From assembly GCF_000013405.1 (NCBI RefSeq), contig NC_007759.1, positions 124,001-188,000 on the forward strand: a DNA stretch of 64,000 nucleotides, in the 5' to 3' direction. The DNA is from Syntrophus aciditrophicus SB (GTDB lineage: Bacteria; Desulfobacterota; Syntrophia; Syntrophales; Syntrophaceae). Position numbers and translations under genes: made by a program. The notes below the pieces were generated by a model, which did no database searches, was not told where the DNA came from, and saw only the letters and a list, made by a program, of their open reading frames with translations. Positions 1 to 64,000 of this stretch are shown piece by piece (position 1 is the first letter of the stretch; each line of letters opens with the position of its first letter).

Positions 1-109
1 CCCCCGCATGATGAGTCCGGGAGCGGACAGGACAGGCAACAAGTAAATAATTAAACAACGATCGCAATCTGGGGGGAGTTCATCGATACTTCCCCACCAT
101 CCTTCGCGA
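1..109. other. left edge, no gene assigned
   Basis: This short stretch lies left of a plus-strand terminator. One plus-strand frame is open from base 1 to a TAA at 52-54 and a second frame is open to about base 44, so the tail of a plus-strand gene may end here. The piece is too short to recognise and I cannot choose the frame. A gene to the left on the plus strand is implied mainly by the terminator that follows. Confidence 0.25.
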
Positions 110-160
110 GCCGCCGGGGCAGTCGGAATCATCGCCCTGGCGGCCTTTTTCTTTTTTTCT
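110..160 (+). terminator. intrinsic terminator, plus strand
   Basis: An 11-bp GC-rich stem (GCCGCCGGGGC at 110-120 with GCCCTGGCGGC at 134-144, one G-U pair) encloses a 13-nt loop. It is followed by a T-rich tract at about 146-159. It would end a plus-strand transcript entering from the left of the window, convergent with the ATPase gene. Confidence 0.75.
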
Positions 161-216
161 CCAGTCTGAAGTTCGATCTGAGCGGCCGGTTCCACCACTC
201 TGTTTGACAGGCATTC

Positions 217-2769
217 TCAACGTTTTCCCCTTAAACCGTTGAAAAGCTTGAGCCCTTCGAACCAGAGAATGCTGAAGATCCCCGCCGTCAGGCACAGCCA
301 GAGGTCGGAGGAATGGAGCCGGTCAAATTTGAACAGATCCTGCAGGAAAGGGATGTAAAGAACCAGTCCCAGGAACAGGAGGGTTCCGCCGATCACCCAC
401 CACAGCGCCGGATTGGGAGAACGGAGGGAGCCCAGGATTGTTCGCGACCAGGAGCGGTTGGTGAGAATCAGGCAGAGATTGGCGACGATCAGGGTGGTGA
501 AGGTCAGGGCGCGGGCATCGCGTTCGCCGTGGTCCTGATACAGAGAAACGATAAAAACAGCCAGAATAATGCAGAGGACGCTGACTCCCTGCAGCAGACT
601 GATCGCCAGAATCCTGCCATTCAATAAAGGCTCGCCGGGATTGCGGGGGGGGCGCTTCATCACGTCGGCTTCTTCCTTTTCGTTTTCAAATACAATCGAG
701 CAGGCTGGATCAATGATCAATTCCAGAAACAGGATATGTACCGGCATCAGGACGAGCGGCCACTTGAAAAGTACGGGAATCAGGGACATTCCGGCAATCG
801 GCACATGAATCGCGAAGATGTAGGCCATGGCTTTCCGGATGTTGTCGAAGATCCTTCGGCCCAGTCGAACGGCCTGCACGATGGACGAGAAATCATCGTC
901 AAGGAGGACCAGCGACGCCGACTCCCGCGCTACATCCGTGCCACGGCCCCCCATGGCAATGCCGATGTGAGCGGATTTTAAAGCCGGGGCGTCATTGACT
1001 CCATCGCCCGTCATGGCCACAATCTCGCCGTTAGCCTTGAGGGCTTCGACGATCCGCAGTTTCTGCTCCGGCACGACCCGGGCAAAGATATTCACTTCAG
1101 AAATCCGCCGCTGCAATTCTTCATCCGACATGGAGTCCAGTTCGGGTCCGGTAATGAGGCTGTCGTTCAGTGTCAGACCGATCTGCCGGGCGATGTTCCG
1201 GGCCGTGCCGGGATAGTCGCCGGTTATCATGACCACCCGGATGCCGGCCGACCGGCATTCCTGAATTGATTCCGGGACCGTGCGTCTCACCGGGTCTTCC
1301 AGGCCGATCAGACCGAGAAACTCGAAAATGAAGTCATGCTGACCATCCGGAAGAGCGCGGGGTTCAAATCGGGCTTCGGCGACACCCAGCACCCGCAGGC
1401 CTTCATCTGCCAGGGCACTGATGTGCCGGGACAGTTCCGCCGCTTCTTTCCGGTCTAAATGACAGAGATCGATAATCGCTTCCGGCGAACCTTTGGCCGC
1501 AATGATGTAATCCCGGCCATTCGGGGATTTCCAGACGCGTGACATGGAAAGCAGCTCCGGGGAAAGGGCGTATTCATGGACCAGCGTCCAATCCTCATGG
1601 AGATGTTCCGTTCCTGCCAGGCTGGTATCGCCCAGGTGCCTGATCGCCTTTTCCATGGGATCGAAGGGGTCGATCTGGCTGGCCAGGATGCTGAATTCCG
1701 CCAGCTGATGGCAGGACTCCGGCAGAATGGGCCATGCGGAATTTCCAATCGTGCAGTATTCGCCCTGAGCGAACAACTTACGAACGGTCATCCGGTTTTC
1801 GGTGAGCGTGCCCGTCTTGTCAACGCACAGTACTGTGGCCGAGCCGAGCGTTTCAACCGCCGGTACGCGCCGGGTGAGCACGCGCTTCTGCGAAATGCGC
1901 CAGGCCCCCAGGGCCAGAAAGACAGTCAGGACAACAGGAAATTCTTCGGGAAGAGTTGCCATGGCCAGGGTGATGCCGGCCAGAAACCCATGCAGCCAGT
2001 TCCCTCTCGTCAAGCCATAGACGACAATGACCAGGGCGCAAAGGGAGAGTCCCAGGACGGCAAGATTGCGAACCAGTCGTCCCGTCTCCCTTTGCAGAAG
2101 GGATTCTTCCGGCTCAACGTTCTGAAGGGCTCTGCCGATCTTTCCGATTTCAGTGTGAATGCCGATCGCCTGTACCTGCGCGATGCACTGACCCTGCACC
2201 GCCAGGGTTCCCGAATAGATAAAGGGCAGATCATCGCCGCCGGGCCGCTTCATTCCGTCGGGGCAGGGAGCCGCCGACTTCCGCACAGGAACGGATTCTC
2301 CGGTAAGCAGGGATTCGTCCACCAGAAGGCTGAGGCAGGAGAGCAGCACGGCATCGGCTGGAATGCGGTCCCCCTCTTTCACGACCAGGATGTCTCCCCG
2401 AACCACCTCCCGTCCCGCAATCCGCCTTTCGGCGCCATTCCGGATCACCAGGGCGCGGGGGCTGGAAAGATCACGCAACGCCTCCAGGGCCCGCTCCGTC
2501 TTGCGCTCCTGATACAGCGTGATTCCCATGACGACGAACACGAAACCGAGCAGCATCAGCGCTTCATGGACATCACCCAGGAAAAGATAGATGATGCCGC
2601 AGGCCACCAGCAGAAGAAACATCGGTTCCCGAACGACTTCGAAGGCGATGGTCCAGATGCTGCGCTGTCGGGAAGAGGGCAGTTCATTATAACCCTCCTC
2701 CTTTAATCTTTTGGCTGCTTCGGCTTCAGAGAGGCCGGGGAAATTTTTCGGGTCCAGATCGCTGTTCAT
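217..2769 (-). CDS. P-type cation-transporting ATPase
   Basis: An 850-residue P-type ATPase of the Ca2+/SERCA-like bacterial class, which pumps a cation across the cytoplasmic membrane at the cost of ATP. Visible signatures are TGESVPV in the actuator domain, a PEEFPVV segment in TM4 (PEEFP rather than the usual PEGLP), the phosphorylated Asp in DKTGTLT near residue 317, and TGDGVNDAPAL in the hinge. Hydrophobic segments fit the usual ten-helix plan: two after the N-terminal cation-ATPase domain, two before the DKTGT site and a C-terminal bundle. Length is normal for the family and it looks intact. It stands alone, divergent from the hydrogenase operon. The transported ion cannot be set from sequence alone; Ca2+ or Mg2+/Na+ are the usual possibilities. 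Confidence 0.9.
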   Translation of the reverse strand: MNSDLDPKNFPGLSEAEAAKRLKEEGYNELPSSRQRSIWTIAFEVVREPMFLLLVACGIIYLFLGDVHEALMLLGFVFVVMGITLYQERKTERALEALRDLSSPRALVIRNGAERRIAGREVVRGDILVVKEGDRIPADAVLLSCLSLLVDESLLTGESVPVRKSAAPCPDGMKRPGGDDLPFIYSGTLAVQGQCIAQVQAIGIHTEIGKIGRALQNVEPEESLLQRETGRLVRNLAVLGLSLCALVIVVYGLTRGNWLHGFLAGITLAMATLPEEFPVVLTVFLALGAWRISQKRVLTRRVPAVETLGSATVLCVDKTGTLTENRMTVRKLFAQGEYCTIGNSAWPILPESCHQLAEFSILASQIDPFDPMEKAIRHLGDTSLAGTEHLHEDWTLVHEYALSPELLSMSRVWKSPNGRDYIIAAKGSPEAIIDLCHLDRKEAAELSRHISALADEGLRVLGVAEARFEPRALPDGQHDFIFEFLGLIGLEDPVRRTVPESIQECRSAGIRVVMITGDYPGTARNIARQIGLTLNDSLITGPELDSMSDEELQRRISEVNIFARVVPEQKLRIVEALKANGEIVAMTGDGVNDAPALKSAHIGIAMGGRGTDVARESASLVLLDDDFSSIVQAVRLGRRIFDNIRKAMAYIFAIHVPIAGMSLIPVLFKWPLVLMPVHILFLELIIDPACSIVFENEKEEADVMKRPPRNPGEPLLNGRILAISLLQGVSVLCIILAVFIVSLYQDHGERDARALTFTTLIVANLCLILTNRSWSRTILGSLRSPNPALWWVIGGTLLFLGLVLYIPFLQDLFKFDRLHSSDLWLCLTAGIFSILWFEGLKLFNGLRGKR

Positions 2770-3453
2770 AGGCCTGCGCCATCCTCAAGTTCAGGATGAG
2801 TGACGAGTATCGAGTGTTTTTATAACGTCTGGAATGTGCGAATTGCAAATGGAATCTCTCCATGGTCGCGCAACGCCGCCTTTATGGCCTTTTATTTTGG
2901 ATCACACGTCCGGGAAGCTGACAGGAGAGCTTCCTGTCGACGTCTTTTTTCCCTTGTGCAATCCATATCTACAATGGCATTTCTGCGTTTCTCCAGATAC
3001 GGACGATCTTTTCCGCGGGACGGTTTCGAATGCGGGTTGGTTAAATTTTACGTTCCTGCTGAAATCAAATTTCTTGACAGGGAATATTTAAAAATGGGAA
3101 ATAAAAAATAATATTTTTTTCAAATGTCAATGTCGCAACAAGATCCCACAGCTAATAAAGGGGACGTGCGGTATCCGGCCCATTTAACAGAGAAGGGCCG
3201 ACTGCGAGGTGTTGAAGACATGCCCTCCTTCTTTCGGATAGTCGATGTATTTCGTGGAAAATGTTCTTCATGAATAAGGGCATTCTATCTGAACTTTTCA
3301 AGTTAAATTGAAATCCATATTCCCGCAGCGGTCAGACTCAGCAGGCAACCCGAAAAAGTCCGGCGCGCTGAGGGAAAAAATCAGCATATCAAATCAACCC
3401 GATCCGGTGTTTTTCGTTAGGGGAAAATTTATAGATGGAGGAGGTTTCAAGGT
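2770..3453. other. gene-free region before the hydrogenase operon
   Basis: No convincing gene is present in about 680 bases. On the plus strand a short hairpin (GACAGGA at 2920-2926 with TCCTGTC at 2932-2938) is followed by six T at 2945-2950, and an overlapping alternative stem (GGAAGCT/AGCTTCC) could form instead. A TTGACA box at 3074-3079 sits in an AT-rich stretch but has no good -10 at the right distance. The hydrogenase promoter probably lies in the last 350 bases. Confidence 0.4.
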
Positions 3454-4491
3454 GTGAACTACCAAGTATTGCAAAAGAAAGATCTGGATGAGTTCATCAG
3501 AAAACTCTCCGGAAAGATGACGGTCGTTGCCCCCGTAAACAAAGGATATAACAATTTTGCCTTTGAAGAGGTTTCTTCGGCGGAGAGAATTGCCCTTCAG
3601 TATATCCCGACCATTCTCCCTCCGAAAAAATACTTCATGCCCCAGAAAGAGAAAATGCTGGATTTCGATATCAGCGGGAAAATTCCCGAAGATAAGGCGG
3701 TCATCGAGTATGAAGACATCGCCATATTCGGAATTCATACCTGCGACCTGGCCGGCATCCAGTGCCTGAACATGGCTTTCAGCGAAAGGCCTCGGGATTA
3801 CAACTATCTGATCAGAAAGGATCATATCTTTTCCATCGGTCTGGAATGCAACGATTACTGTGATGAAAGCGCCAGTTGCACGCTGGTGAATGCTCACCTT
3901 CCCAACGGCGGTTACGATCTCTTTCTTTCCGATGTGGGAGACCGGTTTGTCTGCCATATCAATACCCACCGCGGCGCCGAAATCGCCGGGGAGACCGGGC
4001 TGTTTCAGAAAGCAGCGGCCGCGGATCTGACCGCGCTGGATAATTTGCGGGAGCGGAAGAGGCAGATTTTCAAGAATGAAATCAATATCGCCCCCCGGTT
4101 TCTTCCTGAAATTTTTGAAAAGGCCATGGAAAGCCCCGTCTGGGAGGAGGTCGGATCCCGGTGCGTATCCTGCGGAAACTGTACAAATGTCTGTCCGACC
4201 TGCTACTGCTTCGACATGTTCGATTCGATCAATCTGGATATGAAAACCGGCGCCCGGTTCCGGGTCTGGGATTCGTGTCAGCTCGAACCCTTTGCCAGAG
4301 TCGCCGGCGGAGAAAATTTCCGCGAGGAGCGGTCTGAGCGTCAGCGACATCGGTTCTTCAGAAAGTTCAAGTATCCTGTCGAAAAATACTACCGGTTTTT
4401 CTGTACGGGTTGCGGCCGTTGCACGAGGACCTGCATGGCCCGCATCAGCCTCAAAGAAACTTTAAACGCCCTTGCAAAGGAAAGTTTATGA
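3454..4491 (+). CDS. [NiFe] hydrogenase, 4Fe-4S beta subunit (HydB/HyhB-like)
   Basis: A 345-residue iron-sulfur subunit of a group 3b-type hydrogenase (sulfhydrogenase beta family), which passes electrons between the catalytic dimer and the flavin subunit encoded next. Two cysteine clusters are clear: CVSCGNCTNVCPTC at 237-250 and CTGCGRCTRTC at 317-327, each able to hold a [4Fe-4S] centre, plus more cysteines near 131-142. The start is a GTG at 3454, chosen because GGAGGAGG at 3437-3444 is well spaced. It opens a tight five-gene operon and its stop overlaps the next start (ATGA). There is no signal peptide, so the enzyme is cytoplasmic. Confidence 0.88.
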   Translation: MNYQVLQKKDLDEFIRKLSGKMTVVAPVNKGYNNFAFEEVSSAERIALQYIPTILPPKKYFMPQKEKMLDFDISGKIPEDKAVIEYEDIAIFGIHTCDLAGIQCLNMAFSERPRDYNYLIRKDHIFSIGLECNDYCDESASCTLVNAHLPNGGYDLFLSDVGDRFVCHINTHRGAEIAGETGLFQKAAAADLTALDNLRERKRQIFKNEINIAPRFLPEIFEKAMESPVWEEVGSRCVSCGNCTNVCPTCYCFDMFDSINLDMKTGARFRVWDSCQLEPFARVAGGENFREERSERQRHRFFRKFKYPVEKYYRFFCTGCGRCTRTCMARISLKETLNALAKESL

Positions 4492-5324
4492 AAGAGGAAA
4501 TCGTAAATTCAAACTGGAAGCTGAGAAAAGGGGAAATCATCGCCGCAAAACAGATGACATCCGCTGAAAAGTGGTTTGACATCAAACTGGACGACGGCGA
4601 GTTGGACCATGAACCGGGGCAGTTTGTTCAGGTCGAACTTTTCGGAATCGGGGAGGTTCCCATTTCCATCTGTTCTTCCCCGACGAAGAAAGGTTCTTTT
4701 GAACTGTGTGTCAGGGCTGCCGGCCGGGTAACCAATGAAATGCATAAACTGGATGTGGGGAATTATGTCGGCATCCGCGGACCTTTCGGGAGACCTTTCC
4801 CCGTCAGGGTGATGGCGGGAAACGATCTTTTCTTTGTAGCCGGCGGGCTCGGCATCGCGCCCTTGCGCTCCCTGATCAATTACGTCATGGATAACCGTAA
4901 GGATTTCGGCAAAGTGGACATCCTGCTGGGATGCCGGACACCTCAGGATATGCTTTTCGGCGATGAAGTCGCAGGGTGGGAAAAAAGACTTGATGTGAAT
5001 TTCAGTTGCACCGTCGACCGGGGAGGCCCGGACTGGACGGGGAATGTAGGCCTCATTACAACCCTGATCCCCGGTGTGACCATCATTCCGGAAAGAACTT
5101 TCTCCGTCGTTGTCGGTCCGCCCGTCATGTACAAATTCGTTATCAACGAACTTCTGAAAAAGGATCTTCCCGAGAGACAGATCATCCTTTCCCTCGAGAG
5201 GCATATGAAATGCGGCATGGGAAAATGCGGGCACTGTCAGATCGATCATCCGAAGAATTATTATTGCTGTAAAGATGGTCCCACATTCAGCTACGACGAA
5301 GTGAAGGAAGCGAAGAAACTTTAA
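4488..5324 (+). CDS. [NiFe] hydrogenase, FAD/NAD(P)-binding gamma subunit (HydG/HyhG-like)
   Basis: A 278-residue flavoprotein of the ferredoxin-NADP reductase/PyrK-like fold, expected to exchange electrons with NAD(P). An FAD-binding beta-barrel comes first, then an NAD-binding domain with GGLGIAPLRSL. A C-terminal CGMGKCGHC motif with a further cysteine pair should bind a [2Fe-2S] cluster. I chose the ATG at 4488, which overlaps the previous stop, because the conserved fold begins there; an upstream in-frame extension is out of keeping with the family. It is the second gene of the operon. Confidence 0.88.
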   Translation: MKEEIVNSNWKLRKGEIIAAKQMTSAEKWFDIKLDDGELDHEPGQFVQVELFGIGEVPISICSSPTKKGSFELCVRAAGRVTNEMHKLDVGNYVGIRGPFGRPFPVRVMAGNDLFFVAGGLGIAPLRSLINYVMDNRKDFGKVDILLGCRTPQDMLFGDEVAGWEKRLDVNFSCTVDRGGPDWTGNVGLITTLIPGVTIIPERTFSVVVGPPVMYKFVINELLKKDLPERQIILSLERHMKCGMGKCGHCQIDHPKNYYCCKDGPTFSYDEVKEAKKL

Positions 5325-5339
5325 ATGGAAAGGATGCTT

Positions 5340-6086
5340 ATGAAACCCAAAGTTGCCTTTTTTGATTTCGCCTGCTGCGAAGGGTGCCAGCTTCAGGTTG
5401 CCAACCTGGGCGAAGCCCTTCTGGATATCCTGGGCGCCATCGACGTGGTGGAGTTTCGGGAAGTGATGTCGGAGAAGTGGGACAAAAACTACGACGTTGC
5501 GATTGTAGAAGGCAGTATTACGGACGAACATGCGGAACAACGGATCAGGAAAATCCGGGATAGATCCGCTGTGCTTATCGCCTACGGTTCCTGTGCGACA
5601 ATCGGCGGCGTCAACGGCATGAAGAACTCCTTCGTTCTGGACGAGATCCGGCAGTCCGTTTACGGGAAGGATTATCAACTCTTTGACAGCAAGAAGACGC
5701 GGCCGATCCATCAGGTCGTCAAGGTGGACTATTTCATCAACGGTTGTCCCGTTTATCACCCTGAGGTGATCGAGGTCCTGAAATGCGCCCTCCGGGGCGT
5801 TCCCTACGCCGTGCCGGACAATCCCGTCTGTTCGGAGTGTAAACTGAATGAAAATGTCTGCATGTACGATCGGGGGGTCGCCTGTCTGGGCCCCTGGACG
5901 AAAGCGGGCTGTAATTCCTGGTGCATCAACAACGGCAACATCTGTTACGGATGCCGGGGCATGGTGACCAATCCCGCCAGAAACGGGGCCAATGATATTA
6001 TGGCCCGGTATGATCTGAATTTCGATTTGATTCGAAACAAATTCGACATGTATAACAAATGCAGCGAGGAAGATAAAAATGGCTAA
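5340..6086 (+). CDS. [NiFe] hydrogenase small (delta) subunit
   Basis: A 248-residue small subunit that carries the proximal iron-sulfur clusters of the hydrogenase. The N-terminal CCEGCQ motif and the later CATIGG, GCP and CSECKLNENVC cysteines match the small subunit of cytoplasmic group 3 enzymes. There is no Tat signal, in line with a soluble enzyme. The ATG at 5340 is preferred because GGAAAGGA at 5327-5334 is well placed; in-frame ATGs at 5325 and 5334 would add five or two residues but lack a spaced ribosome site. The gene overlaps the large subunit by 8 bp. Confidence 0.88.
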   Translation: MKPKVAFFDFACCEGCQLQVANLGEALLDILGAIDVVEFREVMSEKWDKNYDVAIVEGSITDEHAEQRIRKIRDRSAVLIAYGSCATIGGVNGMKNSFVLDEIRQSVYGKDYQLFDSKKTRPIHQVVKVDYFINGCPVYHPEVIEVLKCALRGVPYAVPDNPVCSECKLNENVCMYDRGVACLGPWTKAGCNSWCINNGNICYGCRGMVTNPARNGANDIMARYDLNFDLIRNKFDMYNKCSEEDKNG

Positions 6087-7404
6087 TAAAACCGTAAAGA
6101 TAGACGTCGAATATCTTACCCGCGTAGAAGGGCACGGCAACATCGTCATCGATGTCAAGGAAGGGAAAATCGATAAGTGTGAATTTCAGGTCGTGGAATC
6201 TCCCCGGTTGTTCGAAGGGATGCTGCGGGGAAGGTCCATTTTTGAAGCCCAGCACATTACGTCGAGGATCTGCGGGATCTGCTCCTGTGGCCATTCCCTG
6301 GCCTCCATTCAGGCGGCGGAGGACGCCCTCGGCGTAACCCCTACGGAGCAGACGATCAAACTGAGGAAACTCCTTCTCGACTACGAATTCCTGGACAGCC
6401 ACGTCCTGCATGTTTACCTGCTGGCAGCCCCGGATGTCCTCGGCGTTCCCAGTTTCGTTCCCCTCGTGAAAACCCATAATGCGGTGGTCCGCCGCGCCCT
6501 GCGGATGAAGAAGCTCTGCAACGATGTCTGCGATATCCTGGTGGGGCGTCATGTCCACCCGATTTCCGCTATTGTCGGCGGATTTACCAAGCTTCCGCGG
6601 CCGAAGGACCTGGATGCCATGCTTGAAATGCTGGAGTCCATGAGGGACGACATGGCGGAAACACTGGCACTGGCGAAGACCCTCCAGTTCCCCGATTTTT
6701 ACCGGGAGACGGAGTATGTGGGACTCGTGTCGGACGACGAGGAGTACCCTCTGCTCATGGGCGATGTGGGTTCGACGGACGGAAAGCGTCTGGGAAAGAA
6801 GGATTACCGGCAGGCGACCAACGAGTTCATCGATCCCCGTTCTTCCGCCAAGTTTGCAAAATGGTCGCGGGACTCCTACCTGGTTGGAGCCCTGGCGCGG
6901 TTCAATCTCAATAGCGATAAGCTTCATCCCACGGCGAAGGCGATTGCCGAAGAACTGGGTTTGAAGCCGATCTGCCACAATCCTTATCTGAACACGGTGG
7001 CCCAGGTTGTGGAAATCGTTCACTGTTATGAGCATGCGATCGATCTGATCAAGGATTTGAAGAAAAACGGCATCAATTACGATGAAGAGATCGTGGTCGG
7101 CGTGAACGAGCAGCAGAAAATTCCCGTCCGAGCGGGAGACGGCGTCGGCGCCGTCGAGGTGCCCCGGGGCATCCTGTTCCACAACTATGTTACAGATTCG
7201 AATGGGATTATCGAACAGGCCAACTGCATCATCCCGACAAACCAGAACATCGCCAATATCGAATACGACATGATGAAGCTGCTTCCCGAGATTCTCGACC
7301 AGACAAAGGAAGAAATCACCCTGAAGATGGAAATGCTGGTTCGGGCTTACGATCCCTGCATTTCCTGCTCCGCCCATTATCTGAATGTCAAATTTGTTGA
7401 ATGA
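6079..7404 (+). CDS. [NiFe] hydrogenase large (alpha) catalytic subunit
   Basis: A 441-residue catalytic subunit with both NiFe-binding motifs: RICGICSCGH at 63-72 and DPCISCSAH near 425-433, with only an 8-residue tail after the histidine. Such a tail is normally cut off by a dedicated protease, which is encoded by the next gene. It oxidises or makes H2 at a cytoplasmic active site. With the 4Fe-4S and flavin subunits this points to an NAD(P)-coupled group 3b-like enzyme, reversible in vivo. All four active-site cysteines are present and no TGA replaces them. Confidence 0.92.
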   Translation: MANKTVKIDVEYLTRVEGHGNIVIDVKEGKIDKCEFQVVESPRLFEGMLRGRSIFEAQHITSRICGICSCGHSLASIQAAEDALGVTPTEQTIKLRKLLLDYEFLDSHVLHVYLLAAPDVLGVPSFVPLVKTHNAVVRRALRMKKLCNDVCDILVGRHVHPISAIVGGFTKLPRPKDLDAMLEMLESMRDDMAETLALAKTLQFPDFYRETEYVGLVSDDEEYPLLMGDVGSTDGKRLGKKDYRQATNEFIDPRSSAKFAKWSRDSYLVGALARFNLNSDKLHPTAKAIAEELGLKPICHNPYLNTVAQVVEIVHCYEHAIDLIKDLKKNGINYDEEIVVGVNEQQKIPVRAGDGVGAVEVPRGILFHNYVTDSNGIIEQANCIIPTNQNIANIEYDMMKLLPEILDQTKEEITLKMEMLVRAYDPCISCSAHYLNVKFVE

Positions 7405-7870
7405 AGAAGTCCTGTCGGCCCTGAGGCCGGAGGGACGCACGGTGATGATTACGATCGGCAATTCCCTGAGGGCCGACGATGGCGTCGGCCCTTTCATCGG
7501 GAGGAAAATTGCCGATCAGAAGGACTTCCTTGTCCTGAATGCCCTGATGAATCCGGAAGATATCGTGGAGGATGCGATCGCTTATCGACCTGGAAAAATA
7601 GTCGTCATCGATGCCGCGGATTTCGGTGGCTCACCGGGAGAAATACGAACCATTCCCCTTGATCAGATTCAGCGTTATACGGTTTTTTCCACCCACCATT
7701 TCCCGATTTCCGTGCTCCTGGGCATCATTCGGGAAGAGACGAACGCCAGCATGGCGATTCTGGGCATCCAGCCGGAATCCGTAGAATTCGGTGAATGCAT
7801 GTGTTCCGAGGTCCGGCAGACCGCCCTGGATATCATTGAATATCTGAATAATCTCTGCAACTCGTTATAG
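7385..7870 (+). CDS. hydrogenase maturation protease (HyaD/HycI family)
   Basis: A 161-residue endopeptidase of the HycI/HyaD family, which trims the C-terminal tail of the large subunit after nickel insertion. The N-terminal GNSLRADDGVGP holds the acidic residue that senses Ni, followed by VVIDAADFGG with a second Asp and a later THH motif. It overlaps the large-subunit gene by 20 bp, so the two are probably translationally coupled. Length is normal. Its position last in the operon supports this substrate. Confidence 0.88.
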   Translation: MSNLLNEEVLSALRPEGRTVMITIGNSLRADDGVGPFIGRKIADQKDFLVLNALMNPEDIVEDAIAYRPGKIVVIDAADFGGSPGEIRTIPLDQIQRYTVFSTHHFPISVLLGIIREETNASMAILGIQPESVEFGECMCSEVRQTALDIIEYLNNLCNSL

Positions 7871-7911
7871 CGTATCCCGAGAATCTTAAATTCCCTGTCT
7901 TTTCTTGATTT

Positions 7912-7947
7912 GACACATAGCCGCCCCAAAGGCTGTCGGTTTTTTTT
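7912..7947 (+). terminator. terminator of the hydrogenase operon
   Basis: A short hairpin (AGCC at 7919-7922 with GGCT at 7931-7934, extended by GAC/GTC across a bulge) is followed by eight T at 7940-7947. It lies 40 bases after the protease stop and touches the end of the convergent pstB gene. Confidence 0.5.
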
Positions 7948-8659
7948 ATGAAGAAATAATGACGCCGTCTTCAAAGGTGACCACCCGATCCGCGACCCGC
8001 TTCACCTGATCCAGGTAATGAGAGACCACCAGAATGGTCAGGTGCTGCCTGAGTTCCAGAAGCAAGTCTTCAATGACTTCCGTGGCGGTCGAATCCAGTG
8101 AAGAGGTAGGCTCGTCCATCAGTAAAACCTCCGGTTCAAGAACCAGCGCCCGGGCGATGCAGAGCCGCTGCTGCTGTCCCCCGGAAAGTTTCCGGGCGTC
8201 ATCGTTCATCCGGTCTTTCACTTCCTCCCAGAGATAGGCCATTTTCAGGGCCTGCTCCACCCTGTGCCGCATTTCCTCCTGATTCCTGTTGCCTGCCATC
8301 TTCAGGGGAAAGGCAATGTTTCTGGAGATGCTCATGGGCAACGGGTTGGGTGTCTGGAAGACCATCGCCACCTGCCTCCTCAACTCCGTTACCGGAAGAT
8401 TCCCCTGGTAGATGTCGCGACGCAGCCCATCGAGGGTGATCTCCACTTTGCCGCTCATCCTGGCCTCGGGGAGGTTTTCCCAAAGGCGGTTCAAGGTGAT
8501 CAGGAAGGTGGATTTTCCCGCCCCCGAAGGACCGATAAGCGCCGTGATGGAATTTTCTGCAAACCGGACCGTCAGGTCTTTCAGGATGTGACGATCCCGA
8601 TAGAAAAAGTTGAGATCCTCAACCTGTATTTTTGTCTTATCCTGCAGAGTTGTTTTCAT
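7946..8659 (-). CDS. phosphate ABC transporter ATPase PstB-like
   Basis: A 237-residue ABC ATPase that powers uptake by the PstC/PstA permease pair. Walker A is GPSGAGKST, the ABC signature is LSGGQQQRLCIARAL, and Walker B is VLLMDEPTSSLD. It is a little shorter than typical PstB (about 250), but the PstB-like details and the downstream position after pstSCA support the call. Its start overlaps the pstA stop by 4 bp. No phoU follows, which is unusual for pst operons. Confidence 0.85.
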   Translation of the reverse strand: MKTTLQDKTKIQVEDLNFFYRDRHILKDLTVRFAENSITALIGPSGAGKSTFLITLNRLWENLPEARMSGKVEITLDGLRRDIYQGNLPVTELRRQVAMVFQTPNPLPMSISRNIAFPLKMAGNRNQEEMRHRVEQALKMAYLWEEVKDRMNDDARKLSGGQQQRLCIARALVLEPEVLLMDEPTSSLDSTATEVIEDLLLELRQHLTILVVSHYLDQVKRVADRVVTFEDGVIISS

Positions 8660-9537
8660 GGGCGATAAAAAGCGAGATAGGTGAGGCGTTTTTTGATGAC
8701 GAAGGCGAGGGTGAAAAGGAACAGGCAGAGTAGAAGCAGAATCAGGGCCGCTCCATAACCGTTCATCAGTTCTTCCGGCGAGGTGTACTGGGAAGAAATG
8801 TAATAGATGTAGAACGGCAGCGCTTCATAGGGGGCAAGAGCGGATTTCGGAACTCCCGCCGCCACTACGACTCCCGTTAGCATGATGACCGCTGTATCCT
8901 CCGCGCAGCGGCCGATGGCCAGAATGAGCCCGCTGACCATTCCGGAAAGGGACTGGGGAATCAGGACATAAAACAGGTTCTGCAGTTTCGTTGCCCCAAG
9001 GGCGAGGGCCGTCAGGCGGGTATCGGGAGAAAGACCTTCCAGGGCGATCTGCGTGGTCCGGATGATGTACGGCAGAACGAGAAAGGCGAGGGCAAGACTC
9101 GAGATAAGGAGGCACGGCTGGATGCTGCTGGAATAGTGCTTGTGGAGAAAAACAGCCAGCGCGAATCCGAAGAGCCCCACCACGATGGACGGAATGCCGG
9201 CAAGGATATCAAAAATCAGGTTGAAGGCGTTTTTGACCCGGAAGTCCGCGTATTCCGCGAGGTAAATGCCCGTGGCGAAGCCGATCGGCAGCGCGAAAGC
9301 AATGGACAGAGCGACCAGGATAAAGGTGCCGACGATAGCGGGGAACAGGCCCTCGAAAACGCGCTGCTGAAGGAAAACAGCCCTCAGAGGGGAAGCATCC
9401 CCGAAGATCAGCTTCATATTAAGCGTTCCGGCCCCTTTGAATACAAGGTAGGCGAGAATGGAGAAAACAGCGGCGGACAGAATCAGCCCGCAGGTCCACG
9501 AATACCAGATCGTCAGTTTTTCCCCCGTCCGTTTCAT
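8656..9537 (-). CDS. phosphate ABC transporter permease PstA-like
   Basis: A 293-residue inner-membrane permease with the ABC-permease region (GIPSIVVGLFGFAL, then LALPYIIRTTQIAL-like and EDTAVIMLTG segments). About six hydrophobic helices are visible. The reading frame runs open well upstream, but the ATG at 9537 gives the expected length and overlaps the pstC stop by 4 bp. It forms the channel together with PstC. Confidence 0.85.
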   Translation of the reverse strand: MKRTGEKLTIWYSWTCGLILSAAVFSILAYLVFKGAGTLNMKLIFGDASPLRAVFLQQRVFEGLFPAIVGTFILVALSIAFALPIGFATGIYLAEYADFRVKNAFNLIFDILAGIPSIVVGLFGFALAVFLHKHYSSSIQPCLLISSLALAFLVLPYIIRTTQIALEGLSPDTRLTALALGATKLQNLFYVLIPQSLSGMVSGLILAIGRCAEDTAVIMLTGVVVAAGVPKSALAPYEALPFYIYYISSQYTSPEELMNGYGAALILLLLCLFLFTLAFVIKKRLTYLAFYRP

Positions 9538-10394
9538 GCCCGTTTCCCGCTTTCCCGGAAGGCCAGGCGTCTTACGGCAAGAATAACGACGGCGATGAAA
9601 AGATAAAGCACCAGGCCGCAGGCAAAGATGGAGCGAAACTCCGGACTTTCGTAATCGGCGGCGATGACCAGCGCGATGTGGGCCGTCAGCGTGCGCACCG
9701 AGTCCAGAAGCGACCCTGGCGTCGCGATGGAATTTCCCGCAATCATGAGGGATACGAGGGTATCCCCCATCGCCCGGCCGAAAGCCAGAAGAACTCCGAT
9801 GAAGATGCCCTTCCTTGCCAAAGGGATAATAACGTATAAAAGCGTCTGCGCGCGGTTCGCGCCCAGGGAATCGGCGGCGTCGATGTAGGATCGGGGAACC
9901 CGGTCGAAACTGTCGCAGAAAAAGAGGATCATCGTTGGGGCGATCAGGACGCCCAGCATCAGGGACGCGGTGAAAATACACATCCCGGAACCGCTCTGGA
10001 AAAGCTCCCGGATCACAGGAACAAGCAGAAAAATGCCGACAAAGCCATAGATCACGGTGGGAATGCCCGTCATCATCTGAACCATCCTCCGGAAGGCGGC
10101 GCTCAGCGATTTCGGGCCTATGGAACTGATGAGGAACGAACAGCCGAGACTCAACGGAAAGGCAAAAAGCAGACTGAGAAGCGAAATGACCGCAGTGCCG
10201 ACGATCATGGGATAGATCCCGTAAAGCCCCTGCTGAGGCGCCCATGGCTCCGTGAGAAGATAGAACAGCCCGCCACGGAGGAGGGGTAAGGCCATGAACG
10301 CCATGAAACCGAGAATCAGCAGGGTTATGGATGAACTGATTATAGTGGAGAGGAGAAAAATCTTCTCAGCTCCCCGTTCCTTCCAGTCGCTCAT
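9534..10394 (-). CDS. phosphate ABC transporter permease PstC-like
   Basis: A 286-residue permease, partner of PstA. Six predicted membrane segments start with a long helix near residues 18-40; the MTGIPTVIYGFVGIFLLVP loop and GRAMGDTLVSLMIAG region are typical of PstC. It overlaps both neighbours by 4 bp, so pstS-C-A-B should be read as one transcript. Confidence 0.86.
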   Translation of the reverse strand: MSDWKERGAEKIFLLSTIISSSITLLILGFMAFMALPLLRGGLFYLLTEPWAPQQGLYGIYPMIVGTAVISLLSLLFAFPLSLGCSFLISSIGPKSLSAAFRRMVQMMTGIPTVIYGFVGIFLLVPVIRELFQSGSGMCIFTASLMLGVLIAPTMILFFCDSFDRVPRSYIDAADSLGANRAQTLLYVIIPLARKGIFIGVLLAFGRAMGDTLVSLMIAGNSIATPGSLLDSVRTLTAHIALVIAADYESPEFRSIFACGLVLYLFIAVVILAVRRLAFRESGKRA

Positions 10395-11224
10395 GGAAAG
10401 GGAATAAATCCTTCCTTTTCTATAATCTTCCGACCTTCCGGAGTGTACAGGTAATTGATGAAGGCCCTGGTGAGGCCGGTGGGTTCGCCTTTCGTGTTGC
10501 TGTAAAGCCCCCGGACGATCTTGTATTTGCCTTCTTTCACCGTCTTGATCGTCGGGATCACGCCATCCAGGGCGACCGGCGCAACAGTGCGGTCAATGTG
10601 ACCGACGGAAACATAGCCGATGCCGTAAGGATCCTGGGCAATGGCCGATTTCATCGCCCCGTTGGAAACCACCACGTTGGCAACGGGAGCAATAGTCCCC
10701 TTATCCAGCGCTTTTTCCCAGAAAACCTCGCGGGTGCCGCTCGCTTCATCGCGGGTGTAAATGTTTATTTTCCTGTTTTCGCCGCCGACGCTTTTCCAGT
10801 TGTTGATCCGACCCGTGAAGATATCCATCACCTGAGCCTTGGTAAGCGCCTTGACTCTGTTTTTCGGACTGACGACTACACCGACGCCGTCCAGAGCCCA
10901 CTGATGCAGCTTGAGCTGATACCGGGCAATCTCATCGTCAGTCGGTTTTCTTCCCGTGTTCCCGATGTTGACCAGGCCTTCGCCGACCTGCTTGATGCCG
11001 ACCCCGGACCCGCCGGCGGCAATGCTGATCTGGATGTCGGGATAGGCGCTCATGATCCTCTGAGCCGCCTCTTTCATGACCGGGATATGGGCCGTGCCGC
11101 CCGAGATCTTCAACGTCCCCCTCTGTCCCTTGAAGGCGTCCAGTTCTCCCGCGACGCCGCCGGCGGTCAGAACAAACAGGGAAAAGATCATGGCAAGCAC
11201 TGTAACGATACATTTTTTTCTCAT
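10391..11224 (-). CDS. phosphate-binding protein PstS-like
   Basis: A 277-residue periplasmic solute-binding protein. The N-terminus has a Sec signal (MRKKC, then a hydrophobic stretch to about residue 25). The mature part begins with LKISGGTAHIPVM and has AAGGSGVGI, TRDEASGTREVFWEKAL and YVSVGHI, matching the phosphate-binding PBP family. First gene of the operon, so it is probably made in excess over the permease. Specificity for phosphate rests on family resemblance and operon make-up. Confidence 0.86.
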   Translation of the reverse strand: MRKKCIVTVLAMIFSLFVLTAGGVAGELDAFKGQRGTLKISGGTAHIPVMKEAAQRIMSAYPDIQISIAAGGSGVGIKQVGEGLVNIGNTGRKPTDDEIARYQLKLHQWALDGVGVVVSPKNRVKALTKAQVMDIFTGRINNWKSVGGENRKINIYTRDEASGTREVFWEKALDKGTIAPVANVVVSNGAMKSAIAQDPYGIGYVSVGHIDRTVAPVALDGVIPTIKTVKEGKYKIVRGLYSNTKGEPTGLTRAFINYLYTPEGRKIIEKEGFIPFP

Positions 11225-11255
11225 GGCATCCTCCTCTTAATCGGGTGATTTACTT

Positions 11256-11277
11256 CAGTTCATCTGCAGTTCATCTG
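11256..11277 (-). promoter_or_regulatory. tandem 11-bp repeat, possible Pho box
   Basis: Two perfect copies of CAGTTCATCTG stand head to tail, followed after a gap by a similar CTGTTCATGAA near 11290. PhoB sites are direct repeats with an 11-bp period, and this one sits about 32-53 bases upstream of pstS. The repeat unit differs from the enterobacterial box, so the link to PhoB is inference. Confidence 0.4.
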
Positions 11278-11490
11278 CTGACAAACCATCTGTTCATGAA
11301 CGCTCTTAGTATATAACGAAGAGCCATTAGTCAAATTCATCCTCTTTATGCATGGCAGTTCATTATTCCTTTTTGTTATGTGAATTAAATTTTCCCTTCC
11401 CTCTGCTGGCGATCGCCTCCTGATTTCCTCTCAACCGACATCCTCTATAAGAAAAAGGAATAATATAAATCTATTATAAATATTATTGAT

Positions 11491-11519
11491 TTGACGTTAA
11501 TTTCTATTTCTGTTAATCG
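11491..11519 (+). promoter_or_regulatory. putative promoter of the carbohydrate operon
   Basis: TTGACG, a 17-bp spacer and TAATCG form a recognisable sigma-70-type promoter on the plus strand, about 190 bases before the first gene. The -10 box is imperfect. Confidence 0.35.
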
Positions 11520-11707
11520 GCACGCTACATGACAGAAGGATACTTTTTCACTTTTCATTTCGATGGCAAAGACATCATGTTCGACCTGAAACCTGAGTCT
11601 GTTAATCAAAATCCTTCCGCTGTGATCTTGAGGAAATTCATCAAGGGCGTCTATCTTTTTTGCAAGGGTCCATAGAGTTTTATCTAAAGGTGAGGTTTTT
11701 TTCAAAA

Positions 11708-12526
11708 ATGCAGCCACAGATCGCCATGTGCAATATCTTTGACCAGGATGCGGATAAGCTGGCGGAATTCGCCTTTGGGAACGGTTTCTCGGCCATCGAC
11801 TGGTCAATCGATCCCTGTCTGCCGCAGGATCAGTTTCTTTCCCGCATGAAGACACTTTCCGATTTCCAGCTTCGTTATCACTGCCGTTTCTTCGGAGTGG
11901 ACATCGCCTACACTGACCGTCGCGGCGAAGACTCCCTTCATCTCCTGATGAGCACCGTGGAGCAAGTAGCCCAGGCCGGCGGAAGGCACATGACAATCCA
12001 TTCCGGGCTCGGCAATCCGTCCGGGGAAGGGATCGACCTGGCAAAAGCTATCGACAATCTGTCCGTTCTCGTGGAATACGGCAACAGTAACGGTGTGGCC
12101 GTGGCTCTGGAAAACCTGATGACCCCCTTGACCAATGACCCGCGCCTCTTCAATCACATCATTGCAGAAAGCGGTGCGTTCGTGACCATCGATATCGGCC
12201 ATGCCCATGGAGTAAGAAATCTTTATCCGCAAATGAACATCTGCGGCGAGTATGTTCTCCCCAACAGGGATAAGCTCCTGAATGCCCATATTTATCATAC
12301 GGAACTGGAAGGGTATGGACACATTGCTCCCGAGAGTCTTACGGACATCTCCAGCCGTCTGGATCTCCTTGGGATGGCGGAATCCTGTGACTGGTGGGTT
12401 ATTGAACTGATGAGTCCGGAGAAAGTTCTCTCCACTCGAGACCTTCTCGTGAGCTACCTCGATTGCCGCTCCCTCCTGTCTGTCGGGGAACAGCAGAAGC
12501 AGCCGCTGGCCCTGTTTGCCGCGTAA
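11708..12526 (+). CDS. xylose isomerase-like TIM barrel protein
   Basis: A 272-residue protein resembling the sugar phosphate isomerase/AP-endonuclease family 2 barrel. Metal-binding features of that fold are visible: MTIHSGLGNPSGEG, ALENLMTP with its Glu, TIDIGHAHGV and LLNAHIYHTELEGYGH. It may isomerise or epimerise a sugar or hydroxy acid; the substrate is unknown. I chose the ATG at 11708, preceded by AAAGGTGAGG at a slightly long spacing; a TTG at 11660 is also in frame. It leads a cluster of phosphosugar genes, which favours a carbohydrate role over DNA repair. Confidence 0.7.
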   Translation: MQPQIAMCNIFDQDADKLAEFAFGNGFSAIDWSIDPCLPQDQFLSRMKTLSDFQLRYHCRFFGVDIAYTDRRGEDSLHLLMSTVEQVAQAGGRHMTIHSGLGNPSGEGIDLAKAIDNLSVLVEYGNSNGVAVALENLMTPLTNDPRLFNHIIAESGAFVTIDIGHAHGVRNLYPQMNICGEYVLPNRDKLLNAHIYHTELEGYGHIAPESLTDISSRLDLLGMAESCDWWVIELMSPEKVLSTRDLLVSYLDCRSLLSVGEQQKQPLALFAA

Positions 12527-12569
12527 GAAATCCCAGGGCTGACCGGAGAATCTTTCCCAGGGAGTTGAC

Positions 12570-13871
12570 ATGCGCTGCATCCTTCTTCTTCTCGACGGTC
12601 TCGGTGACCGGAGCCATCCCGTTCTGGACGGCCAAACCCCCCTCCAGGCCGCCGACACCCCCAATCTCGACAAAATCGCGGCAATCGGCATGAACGGGCT
12701 TTTTCATTCCCATCTCCAAGGCGCGGCATTGCCGAGCGAACTGGCCCACTTTCTCATGTTCGGGTATCGCCTGGAGGAATTTCCCGGCCGGGGTGTGGTC
12801 GAAGCGCTTGGGGAAGGTCTCGATGTCCACGAGGGGGATGCGGCCCTCCTGGCCCGGATCTTTTCCGTGGTCAGGGACGGGAACACCCTCGTTCTCCATC
12901 ATGAGAATCCGAAGCTGGACCGGGAAAGCTGTCAAATTCTCCATGAAGCGGTCGGACGCTTCAGCCGGGACGGCATTTCAGTGGAGTTTCTGCCCACCAG
13001 AGGGATCGCAGGCATCCTCCTGCTCCGTGGGGACGTATTGAGCGCTATCACCGATTCCAATCCGATTGCCGAAGGGCGTCCTCTCATGCAGGTCCTTCCC
13101 TTGCGATCCAAGGTCGAGGATCCCCGCGCCCGAAAAACCGCCGAGGTCCTCAATGCCTATCTCCGCTGGAGCCACCAGACGCTCTCGGAACACCCTCTCA
13201 ACAAAAACCGGAAAGAACAGGGGCTTCCCCCCATCAACGCCGTCGGCACCCAGCGGGCCGGGATGCTGGGCAGACTGCCTTCGTTTTCGGAAAAGTGGGG
13301 GCTCAAGGGGTTGATGATCGCCTCCGGTGCGGTTTACCACGGTATCGGTCAGGTGATCGGCATGGATATCCGGAAGGTCGGAGATACAAACGACCCAGGC
13401 CGGGATCTTCGAGAGCGGCTCGAAAGGGCGCATCGGGCTCGGGAATATGATTTCATCCACGTCCATACCAAAGTCACGGACGAGGCGGGCCACACGAGAA
13501 ATCCCCTGATCAAGAAAAGGGTCATCGAGGCGGTCGACTCGGCGCTGGACTACGCCGTTGAAGAAATCATCCCCGATGATGACGTCCTTTTCATCGTGAC
13601 CGCCGATCATTCCACCGCCTCCTCCGGAACCATGATCCATACCGGCGAGAGCGTGCCGCTGGTCATGACCGGCAAATACGTGCGGAGGGATGACGTCCGG
13701 AATTTCGACGAGGTCAGCTGCGCCGCCGGCGGGCTCAGCCTCGTCCGGGGAAAGGAGCTCATGTATCTGGTGCTCAACTTCCTGGATCGGGGAAAACTCT
13801 GGGGGCTCATGGATTCGCCCGATGACCAGCCGTTCACGCCGGGCCGATACAGCCCTCTGCTGGTGGACTGA
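12570..13871 (+). CDS. 2,3-bisphosphoglycerate-independent phosphoglycerate mutase, archaeal type (ApgM-like)
   Basis: A 433-residue member of the alkaline-phosphatase superfamily related to ApgM, which interconverts 2- and 3-phosphoglycerate. The N-terminal LLLLDGLGDR holds the first metal Asp, ALPSELAHFLMFGY contains a candidate nucleophile Ser, HVHTKVTDEAGH and TADHSTASS supply further metal ligands. A ribosome site (GGGAG) precedes the ATG. Family members can act on related phosphonates, so glycolytic function is probable, not proved. It is 4 bases from the trehalose-type gene and likely co-transcribed with it. Confidence 0.78.
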   Translation: MRCILLLLDGLGDRSHPVLDGQTPLQAADTPNLDKIAAIGMNGLFHSHLQGAALPSELAHFLMFGYRLEEFPGRGVVEALGEGLDVHEGDAALLARIFSVVRDGNTLVLHHENPKLDRESCQILHEAVGRFSRDGISVEFLPTRGIAGILLLRGDVLSAITDSNPIAEGRPLMQVLPLRSKVEDPRARKTAEVLNAYLRWSHQTLSEHPLNKNRKEQGLPPINAVGTQRAGMLGRLPSFSEKWGLKGLMIASGAVYHGIGQVIGMDIRKVGDTNDPGRDLRERLERAHRAREYDFIHVHTKVTDEAGHTRNPLIKKRVIEAVDSALDYAVEEIIPDDDVLFIVTADHSTASSGTMIHTGESVPLVMTGKYVRRDDVRNFDEVSCAAGGLSLVRGKELMYLVLNFLDRGKLWGLMDSPDDQPFTPGRYSPLLVD

Positions 13872-13875
13872 ACCC

Positions 13876-16068
13876 ATGAAATGGCTGTTCCCACTGGACG
13901 TCCAGCTTTCCGGGAGAGGCGACAAGTTCCGGGGCGGGCTCATTGTCGCTTCCAACCGGGAACCGTACGCACACCGAATGACCGATCAGGGATTGCAACT
14001 GGAATTCTCTGTTGGCGGGGTCGTTTCAGCCCTCGATACGGTCCTGCGGGTGACAGGGGGAACATGGGTTGCCTGGGGAAGCGGCAGCGGCGACCGGGAG
14101 GGGGCGGATGCCGGTGGCCGTCTGTGGGTCCCGCCGGAAAACCCGGCCTATACCCTCAGAAGAATCTGGCTTTCCGCGGCAGCGGTGGAAAATTATTATC
14201 ACGGGTTCTGCAATCTGGTCCTCTGGCCGCTCTTTCATGACGAAACGGATCGTATCGTCTACGCTCCCCCTTTCTGGGCGGAGTATGAAAAGACCAACCG
14301 GGTGTTTGCCGAAGCGATTCTCGAAGAATGCAGGGCGGATTCCACGATCTGGATCCATGACTATCACCTCTGCCTCGTTCCCCGGATGCTACGCGGGGTG
14401 TCCCCGGATCGGACCATCGCCCATTTCTGGCACATACCCTGGCCCGAGCGGGAACTGTTCGCCTGTGCCCCCCATGGCGAAGAAATCCTTGCCGGGCTTC
14501 TCGGAAATGACCTTCTCGGCTTTCAGATTCCTCTCTATGCAGGGAATTTCATGGCCTGTGCCGCGGCATGTCTCGGTGCGGGCATCGATTACGATGCCAT
14601 GACCGTTGCCTGGGAGGGGCGCATCACCCGGATTCGGCGCCTCAGGGAAAAATACCGTCTGCCCCGGCGTGTCGGCCTTGCGGTCGACCGGCTCGACTAC
14701 ACCAAGGGAATCGTTCAGCGACTCCGGGCGCTTGAGCTTTTTTTCCGAGACAACCCTGACTTCCGGGGGAAATTTTCCTTCATTCAGGTTGCCGTCATGA
14801 CTCGGAACGGGGAGCCGTACCTGCGCCACCGCCGGGAAGTCGAGAACCGAATCGCCCGAATCAACGCGGAGTTCGGCACGGCGGACTGGAGACCGATCAT
14901 CTATTTCAAAAACAAACTAGATCAGCAGGATCTTGTTGCCTGTTACCGGATGGCGGATGTGGCCGTCATCACCCCGCTTCGTGACGGGATGAACCTGGTG
15001 GCGAAGGAATATGTGGCCTCCAGGGGAGACGGGGACGGCGTCCTGATCCTGGGCAGACAGGCCGGCGCAGCCGCCGAACTGACCGAGTCGATTCTTGTCG
15101 ATCCAACTGATATCGAGGCATGCGCCGCCGCCATCCATGAGGCTCTCACTCTGTCCAGCGGGGAGAAAAAAAAGCGGATGACGCAGTTAAGGGAACAGGT
15201 GCAGGGGAATACGGTTTATTCCTGGGTCGGCGACATCCTCGATGAGCTTTCCCTCCTCCCCGTCACGAAACAGGGAGGAAAACATGCCCTCGCGCATGAG
15301 GATGAAATCGCCGCCCGCCTTGCCGGGCGGGAACTCTTTCTCTGCCTGGATTTCGACGGCACTCTCGCCCCCATCGTGGAGCAGCCGGAACTGGCGGCCA
15401 TACCGGACGATATCCGCCTCCTCCTCGCCGTGCTGCAGGAGCATTATCCTGTCGCAGTGATCAGCGGCAGAAGCCTTGACGACATCAGGAATCGTGTGGG
15501 TTTGCCGGGCCTTGTGTATGCGGGGAGCCATGGGGCGGAGACGGAAAAGGGAACGGGCGGCGACGGCGGCCGCGCCGCACTGGATGCATTTCTCGCCGCG
15601 GTGCACCAGGCATTGGCCTGCCTTCCCGGGGTTCAGATAGAGGACAAGGGATTGACGGTCAGCATCCATTTCAGGCGGATAGCGCCGGTGCTTCTGGAGA
15701 ATTTCCTGGATTCTTTCCAGGGGATTGCCCGGAAGTTTGTGGGAACGGTCAGTGTGATCGAAGGGAGAAAGGTCTTCGAGATCCGGCCGCAGGGGGCAAC
15801 CGGCAAAGGGGACGCAGTGCGGCAGCTACTGGAGGGAATAGGTAAAGGAGGGCTTCCGGTCTATATGGGAGATGACACGAACGATGAAGAAGCGTTCCGG
15901 GCGGTTCGGGGGAATGGGATAACCGTCGCCGTCGGGGGAAGCACGGAGGCGGAATTCTATTTGAGGAACCAGGGGGAGGTCAGGAAATTCCTCGCGTTGC
16001 TGGCCCGGATCTCACTTCCCGATGAAAAACAATGCTACGCAGTGGACGAAGGGGGTACAACAAAATGA
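13876..16068 (+). CDS. fused trehalose-6-phosphate synthase/phosphatase (OtsA-OtsB)
   Basis: A 730-residue two-domain enzyme. Residues 1 to about 480 form a GT20 glycosyltransferase: SNREPY, GGVVSALD, IWIHDYHLCLVPRML, VDRLDYTKGIVQRL and DGMNLVAKEYV are all present. From about 485 a HAD phosphatase follows with LDFDGTLAP, ISGRSLDDI and GDDTNDEEAF. Together they would make trehalose from UDP-glucose and glucose-6-phosphate in one protein, an osmolyte route. The ATG at 13876 is chosen because the GT20 fold begins there, though the frame is open further upstream. A glucosylglycerol-type product cannot be excluded. The stop overlaps the next start. Confidence 0.85.
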   Translation: MKWLFPLDVQLSGRGDKFRGGLIVASNREPYAHRMTDQGLQLEFSVGGVVSALDTVLRVTGGTWVAWGSGSGDREGADAGGRLWVPPENPAYTLRRIWLSAAAVENYYHGFCNLVLWPLFHDETDRIVYAPPFWAEYEKTNRVFAEAILEECRADSTIWIHDYHLCLVPRMLRGVSPDRTIAHFWHIPWPERELFACAPHGEEILAGLLGNDLLGFQIPLYAGNFMACAAACLGAGIDYDAMTVAWEGRITRIRRLREKYRLPRRVGLAVDRLDYTKGIVQRLRALELFFRDNPDFRGKFSFIQVAVMTRNGEPYLRHRREVENRIARINAEFGTADWRPIIYFKNKLDQQDLVACYRMADVAVITPLRDGMNLVAKEYVASRGDGDGVLILGRQAGAAAELTESILVDPTDIEACAAAIHEALTLSSGEKKKRMTQLREQVQGNTVYSWVGDILDELSLLPVTKQGGKHALAHEDEIAARLAGRELFLCLDFDGTLAPIVEQPELAAIPDDIRLLLAVLQEHYPVAVISGRSLDDIRNRVGLPGLVYAGSHGAETEKGTGGDGGRAALDAFLAAVHQALACLPGVQIEDKGLTVSIHFRRIAPVLLENFLDSFQGIARKFVGTVSVIEGRKVFEIRPQGATGKGDAVRQLLEGIGKGGLPVYMGDDTNDEEAFRAVRGNGITVAVGGSTEAEFYLRNQGEVRKFLALLARISLPDEKQCYAVDEGGTTK

Positions 16069-16658
16069 TCGGCGAGACGGTTCCGAAGATCGAAACAGGG
16101 GTCATCCATGGCCGCTTTCAGGTGTTTCATAACGACCACCTAAAGTACCTTCTCGCCGGAATGCGACTCTGTCGGCACCTGTTTGTGGGCATCACCAACC
16201 CGGATCCGAAGCTGACCATGGAAGAAACCGTGGATAAGAAGCGTAGCAGTTCCCTCGCCAATCCGCTCACTTACTATGAACGTTATGTCATGATCCGTAC
16301 CGTACTGGAAGAGGCCGGCATCGAGTCGTCACACTTTTCCATCGTTCCTCTCCCCATCAACCTTCCCGAGTTATACCGATGCTATGTTCCCATGGACGCC
16401 GTTTTTTTCCTTTCCATCTATGACGACTGGGGAAGGAAAAAGCTGAATTACTTCCATTTGTTAGGGCTTAAAACTCATGTCCTGTGGGAAGTGCCCCTGG
16501 AGGCAAAGGGAATCAGTGCGGAAGACGTCCGCAACCGGATGATTCACGGTGAACCGTGGGAACATCTCGTGCCTCCCTGCGTGGCACACCTCATGAAGAA
16601 ATGGGACATCCCCGCCCGGCTCCGGAATATTTCGGAGCTGACTCAGACCAATCCATGA
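16065..16658 (+). CDS. nicotinamide-nucleotide adenylyltransferase-like protein
   Basis: A 197-residue nucleotidyltransferase-fold protein. GRFQVFHNDH is the (T/H)xGH-type ATP motif in the archaeal NMN adenylyltransferase arrangement, and VGITNPDPK and the YYERYVMI region follow that family. The usual C-terminal ISSTxIR-like motif is altered (SAEDVRNRMIHG), which is also seen in archaeal forms. It may make NAD or adenylylate or cytidylylate another phosphate compound; the company of sugar enzymes leaves the substrate open. The start overlaps the otsAB stop (ATGA). Confidence 0.68.
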   Translation: MIGETVPKIETGVIHGRFQVFHNDHLKYLLAGMRLCRHLFVGITNPDPKLTMEETVDKKRSSSLANPLTYYERYVMIRTVLEEAGIESSHFSIVPLPINLPELYRCYVPMDAVFFLSIYDDWGRKKLNYFHLLGLKTHVLWEVPLEAKGISAEDVRNRMIHGEPWEHLVPPCVAHLMKKWDIPARLRNISELTQTNP

Positions 16659-16738
16659 AGCAGGTGTTGACAACGCCGCTGTAATCGGAGAAGTTGTGGA
16701 TGAGCCTAAGAGAACAATTATCTTGAGGTGAAGAAAGA

Positions 16739-17209
16739 TTGATAGAGATTGATATCCCTGGAAAGGGCGTTTACAGGTTCGAACATCTGGTCCTGGACCT
16801 TAACGGAACGATTTCCCTGGACGGCGCTGTCATTGAAGGAGTTCCCAAAAGACTTGAATCGCTGCGCCGACTGGTCGACATCGTCATCATCACGGCGGAT
16901 ACCCAGGGTAAAGCTAAGGAATTGGGCCAGGATCTTCGCGTTGAAATCCACATTCTCCATCCGGGCGATGAACAGGAGCAGAAGCTCAGACTGGTGCGGC
17001 AGTTGGGCAGGGATTCCACCGTTTCCATGGGAAACGGCGCAAACGACGTTTCGATGTTGAAGGAATCCATTCTGGGAATCTGCATCATCGGACCTGAAGG
17101 CGCCTCTTCGGAGGCAATTGCCTGCTGTGATCTTGTCATAGTCGATATTAACGCCGCCCTGGACCTGCTGCTGAAATCTCACCGGCTGATTGCAACGCTG
17201 CGCAGATAG
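16739..17209 (+). CDS. HAD-family phosphatase, soluble P-type ATPase-like (COG4087 type)
   Basis: A 156-residue HAD hydrolase. LDLNGTISLDG carries the nucleophile Asp in the DxNGT form typical of this soluble relative of P-type ATPase domains, VIITADTQGKA is motif II and MGNGANDVSML is motif IV. The start is a TTG with GAGGTG eight bases upstream. It probably ends the carbohydrate operon and could hydrolyse a small phosphate ester, but the substrate is not evident. Confidence 0.72.
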   Translation: MIEIDIPGKGVYRFEHLVLDLNGTISLDGAVIEGVPKRLESLRRLVDIVIITADTQGKAKELGQDLRVEIHILHPGDEQEQKLRLVRQLGRDSTVSMGNGANDVSMLKESILGICIIGPEGASSEAIACCDLVIVDINAALDLLLKSHRLIATLRR

Positions 17210-17240
17210 GAACAAAGTCAGAACTGCGTTAATATTCAAC

Positions 17241-17256
17241 TGTAAAAAATTTTACA
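17241..17256. promoter_or_regulatory. AT-rich inverted repeat
   Basis: TGTAAAA and TTTTACA form a perfect 7-bp inverted repeat around two A. It lies 32 bases after the HAD gene. It looks like an operator half-site pair but no gene starts nearby, so its role is unknown. Confidence 0.2.
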
Positions 17257-17355
17257 ATACCATTCTTCCGTCGGATTCAGCCTTATCAAGCATATTCCTC
17301 AAGGCATCTCGTTTCCCGTGCCCGGATGTCCGACATGGTGTTCTTTTTTTGAGTA

Positions 17356-17481
17356 TTACTTAAAAATCAGAGAGTAATATTGCTCATGCCGGTCTGCAAG
17401 TGCCTCAAGACTGAAATGCTTATGCACGAAGACTCTGCCTTCTTCTCCCATTGCCTTTCTCTTTATTCCGTCTGTTAAACT
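17356..17481 (-). pseudogene. glycosyltransferase (GT4-like) C-terminal remnant
   Basis: The minus strand reads about 40 residues that match the tail of many GT4 glycosyltransferases: a KRKAMGEEGR segment, then FVHKHFSLEALADRHEQYY, then a stop at 17356-17358. An in-frame TGA closes it upstream and no catalytic domain is present. It appears to be the last trace of a deleted gene. The call rests on the typical MGE-GR...FS-E-LAD--E-YY spacing. Confidence 0.5.
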
Positions 17482-17597
17482 TCAGTTCGTGTAAATGGAA
17501 TTTTTAGAAAGAAATAACTCAACATACGTTTTCGTAAAAAAAAGATCGTCACCTCTTAATCGGTTTGCGGAATGATCGATCGGGGACACAACACACC

Positions 17598-17638
17598 AAA
17601 AAAAACAAGGACTTAACATGATATCTGCCAAGTCCTTG
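17598..17638 (-). terminator. terminator of the hdrA-mvhD operon
   Basis: CAAGGACTT at 17606-17614 and AAGTCCTTG at 17630-17638 form a perfect 9-bp stem with a 15-nt loop. On the minus strand the stem is followed by eight T (A tract 17598-17605). It lies about 80 bases after the end of the MvhD-like gene. Confidence 0.75.
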
Positions 17639-17716
17639 CCTGTGGTTCATCCGGACGGAATTGAAATCACGCCCTGGTCTAAGTAATCTTGCTTTCCTAA
17701 ATACTCTTATTTGTTT

Positions 17717-18559
17717 TCATGCCGTCTGTTCCCTACCTTTTCTTATGACCGTTCTTTGATCTACCGGAAGTGGAGGCGGGGCGGGCTGGCCGACCAGCTT
17801 TGTCACCGCACGGAATTTAGACGGACAGACTTCGAAGCAGGTCCCGCATTTGATGCATTTATCCTGATCGATGACATGGACCTGCCCCTTGGCGCTTATG
17901 ATCGCATCGACGGGGCATTTCCGTGCGCAGGTCATGCAGGCCTGGCACTTTCCCGGATCGATGTAGTACGTCGGCGCTTCGCGAATCAGACGCTCGACTT
18001 CTTCAGTTGTAAACAGTTTGGCATAGGCCGTCTCATCGTGATCGTGCAGGGCCAGTTCCTTCATCTTTGCCAGCTTGAAATAAGGGATCAGCCTGGCCAT
18101 CTGTTCCAGTCTGGACTTCAATTCGTCTCTGTCAATCCCCTCACTGCTGCCAAGAGGTCCCAACTCTTCGATTTCCCTGCTGAAGTCGTTCATGATGTGG
18201 GCGAAACGAATTCCTTCGCCGGCGGAAACCCACTCCAGCCTCAGCCGTTTGGGATTGATCCCGATGTGCTCCAGCAGCTTTTTGCAGAACGTCGCCATGC
18301 TGTACGCATCATAATTTCCCTCCGGGTTGTAATGGCAGTCGTTGATATGACAGCCGCCGACAAATACCGCATCCTGTCCGGTCAGGAAAGCCCGGAAGAT
18401 GAATTTCAGGTCGACTCTGCCGGAACACATCACCCTGATCAACCGTATATATGTGGGGTATTGAAAACGGGAAACGCCGCACAGGTCGGCGCCTCCGTAG
18501 CAGCACCAGTTGCAGATAATACCCAGCATCTTTGGTTTAAACGTTGCGTCCGCACTCAT
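17717..18559 (-). CDS. MvhD-like/4Fe-4S electron-transfer protein
   Basis: A 280-residue protein whose N-terminal half (residues 10-140) is the methyl-viologen-reducing hydrogenase delta domain: CNWCCYGGAD, MCSGRVD and GCHINDCHY supply the [2Fe-2S] cysteines. Residues about 200-255 add a two-cluster ferredoxin (CQACMTCARKCP and CIKCGTCFEVCP). MvhD passes electrons to the flavin of HdrA in electron-bifurcating complexes. The hdrA-like gene lies 54 bases upstream on the same strand. No HdrB or HdrC is nearby. Confidence 0.86.
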   Translation of the reverse strand: MSADATFKPKMLGIICNWCCYGGADLCGVSRFQYPTYIRLIRVMCSGRVDLKFIFRAFLTGQDAVFVGGCHINDCHYNPEGNYDAYSMATFCKKLLEHIGINPKRLRLEWVSAGEGIRFAHIMNDFSREIEELGPLGSSEGIDRDELKSRLEQMARLIPYFKLAKMKELALHDHDETAYAKLFTTEEVERLIREAPTYYIDPGKCQACMTCARKCPVDAIISAKGQVHVIDQDKCIKCGTCFEVCPSKFRAVTKLVGQPAPPPLPVDQRTVIRKGREQTA

Positions 18560-18613
18560 TTCTTATCTTACCTCCTTAGGTTGGCAATACGTCCTTTCTG
18601 AATTGGTTTCTTT

Positions 18614-21600
18614 TTACGCTTCTGCAACTGCCGCAGCCGCAGACTCCACGACCAGCTCGCTGGAGCCCGCCGCATCGATCTGCGTCAGAAGTTCTGTATC
18701 GGTATAGTGCTTCAGTTGAATGGCCCCTGTCGGGCATTTAGAATTACAGAGACCGCAGCCCTTACAGAGAACAGGGATGACCGAGGCTTTTTTACCCTGC
18801 TTCGTCTCCTTGAATTCGATAGCTCCATATGTACAGGCCGGAACACAGGCTCCACAGGCCATACACATTTTTTCATTCACCTCGCAGACAGATCCCGAGG
18901 CAACGACCGTATCATTGGCGAGAAGGGTCAAGGCCCTCCCGGCGGCTCCATAGGCCTGAGCAACCGCTTCCGAGATATGCTTGGGGTAGTGCGCGATCCC
19001 GCATAGGTAAACCCCTTCCGCGGCGAAGTCCACAGGTCTCAGCTTGACATGGGCCTCCTGACAGAAACCATCCGGACCCAGGGCCACCTTGAACTTTTTG
19101 GATATTTCCTCACTTTCCGCCGAGGGAATCGTGGCGACGGACAAAACGAGAAAGTCGGCATCCAGGGCGAGCGCCTTCTCCAAAATGGGATCAGCCGCGG
19201 TCACCCGCAAGACCGGCCTGCCTTCCTCGACAACGGCTTCCACCCGGGGAGGATTTTCCGGTTCATAGCGGATGAACTTGACGTTCTTTTCCGAGGCGTC
19301 CCGATAATAATTCTCAATATAACGGTACGTTCTCATGTCCCGGAAGAGAATCGAGATCTCAACCCCGGGGTTGATCTCCTTGAGCTTCAGTGCGTTTTTG
19401 ATGGCATGACTGCAGCAGATCCGGGCGCAGTAATTTCTGTCTTCGTTCCGGCAGCCGACGCATTGGATCATCGCCACATTCCGGGCCTGGACAACGTTTT
19501 CTTCCCCCCTGGCGATTCGTTCTTCCAATTCCAACTGGGTCAAAACCCGCTCATCCTGTCCATACAGGTATTCCGTAGGCTTATATTCGTCGGCTCCGAT
19601 GGCGATAACGATTGCGCCATGTTTGATTTCCGTGAGTCCCCGGTCGGACTGCACCCTGGTGATGAAGTTACCCACGTAACCGCTCGCTTCAGGAATGGTT
19701 GCATTCGTATACACATGGATCATGGGGTGCTGATAAATCTTCTGGATCAGATCCCGCAGATACGCCTGAACATCCATTCCTTCCAGGGTATAATGGAGTC
19801 TCCTCGCCATTCCTCCGAGCTCTTTTTCCTTTTCCACGAGAAAAACCTCGTGTCTCTGATTCGCGATGGACAATGCGCTGATCATTCCGGCGATGCCGCC
19901 ACCAACGACCAAGGCCCTCTTGTCGACGGGAAGATTGAATTCCTGCAGGGGCTCCAGAAAATGAGCACGGGCGACGGACATCCGGATGATATCCTGTGCC
20001 TTCTCCGTGGCCGCTTCCTTTTCTTTTGAATGGACCCAGGAGCAATGCTCCCGAATGTTCGCCATATCGTAATAATATTGGTTGATTCCCGCCTCCCTGA
20101 GGGTGTCCCGGAACAGCGGTTCGTGGGTCCGGGGGGTACAGGCGGCGACAATCACGCGGTTGAGCCCCTTTTCCTGGATATCCTTTGCCAGCATGGCCGC
20201 GGCTTCCGTCGAGCAGATGAAGAGGCTTTCTTCAGCGTGAACCACATGAGGCAATGTTTTGGAATATTCAACCGTTGCCGGAACATTGACGATTCTCCCG
20301 ATATTGGCACCGCAGTGACACACATAGACGCCGATTTTCGGCTCTTCCTGGGAAACATCCCTTTCCGGCGGGTAGACCCTTTCCTTGGACAGATTTCCCC
20401 GCCGGTAGGAGAGGATCTCACCGCACATGGAACCGGCCCCACTGGCGCCCAGAACCCCCTCCGGAATATCCATGGGGCCGATGAAGGCACCGCTTACAAA
20501 GATTCCGGGACGGGTCGTCTCCAGTGGATTGGAGATACTGGTTTTACAGAACCCGTGATCGTTGAGTTCGATGCCGAACGCCCTGGCCACTTTTTCTACA
20601 TTTGCGGGAGGAACCAGGCCGACGGACAGAACCACCATATCGAATTCTTCCTCTTTGACGCCCTCAGGCGTCGTATATCTCACAGTGACATTCTTCGTCA
20701 CCGGGTCCTCTTTAACGATGGATGCATAGCTTCTTATAAAGCGGATGCCGGGAAGATTTTCCGCTCTCTGGTAAAAGCGCTCAAAATCCTTGCCGTAGGA
20801 GCGAATGTCGTTATGGAAGATCGTGCACCGGGCTCCTTCATCATGGTCCTTCGTCAGAATGACCTGCTTCTGGGTATAGGTGCAGCAGACCGCGGAACAG
20901 TAACTGTTATCGCCAGGGGTAACCCGTCGGGAACCGACGCAATGGATCCAGGCGACATTATGGGGATGCTTCAGATCGGACGCGCGCAATATCTCGCCTT
21001 CGTAAGGTCCGGTAGCGCACAGGAGACGTTCATAGTCAAGGCCGGTGACCACGTTGGCAAAGTCGTTGTAATGATATTCTTCCTTTGCCCTGGGATCATA
21101 GGCCTCGATGCCCGGAGACAGGATGATTGCTCCCACGTTTATATCCATCCTTACCGGCTTTTGGCTGAAATCGATGGCGTTTGACTGACAAACCCCTAAG
21201 CAGATCTGGCATTTCTTTTCCTTGAGATAAAGGCAACTGTCATCGATATAGGGGACCAGGGGGATGGCCTGAGCGAAGTAAATATGAATGGCTTTGTTCT
21301 TCGAGATGTCCTGGTTGAATTTATCCGGATACACGGCTGGGCAGTACTCCACGCAGGTGGTGCAACCCGTGCACTTGCTTTCGTCGATATATCGGGGTTT
21401 CTTGACCACGGTGACCGTGAAGTCTCCTGCTTCTCCTTCCACGCTTTCGACTTCCGCATAGGTGATCATCTCGATATTTGGATGCCGTTTACATTCAACG
21501 AATTTGGGAGACTCGATGCACATGGAGCAGTCATTGGTGGGAAAGGTCTTGTCAAGGTGGGCCATCTTTCCGCCGACGGTCGGCGATTTCTCGACAAAGT

Positions 21601-21733
21601 AAACCTTGAAGCCCGCCGTGCCGAGATCCAGCGCAGCCTGTATGCCGCTGATCCCCCCACCGACAACCATCACATCGCCAAACTTGCTGTTTGCCAAGCT
21701 TCTGTAAAGCTGTTCGATCTGTTCTTTTTCCAC
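18614..21733 (-). CDS. tandem heterodisulfide reductase subunit A-like flavoprotein (HdrA-HdrA)
   Basis: A 1039-residue iron-sulfur flavoprotein with two HdrA-type FAD modules in one chain. The first has VVGGGISGIQAALDLG near residue 22 and the HdrA cysteine run CSMCIESPKFVEC, then CTGCTTCVEYCP. The second opens with VVGGGIAGMISALS around residue 615. A C-terminal two-cluster ferredoxin (CMACGACVPAC, CKGCGLCNSKCP) ends the protein near 1000. HdrA is the bifurcating flavin subunit in methanogens and many anaerobes. The start is GTG with AAAGGA ten bases upstream. Partner enzymes could be the hydrogenase or formate dehydrogenases encoded in this window; that is inference. Confidence 0.88.
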   Translation of the reverse strand: MEKEQIEQLYRSLANSKFGDVMVVGGGISGIQAALDLGTAGFKVYFVEKSPTVGGKMAHLDKTFPTNDCSMCIESPKFVECKRHPNIEMITYAEVESVEGEAGDFTVTVVKKPRYIDESKCTGCTTCVEYCPAVYPDKFNQDISKNKAIHIYFAQAIPLVPYIDDSCLYLKEKKCQICLGVCQSNAIDFSQKPVRMDINVGAIILSPGIEAYDPRAKEEYHYNDFANVVTGLDYERLLCATGPYEGEILRASDLKHPHNVAWIHCVGSRRVTPGDNSYCSAVCCTYTQKQVILTKDHDEGARCTIFHNDIRSYGKDFERFYQRAENLPGIRFIRSYASIVKEDPVTKNVTVRYTTPEGVKEEEFDMVVLSVGLVPPANVEKVARAFGIELNDHGFCKTSISNPLETTRPGIFVSGAFIGPMDIPEGVLGASGAGSMCGEILSYRRGNLSKERVYPPERDVSQEEPKIGVYVCHCGANIGRIVNVPATVEYSKTLPHVVHAEESLFICSTEAAAMLAKDIQEKGLNRVIVAACTPRTHEPLFRDTLREAGINQYYYDMANIREHCSWVHSKEKEAATEKAQDIIRMSVARAHFLEPLQEFNLPVDKRALVVGGGIAGMISALSIANQRHEVFLVEKEKELGGMARRLHYTLEGMDVQAYLRDLIQKIYQHPMIHVYTNATIPEASGYVGNFITRVQSDRGLTEIKHGAIVIAIGADEYKPTEYLYGQDERVLTQLELEERIARGEENVVQARNVAMIQCVGCRNEDRNYCARICCSHAIKNALKLKEINPGVEISILFRDMRTYRYIENYYRDASEKNVKFIRYEPENPPRVEAVVEEGRPVLRVTAADPILEKALALDADFLVLSVATIPSAESEEISKKFKVALGPDGFCQEAHVKLRPVDFAAEGVYLCGIAHYPKHISEAVAQAYGAAGRALTLLANDTVVASGSVCEVNEKMCMACGACVPACTYGAIEFKETKQGKKASVIPVLCKGCGLCNSKCPTGAIQLKHYTDTELLTQIDAAGSSELVVESAAAAVAEA

Positions 21734-22582
21734 TTTTCTTATGTCCTTTCCTTATAAAGGTTTATATGGCTGTCCAATAAAATCCTCTGTCTCTATGACC
21801 TGAAGACAAGGACGTTTCTGCGAGGAGATACAGGGAGGCCGAATGAACAGCCCTCTTCCGGAGCTGAACTTTGGATGTCTTAAAGACGCAACATCGCTTC
21901 AGATTATAGGGAAATGTCAAATTTTCCGGGTAGTCTGTTTTTTGAGGAATGTGGTCTGGATGACCAGGAGCGGCCTCCTCCCTGTACACCGCCGCTTTCT
22001 CCGCGGCAGGATAGGGCTGAGCCTATTCGGTCTGCTGTGGGAAAGGAGCGGAAAAAAGCATTGCCGAGAACCGTCCAAGTTCTCTAACTTCTCCTCATAT
22101 TCGTTGTGTGCATTGAAAGGCTAAAATATCCATTATCCTGAAAATATTTCCTTTTCTTGCCAGTTTCTGCAAAGTTGTTGCAGATGGACCTGGGTCAGCT
22201 TCCTTAAGGGTATTGCAATCAGTTTGTAGGATCGATTCTGATCCTTTTTTTATTTTATCATCATCATGAAGCTGTAATGTAATCATTGCTATATTATTTA
22301 ATTGAATGCGTCAAATAAAAAAATAGAATAGAAAGGGCAGAAATATTCTTAATAATATAAGTAAAAGCAATATATTAAATATAGCATCTACTGAAATGGG
22401 GAGATAGAAAGAGGAGAATGTGTAAGGAATAACCATGAAATATGGCCAAAGTGAGCGGATTGCCGAGTCCATGCCGCTTTGTCCGGTTTGCGTTCGTGTG
22501 TGAGATACGGCGACAGCCTTCCTCTGGAAAATTGCTCATGCATGTTTTTTATCATGAACTCCTTACTATAGCTAATTTGAAT
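21734..22582. other. long gene-free region upstream of hdrA and rnfB
   Basis: About 850 bases with no recognisable gene; the right half is very AT-rich. The hdrA promoter should lie at its left end. A 22-codon reading frame (22435-22503, AAGGAAT upstream) could be a leader peptide or chance. A plus-strand terminator-like hairpin is listed separately although no plus-strand gene precedes it. Confidence 0.4.
22228..22257 (+). terminator. terminator-like hairpin with no gene before it
   Basis: AGGATC at 22228-22233 pairs with GATCCT at 22240-22245 and is followed by a long T-rich run. The stem is only 6 bp. It may close a small RNA or be the relic of a lost plus-strand gene. Confidence 0.35.
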
Positions 22583-22611
22583 TTGACATATAAAAATATG
22601 TTATATATGGA
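22583..22611 (+). promoter_or_regulatory. putative promoter of the RnfB-like gene
   Basis: TTGACA is followed after 17 bases by TATGGA. The spacer carries a perfect inverted repeat (ACATAT, four A, ATATGT), which could be an operator. It lies about 83 bases before the gene. Confidence 0.4.
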
Positions 22612-22693
22612 GTGCGGTATCGAGATATTGATTTCAGGCATGCTTTTCCGGAATCGCTGTTTTTAAAAAATCTGTATTGATTGAGGTAAAACA

Positions 22694-23557
22694 ATGGATC
22701 CAGTATTGGTTAAATTGGCACTCGGAGGAATCGCATTCCTCGTCTGCATCGGACTTTTATTCGGCATTGGGCTGGCATTGGCCGCACAGAAATTCGCTGT
22801 CGAAACCAATCCAAAGGTGGAGGAAGTGCTTGAAGTTCTTGCCGGAGCACAGTGTGGTGGATGCGGTTACGCAGGTTGTGAAGGGTATGCAGAAGCGGTT
22901 GTTAACGATCCGGAGGTGTCCCCCAATCTCTGTTTTCCCGGCAAGGCTGCGGTAGCGGAAGCTGTTGCGGAAATTACCGGGAAAAAGTTATCCGGCGCCG
23001 CCAACATGGTCGCTGCAGTAAGATGCTCCCGCATCGAGGGAAAAGTTGGACAGAAATACAAGTATCTCGGTTATCAGACCTGTGCGGGTGCGAACCTTGC
23101 CTTCGGTGGGCCACAGGAATGTGCATACGCCTGCCTCGGTTTCGGGGACTGCGTTGCGGCTTGCCCATTTGGGGCCATTACCCTGGATAATTCCTTTCCA
23201 GTCATCGATGTTGAGAAGTGTGTGGGCTGCGGCTCCTGCGTGCGAACATGTCCAAAGAATGTCATTGAAATCACTCCCTCAAGCGCTCGCGTCTGGGTGC
23301 CCTGCAGCACAAAGGATCCCGGGAAGGCGGTGCGGTCTGTGTGCGAGGTGGGATGCATAACCTGCAAGATGTGTATCAAAGCCTGTCCGGCAGGAGCTGT
23401 GAGGGTAGAGGGCGATCTCATCCGCATTGATCACAAGAAATGCGCAGATTACGGTGTGGAGTGCAAAGAAATCTGCGTTGAGAAGTGCCCGCGGAATATT
23501 TTCAGGCCGTTTGAGGCAGCAGTAAAAAAGGCTGAACAAGTTGAGGCGGTAGCTTGA
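22694..23557 (+). CDS. RnfB-like electron transport protein, orphan
   Basis: A 287-residue protein with the architecture of RnfB. An N-terminal membrane helix (about residues 10-32) is followed by the 4Fe-4S domain CGGCGYAGCEGYAEA and then ferredoxin domains (CVAACPFGAI, CVGCGSCVRTCP, CITCKMCIKACP and further cysteines near 250-275). RnfB takes electrons from reduced ferredoxin for the Rnf ion pump. The other rnf genes are absent here, so it may serve an Rnf complex encoded elsewhere or act as a membrane ferredoxin for the adjacent Hdr and formate dehydrogenase systems. A ribosome site (TGAGGT) precedes the ATG. Confidence 0.85.
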   Translation: MDPVLVKLALGGIAFLVCIGLLFGIGLALAAQKFAVETNPKVEEVLEVLAGAQCGGCGYAGCEGYAEAVVNDPEVSPNLCFPGKAAVAEAVAEITGKKLSGAANMVAAVRCSRIEGKVGQKYKYLGYQTCAGANLAFGGPQECAYACLGFGDCVAACPFGAITLDNSFPVIDVEKCVGCGSCVRTCPKNVIEITPSSARVWVPCSTKDPGKAVRSVCEVGCITCKMCIKACPAGAVRVEGDLIRIDHKKCADYGVECKEICVEKCPRNIFRPFEAAVKKAEQVEAVA

Positions 23558-23632
23558 CAATTCCATATCATTCCACCCCTTCTAAAGAGACGGACAAGAA
23601 GGAGAGAATATGGGATCTGACAAAGTAGAAAC

Positions 23633-23798
23633 ATGCGCCTCTGGGAAACTCACCGCAAGACCATCCTTTTCGTAACCCACGGTGTCGATGGGACAATCTG
23701 CCAGGCGGGACTACGCAATGGTCATGTCCGTTCGCCCTGGCCGCTTTCTGGAAGTCATGGGGGCCGCCCTGAGTTCAAGAGGGCGTTCTGATGTGTAA
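23633..23798 (+). pseudogene. ABC transporter ATPase (TauB/SsuB-like) 3' remnant
   Basis: Two plus-strand frames together spell the end of a nitrate/sulfonate-type ABC ATPase. One frame gives ETHRKTILFVTHGVD, the D-loop/H-loop region, and the next frame from about 23700 gives YAMVMSVRPGRFLEVM before a stop at 23796. A frameshift lies between them near 23690-23700, and the Walker motifs are gone. It is a decayed fragment. Confidence 0.5.
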
Positions 23799-23805
23799 TC
23801 GGAAG

Positions 23806-23837
23806 GCCGCGTGGCCCCGGAAAGGAGACCACGCGGC
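23806..23837 (-). terminator. terminator of the formate dehydrogenase operon
   Basis: GCCGCGTGG at 23806-23814 and CCACGCGGC at 23829-23837 make a perfect 9-bp GC-rich stem with a 14-nt loop. It begins 20 bases after the fdhA stop on the minus strand. The T tract after it is short, so termination may be partial. Confidence 0.55.
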
Positions 23838-23856
23838 TTGAAATGAGAATTTCTTT

Positions 23857-26538
23857 TTAGAGTTTTTCCACATTTACGGCACAGGCCTTGTACTCTGCCG
23901 TTTTCGTTACCGGATCATAGACCGCGTTGGTCAGCCAGTTGGCGCAGCCTTCGCGGAAATGGAAGGCCATCCAAACCATGCCGGCGGGCACCTGCTCAGT
24001 CACCTTTGCCCGCACCTTCACCTCTCCCCGCCGCGAGCTGACTTTCACGTATTCACCCTGAGCAATGCCAAGTTTCTGTGCATCTGCCGGGGAGATATCC
24101 GCCGTTTCTTCCGAAAGAATCAGATTCATGCCGGAACGGCCCGTCTGGGTGCGGGTATGATAGTGGAAGAGGCGGCGGCCCGTGCTGAGCACGAAGGGAT
24201 ATTCCGCATCCGGCACTTCCGCGGGAGGCGCCCAGTCCACGGGATTGAAGATTCCTTTTCCGTGGGTGAAGATGCCGTCGCGGTGCAGGAAGGCCGTACC
24301 CGGGTGATCTTCCGTCGGGCAGGGCCACTGGAGGCCGTCCGTTTCAATCCGGCGGTATTTGATGCCGCCCAGGGCTGGCGCCAGAACGGACACTTCGTTG
24401 TCCCAGATTTCCTGGGAACTGCTGGAAGTCCATTCCTGTCCCATCCGTTTGGCCAGTTCCCTGAAGATCCACCAGTTGGGTCGAGCATCACCCGGCGGGG
24501 TTTTAACCGTGCGGACGCGGTTGACGCGACGCTCACTACTGGAGAACGTTCCGTCATCTTCGCTCCACGCGGCGGCCGGGAAAACCACATGAGCAAAGCG
24601 GGTCGTTTCCGTGGGGAAGATATCCTGGCAGACGAGAAATTCCGCGGATGCCAGCTCGTGTTCCACCTTATGGATGTCCGGTTCCGTATTGGCCAGATTC
24701 TCTCCGAAGATGTAAAATGCCCGGACGGACTTGTCCACCAGTCCCTCCATCATCTGGGGGATCATCAACCCGTTGTTCTCCGGCAGCTTCTCGACGCCCC
24801 AGGCCTTTTCAAATTTGGCCCGGGCAGCCGGATCGATAACTTTCTGATAGCCGGGGAAGACGTTGGGCAGGGCGCCCATATCGCAGGCACCCTGGACGTT
24901 GTTCTGACCGCGCAGGGGATTCACGCCGGCGGACGGCATTCCCAGGTTCCCCAGCAGGAGCTGGAGATTGGCCGTGCTCATCACGTTGTCCTTCCCGGTC
25001 GTGTGTTCCGTGATCCCCAGGGTGTAGCAGAGCATCGCCGGTTTCACTGAAGCCAGCAGCCGGGCCACTTCCCGGATCTGTTCCACACTCACTCCGGAAA
25101 TCTCGGCGGCCCGTTCCGGCGGATATTCCAGAATCTTGGCCTTGAAGGCCTCGAAGTTATCGCATTTCTGTTCCACGAATTTCTTGTCGTAAAGATTTTC
25201 CGTGATCAGCACGTTCATGATGCCGTTCAGGAAGGCGATGTCGCTTCCCACCCGGATCTGACAGTGGATGTCGGCAAAATCCACAAGGGGCTGTTTACGG
25301 GGATCCGCCACGATCAGCTTAGCCCCGTTCCGGACCGCGTTTTTCAAAAATGTGGACGCCACAGGATGGGCTTCCGTCATGTTGGTGCCGATGCAGAAAA
25401 ACATCTTTGCATTGGCGAATTCGCCGAAGGAATTGGTCATTGCTCCCGAACCGAATGATTGCGCCAGACCGGCGACAGTGGGAGCGTGTCAGGTACGCGC
25501 GCAGTGATCGATATTATTGGTACCGATGACTGCGCGGAAAAGTTTCTGCATCTGGTAGGAGTCTTCGTTGATGCTCCGGGCGCAACTGACGCCAGCGATG
25601 GCGTCCGGGCCGTTTTCAGCAATGATCTGTTTAAACTTGCCGGCCACCAGATCGAGGGCTTCATCCCACGAGGCCTCCCGAAACGCGCCGTTTTCCTTGA
25701 TCAAAGGGGTGGTCAGGCGTTCCCCGGAATAGATGAAATCGTAGCCGAATCGCCCCTTGACGCAAAGCCTTCCCTTGTTGGGTGCACCTTCTTCCACACC
25801 GGTAACTTTGACAATCTGTTCCCCCTTGGTGTGCAGATAAAGCTGACAGCCGACACCACAATACGGACAGGTGGTGCGGACCTTTTCGATCTCCCAGGAG
25901 CGCGCCTTGCCGATGGATTTTTTCTCGATCAGAGCGCCCACAGGACAGAGCTGAACGCATTCGCCGCACTGAACACAGGTTGATGCTCCCATGGGGGAGT
26001 CGGTGTCGAAAATGATGGACGTTTCGTGTCCCCGTCGGCCGAAATCGAGAACCTCGTTGACGACGACATCGTTGCAGCCGGCGACGCAGCGACCGCAGGA
26101 GATGCACTTGTTGCGGTCGACTCGAATGAATGCGGAACTTTCATCAATGCCCTTCTGGACATCTGCATATTGAATGCTGGGACGTTCAATTCCCAGGTAA
26201 TAAGCGGCATCCTGCAGTTCGCAGATTCCGTTTTTCTCACAGGAGATGCAGTCATGCCGTCCTGTGGAAAGAAGCAGATCCACAACCAGTCGCTGGGCCG
26301 CCAAGGCTTTTTCCGATTGTGTGTCGATCTTCATTCCTTCTCGCACCGGCAGGGTGCAGGTGGCCTGAAGTCCCCGCATATCTTCCACTTCCGCGACGCA
26401 GACGCGGCATTTTCCCGCGACCCCCGTTTTATCATGATAGCAAAGGGACGGAATGTAAATCCCATTTGCCCTGGCAGCCTGAAGCACGGTCTGACCAGCA
26501 TCGGCATCGCAGGTTATTCCATTGATAGTAATTTTCAT
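23857..26538 (-). CDS. NAD-linked formate dehydrogenase catalytic subunit, selenoprotein (FdhA)
   Basis: An 893-residue cytoplasmic formate dehydrogenase alpha subunit that oxidises formate to CO2 (or the reverse) at a Mo/W-bis-pterin. An in-frame TGA at 25489-25491 encodes selenocysteine 350 in the ART-Sec-HAPTVAGLAQ active-site motif. The N-terminus has a NuoG-like [2Fe-2S] domain (1-80), a His/Cys-ligated cluster (HDCISCEKNGIC near 96-106), a two-cluster ferredoxin (CISCGRCVAGC, CVQCGECVQLCP at 146-199) and the CPYCGVGC cluster at 224-231. The C-terminal beta-barrel domain is complete. The NuoEF-like gene 39 bases upstream is the expected NAD-reducing partner. A plain stop-codon reading would split this gene in two. 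Confidence 0.93.
25442..25491 (-). promoter_or_regulatory. Sec codon and SECIS hairpin of fdhA
   Basis: The TGA at 25491-25489 is followed by a hairpin of the bacterial SECIS type. An outer stem of GCTCCC (25485-25480) with GGGAGC (25447-25442) encloses an inner stem GCC/GGC capped by a GGTCT loop at 25470-25466. The GGUCU apical loop matches that of E. coli fdhF, which SelB recognises. Confidence 0.75.
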
Positions 26539-26577
26539 ATTGAATATTCCCTCTCTCCTTGATCTGTGATCATCATC

Positions 26578-28302
26578 TTACTTTTTAATCAGTGCATCGA
26601 ACTCGGAACGGAATTTTTCGACCATCGCTTGAATGGGCACAGCAAAAGCTTCCCCTGTAGGACACAGGGTCAATCCCCGGACGGTATTGCAGATCCCGAG
26701 GATCTTCTCGATGTCCGCAGCCTCTCCCTGTCCGGAAAGGAGTTTGTGGAGAATTTTGACGAGGGTATAGGAGCCTTCCCGGCAGGGAACGCACTTGCCG
26801 CAGGACTCATGGGCGTAAAATTTAATGGTTCTCAAGGCAAGCTCAGGGATGGAAAAATCTTCGCTGATGACCATGATTCCACCCGAACCCAGGCCTGTTC
26901 CATGTTTTGCGCAGGAATCATAATCCATCGTCAGATCCTGAAGCTCTTCGGCTTTCAGGATGGCGACGGAAAGACCACCCACGATGGCGGCCTTCAGTTT
27001 TCCTTTCACGCCGCCGGCGGCTTCCATCAGTTCGTTGAACGAAACACCAAGAGGGTATTCATACACCCCGGGTTTGTTTACGCAGCCGCTGATCCCGAAC
27101 AGTTTGAAGCCGTAATTGTTCTCGAATCCCCACTGCTTGAAGGCTTCCGCACCCTTTTCGATGATGAAAGGTACGCTGGCCAGTGTTTCCACATTGTTGA
27201 CGATGGTGGGACACCCATATAATCCTTCCACGGCGGGGAAAGGCGGCCGGATGCGAGGCTGTCCCCGCTTGCCTTCGATGGATTCGATCAGCGCCGTTTC
27301 CTCACCGCAGACATAGGCCCCTGCGCCACGATGAACGATAATGTCCAATTCAGAGAGCTGACCGTCCGCCTTCGCTTCGCCTATGGCTTTTTCCAGGATG
27401 TCCGCGATCCATGCGAATTCGCCCCGGATATAAATAAAGGCTTGCCGGGCTCCGATAGCGCGGGCGGCGATGGCCATTCCCTCGATCAGCAGGTGCGGAT
27501 CGTATTCCATGATCTGCCGGTCTTTGTAGGTTCCCGGTTCCCCTTCATCAGCATTGCAGATCAGGTAAACCGGTTTGTCCGTATCCTTCGGGATGAAGCC
27601 CCACTTGACGCCAGCCGGGAAGCCGGCGCCGCCGCGTCCCCGCAGATTGGCCTTTTTCACTTCTTCCAGAATCTCTTCCGGTTTCATGGTCCCGGCCTTG
27701 GCCAGGGCCTGATAGGCTCCGTTGCCTTTTGCGACAGCAAGCGCCGTGGCATCCTTCACACCGCGATTTTTCAGCAGGACGTTGCAGACGCTGCCGAAGG
27801 AATAGATCGTTTCACTTTCCGGCATCATTCCTTTTCTGAGGGAATCCAGCAGAGAGTCGACTTTTTCCCGCGTCATGTTCTCGTAATAGACATCATTAAC
27901 CTGGATAACGGGGCAGGTTCCGCAGGAGGCGAGGCATTCCACCTCCGACAGGGTAAACAGTCCGTCGGGTGTTGTTTCTCCCGCCCTGATATTCAGGGTC
28001 TTTTCAAGATGGTCGAGGATTTCCCCCGCCCCCATGAGGGTGGCCGGGATATTTGTATCCACCTGAAGATGATACCGGCCCACCGGTTTCTCCACATTGT
28101 ACATCGAGTAGTACGTGGCGAGGCCGTAAGCTTTACCGAAGGGCACGTCGACAAGTTCTGCAACGGTTCGAATGTCATCCTGATCGAGCCGGTTGGCATT
28201 TTCTTTCTGAGCGAGCATCAACGCCGGCATGAGCGCCGATTGTTTTTCGGGATACCGGCCTAGAAGCCGGTGAATGTCATTTTTTAACTGTTCCGTGATC
28301 AT
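26578..28302 (-). CDS. NuoE-NuoF fusion, NADH-binding subunit of formate dehydrogenase
   Basis: A 574-residue fusion. Residues 1-155 are a NuoE/HndA-like [2Fe-2S] domain with the late CLASCGTCP cysteines, and residues about 170-570 are NuoF-like with the FMN/NADH glycine loop GRGGAGFPAGVKW, NADEGEPGTYKDR, GAGAYVCGEETALIESIEG and the [4Fe-4S] site ESCGKCVPCREG. The C-terminal ferredoxin of HydB/HndC proteins is missing. It probably reduces NAD+ with electrons from FdhA next to it. The fdnI gene lies upstream across a hairpin. Confidence 0.87.
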   Translation of the reverse strand: MITEQLKNDIHRLLGRYPEKQSALMPALMLAQKENANRLDQDDIRTVAELVDVPFGKAYGLATYYSMYNVEKPVGRYHLQVDTNIPATLMGAGEILDHLEKTLNIRAGETTPDGLFTLSEVECLASCGTCPVIQVNDVYYENMTREKVDSLLDSLRKGMMPESETIYSFGSVCNVLLKNRGVKDATALAVAKGNGAYQALAKAGTMKPEEILEEVKKANLRGRGGAGFPAGVKWGFIPKDTDKPVYLICNADEGEPGTYKDRQIMEYDPHLLIEGMAIAARAIGARQAFIYIRGEFAWIADILEKAIGEAKADGQLSELDIIVHRGAGAYVCGEETALIESIEGKRGQPRIRPPFPAVEGLYGCPTIVNNVETLASVPFIIEKGAEAFKQWGFENNYGFKLFGISGCVNKPGVYEYPLGVSFNELMEAAGGVKGKLKAAIVGGLSVAILKAEELQDLTMDYDSCAKHGTGLGSGGIMVISEDFSIPELALRTIKFYAHESCGKCVPCREGSYTLVKILHKLLSGQGEAADIEKILGICNTVRGLTLCPTGEAFAVPIQAMVEKFRSEFDALIKK

Positions 28303-28355
28303 AACTGGATTTCTTCTTCTCCTTTCGATTAAGGCATCCCTCTCACCAGCCTGAC

Positions 28356-28388
28356 AGGAAAGAAGGACGTGTCCCCCCCTTCTTTCCT
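28356..28388 (-). other. hairpin between fdnI and the NuoEF-like gene
   Basis: AGGAAAGAAGG and CCTTCTTTCCT form an 11-bp stem with an 11-nt loop in the intercistronic gap. No T tract follows on the minus strand, so it may be an RNA processing or stability element that separates the two enzyme sets. Confidence 0.4.
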
Positions 28389-28415
28389 TGCTAATGACAG
28401 GTCATGTTCACAGAC

Positions 28416-29081
28416 TTAATGTCCATGTGATGAAGATTTTTCTTCCCCATAGACGACCAGTGTTCCGTGTTCTTCCATTTCCTTGAGCCACTTGGGGTGC
28501 TGTTTCTTAAGCCAGGCGCGGGTTACCCAGCCCGTCGTCATGGCGGGCAGCGATCCCGGGGAGCCCACGGTTCCCAGGTAGAGGTGAATGAAGAAGAAGG
28601 CGAAAATCGCCACAAATCCCGCGGCATGGATCAGGTACATCAGTCTCACGAGGGCGGCCGGGATGCTCAACGGAAAGAGCATGATCAGCCCTGACAGAAC
28701 CATGGCGGCTCCGCCGAGAGCCACGACCAGAAAGAACATCTTCTGACCGGGATTGTACTTGCCCACCTCGGGAACCTTGTCCACATGCCACAGATAACCG
28801 CCCGCGCTTTTGATCCAGTCCAGATCCTCAGGAAAAACAAAGATCCCCGCTTCCTTCCACCACATGCGAACAGAAAAGAACAGGGACAGGATGAAGAAGA
28901 GCGCCGTAAAGTTATGAATATATTTCAGTGATTTCAGCCCGCCGAAAGGTTCACCGAGAAAATTCAGGGAATGGAACATTATTCCCAGTCCCGAAAAGCA
29001 CAGGATCAGGCAAGAAACAGCCAGACACCAGTGCACGATCCTTTCAAAGGAGTCCGTCGCTTGAATCAATCCTTTTCTCAT
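28416..29081 (-). CDS. formate dehydrogenase cytochrome b subunit (FdnI-like)
   Basis: A 221-residue membrane protein with four predicted helices and histidines suited to two b hemes (HWCLAVSCLILCFSGLG near residue 17, HNFTALFFIL near 51, and two more in later helices, including FIHLYLG). It would anchor the periplasmic dehydrogenase and pass electrons to quinone or another membrane carrier. It starts 2 bases after the FdnH stop and ends with a short hydrophilic tail. Confidence 0.87.
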   Translation of the reverse strand: MRKGLIQATDSFERIVHWCLAVSCLILCFSGLGIMFHSLNFLGEPFGGLKSLKYIHNFTALFFILSLFFSVRMWWKEAGIFVFPEDLDWIKSAGGYLWHVDKVPEVGKYNPGQKMFFLVVALGGAAMVLSGLIMLFPLSIPAALVRLMYLIHAAGFVAIFAFFFIHLYLGTVGSPGSLPAMTTGWVTRAWLKKQHPKWLKEMEEHGTLVVYGEEKSSSHGH

Positions 29082-29083
29082 GG

Positions 29084-29881
29084 TTATTCCCCTCCCTTCG
29101 GTTCTTGACCCTGTTCTTCGTCAGGCAGTTTGGGTCCGTGAATGATGTAATGCAGGAACGAGCCTGCAATCACGCCGCCGGCAGACAGGAGACTCAGAGG
29201 TTTGAGGATGTCCTTCCAAAGCATGGTTGTGACCGGCACGCTGGGGCTCTTCGGCAGGTGCTCGTACACTTCGGGTTTTTCACCCAGGACATAAATCACG
29301 TGGGTGCCATCGACGAACTTGTCTCCATAGACGTTGGCGTCACCACCAAGCTCCTTCACCCGGGCATAGGCCTTCTTGATCATGACGTCCTTAAGGCCGA
29401 TGGTAAGGGCTCCAGTCGGGCAGGATTTGACGCAGGCCGGCTGCTGATCCCCCTGGAGGCGGGTGTAGCAGAGATCGCATTTGTAAACCTTGTCCGTTTC
29501 CGGGTTATAGCGGGGAACATCGAAGGGACAGGCGGAGATGCAGTACTTGCAGCCGATGCACTTTGCCTGGTTGATGCCCACGGTTCCGTATTCCGTGTGA
29601 TACAGGGCGCCGCTGGGGCACACCTTGACGCAGGCTGCATCGGTGCAGTGCATGCAGCCGTCTTTCCGGAAAAGCCATTTGAATTCGCCGTCTTTAGGGG
29701 CGTACTCCTGAAACCGGATCAGGGTCCAGGTGTTCCACTGGAGATCCGGCGGATTCTGATAACTGCCCTGCTGTTTCGTTCTCAGCCCGGGCATTTCATT
29801 CCACTGTTTGCAGGCGACCTGACAGCCTCGGCAGGCCGTGCACAACGTTACATCGATCAGTTTTACGAATTCAGTTTTCAT
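29084..29881 (-). CDS. formate dehydrogenase iron-sulfur subunit (FdnH-like)
   Basis: A 265-residue ferredoxin-like beta subunit with four cysteine clusters: CTACRGCQVACKQW, CMHCTDAACVKVCP, CIGCKYCISACP and CDLCYTRLQ...CVKSCP. A single hydrophobic helix near the C-terminus (around residues 230-250) anchors it in the membrane, as in FdnH. It links FdnG to the cytochrome. Confidence 0.9.
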   Translation of the reverse strand: MKTEFVKLIDVTLCTACRGCQVACKQWNEMPGLRTKQQGSYQNPPDLQWNTWTLIRFQEYAPKDGEFKWLFRKDGCMHCTDAACVKVCPSGALYHTEYGTVGINQAKCIGCKYCISACPFDVPRYNPETDKVYKCDLCYTRLQGDQQPACVKSCPTGALTIGLKDVMIKKAYARVKELGGDANVYGDKFVDGTHVIYVLGEKPEVYEHLPKSPSVPVTTMLWKDILKPLSLLSAGGVIAGSFLHYIIHGPKLPDEEQGQEPKGGE

Positions 29882-29891
29882 CGTCTCCCCC

Positions 29892-32800
29892 CTATGCCTT
29901 TTCTACGTTGACCATGAACGCCTTGTACTCGGGGCAGAAGGTGTTCGCACAGCCAGCGGTTGGGGTTAACATATTCGTGCTGTCTCCGCCTGAACCATCC
30001 TCGGGGAAGAGCCAGCCGTAATTGAAGGGCATACCGACTTGATGAACAGTTTTTCCTTCGACCGTAAACGGTTTAAAGCGCTTCGTTACCATGGCGACAC
30101 AGGGAGCTTCGCCGCGCACAGAAGAAACCTTGACGCGCGCGCCGTTTTGAATGCCTTTCTCCTTGGCCAGTTGCTCGCTAATTTCCACGTAGAGTTCCGG
30201 CTGCATTTCCAAGAGCCAGGCCTGCCAACGGGTCAAAGCACCGGTGCACCAGTGTTCCGTGCAGGAATACGTTGTACAGACATACGGAAACTTCTCGCTG
30301 GCGCTGGCGACCTTATCCATTTCGCCTTTAAAGATTTCAATGGCCGGATTAATGAGCTGCGAAGACATGGGATTCTTCGTCAGCGGGCTTTCCAGCGGCT
30401 CGTAATGCTCGGGGAAGGGACCGTCGACCATGCCGGGTCCGAACAGAGAAGCCACTCCATCCTGTTTCATGATGAAAGGATATTTACCTTTCTCCTTATC
30501 CGCCATCGGCGGCCAGGGGCCATCCGGTACGTCACCCACCCATTTATCTCCCTTCCATTCCAGGAGTTTGCGTTTGGGATTGTAGGGCTTGCCATTCACA
30601 TCGCAGGATGCACGATTGTAAATGATGCGGCGGTTAACCGGCCAGGCAAATGACCAGTTCGGGAAGAGGCCCAATCCGGTCGGATCTTCCTTACCCCTGG
30701 ACTGCATCTTATTGATGCCGTCGGCGGTATAGCTGCCGGACATGATCCAGTTACCGCAAGCGGTCTTACCATCGGCCTGAAGATTGCCGAAAGTCGGTAC
30801 CAGTTGACCCTTTTTGAATTCGGTCTTTGTGCCTTTGGCCTTATCTTCTATCACCGTATCCTCTGTGAAACGGCCATTGATTTGATGGGATACTTTTAAT
30901 ACATCCATATGTCCTTTGCTGTCCAGATAATCCCACTTGAGATTGGTAATGGCCTCGGCATTGGGACCGCCTTCCTTTTCATACAGCTTCTTGACAGCCG
31001 CCATAATCTTAATCTCGATCTCGCCTACGGGAATTCCGTCACCGGGAGCATCGGCTGCCTTGTATTTCCACTGCACCCAGCGGCCGGAATTGCTCTGCGA
31101 GCCTTCCTTTTCCATTGTTGCAGAAGCGGGCAGGAGGAAGCATTCCGTTTTGATCTTCTTGGGATCGACGCCGGGACCTCTCCAGAATTCGTAGGTTTCG
31201 TTGTTGAAAATATTTTCACCCACCAGCCAGTCGAGATTTTCCATCGCCTTGCGGACTTTGTTGGAATTCGGAGTGCTGACGGCTGTATCCGCGGCAACGC
31301 AGAAGTAGCCTTTAACCTTGCCCTCGTACATCGCATCGACCATGTGCATCGTGGAATAGTGCTTCCCGTCGTCCATCTTGGGCATCCAGTTGTAACCAAA
31401 ACCGTTTTCTTTGGTAGCCTTGTCGTCCCACAGAGATTTCAGGAAGCTGACAAAGAATTTCGGATAATTCGAGTAGTAGTTGGCCGACTGGGGATCTTTC
31501 GATACCGGTGTGTATTTTTCCAGATAATGATCCAAAGATTCCAGTGAAGCCGACGGCATCTTCAGATAGCCGGGCAGATTGCCATACAAAATACAATGGT
31601 CCGTCGAACCCTGCACGTTGGGTTCACCGCGCAGTGCGTTGATGCCGCCGCCGGCGATGCCCATATTGCCCAGCAGCAGCTGGATTATCGCCATAGTGCG
31701 GATGTTCTGGCTTCCCACTGTATGATGTGTCCAACCCAGGGCGTAGCATTCCGTCCCGGCCTTGTCCGGAACACCGGTGGCGCTGTAGATTTCATAAACC
31801 TTCAGGAGGTTTTCTTTCGACACGCCGGTGATGCTGGAAACCTTGTCCAGGGTGTAACGGGAGTAATGATTTTTCAGCATCTGGAAAACTGAGCGGGGAT
31901 TGCTCAACGTCATATCCCTTTTGGGAAGGCCGCTGCCGTCTTTTTCCAGCACCCACGTTGCTTTATCGTATTTTCTTTTCTGAGCGTCATAACCGGAGAA
32001 CAGTCCGTCATTAAAGGAATAGTCTTCACCGATAATAAATGAAGCGTTGGTGTAATTGAGTACGTAATCTTTGAAGTATTTATCTTTTTCCAGAATATAA
32101 TTGATCATACCGCCCAGAAAGGCAATATCGGTACCGGAGCGAAGAGGAACGTGAAAATCACAGCGGGCGGATGTCCTGGTATAACGGGGATCAACGTGAA
32201 TGATCGTGGCGCCTTTTTCCTTTGCCCTCAATATCCACTTGAAGGCGATGGGGTGATGCTCGGCGGCATTACTGCCCATAATGAGGATAACGTCGGCATT
32301 CTTTAAATCACAGTAGTGGTTCGTCATGGAACCGCGTCCGAACGACTCTCCCAGAGCCGCTACAGAGGGACTGTGTCAGACCCGGGCCTGATGGTCTATA
32401 TAGACCAAACCCAGAGCGCGGCACTTGACGCTCATGATCCAGCATTCCTCGTTGTCCACGTTGGAACTGCCGTAATGACCGATCGACTCGCAGCGGTTGA
32501 CCAGTTCGCCCTTGGCATTTTTCACCACAAAATCCTTATCGCGTGTATCCTTGATCAGTCGGGCAATCCGGGAAAGTGCAAAGTCCCAGTCTTTTTCCTC
32601 CCATTCCGTTCCATAAGGCTTACGATAAAGCACCTTGGTCAGACGATGCTTGTTAGCCTCTGTAAGATCGAAGAACCCTGCACCTTTGGCGCAAAGGGAC
32701 CCCTCGTTGATGGGATGATCGGCGTCGCCTTCGATATTGAAGATTTTCCCGGTCAGCTTATCAACACTGCAAATGAGGCCGCAGCCGACAGAACAGTAAG

Positions 32801-32963
32801 CGCATATCGTCGTTACCTGTTTTGCCGCCTTGACCCGATTCATCTTGTTGAGCTCATCTGCGTAAGCTCTGGCAGGTTTCAAACTGATGCCCAGAGAGGA
32901 TAAGGCAATGCCTGATCCTACAACGCCGGACAGGTTCAAGAAACCTCTCCTTGTGATGTCCAT
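29892..32963 (-). CDS. periplasmic formate dehydrogenase alpha subunit, selenoprotein (FdnG-like)
   Basis: A 1023-residue catalytic subunit exported by the Tat route: the N-terminus begins MDITRRGFLNLSG and continues hydrophobic to about residue 33. CAYCSVGC near residue 54 binds the proximal [4Fe-4S] cluster. An in-frame TGA at 32376-32378 encodes selenocysteine 196 in QARV-Sec-HSPSVAALGESFGRG. The C-terminal aspartate-decarboxylase-like domain is complete. With fdnH and fdnI it forms a membrane-bound enzyme facing the periplasm, able to take up or release formate electrons. The gene has a strong ribosome site (AAGGAGG) and leads the operon. Confidence 0.93.
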
Positions 32964-33090
32964 GGTTACCTCCTTATGAAATATGTCTATAATGACCTAT
33001 AGTAGAAGACAACTATGTCTTTTTTGTCTTACCGTCAAGGAGAAAATTCCGTATTTTGTCAAGAAAGTCGATGACTTATATTAAGATTAG

Positions 33091-33117
33091 CATAATCCGG
33101 CAATTTGCCGGATTATG
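33091..33117. other. perfect 27-base palindrome between fdhE and fdnG
   Basis: CATAATCCGGCAA and TTGCCGGATTATG are a perfect 13-bp inverted repeat around one T. It could end the fdhE transcript (61 bases after its stop, but without a T tract) or act as an operator for the fdn operon 128 bases downstream. A smaller repeat, AAGACA-ACTA-TGTCTT at 33006-33021, lies nearer fdnG. Confidence 0.5.
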
Positions 33118-33178
33118 AAAGGAGGGAAAAAAGAAAAGAAATTCAAATATTAATTGAATCCGCAGGCATCTTTTGAAA

Positions 33179-34060
33179 TTAAAAAACATTCCAGTCGGTT
33201 ACTGTCATGGGGACGAAATGTTTCTCCTGCAGAATGATATCGAGATGGGTGAGGCCGAGGGCCGAAACATCCAGATCACGATCGTTCAGGTCACTTACCC
33301 GGTTCAGGGTGATCAGGTAGCGCTGGCACTCTTCGCATGTGAAGGCGGACTCCTGGGGTTTATCTTCAATATAGAAAAAATTCATTTCCTGCTGCGCCTC
33401 ACGTTCACAATAGGGACAGATAACCCGACTGAAGCGCCAGTTGTGCCCGCAACGGGAACAATGGAGCCGGCGCTCGCCGATCTTCTCCCCAATGACGGCC
33501 AGGGAGGGGAACGATCCGCAGATGGGGCAGTAGCCCTTTTCCCAGTGGAGCGCTTCGATCTGCTCCGCGATATCTCCGGCTCTCTTTTCGAGAACGATTC
33601 TTGAAGCCTGATTCAGAATAAAGCCGATTCGTTCCGCGGCAATGGAAATCGTTCCGGCCCAGATGGAGAGAAGATCCTGTTGCTCTTCCGAATTCCGCCT
33701 GAAATAATCATAGAGATCGAAATCATCCGCTTGAAGGGCGTTTCCAAGACGATCAAGATCCTCCCGAAGATCGGGAAAGCCTTCCTGAACGGCAGGAATC
33801 ATGGCCTGGACAATGTCTTTCCAGGGATCATCCTCCCGAATCAGAGGATACTGCGCGATGACGGGAACGCCTCCCTGGAAGCGGATATCGTCAAGAACCA
33901 GGGGCTCGCTTTCCGCCAGCTGCAATCCTTCCAGAATGCGGTTTCTTGCCAGAATCACGTGACGGAACGCCTGCAGGAGGGGTTGACTGTGAGGGTGTCT
34001 TTCCATCTCCCGGTCAATGATATCTTCGAGTTTCTCGATCTTGACGATTTCATCTTTCAT
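33179..34060 (-). CDS. formate dehydrogenase accessory protein FdhE
   Basis: A 293-residue FdhE homologue needed for making active respiratory formate dehydrogenases. The rubredoxin-like knuckles are visible in the C-terminal half: CPICGSFP, CSRCGHNW, CPYCER and CEECQRYL. The helical N-terminal half is typical. It is encoded just upstream of fdnG in the same orientation, though the palindrome between them may separate transcription. Confidence 0.88.
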   Translation of the reverse strand: MKDEIVKIEKLEDIIDREMERHPHSQPLLQAFRHVILARNRILEGLQLAESEPLVLDDIRFQGGVPVIAQYPLIREDDPWKDIVQAMIPAVQEGFPDLREDLDRLGNALQADDFDLYDYFRRNSEEQQDLLSIWAGTISIAAERIGFILNQASRIVLEKRAGDIAEQIEALHWEKGYCPICGSFPSLAVIGEKIGERRLHCSRCGHNWRFSRVICPYCEREAQQEMNFFYIEDKPQESAFTCEECQRYLITLNRVSDLNDRDLDVSALGLTHLDIILQEKHFVPMTVTDWNVF

Positions 34061-34266
34061 CGTGCCACATCCTTTTTTATTTTTTCCCTGTATAAGAGAG
34101 AAAGGGCTGGTGTCAAGGAATATATGCCTGCGCTGATATAATGCGGAACTGGCCGGGGGGCTTTGCTCACTGGAGAGTTGAAAGCGGCATGCCCGGTTTT
34201 CCCTGTTTTGAAGTTGAAAGGGATCATGGCGTTCCCAGATATGCAGCAGGGAGCGCCTTTTTTACA

Positions 34267-34839
34267 TTAAAGATAAGGCGACCCTCCCTGGCAGCTCAGG
34301 CAGAGTTCCCCATCCTGGGCCGGATAAGCTTCCCGGCACTGGGGGCAGAGGACAATTTTCCCCTTGTGCTTTTTCTCAAGAAAACCTGGTTTAAGCTTTA
34401 CGTTCCGAAGTTCGAGGATGTCTGGTCCGGCCTCACGGATTTCTTTAAAGAGCCTTTCGCTATCCTGTTCTTTTTTGGTTTTCAATTTCAGAAACCAGTT
34501 TCGAATCTCCTGCCATGGCCCCATTTTCTCGACATCCAGGAAGACACGCACCCCTTCACCCGTAAACTTGTCATACAGGCTGACTGCAAACAGACCCATG
34601 GGAAGAACAGTGAGCCATCCATTGCCGAAAGTGCAGGGGGTCAAAAGCTGGACGGCATCGGGGAGACAGGTTCTCGTTTCGCAGATGGCGTCATAGAGGA
34701 TCCCCTCCGGGAGATTTTTAACCGCCAGGTCCACCATGAATCCCCCGATGAGCACGCCGGGGGCGGGATAGCCGTGAAAGGCCGTTATTTTTTCAACATA
34801 CTCCTCATAAGAGTAAGACAAAATATTACGTGCTGTCAT
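34267..34839 (-). CDS. FmdE-family protein with C-terminal zinc ribbon
   Basis: A 190-residue protein related to formylmethanofuran dehydrogenase subunit E. The N-terminal region has the HGYPAPGVLIGGFMVDLA and CETRTCLPDAVQLLTPCTFGNG motifs of the FmdE core, with Cys and His residues able to bind metal. CPQC...CLSC at the C-terminus forms a zinc ribbon. In bacteria these proteins occur beside molybdenum/tungsten enzymes, and a role in cofactor or metal handling is likely but not shown. I chose the ATG at 34839 (AAGGAGAA upstream) over a TTG at 34899. Confidence 0.82.
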   Translation of the reverse strand: MTARNILSYSYEEYVEKITAFHGYPAPGVLIGGFMVDLAVKNLPEGILYDAICETRTCLPDAVQLLTPCTFGNGWLTVLPMGLFAVSLYDKFTGEGVRVFLDVEKMGPWQEIRNWFLKLKTKKEQDSERLFKEIREAGPDILELRNVKLKPGFLEKKHKGKIVLCPQCREAYPAQDGELCLSCQGGSPYL

Positions 34840-35185
34840 GGTGTGATTCTTCTCCTTAAATGTGAAATCTTTGAGGCAGAGTGACTTTGAAGGATTCAAG
34901 AGAATTTCTAAAGTCGATGAACCTTATGTCGTGAATTGCATGATGTCAAGACGAAAAAAATTATTCAACCCCCTCCGCTTTATTTCCAAAAAATGAATGC
35001 CATTCCAATTACTTTGCCGGGACATCTTTCTTTCAGGAAAAATGAGAGATGAGCCTTCTGCCGGATCGAGGGAGCGGAAAAGCAATGTATTCGTACTATG
35101 AAAACAAATAGATACCATTCTTTAAGATTCCAGGTTGACATTCGCTGGCATTTCCTTTGAGCCAATACGACAGCTTATTCATATC
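34840..35185. other. fmdE leader and intergenic stretch
   Basis: The 5' leader of fmdE (about 34840-34960, minus strand) has a degenerate second copy at about 36424-36520. It contains a shared segment TCAAGACGAA about 115 bases from the start codon. The remainder up to the moaA promoter shows no gene. Confidence 0.45.
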
Positions 35186-35214
35186 TTGACATAAGAAGGT
35201 GCGCTGCATATATT
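35186..35214 (+). promoter_or_regulatory. sigma-70 promoter of moaA
   Basis: A consensus TTGACA at 35186-35191, a 17-bp spacer and TATATT at 35209-35214 lie 60 bases before the moaA start. Confidence 0.65.
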
Positions 35215-35274
35215 TTATTCAGTTACATCCTCGGTGTTAAATCTTCAAAATAGAGGCATGATAGGTGAAAGAAA

Positions 35275-36264
35275 GTGATAGATATGTTGGATACTTATAA
35301 CCGGAATATAAATTACCTGCGTATATCCGTGACTGATCGATGTAATTTACGGTGCCGGTATTGTATGCCCGAAGAGGGTATTTCCAAGCTTGACCACAGG
35401 GAAATTTTGAGTCTGGAAGACATCGTCAGGTCGGTTAAAGTTGCCGCTGGGGTGGGTATTCGTAAGATTCGGCTGACCGGTGGCGAGCCGCTGGTACGTA
35501 AAGACATTGCCCGACTGATCGGCTTTATTTCTGAAGTCCCGGAAATTGACGATATTGCCATGACTACCAATGGGGTTTTATTTGCAGATATGGCAGAGCA
35601 ATTAAAAGCCGCTGGATTGGATCGGGTAAATTTCAGCATGGATACGATGGTATCTGAAAAATTCAGATATATTTCACGTCGGGATCATCTGGCAGATGTG
35701 AGGAAGGCCATTTTCAAAGCCCTGGAACTCGGGCTGGAACCGGTTAAAATCAATACCGTGGTCATCAGGGGATTCAATGATGATGAGCTTCTGGATTTTG
35801 CGGATCTTGCCTTTGATTTTCCGCTGCACATCCGGTTCATTGAATTCATGCCGATTGGAGATTTGTTATTCTGGAAAAAGGACCGCATGATTACTTCTGA
35901 GCAGATTAAAGAAAAGATTGAACAACGCTATGAGCTGACCCCGACGAAGTTAGTTAAAGGAAGCGGTCCTGCCCGATATTTCAAGCTTGCCGGCGGACGG
36001 GGCACGATCGGATTCATCACCCCCATGAGTCATAAATTCTGTTCTGAATGCAACCGGTTACGTATGACTGCCGATGGAAAACTGCGAGGCTGTTTATACG
36101 ATAAGCGAGAAATCGATTTAAAAAAAGCCCTTCAGAGCAAGCCCAGTGATGAAGATCTTAAACAGCTTTTTATTGAAGCGATCCTTCTCAAGCCCTATGA
36201 ACATCATATGGATGCTGGGTGGGGGAAGGACAACCCTCGTAAAATGAGCCAGATAGGGGGCTAA
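35275..36264 (+). CDS. moaA: GTP 3',8-cyclase, molybdopterin biosynthesis
   Basis: A 329-residue radical SAM enzyme that, with MoaC, turns GTP into the pterin precursor of the Mo/W cofactor. CNLRCRYCMPEEG near residue 24 binds the SAM cluster, RLTGGEPLVRKD follows, and the C-terminal CSECNRLRMTADGKLRGC site holds the second [4Fe-4S] cluster. The protein ends in the GG pair conserved in MoaA. The GTG at 35275 is favoured by AGGTG 7 bases upstream; an ATG three codons later is possible. It supplies cofactor for the formate dehydrogenases nearby. Confidence 0.93.
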   Translation: MIDMLDTYNRNINYLRISVTDRCNLRCRYCMPEEGISKLDHREILSLEDIVRSVKVAAGVGIRKIRLTGGEPLVRKDIARLIGFISEVPEIDDIAMTTNGVLFADMAEQLKAAGLDRVNFSMDTMVSEKFRYISRRDHLADVRKAIFKALELGLEPVKINTVVIRGFNDDELLDFADLAFDFPLHIRFIEFMPIGDLLFWKKDRMITSEQIKEKIEQRYELTPTKLVKGSGPARYFKLAGGRGTIGFITPMSHKFCSECNRLRMTADGKLRGCLYDKREIDLKKALQSKPSDEDLKQLFIEAILLKPYEHHMDAGWGKDNPRKMSQIGG

Positions 36265-36777
36265 ACCCGGGAAAAATAAGTTTCTGTTCATGATCAGGAA
36301 AATCAGGATCTCTTATCCGCTGCAACATTCAGACAGAACACCCGGCTTCCGGGAGTCATAGCCCGGATACTCCCTTTCGATTCAATATATCCTTTAAAAA
36401 TAAGAAAATATTCACGCAATCATGATGTGGTTCTTCTCCTTAAGCGGGAAATCGATGAGTCCGTATGGTCTGAACAATTTCTAAGCATTATTCAAACGGC
36501 CAAACCTCGTGTCGTAAAAGTCGCAATCTCAAGACGAATATCAGGCTGGTTGTTGTAATTGTGATATTTGAGCCCTCCGTTCACCCGGTTCTGCAGGTAA
36601 AAGTGGATGATCAACAGCGCTGTTTTTCTATTGTGCTAAATGTAATATAAGGGGTCGATTTTATTCATAAAATAGTTAAAATTCAGCTTTACGGTGTGAA
36701 GGAAAAGATGTAAATGTTCTACATGTGACGCCGGTCGTTATTGACGCAATGAATTGGGGGTATCCAAAAGGACGGTC
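36265..36777. other. region between moaA and the HD gene
   Basis: It holds the decayed fmdE copy described separately. The rest (about 36525-36777) has no gene; an ATGTA...TACAT dyad occurs around 36709-36725 just before the HD gene. Confidence 0.4.
36330..36520 (-). pseudogene. decayed second copy of fmdE 5' end and leader
   Basis: The minus strand repeats, with many changes, the leader and first codons of the fmdE gene at 34839. Shared blocks are the TTCTCCTTAA ribosome-site region, AATTTCTAA, GTCGT and TCAAGACGAA, all in the same order. After the ATG (36421-36423) the copy has a stop at its fourth codon and small deletions, but still matches fmdE at AATATTT, GTTGAA-like and GGCTAT...CCCGG. 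It is a relic of a duplication or of a former neighbouring paralogue. Confidence 0.5.
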
Positions 36778-37728
36778 ATGAGATACCAAACTTGCCGGGA
36801 GCCTGGATCGCTTTCTGCCAGCGATAAGTTCAAATCGGTAGAGGCTGCACTCGAAAGTCATGTCAAAGAAGAGGAAGCCAGATACAGCGGAAAAGGCCGG
36901 GGAGATGGCAGCCTGTGGCATCATCTGGTTCGGGTGGCGCGGTTGGCCGAAAAGCTCGGGCGGAGTGAAGGGCTCGATCCTGCAACCTGCAGACTGGCAG
37001 GCCTGTTTCATGACGCCGGCAAATTCTCGGGCGGAACTTATCATCAGGACGACCGACCGGAAGAAGAGCGTTCCGTGGATATATTGGTGGAGCTTGCGGG
37101 TAAGCATGATTTAGATCGGGATATTGTCGATCGGATCGCCAGATCCTTCCAACAGCTATACCGGGATGGCGAAAATCAAACTCCTTTGACCCGGGTTTTG
37201 TTCGATGCCGATAATCTGGACAAGCTCGGATTCCTCGGAATCGCCAACTATTTTATCAAGACCGGTCTCCGGGGCAAAGGCGTGTCTGCGAACATGCTCT
37301 ATCAATTAACCGCGGAACTGACCTATGCGCGCCACGCAGCGGATTGTATGGCAACGCCGGCAGGCCGCGAGCTGGCCCTCCGCAAGGCGCCGGAAACCTA
37401 TCGATTCATTTTGGATCTCCTGCAATCGCTGCGAGACGATGGAATCTTTGATTTTAAAGTCGAGGAAGTCATGTTCGACCAACTGCTCCTCGACGTTGTA
37501 TCCCCTTACTCATGTGAGTGTCGGGGCACGCTGGAACGCCGTCTCTGGAACGTCAGGGGCATCAAATGCCTGGAAATCCATCTCGAGCATTCCTGCCCGA
37601 GATGTGAGGCACGCCATGAGATTCGTTTTTGCACTCCGAAGCTTCGAACCCAGGGGGAAAAGAATACAGGGGATCTTTTCCGAACTTCGCAACTTGATAT
37701 CCGGCAGGCAGCTGACAGTTACTTTTGA
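36778..37728 (+). CDS. HD-domain phosphohydrolase-like protein
   Basis: A 316-residue protein with an HD metal-dependent hydrolase domain over about residues 35-150: WHHLVRVARLAE, GLFHDAGKFSGG with the HD pair, and a later Asp in RVLFDADNLDKLG. The C-terminal part has a CECRG...CPRCEARHEIRFC cysteine set that may bind zinc. Function is unknown; HD proteins often hydrolyse nucleotides. I chose the ATG at 36778 (AAAGGA upstream) over a TTG at 36754. It is 12 bases from the MoaE-like gene, suggesting one transcript. Confidence 0.7.
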   Translation: MRYQTCREPGSLSASDKFKSVEAALESHVKEEEARYSGKGRGDGSLWHHLVRVARLAEKLGRSEGLDPATCRLAGLFHDAGKFSGGTYHQDDRPEEERSVDILVELAGKHDLDRDIVDRIARSFQQLYRDGENQTPLTRVLFDADNLDKLGFLGIANYFIKTGLRGKGVSANMLYQLTAELTYARHAADCMATPAGRELALRKAPETYRFILDLLQSLRDDGIFDFKVEEVMFDQLLLDVVSPYSCECRGTLERRLWNVRGIKCLEIHLEHSCPRCEARHEIRFCTPKLRTQGEKNTGDLFRTSQLDIRQAADSYF

Positions 37729-37740
37729 GGAGCATGCAAA

Positions 37741-38118
37741 ATGGTCATCGTTTCAAAAGATCCGATTGATCCGGCGACGATGTTTGAAAAAATCGAAAAA
37801 TCCAGAGGCGGCAGCGTCCTGTTGCACTATGCGGTGGTCAAGCAGAAGGTCGGCAGCAGTGTTTCCGAAGGGATCCACTTTGAACGCGTCGGAGATATGG
37901 AGGGAGAACTGTCTGCTATTTCTTCGGACATGAAACGGCAGTGGGATATCGAGGATGTGCTTCTTGTGCGGCGAACAGGAACCCTGGAGCTCGGCGACAT
38001 TATCTCCCTGGTTGCCGTCAGTTCCCCGTCAAGCAAAGATGCATTCGAAGCCTGTCGTCATGGGCTGGAGAGGTTGAAGGGGATGAAGACCATCACAAAG
38101 GCTGAACGGTTCCTCTAA
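37741..38118 (+). CDS. MoaE-like molybdopterin synthase catalytic subunit homologue
   Basis: A 125-residue protein resembling MoaE, which with MoaD adds the dithiolene sulfurs to precursor Z. VVKQKVG, the DVLLVRRTGTLELGDIISLVAVSSPSSKDAFEACR core is a clear match. It is shorter than E. coli MoaE (about 150), lacks the usual GAVVxFxGxVR glycine-rich N-terminal segment in full form, and ends TITKAERFL where MoaE has an IWKKE-type tail. It could be an active variant or a divergent relative. No moaD is present here. Confidence 0.68.
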   Translation: MVIVSKDPIDPATMFEKIEKSRGGSVLLHYAVVKQKVGSSVSEGIHFERVGDMEGELSAISSDMKRQWDIEDVLLVRRTGTLELGDIISLVAVSSPSSKDAFEACRHGLERLKGMKTITKAERFL

Positions 38119-38144
38119 CCGCATATCAAGTGCATGCTGTGTTT

Positions 38145-38187
38145 CAGCCGGCTGCCGGATGAAGCCAACGGCGCCGGCAGCCGGCTG
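38145..38187. terminator. strong 14-bp hairpin after the MoaE-like gene
   Basis: CAGCCGGCTGCCGG and CCGGCAGCCGGCTG form a perfect 14-bp stem with a 15-nt loop, 26 bases after the MoaE-like stop. No T tract follows, so it may stabilise the mRNA end or cause partial termination. Confidence 0.5.
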
Positions 38188-38188
38188 A

Positions 38189-38320
38189 TTGAACGACCTG
38201 ATTCTGAAGTTATGCGCCGAGGACGATGAGCGCAATCCAGATTGTTTGAATTTCAGAACAGAGTTGCTTCTGGACTCCAAGATCCTTGATCCAGTCATTC
38301 GCATCTACCGCACCGGATAA
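38189..38320 (+). CDS. possible 43-residue reading frame, unrecognised
   Basis: A TTG-started frame codes 43 residues of plausible composition (NDLILKLCAEDD at the start, ending IRIYRTG). There is no ribosome site and the strong hairpin lies right before it. It may be the tail of a lost gene or chance. Confidence 0.2.
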   Translation: MNDLILKLCAEDDERNPDCLNFRTELLLDSKILDPVIRIYRTG

Positions 38321-38361
38321 GCATCCATTCGTCTTTTCCAGGATGTCTTCCTGCAGTTTTT

Positions 38362-39723
38362 TCAGTGCACCGGAATAAGCTCCTGCCGCACCTGTTGCTT
38401 CAAGGCCCTGATTTTCTCAACCAATGCCGTTTTCTGCGATTTGACCTTAAAAGCTGCATCATCTTGAGATTGAATCGTATTGATCAGGAAATCCAGGTGT
38501 GTATTTAGATTATTTACGGGATAGGGGTCGATGGAGCCATAAATCATGATCTTCTTTTCATCAACGTAGGGCCACCCGGCTTCCATTGTGTTGATGTCGG
38601 TTGTTCCCGGAGGCAGCGGCTCTACCCTGATCATGGTTACGGTACGGGAGGAAAAACCGGCGTTATGGTCATTAGCTGAATTATAGGGCCAAATCCATAC
38701 ATTTGGATCGGTTGCGTTGGACGCGGTGGAACGCTGATCCGGAGGACCGGGATTTTTCTGGGGAGGCACAACCCTGAATGGGCCTTCTCCATCCAGCTTG
38801 TTCTGCGGGTTCAGCACTCCCGGTGTCAGGTATTCGTCATCCCGCAGAAAAGCCAGAATCATTTTCAAATCAAGAGGGTTAACAATCTCATCACCGTTAC
38901 TTCTTCCTGCCGCCGATGGGGAACTGTAATTGCACCAGCCGGTTGAGGGATTGGTTGCCATGTCCGCCTGTTCGTTGTAATAAAAGATTGAAGAGTCATA
39001 TGTGCCGAAAACATGATAAGCGTTGGGATTATTGCTCGGATCAAAGGGGTGATATGTGGCAAATCCGTCCGGTGCATAAACTGTGATTCCTGTTGCTGAA
39101 TTCAGCTTGATCGCCTTGATGAGGTTCTCCAGGGCGACACCGTTGTATTTCGTGTAATTGTCATCCGACTTACTGGCGTTCATCAGCAGAAACTGGGTGT
39201 GCTGGGCCATCTGTTCAAGTTTTTCGAGTGAAAGCACGAGAGAGGGAGCCGGCACATTGCCCGGGTTATCAATCGCATCCCCGGGATACGTTATCGCGCT
39301 GATTTCTATCTGATTCGCATAGGCGTCCCCATCGGAATCGAGATCTTTAATTGCCAGCAAGGCTGCAGCGGTGCGTCCCAGGGTGGGCCAATTGCTCTTG
39401 TAGGCCAGGCAATAGGGATTGAGTGTCTGCTGCAGATTCTCCGGTGTACTGTCGGCCCCGTAATTCGTTTTGTAGTGGCACCACTGGCAACTGCCAAGAG
39501 TCGTCGTTTTTCCTCCTGACGTATAGGAACCGCCACTGTGGCACAGAGTGCAGCTATCCAGTTTGGTGCCGACAGCGTTGGGGTAAGCCGAGCGGAAGTT
39601 GGCTGAGTCGACGTCTCCTTCATGATTGTATGCTGCATAAATTTTGATTCCATAAAACAGGGTAAAGGAAGCGACTACGAAAACGGCAATTAAAGCGAAT
39701 ATACTCCATTTCTGTTTCTTCAT
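38362..39723 (-). CDS. exported diheme c-type protein with GEGP motif
   Basis: A 453-residue protein with an N-terminal membrane anchor or signal (KKQKWSIFALIAVFVVASFTL) and two c-type heme sites close together, CTLCH near residue 56 and CQWCH near 75. A DGEGPFRVVPPQ segment lies about residue 310, the hallmark of the GEGP-motif diheme proteins found in sulfur- and metal-metabolising anaerobes. A DSDGDAYANQIEI segment looks like a Ca2+-binding loop. ATG at 39723 with GGAGG nine bases upstream is chosen. Its electron partners are unknown. Confidence 0.72.
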   Translation of the reverse strand: MKKQKWSIFALIAVFVVASFTLFYGIKIYAAYNHEGDVDSANFRSAYPNAVGTKLDSCTLCHSGGSYTSGGKTTTLGSCQWCHYKTNYGADSTPENLQQTLNPYCLAYKSNWPTLGRTAAALLAIKDLDSDGDAYANQIEISAITYPGDAIDNPGNVPAPSLVLSLEKLEQMAQHTQFLLMNASKSDDNYTKYNGVALENLIKAIKLNSATGITVYAPDGFATYHPFDPSNNPNAYHVFGTYDSSIFYYNEQADMATNPSTGWCNYSSPSAAGRSNGDEIVNPLDLKMILAFLRDDEYLTPGVLNPQNKLDGEGPFRVVPPQKNPGPPDQRSTASNATDPNVWIWPYNSANDHNAGFSSRTVTMIRVEPLPPGTTDINTMEAGWPYVDEKKIMIYGSIDPYPVNNLNTHLDFLINTIQSQDDAAFKVKSQKTALVEKIRALKQQVRQELIPVH

Positions 39724-39802
39724 GGTCGTTACCTCCAATGAGTATTGCAGTCTGCGGGAAAGGCCGCATTAATGTAAATTTCCGGTTAACCATCTTCCAT
39801 GC

Positions 39803-41065
39803 TTACGGTTTCAGGGGTATCACGTAGGACGCTCCCTCGTTTGAATCAACTCCCGCGTTGAAATCAGCGAAGTGTGCCCCTGTCACCATGTCATTCCCGA
39901 AGGCCGATAAAGAATAACCAAATTCGTCACCGGCCAGCCCATCGGACGCCGTTAACTTTTCCGTCTCAAACCATAAATTGCCCATCCGATGGAAGAGGTA
40001 GATCGAACCTTGATTCGCTTTGCCTTCAATGTCATCCTTCCAGGCGCCAACAGCAATGACATCTACGGCAAGGGCGATGGACTGGCCGAACTCATCACCC
40101 GCGTTTGTGTCGCTTGCGGTAAGCCTGACGATCAGTTCAAAGGAATCTCCCTCCAGGGAAAAGACATAGGCCGCGCCCGCATCGGTCAGGCCGTCAGGAT
40201 CGGCTCTCCGGGCGCCGACTGCGATTACATCGCCAACCATTGCGACGGTAAAGCCAAAGTGATCATTCTTGTTCCCACCCGGTGGGGTCAGTTTGGCAAC
40301 CTGTCCCCACACATTCCCGGATTGACGGAAAAGGTAGACTGCACCCGCGCCTTTGGGGTCGGCATTACGCGCGCCTATCGCAATCAGGTCACCCCGAGCC
40401 GTCACCGATTGCCCGAAATGAGCTCCGGCCGAAGCATCGCTCGCCGTGAGCTTTGCCTCATTCATCCATTTCCCGTCTCTATAGTAATACACGTATGCGG
40501 CCCCTACGTCTTCTTCATTAATGGCCTCTTTACGAGCAGTGATCACCAGAAGGTCTCCGTGAACAGCAAGAGCACGGCCAAAATTGTCCTCATCAGCCGG
40601 AGTAGGAGAAGTAATCTTTTCTTCAAGGTGCCACGATCCTCCATACTTCCGGAAAATGTATGCCGCTCCGGCTTGTGAAAAACCCTCGACCTGTGCAAAG
40701 CGGGCTCCGACGATCACCATGTTTCCCTGGATGGCGACAGCCCGGCCGAACTCAGCCCCATTGGTCGCATCCGGGGCTACCAGCTTCTCCTCCGGGACAT
40801 ACGTCAGACCCTGGCGTTTGAAAAGATAGACGGCCCCGGCATTTTCCACAGAGCCAGCCGCAGCCCCGCCTGCCCCCACAGCAACGAGATCTCCATCGAT
40901 CGCAACGGAACGGCCGAATTCCGCGTTGGCGACGGGATCGTCAGCCGTGAGCCGCACTTCATCAGCCGGCGGCTGCTCCATTGCGTCAACTCCACCTATG
41001 CCGAAAGAGATGAATGTCAATAGGAAAAATGCTGTAATGGACGAAATATAAATGATTTTTTTCAT
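39803..41065 (-). CDS. secreted FG-GAP repeat beta-propeller protein
   Basis: A 420-residue exported protein (hydrophobic signal in residues 4-25) made of about seven repeats of the form ...LTASD--AGDEFG-S-A--GD--AVGA, each with FG and GD/VGA landmarks. This is the FG-GAP propeller of integrin-like proteins, usually used for protein or surface binding with Ca2+. It lies 80 bases upstream of the diheme gene on the same strand, so the two may be an exported pair. Confidence 0.8.
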   Translation of the reverse strand: MKKIIYISSITAFFLLTFISFGIGGVDAMEQPPADEVRLTADDPVANAEFGRSVAIDGDLVAVGAGGAAAGSVENAGAVYLFKRQGLTYVPEEKLVAPDATNGAEFGRAVAIQGNMVIVGARFAQVEGFSQAGAAYIFRKYGGSWHLEEKITSPTPADEDNFGRALAVHGDLLVITARKEAINEEDVGAAYVYYYRDGKWMNEAKLTASDASAGAHFGQSVTARGDLIAIGARNADPKGAGAVYLFRQSGNVWGQVAKLTPPGGNKNDHFGFTVAMVGDVIAVGARRADPDGLTDAGAAYVFSLEGDSFELIVRLTASDTNAGDEFGQSIALAVDVIAVGAWKDDIEGKANQGSIYLFHRMGNLWFETEKLTASDGLAGDEFGYSLSAFGNDMVTGAHFADFNAGVDSNEGASYVIPLKP

Positions 41066-41253
41066 ATTAATCTCCTTTCTGTAAAATTTTAGAGTTTAAC
41101 ATTCATCCCTCTTTCTCCCCCTTTTCTTCTGAGCGGATGCAAAACCGAATGATTCATCCAGGTGTTGCCTGTACGGCGATGAATCTTCCTATTTTTGGGG
41201 GAGAAAAGTGTGTCACATTCGACGGATATATCTGGATAATGAATATTGCATTA

Positions 41254-41449
41254 TTGACATAACAAATAAAGTCAGGAGTTATCTGATATGTGGCTTCGGA
41301 AATGATGAGATCCGAGTCAGTCATAGGCTAAACGCATGGTGAATGGTTTATCCAAAGTTATCCATATCAACATATCCTCTAAGAATTTCGGGAAATAATC
41401 TGACAGGACGATCAGTGAGTGAGTACGGCAGGATCTGCCGCAATTTTTT
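41254..41449 (+). ncRNA. candidate small RNA
   Basis: A TTGACA box at 41254-41259 with a weak AGTTAT 17 bases later, and an intrinsic terminator at 41426-41449, frame a region of about 160 bases with no reading frame. This is a hypothesis from signals alone; the rest of the gap 41066-41519 shows no gene. Confidence 0.2.
41426..41449 (+). terminator. intrinsic terminator, plus strand
   Basis: CGGCAG-GAT-CTGCCG is a perfect 6-bp hairpin with a 3-nt loop, followed three bases later by six T. No plus-strand protein gene ends before it. Confidence 0.5.
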
Positions 41450-41519
41450 CGGCAAGTTCTGTAACCTGTTTCATGGAAGATCTGCCTATTTCGGTGTGTC
41501 TCTGCGGTTGCCGGGATTC

Positions 41520-42437
41520 TCAGGATGCCGAATAGAGAATGCGTCCGGAATCGGAAAAGTCGTAACGGCTCATTCCCCCAACCCGCTGACGGAACGCCTT
41601 GTCATGGAGAACGTCCATCAGGAGCTGCACAGGCTTTTCAAAAAAGTTGTTCTGATCCAGCACCATATCGAAGCGTTCCCGGGTTATGGGTACAAAGTCT
41701 AAACCCAGAAAATTAGCGATGGCAATGGAAGCGATTCCGACGTCCGCCTTTCCTGAAAGAACAGCAAGGCCGACTTCAAGGTGGGTGAACGCCTCCTGTT
41801 CATAACCGGCAATCTGACTCTTCTCAATTCCGAGGCGACCCAGATGGATATCCAGAAGGACCCGGGTTCCAGCCCCTGGCTGACGATTGATGAAACGCAC
41901 CCCTTCTCGGGCAAGGTCATCGAACCCGTGAATGCCTGACGGATTTCCCCGGCCTGTAACGAGGCCCAGCTCGCGGTAGAAAAGATTGACCACGACTCCT
42001 CGTCTGTCCGGCATATATTTGGCCAGGAAAGGGATGTTGTAGGTGTCATCCTGAGGGTTCCACAAATGGGTCCAGGCGATGTCGGTGTAACCGGCATTCA
42101 AGGCCAGCAGCCCGTCCCGGCTTCCTGTGCTGGCGGAAAAGATATAAAATTCCGGGTGGTCTTTCCTCAGGCTGGCCTGCAGAATATCCAGCACGGGATC
42201 ATTGCTGCCTGCCGCCAGGAGGGCGCCTCCCATTTGTCGGCTCCTCTGCCGTGCCTCGGTAAGACCGGCGTGTGCATCTTCAAGCAGCCACGCATCCACC
42301 AGATCTTTGGGGAAAAGCCATTTTCCCGTTATCCGGGTTGCTGGAATCCGCCTGGACTTGATCAGCGCATAGACCTTTTTCTCATTAATATCGAGATATT
42401 CCGCGACTTCCCGCGTATTCATCAGTGTTTCTGACAT
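41520..42437 (-). CDS. HTH regulator with periplasmic-binding-protein-like domain (tungstate/molybdate type)
   Basis: A 305-residue transcription factor. Residues 1-55 are an excisionase/MerR-like helix-turn-helix (MNTREVAEYLDINEKKVYALIKSRRIPA). Residues about 75-300 resemble a substrate-binding domain of the COG1910 group that senses oxyanions (GSNDPVLDILQASLRK, FINRQPGAGTRVLLD, GKADVGIASIA). It probably controls the adjacent tungstate/molybdate genes in response to the anion. A decayed copy of its 3' end lies upstream of the tup operon at 48509-48669. Confidence 0.83.
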   Translation of the reverse strand: MSETLMNTREVAEYLDINEKKVYALIKSRRIPATRITGKWLFPKDLVDAWLLEDAHAGLTEARQRSRQMGGALLAAGSNDPVLDILQASLRKDHPEFYIFSASTGSRDGLLALNAGYTDIAWTHLWNPQDDTYNIPFLAKYMPDRRGVVVNLFYRELGLVTGRGNPSGIHGFDDLAREGVRFINRQPGAGTRVLLDIHLGRLGIEKSQIAGYEQEAFTHLEVGLAVLSGKADVGIASIAIANFLGLDFVPITRERFDMVLDQNNFFEKPVQLLMDVLHDKAFRQRVGGMSRYDFSDSGRILYSAS

Positions 42438-42554
42438 ACCCCTTTGCCTCTTTTTATTTTCAATCGCCGTTTTGTCTGTTAGTGGTTCAATTCCCCTGAA
42501 ATGATGTGCCGTTATGTTTCATCCTGGAAATATTTAAAGTCAAACTTCACAGGC

Positions 42555-42835
42555 ATGCCCTTTCACCCGGGCGGAATCCTGCTTGGAGACTTCCTGAATC
42601 CCATGGGAATTACACAACACAGACTTGCGAAATCCCTGGGGTATCCAAGCGGCATATTGGTGAAATCATCACCGGCAAGCGTTCCATAACGGCGGACACG
42701 GCCTTGCGACCGGCCATTTTTTCCGGCACAGATCCCCAAAGCTGGATGAACTTCCAGACCCATTATGGCTTGACGGTTGCCGAAGAGAATCTCTCCGAGA
42801 GACTGAAAATTGAAGTGGTAAGATACGCTGTGTAA
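42555..42835 (+). pseudogene. HigA-type antitoxin, frameshifted
   Basis: The plus strand encodes a HigA-family XRE antitoxin broken by a frameshift near 42640. The first frame reads PGGILLGDFLNPMGITQHRLAK and the second continues GEIITGKRSITADTALR...SWMNFQTHYGLTVAEENL to a normal stop. A higB toxin gene is not present upstream. It is a toxin-antitoxin fossil. Confidence 0.75.
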
Positions 42836-42844
42836 GGGAATTCT

Positions 42845-43675
42845 TTATCCCTTATGAATAATCGTTCCTACATGTTCACCCTTCAGGGCCCGGGTGATAT
42901 TGCCTTGCTTCTGGCCGTTGATGATCTGGATGCTGCTGATGACTTCGCTGTTCTGCAGAACTTCGAGGCAGGGCCTTTCGATGATCAGATCATCAAAATC
43001 CCGGGCGAGTAGTTCGGAAGCGCTGATTTCGGAGACGAATTCGGCGTCGGGGTCCTTTTTGGGATCGTCCGTATAAAGGCCGTCTTCATCCTTGACGTAG
43101 ATGCAGCTTCGCGCGCCGATCAGGTCCGCCAGGATGATGGTGCCCACATCCGTTCGATGAACGGGGATGCGCCACCCTTTTACCGGCATGGCGAAATAAT
43201 CATAGGGGGGCATCCCGTGCATGACGGGGATGCAGTCCATGGAAAAATAGGTCGACAATTTGACGACTTCATCATGGCCGATCTTGATTCCGCCCCAAGA
43301 GGACAGCAGGGTGGCCACCAGCAGGGCATTCTGCTCCGAGATGGAGCTGCCGAATTTGGCAATGATGCCTGTCGGCATGCCCAGTTCGAGACCAATGGAA
43401 TAGATATGCCGGCTGCGGGTCCCGCCTCCCGTGGTGATGAGCATCTTGTGTTCTTTCTTGTTCGCCACAATTTCTTCAATAATTGGGGGGAGGGCCTTGA
43501 CGCCCCGGTCACAGATGGACTGGCCGCCGATCTTGATAATATCCACATCCGGGAACAGCCTTCGCTGTGGAGCAATGGTGAGGCTTTCCATAAACGACTT
43601 GCTGACCAGGCTTTCCCCCATCAGTTTACTCTTTATGTGCAGACGCCGTCCGTCCCGTTCGCGCCAAAGCCCCAT
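42845..43675 (-). CDS. molybdenum storage protein, MosB-like
   Basis: A 276-residue amino-acid-kinase-fold protein very like the beta subunit of Azotobacter molybdenum storage protein: IKIGGQSICDRG, GGGTRSRHIYSIGLELG, FGSSISEQN, IYVKDEDGLYTDDPK and the terminal GEHVGTIIHKG all match. It also has MPPYDYF...GWRIPVHRTD, similar to the RIPPHR region of the alpha subunit. MoSto packs molybdate or tungstate as polyoxometalate clusters with ATP. No separate MosA gene is present, so a single-subunit cage is likely. GGGAGA precedes the ATG. It is the last gene of a three-gene set next to the tungstate importer. Confidence 0.85.
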   Translation of the reverse strand: MGLWRERDGRRLHIKSKLMGESLVSKSFMESLTIAPQRRLFPDVDIIKIGGQSICDRGVKALPPIIEEIVANKKEHKMLITTGGGTRSRHIYSIGLELGMPTGIIAKFGSSISEQNALLVATLLSSWGGIKIGHDEVVKLSTYFSMDCIPVMHGMPPYDYFAMPVKGWRIPVHRTDVGTIILADLIGARSCIYVKDEDGLYTDDPKKDPDAEFVSEISASELLARDFDDLIIERPCLEVLQNSEVISSIQIINGQKQGNITRALKGEHVGTIIHKG

Positions 43676-43691
43676 GAAAATCTCCCTTCGT

Positions 43692-43907
43692 TTATTCCTT
43701 TACTTCCACTTCTTCTTCCTTTTCACCATGTTTCAATAAAACCAGTTCTGCCCCCACCGCCTCGGCGATCTGCTCCAGTTCCTGTTTGCGCATGTGCTTC
43801 GGGTAGAAGGTGAGATCGATATCCGTTACGGCGACGAGAGTAAACCGCGGCTTCTTTTCCCCTTCACTGACTTTCCGACGTTCCCGATAAAAAATCTTGC
43901 CTGCCAT
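43692..43907 (-). CDS. small conserved-looking 71-residue protein
   Basis: A 71-residue acidic-tailed protein that I do not recognise. It has a basic N-terminus (MAGKIFYRERRKVSEGEKKP), a beta-like RFTLVAVTDIDLTFY and a helical stretch QELEQIAEAVGAELVLLKHG. It sits 16 bases upstream of the MosB-like gene and 19 bases after the TiaS-like gene, with its own ribosome site (GGAGGC). Position suggests a helper of metal storage. Confidence 0.65.
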   Translation of the reverse strand: MAGKIFYRERRKVSEGEKKPRFTLVAVTDIDLTFYPKHMRKQELEQIAEAVGAELVLLKHGEKEEEVEVKE

Positions 43908-43926
43908 GGTTAAGCCTCCTTATGCG

Positions 43927-44649
43927 TTAGTTGTTTTTCCCTCTTTTTCCACCCATAATTTCCCACCGGCCTTTGCCCGTCTGAATTACGGGCAAGACCG
44001 CTCTCTGTCCCCAGAATCTGGGACGCAACCATCCTTTGGTAAAAACCGTGTCTTCCGGATGAGGGACGATGGCATCTCTATCCAGAGAAACCACGGAAAT
44101 GCCGCATTGTGTTAATGCAGATACGGAAACCTGATCCGGATGGGCTCTCAGATTTCCAAACTCGATGAATCTTCCACTCCAACCCGATGCCGTGAGACCG
44201 ACGGCGGCGGCGGCACCTATAATTCCGTCATTCGTACCTCCATGACCGGAAAGGTGAACCCCGGAGGTTGCCTCCAGTGCTTCTCTCTGCGTCATGATTC
44301 TTTCCGTGCATCGTTGCCCGAAAGCCATCAAACCTGGCAGGTCCGGGTGCCTTTCAGGAGCAAGACACAGCCCGGGATCGCTTCCCGGCAGGGACTCTCG
44401 ACAGATATGCTCGCGGGCCCGTTCAAGAATCGTTTCAGTCAGCGAGGGATCAGGTATATCGAGAACCACACAGGCCGAACTGTTGTGAGATGTGTAAGGA
44501 ATTGCGGGATCGACCAGGAGCTGCTGTCTGACTACACCCCATACGCGGCAATTTTCAGGAAGAAGCGCTTCAAAATGACGGGCCAGCTTTCCTGTGCCGA
44601 TTGCCGCCTCGGCATTATCCGTATCATCAAATCCAACATAAAGTTTCAT
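43927..44649 (-). CDS. TiaS-like GFDDTD-domain protein
   Basis: A 240-residue protein whose N-terminus, GFDDTDNAEAAIGTGKLA, is the conserved opening of the TiaS/DUF1743 family (tRNA-Ile2 agmatinylcytidine synthase in archaea). Further family features are HNSSACVVLDIPDP and GHGGTNDGIIGAAAAVGL. The catalytic and RNA-binding C-terminal domains of TiaS are missing, so a tRNA role is unlikely; an ATP-dependent step linked to metal storage is a guess from context. It heads the group TiaS-like, 71-residue protein, MosB-like. Confidence 0.7.
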   Translation of the reverse strand: MKLYVGFDDTDNAEAAIGTGKLARHFEALLPENCRVWGVVRQQLLVDPAIPYTSHNSSACVVLDIPDPSLTETILERAREHICRESLPGSDPGLCLAPERHPDLPGLMAFGQRCTERIMTQREALEATSGVHLSGHGGTNDGIIGAAAAVGLTASGWSGRFIEFGNLRAHPDQVSVSALTQCGISVVSLDRDAIVPHPEDTVFTKGWLRPRFWGQRAVLPVIQTGKGRWEIMGGKRGKNN

Positions 44650-44808
44650 AACGATGTTGATCTTATCCTTCTATAATTTTTCTGACTTCATCCTTATTTA
44701 ATTTTCTAATTTATATTTATAAAAACATAAAGCCTTTTATTCTAAAATTTATGTCTAAGGGACAATTTTGTTGATGATCCAGCAGGGAGTATATCATGAA
44801 ACGGGTCA

Positions 44809-45906
44809 TCAGGCCGATTTCCGGATTACATGAACGGCGGTAGCCTTGAAGGAGGCCTTGACGGTTTGACCCTCCTGAAATTCCAGACTGTCAAGGGATG
44901 TGCGGGTAATGTAGGAAATGAGATCAAAACCACAGTCCAGATCAACGCGGTAGAAAAGTCCGTGGGGAGCGATGCGTGTAATCCGTCCCGAAAAATTGTT
45001 TCGAGCACTGCTCTGTTCTTCCGGCGAATCCGTGGACAGGGTGACGTTTTCGGGACGAATGCAGCAGAGTACCTGCTCTCCCACTGGGAAATTCCCCACA
45101 GCTTCAATTTTTTGATTGCCGACGGCAATCATTATCCGTCCGTTCTGACTTTCCAGGACACTGCCGGTCAGGAGCGTGTCCATTCCGACAAAGGCGGCCA
45201 CGAATTCATTGACCGGGTGATTCATGACCTCTTCCGCTGAACCCATCTGGGCGATCTTTCCCTGCTGGATGACGGCAATGCGGTCGGACAGGCGGAGTGC
45301 TTCCATTTGATCGTGGGTGGCCATGATCGCGGTAGTCTCGGTCTCCCGCAGAAGACGGCTGAGGTCCGAGATGATGCCTTCGCGGGTGGGGGGGTCCAGC
45401 GCGGAAAAGGGTTCGTCCAGAAAAAGAATGGTCGGACTCGTTGCAAAAGCGCGGGCGATACTGGTCCTCTGGGCTTCTCCGCCGGAGACTTTGCATGCGG
45501 AACGCTTTGCCAGATGGGCGATTCCCAGGCGTTCCAGGCATTCTTCCGCGATCCGCGTACGGTCCTTCTTTTCCATCCCCCGGATTTTCAGGCCGGATGC
45601 CACGTTTTCCAGCACTGTGGTGTCAAAAAGAAGGGGATCCTGAAACACAACGGCGATCTGACGACGATAATCGAGCTCGCTACGGCGGCTGTCAATCTCA
45701 CTGCCGTTGAAAATCAGTTTTCCCCGGTACAGCTTCAACAAACTGGACAAGGTCAACAGAAGAGTGGATTTTCCGGAGCCGTTCGGCCCGATCAGGGAAA
45801 GTACCTCCCCTTTCATGATCGTAAAATCAGAAATATCCAGAACGGGAATTCCGCCTCGCTTAACCAAAAGATTCCTGCCCTGCAGGAGTGGACCGGCGGT
45901 TTTCAT
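44809..45906 (-). CDS. tungstate/molybdate ABC transporter ATPase (TupC/ModC-like)
   Basis: A 365-residue ABC ATPase with a C-terminal TOBE domain that binds oxyanion. Walker A is GPNGSGKST, the signature VSGGEAQRTSIARAF, Walker B ILFLDEPFSALD. The TOBE part covers about residues 280-360. Its start overlaps the permease stop by 4 bp. It drives import through the permease encoded just upstream. Confidence 0.85.
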   Translation of the reverse strand: MKTAGPLLQGRNLLVKRGGIPVLDISDFTIMKGEVLSLIGPNGSGKSTLLLTLSSLLKLYRGKLIFNGSEIDSRRSELDYRRQIAVVFQDPLLFDTTVLENVASGLKIRGMEKKDRTRIAEECLERLGIAHLAKRSACKVSGGEAQRTSIARAFATSPTILFLDEPFSALDPPTREGIISDLSRLLRETETTAIMATHDQMEALRLSDRIAVIQQGKIAQMGSAEEVMNHPVNEFVAAFVGMDTLLTGSVLESQNGRIMIAVGNQKIEAVGNFPVGEQVLCCIRPENVTLSTDSPEEQSSARNNFSGRITRIAPHGLFYRVDLDCGFDLISYITRTSLDSLEFQEGQTVKASFKATAVHVIRKSA

Positions 45907-46601
45907 CGGGGGCGCTCCCTCTGCTGAATCCGCGTCAGCACATAATTGATCAGGTAAGCCAGCAGAAGAAGGATGATGCTCAGGGCGATGGCCGTGTCAA
46001 AGTTTCCCCGTCCTGTTTCCATGACGGTGGCGGTTGTCAGCACCCTTGAATACCCCATGATATTACCGCCCACCATGATAGAGGCTCCAACCTCGGAAAT
46101 GACCCCGCCGAATCCGGCCATGACGGCGGCCAGCAGGGGCAGCCGGGCTTCCCTGATGAGAAGGCCGAGCATCTGCATGCGGGTTGCCCCGAGGGCCAGG
46201 ATCTGGAGGCGCAGTTTAGGGGGGAGGTTCTGCATGGCAGCCAGGGTGATGCCGGTGACGATGGGGGTGGCAATGACCGACTGGGCAACAATAATAGCCG
46301 TTGGCGTGTAGAGGATTTCCAGAAAGCCCAACGGTCCATTCCGCCAGAGGAAGATGGTGACAAAAAGACCCACCACCACCGGCGGCAGTCCCATCCCGGT
46401 GTTGATCAGGCTGACCACGATTTTCCGGCCCGGGAACCGGGTGAGGGCCACCACGGTTCCCGAGAAGATGCCGAAAAAGAGGCTGATGAGGGTGGCCGTT
46501 CCTGACACCTTGAGCGACAGCAGGGTGATCCCCAGGACTTCAGGGTCCAGGGTGACAATCAGGGTTATGGCCTTCCAGATGCCTTCAAGTATCAGATCCA
46601 T
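45903..46601 (-). CDS. tungstate ABC transporter permease (TupB-like)
   Basis: A 232-residue permease with about five or six hydrophobic helices. The EVGASIMVGGNIMGYSRVLTTA segment is typical of TupB and contacts the ATPase. It begins at the base after the binding-protein stop, so translation is coupled. Confidence 0.86.
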   Translation of the reverse strand: MDLILEGIWKAITLIVTLDPEVLGITLLSLKVSGTATLISLFFGIFSGTVVALTRFPGRKIVVSLINTGMGLPPVVVGLFVTIFLWRNGPLGFLEILYTPTAIIVAQSVIATPIVTGITLAAMQNLPPKLRLQILALGATRMQMLGLLIREARLPLLAAVMAGFGGVISEVGASIMVGGNIMGYSRVLTTATVMETGRGNFDTAIALSIILLLLAYLINYVLTRIQQRERPR

Positions 46602-47486
46602 TTATTTTCCGAGATCCTCCACTTTTTTCCCTGCATCGGGGAAGAACAGCGGAGATCCATATTTGCTCACACCGAAGGTTTTGATGATCTTCTGGGTTGC
46701 GGGAGACACCATGAAGTCGGCAAAGGCCTTCGCGCCCGCTGCGTTGACTTTCGGCCACTTGGCATGATTGACTTCAATTACGTGATAGATATTCAGCAGG
46801 ATGGGGTCACCTTCCATGAGGATCGGGAGACCGAGATTTTTCTGCAGAGAAAGCCATGTTCCCCGGTCGGCAAGGGTGTAGCCCTTCTTCTCGGCGGCGA
46901 CATTGAGGGTCTGTCCCATGCCCAATCCTGTCTGCTGATACCATTTCTGACCTTCGGGATTGATCCCGGCGGCTTTCCAGATAGCCTTTTCCTTGGCATG
47001 CGTTCCGGAATTATCTCCCCGGGAAATAAAGAGGGAACCAGTGTTGGCCATCTTTGTGAAGGCTTCCGGCGAGGTCCTGGAGCCTTTAATCCGAGCGGGA
47101 TCGGCGGACGGTCCCACGATGACGAAGTCGTTATGCATGACCAGACGGCGGTTGATTCCATATTGTCCTTCAATGAATTTTTTTTCCGCATCTGGGGAAT
47201 GGACGAGAAGGACATCCGCCTCGCCTTTCTGTCCCATCGCCATCGCCTGACCGGAGCCGACGGCGATGGTCTTGACAAAATAACCGGTTTTCTTTTCGAA
47301 AATCGGAATCAGGGTGTCCAGCAGTCCCGTGTCCTGAGTGCTGGTCGTGGTGGCCAGAATAATGTTTTTCTGCTTTACCTGCTTAGCCGCCTGAGCAGTT
47401 GCGGCTGTTGTCAGACCTGTAACAAGGCACAGGAGCACTAGAAATCCCAGCCAACGGAAAAGGGTGTTCAACGGTTTTCGCTTCAT
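46602..47486 (-). CDS. tungstate-binding protein TupA-like
   Basis: A 294-residue periplasmic protein with a Sec signal (to about residue 33). The mature start has ILATTTSTQDTGLLD, the TTTS motif of TupA that contacts tungstate, followed by AVGSGQAMAMGQKGEADVLLVHSP and FISRGDNSGTHAKE. It delivers tungstate (possibly molybdate) to the permease encoded next. Confidence 0.88.
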   Translation of the reverse strand: MKRKPLNTLFRWLGFLVLLCLVTGLTTAATAQAAKQVKQKNIILATTTSTQDTGLLDTLIPIFEKKTGYFVKTIAVGSGQAMAMGQKGEADVLLVHSPDAEKKFIEGQYGINRRLVMHNDFVIVGPSADPARIKGSRTSPEAFTKMANTGSLFISRGDNSGTHAKEKAIWKAAGINPEGQKWYQQTGLGMGQTLNVAAEKKGYTLADRGTWLSLQKNLGLPILMEGDPILLNIYHVIEVNHAKWPKVNAAGAKAFADFMVSPATQKIIKTFGVSKYGSPLFFPDAGKKVEDLGK

Positions 47487-47558
47487 TTTTCATCCTCCTT
47501 AATAGATTTTTGCAACTCAGTTAAAGAAATTCAGCGGGAAATAAATCTGATGGACAGA

Positions 47559-48413
47559 TTATTTCTTCTGTGCTTTCTGCCATGCTTCCGAATTGGGGAA
47601 GAAAAGCGGGGCGCCGTATTTTTCCTTGCCGAAATCCCGGATGATCAATTGTCCCTTTTTCGGGTCGGTCAACCAGTTGACAAAACGCATCGTGTCGGTT
47701 GCATTGACTGTTTTGAATTTTTTCTGACTCACGGGGATAAGGCTGATGTAGTTCAGCATGGCTTCATCGCCTTCCACGAGGATGACCAGTGAAATCTGAT
47801 CCTTGAGGGCGAGATAGGTGGCCCGGTCGATCACCGTGTAAGCCCCTTGCTGATTGGTATATTTCAGCGTGGGGGCATTGCCTTCCGAACCTTTTTCATA
47901 GACCTGGTACCAGGAACCGGCCGGTTTGAGTCCCGCCTTCCCCCAGAGTTCCATCTCCGCCACATGGGTTCCCGACTTGTCCCCCCGACTGATGAACGGG
48001 ACGCCTTTTTCTGCAATCCTGCCCAGCGCTTCCGCGGCCGTTTTCATTCCTTTGATTCCGGCCGGGTCAGCAGCTGGACCGACCAGTACGAAATCATTGT
48101 ACATCAGCGGGATTCGCTGCGTTCCGAATCCTTCCTGGACAAACTTTTCTTCCAGGGATTTGGCATGGACCATGACGAGATCAACGTTGCCTTTCCGGGC
48201 GATATCCAGTGCCGCACCTGTCCCGGCGCCGACATGACGGACCCGGATGTCCGTTTCCTTTTCAAACGCGTTTTCCAGGGCATCGACGATTCCGGCGTCA
48301 ATGGGGCCGATGGTCGAAGAAAGCAGAACAAACTTGCTGCCGTCAACGGCGTTAGCCAATCCCGGAAACCCTAACCAGAGGAACGTCAAAAGATAAAGAA
48401 ACAATCTTTTCAT
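47559..48413 (-). CDS. second TupA-like anion-binding protein
   Basis: A 284-residue paralogue of the neighbouring TupA with its own signal peptide (residues 1-22). The ligand motif is changed: LLSSTIGPIDAGI replaces TTTSTQDTGL, while AGTGAALDIARKGNVDLVMVHA and FISRGDKSGTHVAEME are kept. A different oxyanion or affinity is possible. It lies 72 bases upstream of tupA and shares one permease with it. Confidence 0.82.
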   Translation of the reverse strand: MKRLFLYLLTFLWLGFPGLANAVDGSKFVLLSSTIGPIDAGIVDALENAFEKETDIRVRHVGAGTGAALDIARKGNVDLVMVHAKSLEEKFVQEGFGTQRIPLMYNDFVLVGPAADPAGIKGMKTAAEALGRIAEKGVPFISRGDKSGTHVAEMELWGKAGLKPAGSWYQVYEKGSEGNAPTLKYTNQQGAYTVIDRATYLALKDQISLVILVEGDEAMLNYISLIPVSQKKFKTVNATDTMRFVNWLTDPKKGQLIIRDFGKEKYGAPLFFPNSEAWQKAQKK

Positions 48414-48508
48414 GGAACAAATCTCCTTTCTTCCGTTCTATATTAAAAGGAGGGGAATCCCCCTTTTATTCCCCTGTTATGAGGAATGCACCGGTTTCGA
48501 CCAAGGAA

Positions 48509-48669
48509 TCATGAAGCGGAATACAGAATCCGTCCGGAATCTGAGAAGTCGTAACGGCTCATACCCTCGACCCGCAGACGGAAAGACGGATCATGGATAA
48601 CGTCTATCAGAGCCTGTACCGCTTTTTTGAAAAAGGTATGGACATGATCCGCCGCCCCTTCCTGATTTT
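48509..48669 (-). pseudogene. 3' remnant of a second HTH/PBP tungstate regulator
   Basis: The minus strand reads about 53 residues ending exactly like the regulator at 41520: HTFFKKAVQALIDVIHDP then VEGMSRYDFSDSGRILYSAS and a stop. The similarity continues at DNA level on the other strand. An in-frame TAA at 48668-48670 cuts it off and the DNA-binding part is gone. It is the relic of a duplicated regulator beside the tup operon. Confidence 0.8.
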
Positions 48670-48930
48670 AGGGCCTGTGAAACTATTCTATACTTAGCCA
48701 ATTTCGGGAATGCAAGGGGAAAACGACTTATTCTGACAAATAATAACTATAATGGGAAAAAGATGATGGGTTGGATTTTCCTTGTTCTGCGGCTTTTTCC
48801 CAAAGCAGGCCAAGCCGCTGTTTTTGGTGCTGTTCATGAAGCACAAGGATCTTTTCCGCAAGTTACGAAATCCCGGAACTTGCAGAAAAAAGGGTGGGAA
48901 ATAAAGCCCGTGGTTTCTGCGGGTCTTGAA
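48670..48930. other. intergenic region tup / nrpR
   Basis: Besides the promoter listed, a plus-strand frame of 57 codons (48763-48936) exists with a weak ribosome site; it overlaps the end of nrpR and is not recognised. A GCAAGTT/AACTTGC dyad lies around 48858-48886. Confidence 0.3.
48687..48715 (-). promoter_or_regulatory. putative promoter upstream of the regulator remnant and tup operon
   Basis: On the minus strand TTGCAT, a 17-bp spacer and TATAGA make a good sigma-70 promoter. It points through the dead regulator tail into the TupA-like gene, so it may now drive the transporter. Confidence 0.5.
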
Positions 48931-49938
48931 TTATAAGTATTCATTGATCCGTCTTTCCATTTCCTCGTAGTGGAAAAGTTTCCGGAAATCAATAAGTCCG
49001 GCAAGGGCGCGGGAATAGAGCCTTACCCCCGTTTCCTCCATGATGGAAACGGGATTGAGGCCGCCGATGATGATAGCGCCAACCCGTCCTTCACTGACAG
49101 GGATATCGAGGAGGGACTGGCCTGGCATTCCGATTCGAAGCAGTCCGCCGAGGCCGATCCGCTTCATCTTCCTGTCGAGGTGTTCCACCATTTCACGGCT
49201 CTCCGCGGGAAATTCCCGGAAACTGGCGCCGATCCTGCCGTTGCCGGTCTGAACGGCGTCGATGTAATTGGTCATCCCGCTGCGAATGAAGATTTCCAGT
49301 GGATCGATGCTTGTTCCGTCGTACATGATGATTTCGGCAAAACGCAGCGGCTTTCCATTCTGAAGCTCCAGCAGTCCGCCGAACCGGGATGTGGTGGGTA
49401 TGGCATGCTTCAGCAGAACGCCGTTCAGTGTGATGGAACAGACGGTGCCGATCCCGATCGTGCCTTCGGGGACCGTGACATATCCCAGGGTTTCACCCGG
49501 TCCCAGGAAAGTGAGCAGATGCCCCATGGCGTATCCCTTCTCATAAACTTTTTTTACAAGGGGAATGCTTCTGGCAAAAATGCCGGGTTCCACGAGGGTT
49601 ACATTGATTACGACTTTCCCGGATGCTGTGTTGAGGTCAAAGTTCATCTGATAGGTCATGGTGTCGATCTTGGCGGACAGAAAACCGACTTTGTCAATGA
49701 CGTTGGAGGAATCGAATTCGTCCAGTCCTTTTTCGCTGATTGTATGGCCTCTTTTGCCGCTATTGACCGTAAGGCCGTCCTGCTCCATTTCCTGGAGATA
49801 GAGGCGGACCGTTCGTTCGCTGATTTCCTGTCCGATGGCCACAAGCTCCTGGGCAATTTTCGTGCTGGTCAGAGGCGTTCCGGAATTTTTGAGCACCCGG
49901 AGAATGGAAAGTTCCTTTTTTTTCTTTCTTTCTTTCAT
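48931..49938 (-). CDS. NrpR-type transcriptional regulator (copy 1)
   Basis: A 335-residue regulator with a winged-helix N-terminus (STKIAQELVAIGQEISERTVRLYLQEMEQDG, residues about 25-60) and one NrpR/DUF128 effector domain (about 80-330) with GTVCSITLNGVLLKHAIP, FGGLLELQNGKP and IIGGLNPVSIMEETG. NrpR is the nitrogen repressor of methanogenic archaea and responds to 2-oxoglutarate. Here it is divergent from the gltB-like gene, with palindromes in between, and could repress both. A paralogue follows gdhA at 54857. Confidence 0.85.
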   Translation of the reverse strand: MKERKKKKELSILRVLKNSGTPLTSTKIAQELVAIGQEISERTVRLYLQEMEQDGLTVNSGKRGHTISEKGLDEFDSSNVIDKVGFLSAKIDTMTYQMNFDLNTASGKVVINVTLVEPGIFARSIPLVKKVYEKGYAMGHLLTFLGPGETLGYVTVPEGTIGIGTVCSITLNGVLLKHAIPTTSRFGGLLELQNGKPLRFAEIIMYDGTSIDPLEIFIRSGMTNYIDAVQTGNGRIGASFREFPAESREMVEHLDRKMKRIGLGGLLRIGMPGQSLLDIPVSEGRVGAIIIGGLNPVSIMEETGVRLYSRALAGLIDFRKLFHYEEMERRINEYL

Positions 49939-50062
49939 CTTTTCTCGATCCTCTCTATCGCGTCATTCGCAAAAATTTCCTGAAGCTTTACCGCTGCCTT
50001 TCTTGGATCACAAGATCTTTTCGGAATGAGTATTCTCTTATGGTTCCAAAAAATTGTTTTAG

Positions 50063-50076
50063 CGGCAATATTGCCG
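50063..50076. promoter_or_regulatory. perfect palindrome, candidate NrpR operator 1
   Basis: CGGCAATATTGCCG is a perfect 14-bp palindrome in the nrpR-gltB intergenic region, 125 bases from the nrpR start. It shares its GGCAA/TTGCC core with two sites near gltB. Confidence 0.45.
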
Positions 50077-50150
50077 ATTGGAAGATGATATACAGGAAAT
50101 AAAATCGAATTACAACCTGAATAATGCCGAAAAACAATTCAAAATATTTC

Positions 50151-50179
50151 TTGACAGTCCTTAAGTGCATTGTTAATAC
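50151..50179 (+). promoter_or_regulatory. sigma-70 promoter of gltB
   Basis: TTGACA at 50151-50156, 17-bp spacer, TAATAC at 50174-50179. Start of transcription would be near 50186, which leaves a leader of about 78 bases containing the two operator-like sites. Confidence 0.65.
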
Positions 50180-50204
50180 GCACCTTACATTAAGATTTGC
50201 AAAT

Positions 50205-50240
50205 GGCAATAGCTTGCCGGTATTATGGCAATTAATTACC
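50205..50240. promoter_or_regulatory. paired operator-like sites in the gltB leader
   Basis: GGCAATAGCTTGCC (50205-50218) and GGCAATTAATTACC (50227-50240) are two 14-bp dyads, 22 bases apart centre to centre, i.e. about two helical turns. Both have the form GGCAA-N4-TTRCC. Methanogen NrpR binds 14-bp GGAA-N6-TTCC sites placed downstream of promoters, so these fit in length and position. Binding is inference. Confidence 0.45.
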
Positions 50241-50263
50241 GATTAAAAGAGGAGGAAGGTAGA

Positions 50264-51901
50264 ATGGAATGGCCTAAAAGCAATGACGTGATAGGAACCG
50301 TAAACCGCGGCAATCCGGCTGAATCCGGGTTGTGCACTCTTTGCCGCTCGGATTGCAAAGGACGCTGCGAAACGTGGCTGTCAAGTCTGAAAGGCAGAAA
50401 GATTCTTTATCCCAGGGATTTCGGGTTTGTAACGGCGGGCAGCGCGAACACCTGCCATCTCGGAGTCTGTTATAACTCGCTCCGCATTCAGGGTTACAAT
50501 TACGGTGTATCCGGGCTGCCCGCGGGACTGAGCAGCTCCGCCGACGACTGCATCTTTCCCAACGTCAATATCGAAGGTTCCTTCGGCAATGAGGTGAAAA
50601 CGAAATTCCGTTTGCCCATCATGACCGGCGCCCTGGGTTCAACTTTTATTGCCGCCAAGTACTGGGATTCCTTTGCGACGGGCGCCGCCCTGGTGGGAAT
50701 TCCCATCGTCATCGGCGAAAACGTGGTCGGCATCGACAAAGAGGCAGTCATCAATAACGGCAAGATCTCCAAAGCCCCCGAGCTGGACCGGCGGATTGAA
50801 ACCTTCCTCAAGTATTACGACGGCTACGGCGCCATCATTGTTCAGATGAATGTGGAAGATACGAGAAACGGCGTGGCGGAATACGTCATCAACAAATACG
50901 GTGACAAGGCCATCATCGAGCTGAAATGGGGTCAGGGAGCCAAGGATATCGGCGGTGAAATCCAGGTCGACAGCCTCGACTATGCCCTGTTTCTGAAGGA
51001 AAGGGGCTATGTCGTTGACCCCGATCCAGCGAAACCGGAAGTGCAGGAAGCCTTCAGGCACGGCGCCGTCAAATCCTTCGCCCGCCACAGCAGGCTGGGA
51101 TATACCGACATGTCCTCGGTGGAAAAAGTAAGTGAATCCTTCATGGAATCCGTTGCGCATCTCCGCAGGCTCGGGTACAAGCGGATCTCGCTGAAGACAG
51201 GCTCCTACGGCATGGAAGCGCTGGCCATGGCCATCAAATACGCAACGGATGCGAAGCTGGATCTGCTCACAGTCGATGGTTCCGGCGGCGGCACCGGCAT
51301 GAGCCCCTGGAACATGATGGAGACCTGGGGAGTTCCTTCTATCCTGCTGCATTCAAAGACCATTGAGTATGCGTCGATTCTGGCGGCTAAGGGCGACAAG
51401 GTCGTGGACATCGCCCTGGCGGGCGGCCTGGCGCGGGAAGATCATATCTTCAAGGCCCTGGCTCTGGGCGCGCCCTACACCAAACTCGTCTGCATGGGGC
51501 GGGCCGCGATGATTCCGGGTTTTCTGGGTTCCAACATCGAAGGTGTGCTGAAACCGGAACGGAAGGCAAAAGTGAACGGAAACTGGGATGAACTGCCGAT
51601 CTCCGTCAGGGAAATCGGCGCGTCGACGGAAGAGCTCTTCGCGGGGTATTATGATCTTCAGAAAAAGGTGGGGGCGGACGAAATGAAAAACATCCCCTAT
51701 GGCGCAATAGCCATGTGGACGCTCGCCGACAAACTTGCGGCAGGATTGCAGCAGTTGATGGCCGGGGCAAGGCGATTCGACCTCAGCCAGATTTCCAGGG
51801 GAGACGTTTTCTCCGCCAACAGGGAAACTGAAAGAGAAACCAAGATTCCCTTCATTACCGATGTCCTGGATGAAAGCGCGAAGAAAATCCTCAACAGTTG
51901 A
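50264..51901 (+). CDS. glutamate synthase-like FMN protein (GltB central domain, archaeal type)
   Basis: A 545-residue protein made of the FMN-binding synthase domain of glutamate synthase, which makes glutamate from 2-oxoglutarate and ammonia-derived nitrogen. Core signatures are LPIMTGALGS, IIELKWGQGAKDIGGE, LDLLTVDGSGGGTGMSPW and DIALAGGLAREDHIFKALALGA. The N-terminus has a CTLCRSDCKGRCETW cysteine set. The glutaminase domain and a GltD partner are absent, as in archaeal-type enzymes. I chose ATG 50264 because GGAGGAAGG lies just upstream; a frame from 50225 would run through the operator-like site. Confidence 0.85.
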   Translation: MEWPKSNDVIGTVNRGNPAESGLCTLCRSDCKGRCETWLSSLKGRKILYPRDFGFVTAGSANTCHLGVCYNSLRIQGYNYGVSGLPAGLSSSADDCIFPNVNIEGSFGNEVKTKFRLPIMTGALGSTFIAAKYWDSFATGAALVGIPIVIGENVVGIDKEAVINNGKISKAPELDRRIETFLKYYDGYGAIIVQMNVEDTRNGVAEYVINKYGDKAIIELKWGQGAKDIGGEIQVDSLDYALFLKERGYVVDPDPAKPEVQEAFRHGAVKSFARHSRLGYTDMSSVEKVSESFMESVAHLRRLGYKRISLKTGSYGMEALAMAIKYATDAKLDLLTVDGSGGGTGMSPWNMMETWGVPSILLHSKTIEYASILAAKGDKVVDIALAGGLAREDHIFKALALGAPYTKLVCMGRAAMIPGFLGSNIEGVLKPERKAKVNGNWDELPISVREIGASTEELFAGYYDLQKKVGADEMKNIPYGAIAMWTLADKLAAGLQQLMAGARRFDLSQISRGDVFSANRETERETKIPFITDVLDESAKKILNS

Positions 51902-52274
51902 ACTTCTTCTCTCTGCTGAAAAGCCCTGCAAGGGGCGTTGTCGAATTCAGGAAAGGCAGATTGGCGGTAAACGCTTCTCTGCCTTTCTTCATTCTGGCCG
52001 TGCACTGACATCCCATGGGTGTTGAATCCGATGCGCAACGATCCGGCAGGTTAAGCCGATGACTTCCGCGGAAGGCGGTTTGCACAATACTTCTCATGCT
52101 GTGCACGACGGGACGGTAGCTCCCTCTGTTTGATTTATGAACAGAAATCCATTATGAAGGATGAACAGAAGGGATAACGGAGAATATCGGGAGCCGGCAG
52201 ATCGGTCTTACACAAGGATTGCCTTATCTTGGAGTCGGCGCCGGCTCCCTGAGGTGGACCCCGGAAAGGATATT
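51902..52274. other. intergenic region gltB / KaiC-PEP gene
   Basis: Apart from the hairpin no gene or clear promoter is seen. The frame of the next gene is open 38 codons further upstream, to an ATG at 52161 that has no well-spaced ribosome site. Confidence 0.35.
51951..51987 (+). terminator. terminator-like hairpin after gltB
   Basis: GAAAGGCAGA at 51951-51960 and TCTGCCTTTC at 51978-51987 form a perfect 10-bp stem with a 17-nt loop, 50 bases after the stop. The following T tract is weak. Confidence 0.45.
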
Positions 52275-54884
52275 ATGGAAAAAATACCGATACGAGTCAG
52301 TACTGGGCTGGAAAGCTTCGATTCGGTCATCGATGGCCTGAGAATAGGCGACAACGTCGTCTGGCAGGTGGATTACATCGCCGATTACCGCTCCTTCGTC
52401 ACGCCTTTCGTGCAGCGCGCCCTTTCGGAAAACCGAATGGTCGTTTATCTGTGTTTTGCCCAGCATGAGCCGCTCCTGGATGAGGATGAACGGGTTACCG
52501 TCTATCACCTCGACGCTTCCAGCGGTTTCGAGTCCTTCTCCTCCGAGGTGTACAGCATTGCGGCCCGTGAAGGGGAAGGGGTTTTTTACGTTTTCGATTC
52601 CCTTTCGGACCTGCTTTCCGCCTGGGCCACGGATCTGATGATCGGCAACTTTTTCCGGATCATCTGCCCTTATCTCTATCAGCTCAATACCGTGGCCTAT
52701 TTTGCCCTGGTGCGCGAGAATCACTCCTTCAGGACCGTCGCCAGAATCCGGGAAACGACCCAGGTGCTCCTGGATGTCTATAATGCGGATAACAAGATTT
52801 ACGTGCATCCCCTGAAGGTCAAGGGGCGCCATCTGCCCACCATGTTTCTTCCGCATCTGAAGCGTGGAGACAGCTTTTCGCCCGTAACCCGCAGTGTCGA
52901 TACGGGACGGCTTCTCCACTACTTTTCGGGAAAAGGACTGGACAGCGCGACGAGAAATCTCGATTACTGGGACCGGCTCTTCATCCACGTTGAAGAGCTG
53001 CTTCATCGAACGATCCACAGGGAAGAAAAGCGGAATCTCCTCGATCATCTCTGTGAGATCATGATCGGCAGGGAGGAACGGATCCGGTCACTTGCCCGAA
53101 AACACCTCACCCTTGAAGATCTTCTCAACATCAAGGCGAGGCTGATCGGTACGGGCTATATCGGCGGAAAGGCCGTGGGCATGATGATCGCGCGCAACAT
53201 GCTGCTTCAGGACCGTTCCTTTGACTGGCACAACTGTCTGGAGCCTCACGATTCCTTCTTCATCGGATCGGATGTTTTCTACACTTACATCGTGGAAAAT
53301 GGCTGGTGGAAGCTCCGCATGGATCAGAAGACCAGGGAAGGCTACTTCGAAGTCGCGAAGGTCTTGCGGGAAAAGATGCTGGACGGGAGGTTCCCCGAGG
53401 AAATCGAGGAGCAGTTCTGGCGGGTGATTGAATATTTCGGCCAGTCGCCCATCATCGTGCGTTCCAGCAGCCTCCTCGAAGATGCCTTCGGAAATGCCTT
53501 TGCCGGAAAATATGAGAGCATTTTCTGCGTGAATCAGGGCACGCCCGAAGAACGCTACCGGCAGTTCCGGGAGGCGATCCGCCGAGTTTATGCCAGCACC
53601 CTGAATGAAGATGCCCTGGCTTACCGCCTGCAGCGGGGGCTGGAAAAGCATGACGAGCAGATGGCCCTCCTTGTTCAGCGGGTCTCGGGTTCCTACCGGA
53701 AGGACTGCTTCTTCCCCGATCTTGCCGGCGTCGGCCTCTCTTACAACACTTTTGTCTGGAAAAAGGAGATGGACCCCCGGGCCGGCATGCTGAGACTGGT
53801 GCTCGGGCTGGGGACGCGGGCCGTCAATCGGGTGGAGAACGATTATCCGCGGATTGTCCCTCTGGATGTTCCCCTCCTGAGGCCGCATTCCGGAGAAAAC
53901 GACCTGAGGAGATATTCGCAGCATGACGTGGATGTGTTGAATATCAGCAGAAATGAATTCGAAACCATCCCGGCGGCAGACGTATTGTCGGAAGACATGA
54001 ATATCCGTTCCGAGCTGGTGGGGGTTCGGGATTACGAAAGCGAAGAGCAGTTGAAAGAAAGGGGCCGGGGCGGGCAGAGAAAGTGGATACTCACCTTTGA
54101 CGGGCTGCTCTCCGAAAACCCCTTTCCGCAGGTCATGCAGAAAATGCTGAAAACGCTTGAACGGAAATACAGTTATCCCGTGGATATCGAGTTTACAGTC
54201 AACTTTACCCGGGGTGACTCCTTCCAGATCAATCTCGTGCAGTGCCGGCCGCTGCAGACTCGGGGAGAGGGAAAGGGAATACAGGTCGTTATTCCGTCAG
54301 ATGTCCCGGAGAGTCAGATTCTCTTTCAGTCGGAGGGCAACTTCATGGGCGGCAGCCTTGTTCAGCCTGTCAAGCGTCTGGTCTATGTCGATTCCGAGGA
54401 ATACAGCCGGCTTTCTCTTTCGGAAAAATACGACATCGCCCGGCTGATCGGCCGATTGAACCGGATCAGCAGACGGGAGGAATGTCCCGCCATCCTCCTC
54501 GGTCCGGGCCGATGGGGAACGACGACGCCCTCGCTGGGGGTCCCGGTGCGGTTTGCCGAGATCAACCAGTTCGTGGCGCTTGTCGAAATCGCTTACATGA
54601 CCGGGAGCCTGATGCCGGAACTCTCTTTCGGTACGCATTTCTTTCAGGATCTGGTCGAGACGGATATCTTTTATGTGGCGCTGTTCCCGGAACGGGAGGA
54701 GTTTCTCTTCAATGTCGGGCTGATCGGGAAAGGGGAAAACAGGCTGCCCCTGCTTCTCCCGGAGTGCGGGCGTTATGAAAAGACGGTTTTTGTCCGGGAT
54801 GTCGATGCTGAAAATTTCCTGCTGATGGCAGACATCGTTTCCCGGAAGGTTCTCTGCTACACTTTCCCCAAAAGCGGCGGATAG
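52275..54884 (+). CDS. KaiC-like domain fused to PEP/pyruvate-binding (PpsA-like) domain
   Basis: An 869-residue protein. Residues 1-230 resemble a KaiC/RadA ATPase (RVSTGLESFDSVIDGLRIGDNVVW) with FYVFDSLSDLLSAW as Walker B-like region, but the GxxxxGKT loop is missing (QVDYIADYRSF), so it likely does not hydrolyse ATP as KaiC does. Residues about 310-680 match the ATP-grasp PEP synthase/PPDK N-terminal domain (GYIGGKAVGMMIARNML, IIVRSSSLLEDAFGNAFAGKYES, VQCRPLQTRG). The phosphohistidine and PEP-barrel domains are absent. A regulatory phosphotransfer role is possible. The start has GGAAAGGA upstream. It converges on nrpR copy 2 and overlaps it by 28 bp. Confidence 0.75.
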   Translation: MEKIPIRVSTGLESFDSVIDGLRIGDNVVWQVDYIADYRSFVTPFVQRALSENRMVVYLCFAQHEPLLDEDERVTVYHLDASSGFESFSSEVYSIAAREGEGVFYVFDSLSDLLSAWATDLMIGNFFRIICPYLYQLNTVAYFALVRENHSFRTVARIRETTQVLLDVYNADNKIYVHPLKVKGRHLPTMFLPHLKRGDSFSPVTRSVDTGRLLHYFSGKGLDSATRNLDYWDRLFIHVEELLHRTIHREEKRNLLDHLCEIMIGREERIRSLARKHLTLEDLLNIKARLIGTGYIGGKAVGMMIARNMLLQDRSFDWHNCLEPHDSFFIGSDVFYTYIVENGWWKLRMDQKTREGYFEVAKVLREKMLDGRFPEEIEEQFWRVIEYFGQSPIIVRSSSLLEDAFGNAFAGKYESIFCVNQGTPEERYRQFREAIRRVYASTLNEDALAYRLQRGLEKHDEQMALLVQRVSGSYRKDCFFPDLAGVGLSYNTFVWKKEMDPRAGMLRLVLGLGTRAVNRVENDYPRIVPLDVPLLRPHSGENDLRRYSQHDVDVLNISRNEFETIPAADVLSEDMNIRSELVGVRDYESEEQLKERGRGGQRKWILTFDGLLSENPFPQVMQKMLKTLERKYSYPVDIEFTVNFTRGDSFQINLVQCRPLQTRGEGKGIQVVIPSDVPESQILFQSEGNFMGGSLVQPVKRLVYVDSEEYSRLSLSEKYDIARLIGRLNRISRREECPAILLGPGRWGTTTPSLGVPVRFAEINQFVALVEIAYMTGSLMPELSFGTHFFQDLVETDIFYVALFPEREEFLFNVGLIGKGENRLPLLLPECGRYEKTVFVRDVDAENFLLMADIVSRKVLCYTFPKSGG

Positions 54885-55930
54885 TCGGGATGCCGGAGGG
54901 CATCCTTGGATTGCGGATAAGAGGAAGGGGCCGCGTGCATTTCGAACCCGTACAATCCGGACAGGGTTTCCACAGAACTCAAGGCTGGATAGTCATACAG
55001 CAGGGCAAGGGCGGAACTGTCTGAGGCCAGACCGGCCTCTTCCAGAGCGGCGCTCGGGTTCAGCCCCCCGAGAACGACCATGCCGGCCTTCCCATCCGTT
55101 ACAGGCAATCCCAGAAGGGGTTCTCCGGGCTGACCAAAGAAAATGGAACTGCGGCAACCCAGTTTCTTCAGCTTTTCATGGATTTTTCGGGCTTCACAGA
55201 GACTGTCCGCAGGGATTTCCCGGAAACTTCCGAGAATTTTTCCGGTTCCCCGGAATATGGCGCCAAGCACGTCCGTCATCCCGCTTTTGATCAGGATTTC
55301 CAGAGGCGGAACGGAAGAGCCTTCATAGCTGATCGCCGAGCTGAATCCGACGGGTTCAGAATTCCGGACCTTCACAATGCCGCCGAACTTTGTCGATACG
55401 GGAATTCCAGCTTTCAGCAGGATGCTGTTCAGCGTAATGCTGCACAGCGTGCCGATTGCCGACAGGCCGTCGGGAATGAGAAGATCGCCGAGGCACTCGC
55501 CCGACCGGGCCAGGACGATCCGGTCGCTCAGGGTATAAGGGGAACGGAGAAGAGAAGGCAGGAGGTTCAGAGCCTCCTGTAATCTCTCCTCCGGAACGTA
55601 GGTAACGTTGAGAATGACCTTCCCTCTACCCGTGTCCGGATCGAAGTCGGCCAGAAAAGCAAGATTGTTGATTTTATTGATAATAAACCCGACTCGTTCC
55701 GAGACGAATCCCTGAGTCAGCTCCTGCCGGCCTTTCGCTGTAATCCTCCGCCCTTTGCGGGCGCATCCCTCGGTAAAACCGTCCTCATCAAACTTTTTGA
55801 GATAATACCGCACGGTTCGCTCCGAAAGAGAAACTCCCTGAGAGGCGAGCCGCGTCGCCAGTTCCCTGGAGCTCAACGGCTTCCCCCCTGAATTCAGGGC
55901 TGTAAGGATTAACAGAACCAGCCGATTCAT
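54857..55930 (-). CDS. NrpR-type transcriptional regulator (copy 2)
   Basis: A 357-residue paralogue of the regulator at 48931, with an N-terminal winged helix (SSRELATRLASQGVSLSERTVRYYLKKFDEDG) and one NrpR domain containing GTLCSITLNSILLKAGIP, FGGIVKVRNSEP and VVLGGLNPSAALEEAG. It lies 20 bases downstream of gdhA and is probably in the same transcript, so its level may follow gdhA expression. Together the two copies could form a heteromer or control separate targets. Confidence 0.85.
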   Translation of the reverse strand: MNRLVLLILTALNSGGKPLSSRELATRLASQGVSLSERTVRYYLKKFDEDGFTEGCARKGRRITAKGRQELTQGFVSERVGFIINKINNLAFLADFDPDTGRGKVILNVTYVPEERLQEALNLLPSLLRSPYTLSDRIVLARSGECLGDLLIPDGLSAIGTLCSITLNSILLKAGIPVSTKFGGIVKVRNSEPVGFSSAISYEGSSVPPLEILIKSGMTDVLGAIFRGTGKILGSFREIPADSLCEARKIHEKLKKLGCRSSIFFGQPGEPLLGLPVTDGKAGMVVLGGLNPSAALEEAGLASDSSALALLYDYPALSSVETLSGLYGFEMHAAPSSYPQSKDALRHPDYPPLLGKV

Positions 55931-55950
55931 GACATCATCCTCAAGGGGAA

Positions 55951-57315
<1,365 letters not shown>

Positions 57316-57427
57316 TCAAACCTCCATATATAAAATGATTGCTGCTGATCTTCTGTTTAAAGGCTGCATTTCCCCGTTATTCCGGTGTGGTGCGGGACAT
57401 CGGAACCACGGACGAAGGGAAGAGTTT

Positions 57428-57652
57428 TTATGAATTCATATAGATGGTCAGGGGAAAGGAACTCTGGTCATAGACATTCATGGAATCGCTCAAAATCAGC
57501 AGGCCATCGATGTTTTCAAGATGCCCCGGCAGGGGTTCGCCTTTCGAAAGTTCGATCGTCTCCAGTTTCCAGCTGTCAGTTTTGATCATCTCGCTGAAAG
57601 TATCATTGCCTTCCTGTTTGCCATACCTGATGATAACGAGTTTTTTTTCCAT
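57428..57652 (-). pseudogene. truncated class-I glutamine amidotransferase
   Basis: A 74-residue frame matches only the N-terminal quarter of GMP-synthase-like amidotransferases (LVIIRYGKQEGNDTF, GEPLPGHLENIDGLLILSDSMNVYD). The catalytic Cys, His and Glu regions are absent because the frame stops after SSFPLTIYMNS. A nitrogen-related gene lost by truncation, still placed before gdhA, is the simplest reading; it could also be a real small protein. Confidence 0.65.
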
Positions 57653-57697
57653 AACTGCCTCTCTTTTCGTATGAGTAAAAACGATTGTATCAAACCC

Positions 57698-57726
57698 GAT
57701 AAAACTAAGTTTTACAATCAGGTCAA
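57698..57726 (-). promoter_or_regulatory. putative promoter for the amidotransferase remnant and gdhA
   Basis: On the minus strand TTGACC, 17 bases, then TTTATC. It lies 46 bases upstream of the truncated gene, with no other promoter evident before gdhA. Confidence 0.35.
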
Positions 57727-57930
57727 AGACGTTTTTTGTGTAGTGTAATCCACTATATTTATATAAGGTAGATACCTGTTGCTGGATGACCTCCGGACGG
57801 AGGCCTTTGAGATGCTTTCCTTACAGAATAAAAACATTCAAGGATTGAGCATGGTGGACAAAAGATAAGTTTTAAAGGAGAGAAAAAATTCCTGCACCGT
57901 TTCTGGAAAAGACGGGGGCAGAGTGAAGGA

Positions 57931-59550
57931 TTATTTCAGGGTGCGCTGGAGGGTATCCATCAATTCCTCGATTTTGTAAGGCTTGGTGATCGCCCCTTTG
58001 AATCCGTATTCCCGGAAGTCCTGAATCAACGGATCGTTGCCGTAGCCGCTGGAGATAATCACCTTGATCTCAGAATCCAGCTCCAGCAGTTTCTGCATGG
58101 TCTTCCTGCCTCCCATGCCGTCGGGGATGGTCAAATCCAGAATGACACAGGAAAACGGTTGATTTTCCTCTTTTGCCTTCTGATAAAGTTCAATGACTTC
58201 CACACCATCGCCGACACAGGAAACCTCATAGCCCATGTGGGTCAGGAGCGCGCCGGTGACATCGCGGATCATCTTTTCGTCATCCATGAAGAGAATGCGC
58301 CCCTTGCTTTCTGCTTGAACGTTCTCCTGGCGGGGGTCCTCAATCATCGATTCCGCCGCGGCGGGAAGGAAAAGGCTGAAGATTGTGCCCGCTCCTTCCG
58401 AGGATTCAACAGTAATGTGTCCTTCATGATTATTGATGATGGAATAGCTCATGGACAACCCCATGCCCATGGCTTGGTCATTTTTCAGCGATTTTGTGGT
58501 GAAGTACGGATCGAAGATCCGGCCCAGAACCGGTTCGGGTATCCCCGGTCCCTGGTCCCTGATCGTGATTTTGACATAATCCCCAGCGGCAGGAAGAGAT
58601 TCCTGGTCGGTGGGATGTGAGACATTTTCCGCCGTGATCCGGATCACCCCTCCATTGGGCATGGCCTCTCTGCCGTTGATGACGATATTGCTGATGGCCT
58701 GCATGATTTGACCTTCATCGACCTCCACGGGAAAGAGGCTATCCTCGAAATCATATTCCGAGGATATGGACGAATTGTTCAGGGCAAAGCGAACCGCATT
58801 ACGGATAAGCGTGGGCAATAATGTCACCTTTTTTTGCAGACTGTCGACGCGGGCAAAACTCAGAAGCTGTTGCGCGAGTTCCTTTGCCCGTCCGCAGGCA
58901 ATTTCTGCCTCTGTCAGCTTCTGGGCGGCCTGGTCCTCCGCTTTCAGAATCATCCGGGCAAAGTTGATGTTGCCGAGGATGACGGAAAGCATATTGTTGA
59001 AGTCATGGGCGATGCCGCTGGCCATGACTTCAAAGGACTTCAGCTTTTCGGTCTTGATCAGCTCTTCCTCTGTTCGTTTGCGGTGGGTGATATCCATAAT
59101 GACACCCTGATAATGGGTGATTTCACCTTGATCGTTCCACCGTGCCATGCGGTGGTCATCAACCCAGCGGATTTCCCCGGCCGCGGTCACGATCCGGTAT
59201 TCGAGAATCAACGGATTCGGCGCCCCATCCTCGATGTCGGCAGTCAAGGTCTTGGATAAACGTTCGATATCCTCAGGAAAAATGATGGATTTATAAGGAA
59301 GTCGACCTGACATGAATTCCTCGGCGGTATAACCGAAGCGGCTGATATTCGGGGATACAAACTCCACAGGACAGTCCTTTTGTGTGCGCCAGAGGAAAAA
59401 AAACGCGGGACTTGTGTTGATCAGGGCGTCCAGTTCCACTGAGGCCGGCAAAGCTCCAGAAACCGCCCCCTCCCGCTTTTCAATTCGATTCCGCAAGTCG
59501 ATCTGCTCATCAGCCTCTGGGCTTTCTGTACGCGCATCCTTTTCTTTCAT
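57931..59550 (-). CDS. PAS hybrid histidine kinase with C-terminal receiver
   Basis: A 539-residue soluble sensor kinase. A PAS domain (about residues 40-165, FGYTAEEFMSGR and a PAC end YQGVIMDITHRKR) is followed by a histidine kinase core with AHDFNNMLSVILGNI (phospho-His near residue 187), the N box, GPGIPEPVLGRIFDPYFTTK and a G2 box. A receiver follows (FMDDEKMIRDV, phospho-Asp in VILDLTIPDGMGG). No membrane helices are present, so it senses an internal signal. No DNA-binding partner is adjacent. The ATG at 59550 has GGGAG eight bases upstream; an ATG seven codons earlier has no usable spacing. Confidence 0.85.
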   Translation of the reverse strand: MKEKDARTESPEADEQIDLRNRIEKREGAVSGALPASVELDALINTSPAFFFLWRTQKDCPVEFVSPNISRFGYTAEEFMSGRLPYKSIIFPEDIERLSKTLTADIEDGAPNPLILEYRIVTAAGEIRWVDDHRMARWNDQGEITHYQGVIMDITHRKRTEEELIKTEKLKSFEVMASGIAHDFNNMLSVILGNINFARMILKAEDQAAQKLTEAEIACGRAKELAQQLLSFARVDSLQKKVTLLPTLIRNAVRFALNNSSISSEYDFEDSLFPVEVDEGQIMQAISNIVINGREAMPNGGVIRITAENVSHPTDQESLPAAGDYVKITIRDQGPGIPEPVLGRIFDPYFTTKSLKNDQAMGMGLSMSYSIINNHEGHITVESSEGAGTIFSLFLPAAAESMIEDPRQENVQAESKGRILFMDDEKMIRDVTGALLTHMGYEVSCVGDGVEVIELYQKAKEENQPFSCVILDLTIPDGMGGRKTMQKLLELDSEIKVIISSGYGNDPLIQDFREYGFKGAITKPYKIEELMDTLQRTLK

Positions 59551-59797
59551 TAAATTTTCTCCCGGTATCATCCCTTCTCGCGGCAGTCATCATATTGACA
59601 TCCTGTACCTATGACAGGGGGGATGCATGCAACTTCATCGTGCGTTTCAATCCACCAACAGCCGGGTGCATTCTCGGGCTGGCCTTGTCGGCTTCGTCGT
59701 CTATTCCCCGGAGTACACGAACGATTCAATGCGTCCGTTCTGAGTGAGATCGCTGTCTTTGCCTGCTCATTCCCATAATTTCCTTTCCGTGTCAAAA

Positions 59798-60517
59798 TCA
59801 AAATTCATGCCCCGGAAGTTTATCTGCTGTTTCCGGATGAGTGCTCCAGTTTCCCCGCAGAGTCGGTCTTCGAAGGGATTTCCGAATCAAGGCTGTGAAG
59901 GTTTCCCGGGGAATGAATCGGGCGCCCAGCAGGGCAAGATGGGAAGTGTAGACCTGACAGTCAATCAGGGTAAATCGGAGAATTTTGAGGAGGGAAGACA
60001 GAAAAATCAGAGCGGCTTTGGAGGCATTGCTCTCGCGGGAAAACATGGATTCCCCGAAAAAGCAGCCTCCAAGGGAAACGCCGTAAAGCCCGCCGATCAG
60101 ACCGCGGTCGCGCCAGACCTCGACGGAATGGGCATATCCCAGCTCATGCAGGATGCTGTAAGCTTCCTGCATCTCTTCTGTAATCCAGGTTCCCTCTTGC
60201 GCTGGACGACCGATTGTCGCGCAGGCATGGATCACGGCATCGAAATTTCGGTCAAGGGTTACCTGAAAATGTTTCTTTCGGAGGATCTGCCTCATGCTGC
60301 GGGAGAGGAGAATTTCGTCGGGGAAGAGCACAAAGCGGGGCTGGGGAGCCCACCAGAGGATTGGTTCCCCAGGGGAATACCAGGGAAATATTCCCTGCCG
60401 ATACGCCTCAAGCAGGCGGTAGGGCGACAAGTCGCCGCCCACCGCCAGAAGGCCGTCTTCCATCGCCAGGGAAACAGGGGGGAAAACGATTACCTTACCG
60501 AGCGGGCAGATCGGCAT
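59798..60517 (-). CDS. aat: leucyl/phenylalanyl-tRNA-protein transferase
   Basis: A 239-residue enzyme that adds Leu or Phe to N-terminal Arg or Lys, marking proteins for ClpSAP. Landmarks are FPPVSLAMEDGLLAVGGDLSPYRLLEAYRQGIFPW-type start (residues 12-45), GEPILWWAPQPRFVLFPDE, HSVEVWRDRGLIGGLYGVSLGGCFFGESMFS and CQVYTSHLALLGARFIPR. It overlaps the clpA end by 23 bp, so the N-degron genes are one operon. Confidence 0.93.
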   Translation of the reverse strand: MPICPLGKVIVFPPVSLAMEDGLLAVGGDLSPYRLLEAYRQGIFPWYSPGEPILWWAPQPRFVLFPDEILLSRSMRQILRKKHFQVTLDRNFDAVIHACATIGRPAQEGTWITEEMQEAYSILHELGYAHSVEVWRDRGLIGGLYGVSLGGCFFGESMFSRESNASKAALIFLSSLLKILRFTLIDCQVYTSHLALLGARFIPRETFTALIRKSLRRPTLRGNWSTHPETADKLPGHEF

Positions 60518-62801
60518 GGTCCTTCCGCTCGAGCTGTTCCTGCATCACCTTGATGACCACATCATCATGGTCGATGTCCGCATAGGCCTTGCCGCCGCGC
60601 TGCAGACTGCCGAACAGGACCTCATCCACGAAGAACCGCTTGATCTTGTCCTGGATGAGTCGGGCGATTTCCCGGGCGCCGTATTCCGGCGAATACCCGG
60701 TTCGGGCCAGCCACTCGAGACAGGCTTCGGACACCTCCAGTTCCACGCCTTTGTCCTGCAGCTGCCGGTTGAAGTCGCGGATCGCCTTCTTCACGATCAT
60801 CAGCACCACTTCGTTCGTCAGGCCGTTAAAATTAATCACGGCATCCAGACGGTTACGGAACTCCGGAGAGAAGATGCGCTCGACGGCCACAAAGACCGCA
60901 TCCCGGTTGATTTCCTTGCCGCCGAATCCTATGGCCTGCCTTCCGATTTCCCGCGCCCCGGCATTGGAGGTCATCAGAATGATCACATTGCGGAAGTCGG
61001 CTTTTTTGCCCGTATTGTCCGTTAGCGTTGCATAATCCATGATCTGGAGCAGGGTGCTGAAAATGTCCGAATGGGCTTTTTCAATTTCATCAAAGAGCAG
61101 GACGGAATAAGGCGACTTCCGGATGTCCTCGGTCAGCAGCCCTCCTTCCTCATAACCCACATAACCTGGAGGGGCGCCGATCAGCTTGGCGACCGTATGC
61201 TTCTCCTGATATTCACTCATGTCGTAACGGTGCAGAGGAATGCCGAGAGAAAGTGCCAGCTGGCGGGCCAGTTCCGTTTTACCGACGCCTGTAGGACCCA
61301 CAAGCAGGAAGGAGCCGATGGGTTTGTCCGGCTCGCGGAAGCCAGCCCGGGACCGTTTGATCGATTCCACCAGTTGTTCGATGGCCTGATCCTGCCCGAA
61401 GATGGTGCTTTTCAGTTCGGTCTCCAGATCCCTCAATTTTTCCACTTCTGAAGAGGAGACATTCTTTTCCGGAATTCGGGCGATTCTGGCGACAATCTTT
61501 TCCACGTCGTGCTGGTCGATCACATGCCGGATGTGATCGGCTGAAGGTCGCATATTGGCCATGGCGCCCGCTTCGTCAATGACATCGATGGCCTTGTCCG
61601 GCAGCCGCCGGTCATTGATAAACTTTCCGGAAAGTTCGGCCGCCGCCCTCAGGGCCGCCTCGGTGTAATAAACGTGATGGTATTCCTCATATTTATCCTT
61701 CAGCCCTTTGAGGATCTGGAACGTCTCATCCACCGTAGGCTCCGGAACCTCAATCTTCTGAAACCTTCTGGACAGGGCGCCGTCCTTCTCAAAATATTTC
61801 CGATACTCATCGTAAGTCGTGCAGCCGATGCAGCGGAGTTTTCCCGTAACCAGCGCCGGCTTGAGAATGTTGGAAGCGTCCATGGACCCCCCGGAAACCG
61901 CCCCCGCTCCCACGATATTGTGGATTTCATCGATAAAGAGAATGACGTTGTCCTGTTTGTTCAGTTCAGCCAGCACCCGCTTCATGCGCTCTTCAAAATC
62001 ACCGCGAAAGCGCGTTCCTGCCAGCAGAGCACCCATATCCAGGGAATAGATGCGGACGTTTTTCAAGCGTCTCGGCACTTTGCCGTTCACGACAAGCTGA
62101 GCCAATCCTTCGGTCAATGCCGTTTTCCCGACGCCGGGTTCTCCGACGTGAACGGGATTATTCTTCAGTCGCCGGCAGAGAACCTGAATGGTCCGATCCA
62201 GAATATCCTGCCTGCCGATCAGGGGGTCCAGCTCGCCTGCCAGCGCCTTGGCCGTCAGATCAAGGGTAAAGGCCTTGAGAATTTCGCTTTTCGTATGCTC
62301 CTGTTCCGGATGAATCGCTTCGGAATCCATCTTCGGATCTTCCCGGTCCGACTTCTGGCCGGGTTCCTTCTCCGGCATGGCCGGAATGCCGTGGGAGATG
62401 TAATTCAACAGAACGATCCGCGTGATCCCTTCCTGAGCGAGGAAGTACGCGGCAAACGACTCCTTTTCCTCAAGAATGGAAACCAGAACGTCTCCCAGGT
62501 CCAATACTTCTTTCTGTGAAGACGAATTGTGCCAGACCGCCCGCTCCAGAACACTTTGAAATCCCAGAGACTGAACGGCATCCGAATCATTAAGTCTTGC
62601 ATGGGAATCATGGAGATGATGTTCAAGTGTTTTCCGCAAACGCTCCAGATTTCCTCCGCACTTGTCTATGATATCGCGTCCTTCATCGAAAAAGAGAGCC
62701 GCATAGAGCAGATGCTCCGGAGTAATAAACTCATGGTGCCTTGATTTCGCTTCCGCATAGGCTGCCATTATGATTTGATTCAAATTTTCACTGATCCTCA
62801 T
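60495..62801 (-). CDS. clpA: ATP-dependent Clp protease ATP-binding subunit ClpA
   Basis: A 768-residue Hsp100 unfoldase that feeds substrates to ClpP. An N-terminal repeat domain (1-145, binds ClpS) precedes two AAA+ modules. The first has GEPGVGKTALTEGLA (near residue 221) and IDEIHNIVGAGA; the second GPTGVGKTELARQLA (near 503) and FDEIEKAHSDIF. Between the two AAA+ modules it lacks the long coiled-coil middle domain of ClpB, as expected for ClpA. A NNPVHVGEPG sequence before Walker A is slightly shorter than usual. GAGGT lies 8 bases before the ATG. Confidence 0.93.
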   Translation of the reverse strand: MRISENLNQIIMAAYAEAKSRHHEFITPEHLLYAALFFDEGRDIIDKCGGNLERLRKTLEHHLHDSHARLNDSDAVQSLGFQSVLERAVWHNSSSQKEVLDLGDVLVSILEEKESFAAYFLAQEGITRIVLLNYISHGIPAMPEKEPGQKSDREDPKMDSEAIHPEQEHTKSEILKAFTLDLTAKALAGELDPLIGRQDILDRTIQVLCRRLKNNPVHVGEPGVGKTALTEGLAQLVVNGKVPRRLKNVRIYSLDMGALLAGTRFRGDFEERMKRVLAELNKQDNVILFIDEIHNIVGAGAVSGGSMDASNILKPALVTGKLRCIGCTTYDEYRKYFEKDGALSRRFQKIEVPEPTVDETFQILKGLKDKYEEYHHVYYTEAALRAAAELSGKFINDRRLPDKAIDVIDEAGAMANMRPSADHIRHVIDQHDVEKIVARIARIPEKNVSSSEVEKLRDLETELKSTIFGQDQAIEQLVESIKRSRAGFREPDKPIGSFLLVGPTGVGKTELARQLALSLGIPLHRYDMSEYQEKHTVAKLIGAPPGYVGYEEGGLLTEDIRKSPYSVLLFDEIEKAHSDIFSTLLQIMDYATLTDNTGKKADFRNVIILMTSNAGAREIGRQAIGFGGKEINRDAVFVAVERIFSPEFRNRLDAVINFNGLTNEVVLMIVKKAIRDFNRQLQDKGVELEVSEACLEWLARTGYSPEYGAREIARLIQDKIKRFFVDEVLFGSLQRGGKAYADIDHDDVVIKVMQEQLERKDHADLPAR

Positions 62802-62904
62802 GATTTTTACCTCGTGGTTTTTAAAAAAACCTTATTTATGGCCAAGTTACCCCGCTTTTCCGATGGGACCGTATCAATTGAACACGCTTCGGGATTTCTC
62901 TGTT

Positions 62905-63228
62905 TCAGACTTCATCCATACTGCATCTTAACGGATACTCGTTCTGTCTGGCCATAAAATGAACCTGTGCAATTTTTGTTGATGCAATATCATAAGTGTA
63001 AACGCCGCAAACACCTTGTCCTTTTCTGTGCACATCCAGCATGATCCTGGTTGCCTGCGCGGCGGGTTTATGAAAAATGGTCATCAGAATCTGCACGACG
63101 AAATCCATCGTTGTGTAATGGTCATTGTGAAGGATCACTCGATACATCCGAGGTTCCATGACCTTGTCTTCCCACTCAATGTTCAGTTCCTGATCGAAAT
63201 TCTTGATGACATCCGTTTCGTTCTGCAT
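62905..63228 (-). CDS. clpS: ATP-dependent Clp protease adaptor ClpS
   Basis: A 107-residue adaptor that binds N-degron substrates and the ClpA N-domain. MYRVILHNDHYTTMDFVVQIL (NDxxxTM) is the substrate-binding core, and the VHRKGQGVCGVYTYDIASTKIAQV end is typical. The N-terminal tail of about 27 residues is longer than average. It is 103 bases upstream of clpA and completes clpS-clpA-aat. Confidence 0.92.
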   Translation of the reverse strand: MQNETDVIKNFDQELNIEWEDKVMEPRMYRVILHNDHYTTMDFVVQILMTIFHKPAAQATRIMLDVHRKGQGVCGVYTYDIASTKIAQVHFMARQNEYPLRCSMDEV

Positions 63229-63884
63229 GTTCGTTTTAACTCTTGCCTGAAATGCCTCTGTTTCAGTCGCGTTTCCACTTCATCACCTGATCTGATTTTT
63301 TTCTTTTACCCTCGACATCGCCTCAATTTTCCTGATAATAAAGCCCTTGCTCAGTCTGCTGAAGAAACGAACGTTCAACGGCGCCTGATTTTTTTTCTCA
63401 TCAATCAGTTAGACATCAGGTAAGGAGAGTTAGGTTGACTGAATACGGACAAAAGCACGCTTTGATGATAGACGGTTTATCACTAGGCCCGGCAACCGAT
63501 TCTGTTTTTTCCTTTTGCCGGATGGTGACCTGCAATCGCAAGAGCCCTTTCTTATCTGTATTTTCTGGCACTCTATGGTTTTTTTAAGTTCCTCCTGTTT
63601 TGTGTGCCGGTCATGCCCGTTTACATTCTTCCTGGGCAATTCCGAGCTTTACTCGGTTGTAATTTTAATACAAACTCAAATTAATCTCAAATCCTTTCCA
63701 TTTTTTCGCAATCCCTGGCCACGACCTCGAGTCGACCTTAATTTAATCATGTCCCATCAGTCTGGCAATCCTTCAAAGATAGAAAAATCCCCGGTACTTT
63801 AATGGCATTTCATCTTGACATCGGAATGGGTTTCATATAGGAGAAAAAGTTCACTTATTTTAACCTTACAAAGGAGGAAAATTC
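63229..63884. other. intergenic region clpS / rpsT
   Basis: About 650 bases separate the divergent clpS and rpsT genes. No recognisable gene is seen. CCGGCAA (63490-63496) and TTGCCGG (63516-63522) form a 7-bp dyad with a wide loop. The rpsT promoter and ribosome site are at the right end. Confidence 0.4.
63815..63841 (+). promoter_or_regulatory. putative promoter of rpsT
   Basis: TTGACA at 63815-63820 and TATAGG at 63836-63841 with a short 15-bp spacer. The distance to the start codon (about 43 bases) suits a ribosomal-protein gene. Confidence 0.4.
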
Positions 63885-64000
63885 TTGGCTACGCATAAGT
63901 CCGCGGAAAAGAGAAGCAGGCAGATTGAAAAACGCCGGATCAGGAATGTCTCAATAAGATCAAAAGTTAAGACATACATTAAATCGGTGCTTACGGCCAT
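63885..64000 (+). CDS. rpsT: 30S ribosomal protein S20, 5' part only
   Basis: A TTG start with AAGGAGG at 63871-63877 opens a frame reading MATHKSAEKRSRQIEKRRIRN and onward, the unmistakable basic start of S20 (SAxKRxRQxxKRRxRN). S20 binds 16S rRNA in the small subunit. About 38 residues lie inside the window and the gene continues past the right edge. Confidence 0.93.
   Translation, partial: MATHKSAEKRSRQIEKRRIRNVSIRSKVKTYIKSVLTA

Follow-up and report, generated by a model that had tools for sequence, protein, structure and literature searches.

The gene that we here name mosS raises the question of what a relative of the molybdenum storage protein (MoSto) does in Syntrophus aciditrophicus SB, an anaerobe in which this gene lies beside two unexplained genes and an ABC importer. 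The characterized MoSto supplies FeMo-co synthesis, and a 2019 paper still described it as lacking known homologues in the protein databases (PMC6448029). The original prediction placed at this locus a MoSto relative of one subunit type, accompanied by two partner genes and next to a tungsten/molybdenum (W/Mo) importer, and this arrangement proved to recur across five phyla. The known kind is MoSto, and what is new is the single-subunit variant together with two undescribed partners, the small protein p71 and a TiaS-like protein; a search of openly accessible papers found neither single-subunit MoSto relatives nor p71 described. We consider the locus to be, on balance, probably a cassette by which anaerobes import and store W/Mo.

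The window, that is, the whole 64,000-nucleotide stretch of DNA that was analyzed, covers positions 124001-188000 of a genome assembled as a single contig of 3,179,300 bases. The open reading frames of MosS, p71, and the TiaS-like protein were verified at the coordinates given in Table 1. As had been claimed, the three genes are co-directional, and the importer genes, which that claim had not included, share their direction, so that seven minus-strand genes follow one another: TupA-like, TupA-like, TupB-like, TOBE-type ATPase, TiaS-like, p71, and MosS. Good ribosome-binding sites precede p71 (TAAGGAGG) and MosS (AAGGGAG); scans for promoters and terminators returned signals no better than those in shuffled sequences. 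The adjoining gene, previously read as an HTH/anion-binding regulator, does encode domains of both types, and at 14 of 80 loci (the best 80 of 147 matches to the p71 profile, see below) a homologue lies close to the cassette. Genes for molybdopterin biosynthesis, moaA and moaE, are located 5-8 kb from the cassette.

Table 1. Genes of the cassette and its neighborhood, in window coordinates
Feature	Coordinates	Strand	Basis
MosS (name given here), single-subunit MoSto-family protein, 276 aa, amino-acid-kinase fold	42845..43675	-	PF00696 84 bits; PDB MoSto beta E 5e-68; grouping with other single-subunit proteins
p71, basic, 71 aa, no known family, predicted beta-beta-alpha-beta core	43692..43907	-	adjoins MosS in 22/22 phylum genomes and 78/80 loci (best 80 of 147 matches); AF2 pLDDT 71
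TiaS-like GFDDTD protein, 240 aa, probable ATP-dependent enzyme of a stand-alone family	43927..44649	-	profile E 6e-7 to TiaS; AF2 pLDDT 90.7; TiaS top fold match E 2e-9
ABC ATPase with TOBE domain (WtpC/ModC-like)	44809..45906	-	PF00005, TOBE; WtpC 284 bits vs cut-off 440
ABC permease, TupB-like	45903..46601	-	NF038017 260 bits > cut-off 100; TupB 150 bits vs cut-off 320
TupA-like substrate-binding protein	46602..47486	-	NF041772 247 bits vs cut-off 400
Second TupA-like substrate-binding protein	47559..48413	-	NF041772 166 bits vs cut-off 400
Regulator, HTH_17 + PBP_like (probable oxyanion-sensing)	41520..42437	-	PF12728, PF12727; 3' of MosS
MoaA, molybdopterin biosynthesis (neighborhood)	35275..36264	+	Mob_synth_C, Radical_SAM
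MoaE (neighborhood)	37741..38118	+	PF02391

Several further genes of the neighborhood were recorded. Between the regulator and mosS, on the plus strand (42506-42835), lies a HigA-like antitoxin frame that scores 47.6 bits against a cut-off of 47.7 and has no obvious toxin partner. A probably exported 458-aa CxxCH protein without a Pfam match is encoded at 38362-39738, and its relatives are found near MosS or W importers in four loci (L047, L071, L109, and L157). On the other side, two NrpR-type regulators (48931-49938 and 54857-55930) enclose genes for a glutamate-synthase-like and a PPDK-like protein, and a glutamate dehydrogenase is encoded farther out; this nitrogen-control cluster adjoins the W/Mo cassette.

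Judged by sequence, MosS is a member of the MoSto family. It had been called a close MosB relative; the best match in the PDB is indeed the MoSto beta subunit, ahead of alpha (E 2e-49), with residues 14-273 aligned (phmmer), but the identity to Azospirillum MosB is only ~42% and MosS-type proteins form a group of their own. A tree built from 44 sequences unites the single-subunit proteins (support 89/92) and places them next to the Thermodesulfobacteriota tandem pairs, the position of Azospirillum MosA and MosB not being settled by it. A relative in Syntrophus sp. PtaU1.Bin005 is 88% identical. The absence of a MosA gene, noted earlier for the immediate surroundings, extends to the whole genome, which encodes six amino-acid-kinase proteins with one MoSto-like match among them and in which no second MoSto subunit was found. 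Among 395 Thermodesulfobacteriota genomes, 22 carry a single MosS-type gene, each with one MoSto-like gene only (22/22), 4 carry tandem MosA/MosB-type pairs, and 1 carries a C-terminal fragment.

The ATP motifs of the amino-acid-kinase type (K48, G50-G51, G83, D176, and K195) are invariant in 80 single-subunit proteins, and so, in MosS-type proteins, are the MoSto-family residues D56, R87, H90, N116, and PPY 156-158. In MosA, the Mo8 cluster is held by Glu129 and His156 (PMC4504029). With this numbering transferred to Azospirillum MosA by residue spacing, the Glu129 position is Gly in 63/80 single-subunit proteins and the His156 position is Asp or Gly in all 80. Conserved instead are His134 (75/80) and His153 (65/80), which are the best candidates for new cluster ligands. 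At His140 of MosA, which we take to be a further cluster-ligand position, the equivalent residue is Tyr or Phe. Because the cluster-holding residues are replaced, the interior chemistry of MosS must differ from that of MosA; a hexameric, metal-filled cage, a MoSto-like interior, and storage as polyoxometalate are all putative. The MosA-like RIPVHR segment pointed out in the original prediction is real, although it concerns one residue: position 173 is His in MosA and most single-type proteins, and Tyr in MosB.

A few aberrant members of the family were also encountered. Two loci (L188 and L189; G505 and G503) contain two tandem MosS copies, ~870 bp apart, after one p71, a possible start of a two-subunit cage. 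In Azospirillum brasilense Sp7 p5 (L167:667-5945), the mosB frame is fused to an unrelated phage-like N-terminus beside a tape-measure-like gene and thus seems to have been broken by a prophage, relatives having intact copies. A 72-codon C-terminal MosS remnant follows TupA-like and importer genes at L065:3088-6126 and L033 (G285).

The association of MosS with its two partners was traced within the phylum and beyond it. p71 was detected in all 22 MosS genomes of the Thermodesulfobacteriota sample, always adjoining MosS, versus 2/373 others, one of these being diverged (Fisher p 4e-34), and TiaS-like genes, including copies located elsewhere in the genome, in 21/22 versus 10/373 (p 2e-26), values that overstate independence because genomes of one phylum are related. 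None of the 4 tandem MosA/MosB-type pairs has p71 beside it, and the annotation around the Azospirillum mosBA genes shows no p71 either. A p71-profile scan of one genome per species (84,980 species), which did not require MosS, gave 147 matches; at 78 of the best 80, MosS is present at a median gap of ~40 bp, and of the two loci without an adjoining MosS, L146 is located where a contig ends, while the genome of L145 has its MosS on another contig. These loci belong to Thermodesulfobacteriota, Bacillota, Synergistota, Spirochaetota, and Chloroflexota. In the class of Bacillota to which a Pelotomaculum genome belongs, a search from the MosS side found MosS in 12/113 genomes with p71 beside it in 11, the twelfth lying at a contig end. 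The co-directional run of importer ATPase, TiaS-like, p71, and MosS is conserved in eight loci; in eight loci of one clade, p71 and MosS are arranged tail-to-tail and still adjacent, so their link is not merely that of one operon. Chance is far from sufficient to explain an arrangement that dozens of genomes from five phyla have in common, and the recurrence in other phyla together with the tail-to-tail arrangement is a better argument than the Fisher values. Co-occurrence of the three genes elsewhere, the check that the original prediction had proposed for itself, is thereby borne out. The p71 and MosS distances are correlated (r 0.64; maximum 0.22 in 500 permutations), as expected of any co-inherited pair. 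Three loci (L111, L113, and L128) have two tandem p71 copies followed by one MosS.

p71 was described as a protein of unknown kind, and it has remained one: the window protein matches no Pfam or NCBIfam family, and none of 69 members has a significant match in Pfam. F6, R8, R10, P20, and H38 are invariant, K12, K18, R21, R40, and E43 nearly so, and residues 1-45 have a median charge of +6, as would suit contact with an anion or with a cage of negative charge. The AF2 model has a beta-beta-alpha-beta arrangement at moderate confidence; a fold search with it returned nothing significant (best E 0.14), and a profile match to thermosome segments, weak at E 0.02, was attributed to chance. Two diverged relatives occur without MosS. 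The first (L048:1724-1972, G167; E 1e-10) immediately precedes moaA and a mogA-like gene, which connects the p71 family a second time with the synthesis of the Mo/W cofactor; the other (L191:6268-6519, G432), from Bacillota, lies 5 kb from an fdhD-like gene, near groESL.

The third protein had been regarded as a truncated TiaS-like GFDDTD protein. The relationship to the kinase-type domain of TiaS stands (Table 1), whereas truncation is ruled out by the uniform length of the relatives (~240 aa) and their conserved C-terminal third. D8, D9, T10, and D11 are invariant in the family. The protein of this locus scores below the cut-offs of both NCBIfam TiaS (16 bits, cut-off 600) and methanogenesis marker protein 11 (15.9 bits, cut-off 255.8; best relative E 1.3e-12). 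TiaS is the agmatidine synthetase that modifies a nucleotide of tRNA-Ile2 in archaea. Since TilS is present in the genome, no TiaS is needed for tRNA-Ile2, and modification of this tRNA was rejected as the main role. Apparent TiaS-like fusions of 470 aa (G184, G331, and G282) are open frames extending 5' of an internal start and are not convincing. Outside the cassette, a second TiaS-like subgroup adjoins TonB-receptor/ECF transporter genes or FecCD-type ABC importers (L055, L058, L063, L064; L053, L054, L060, L061, L068). In G273, whose genome lacks MosS, p71 and the TiaS-like gene stand in a row of TonB receptor, TiaS-like, p71, ECF-type ATPase, and ECF T component (L047:4847-10985), which may be a path for W or Mo across the outer membrane.

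The destination of the metal was approached through the importer and the enzymes encoded in the same genomes. TupA-, TupB-, and WtpC-like genes do adjoin the cassette, in line with the tungstate ABC importer predicted earlier, but their products, although recognizable, score under the NCBIfam equivalog cut-offs, and specificity for tungstate is plausible. TupA or TupB was found inside the examined flanks of 23/80 loci (best 80 of 147 p71 matches). TupA-like genes are also present in 38/58 genomes without MosS; their correlation with MosS is weak (p 0.03), the baseline genomes for TupA and nifH being a non-random sample. This genome has four matches to the AFOR family, of the tungsto-enzyme type; such proteins occur in 22/22 MosS genomes but also in 288/373 without MosS (p 0.006, weak). 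No nifH was detected in this genome at E 1e-60, and only 1/22 MosS genomes has one above the cut-off. The importer recurring directly 5', the AFOR proteins in all MosS genomes, and the rarity of nifH favor W/Mo storage or buffering for pterin-bound enzymes.

We infer with good reason that MosS stores W/Mo. The TupABC-like importer would bring in tungstate or molybdate, and MosS, the sole MoSto-family subunit in the cell, would self-assemble, probably into a homo-hexameric ATP-binding cage, and hold the oxyanion as a metal-oxide cluster on a binding surface unlike that of MosA. p71 probably attaches to the cage or to its anion and takes on one of the tasks of the second subunit in Azotobacter, be it nucleation, gating, or unloading, and the TiaS-like protein probably uses ATP, as an enzyme of the TiaS kinase-domain type, for loading or mobilizing the metal. 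The stored metal would probably go to pterin-bound W/Mo enzymes (AFOR-type oxidoreductases and formate dehydrogenases), not to nitrogenase. The observed basis consists of homology, the lack of a second subunit, constant gene association, changed ligands, kept ATP-site motifs, and the near absence of nifH. Points that speak against this reading are the replaced MosA ligands, the importer scores under the tungstate cut-offs, the frequency of AFOR and TupA-like genes in genomes without MosS, and G273 with its p71 and TiaS-like genes but no MosS. We give roughly even weight to the broader claim that anaerobes of at least five phyla possess a separate W/Mo storage system that supplies pterin-bound W/Mo enzymes and consists of a homomeric MoSto-type cage of new interior chemistry, p71 as an obligate partner from a new family, and an ATP-using enzyme of the TiaS type dedicated to it.

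The main alternative to storage is an uncharacterized kinase pathway, in which MosS would be an amino-acid-kinase enzyme acting on a nucleotide or small metabolite and would form, with p71 and the TiaS-like protein, a metabolic or nucleotide-modification pathway, the importer being incidental or serving another oxyanion. Such a role would fit the retention of the kinase ATP motifs alongside the loss of the cluster ligands of MosA, the action of TiaS itself on a tRNA nucleotide, and the 57/80 loci (best 80 of 147) without TupA/TupB in the examined stretch. We nevertheless regard it as unlikely. UMP kinase (PyrH) has the superfamily fold in common with MosS, but MosS scores below the cut-offs of both profiles (63.2 bits vs 158, archaeal; 36.8 vs 243.9, bacterial) and a separate pyrH exists elsewhere in the genome in the context rpsB-tsf-pyrH-frr, so UMP kinase identity was rejected; the invariant MoSto-family residues listed above are absent from PyrH, TilS makes TiaS superfluous for tRNA-Ile2, and the importer-cassette run recurs in eight loci. 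Under the second alternative, the cassette would be a W/Mo buffer or a delivery system of small capacity that stores no cluster, in which MosS with ATP would bind a few oxyanions and pass them via p71 to pterin-cofactor assembly, the TiaS-like protein activating the oxyanion or the cofactor. The nearby MoaA and MoaE, the p71 relative 5' of moaA in G167, and again the lost ligands are consistent with it; however, membership of the MoSto family by itself suggests a cage, and the p71-moaA association is found in one genome only. We hold this reading to be quite doubtful. Azotobacter-style molybdate storage for nitrogenase, the role served by the characterized MoSto (PMC6448029), is very improbable and was rejected for most members, since MosS genomes mostly lack nifH and nitrogenase is not the usual destination.

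Returning to storage, the constant p71 and frequent TiaS-like neighbors of MosS point to uncharacterized W/Mo handling. W storage in tungsten-dependent anaerobes and the path of the oxyanion to the pterin cofactor are poorly known, and a widespread MoSto variant with constant partners provides three concrete proteins to study; it also shows that the MoSto family is not bound to nitrogen fixation, and the p71 and TiaS-like families merit names and functions.

Comparison with known systems places the three proteins as follows. TiaS and methanogenesis marker protein 11 share with the TiaS-like protein an N-terminal kinase-like domain and the DDTD motif; TiaS is ~420 aa long with C-terminal domains, whereas the remainder is missing from the TiaS-like protein, whose host has TilS and whose neighbors are Mo/W importers, TonB/ECF or FecCD-type transporters, and MosS. 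The MosA/MosB protein of Azotobacter vinelandii (PDB 2OGX, 4NDO, and 6GU5) and MosS share a sequence family, ~260 aligned residues, the ATP motifs, and the PPY and RH residues. MoSto, however, is a hexameric cage filled with tens of Mo or W atoms and consists of two different subunits encoded together, while MosS is of one subunit type only, with Gly, Asp/Gly, and Tyr/Phe in place of the MosA ligands Glu129, His156, and the His140 equivalent, almost always accompanied by p71, and mostly outside nitrogen fixers. One described tungstate store, Tub/Mop of Eubacterium limosum, is a TOBE-domain protein that binds eight oxyanions per hexamer (PMC11980592); unrelated to MosS in sequence, it has in common with it the proposed storage of W for tungsto-enzymes in a non-diazotrophic anaerobe.
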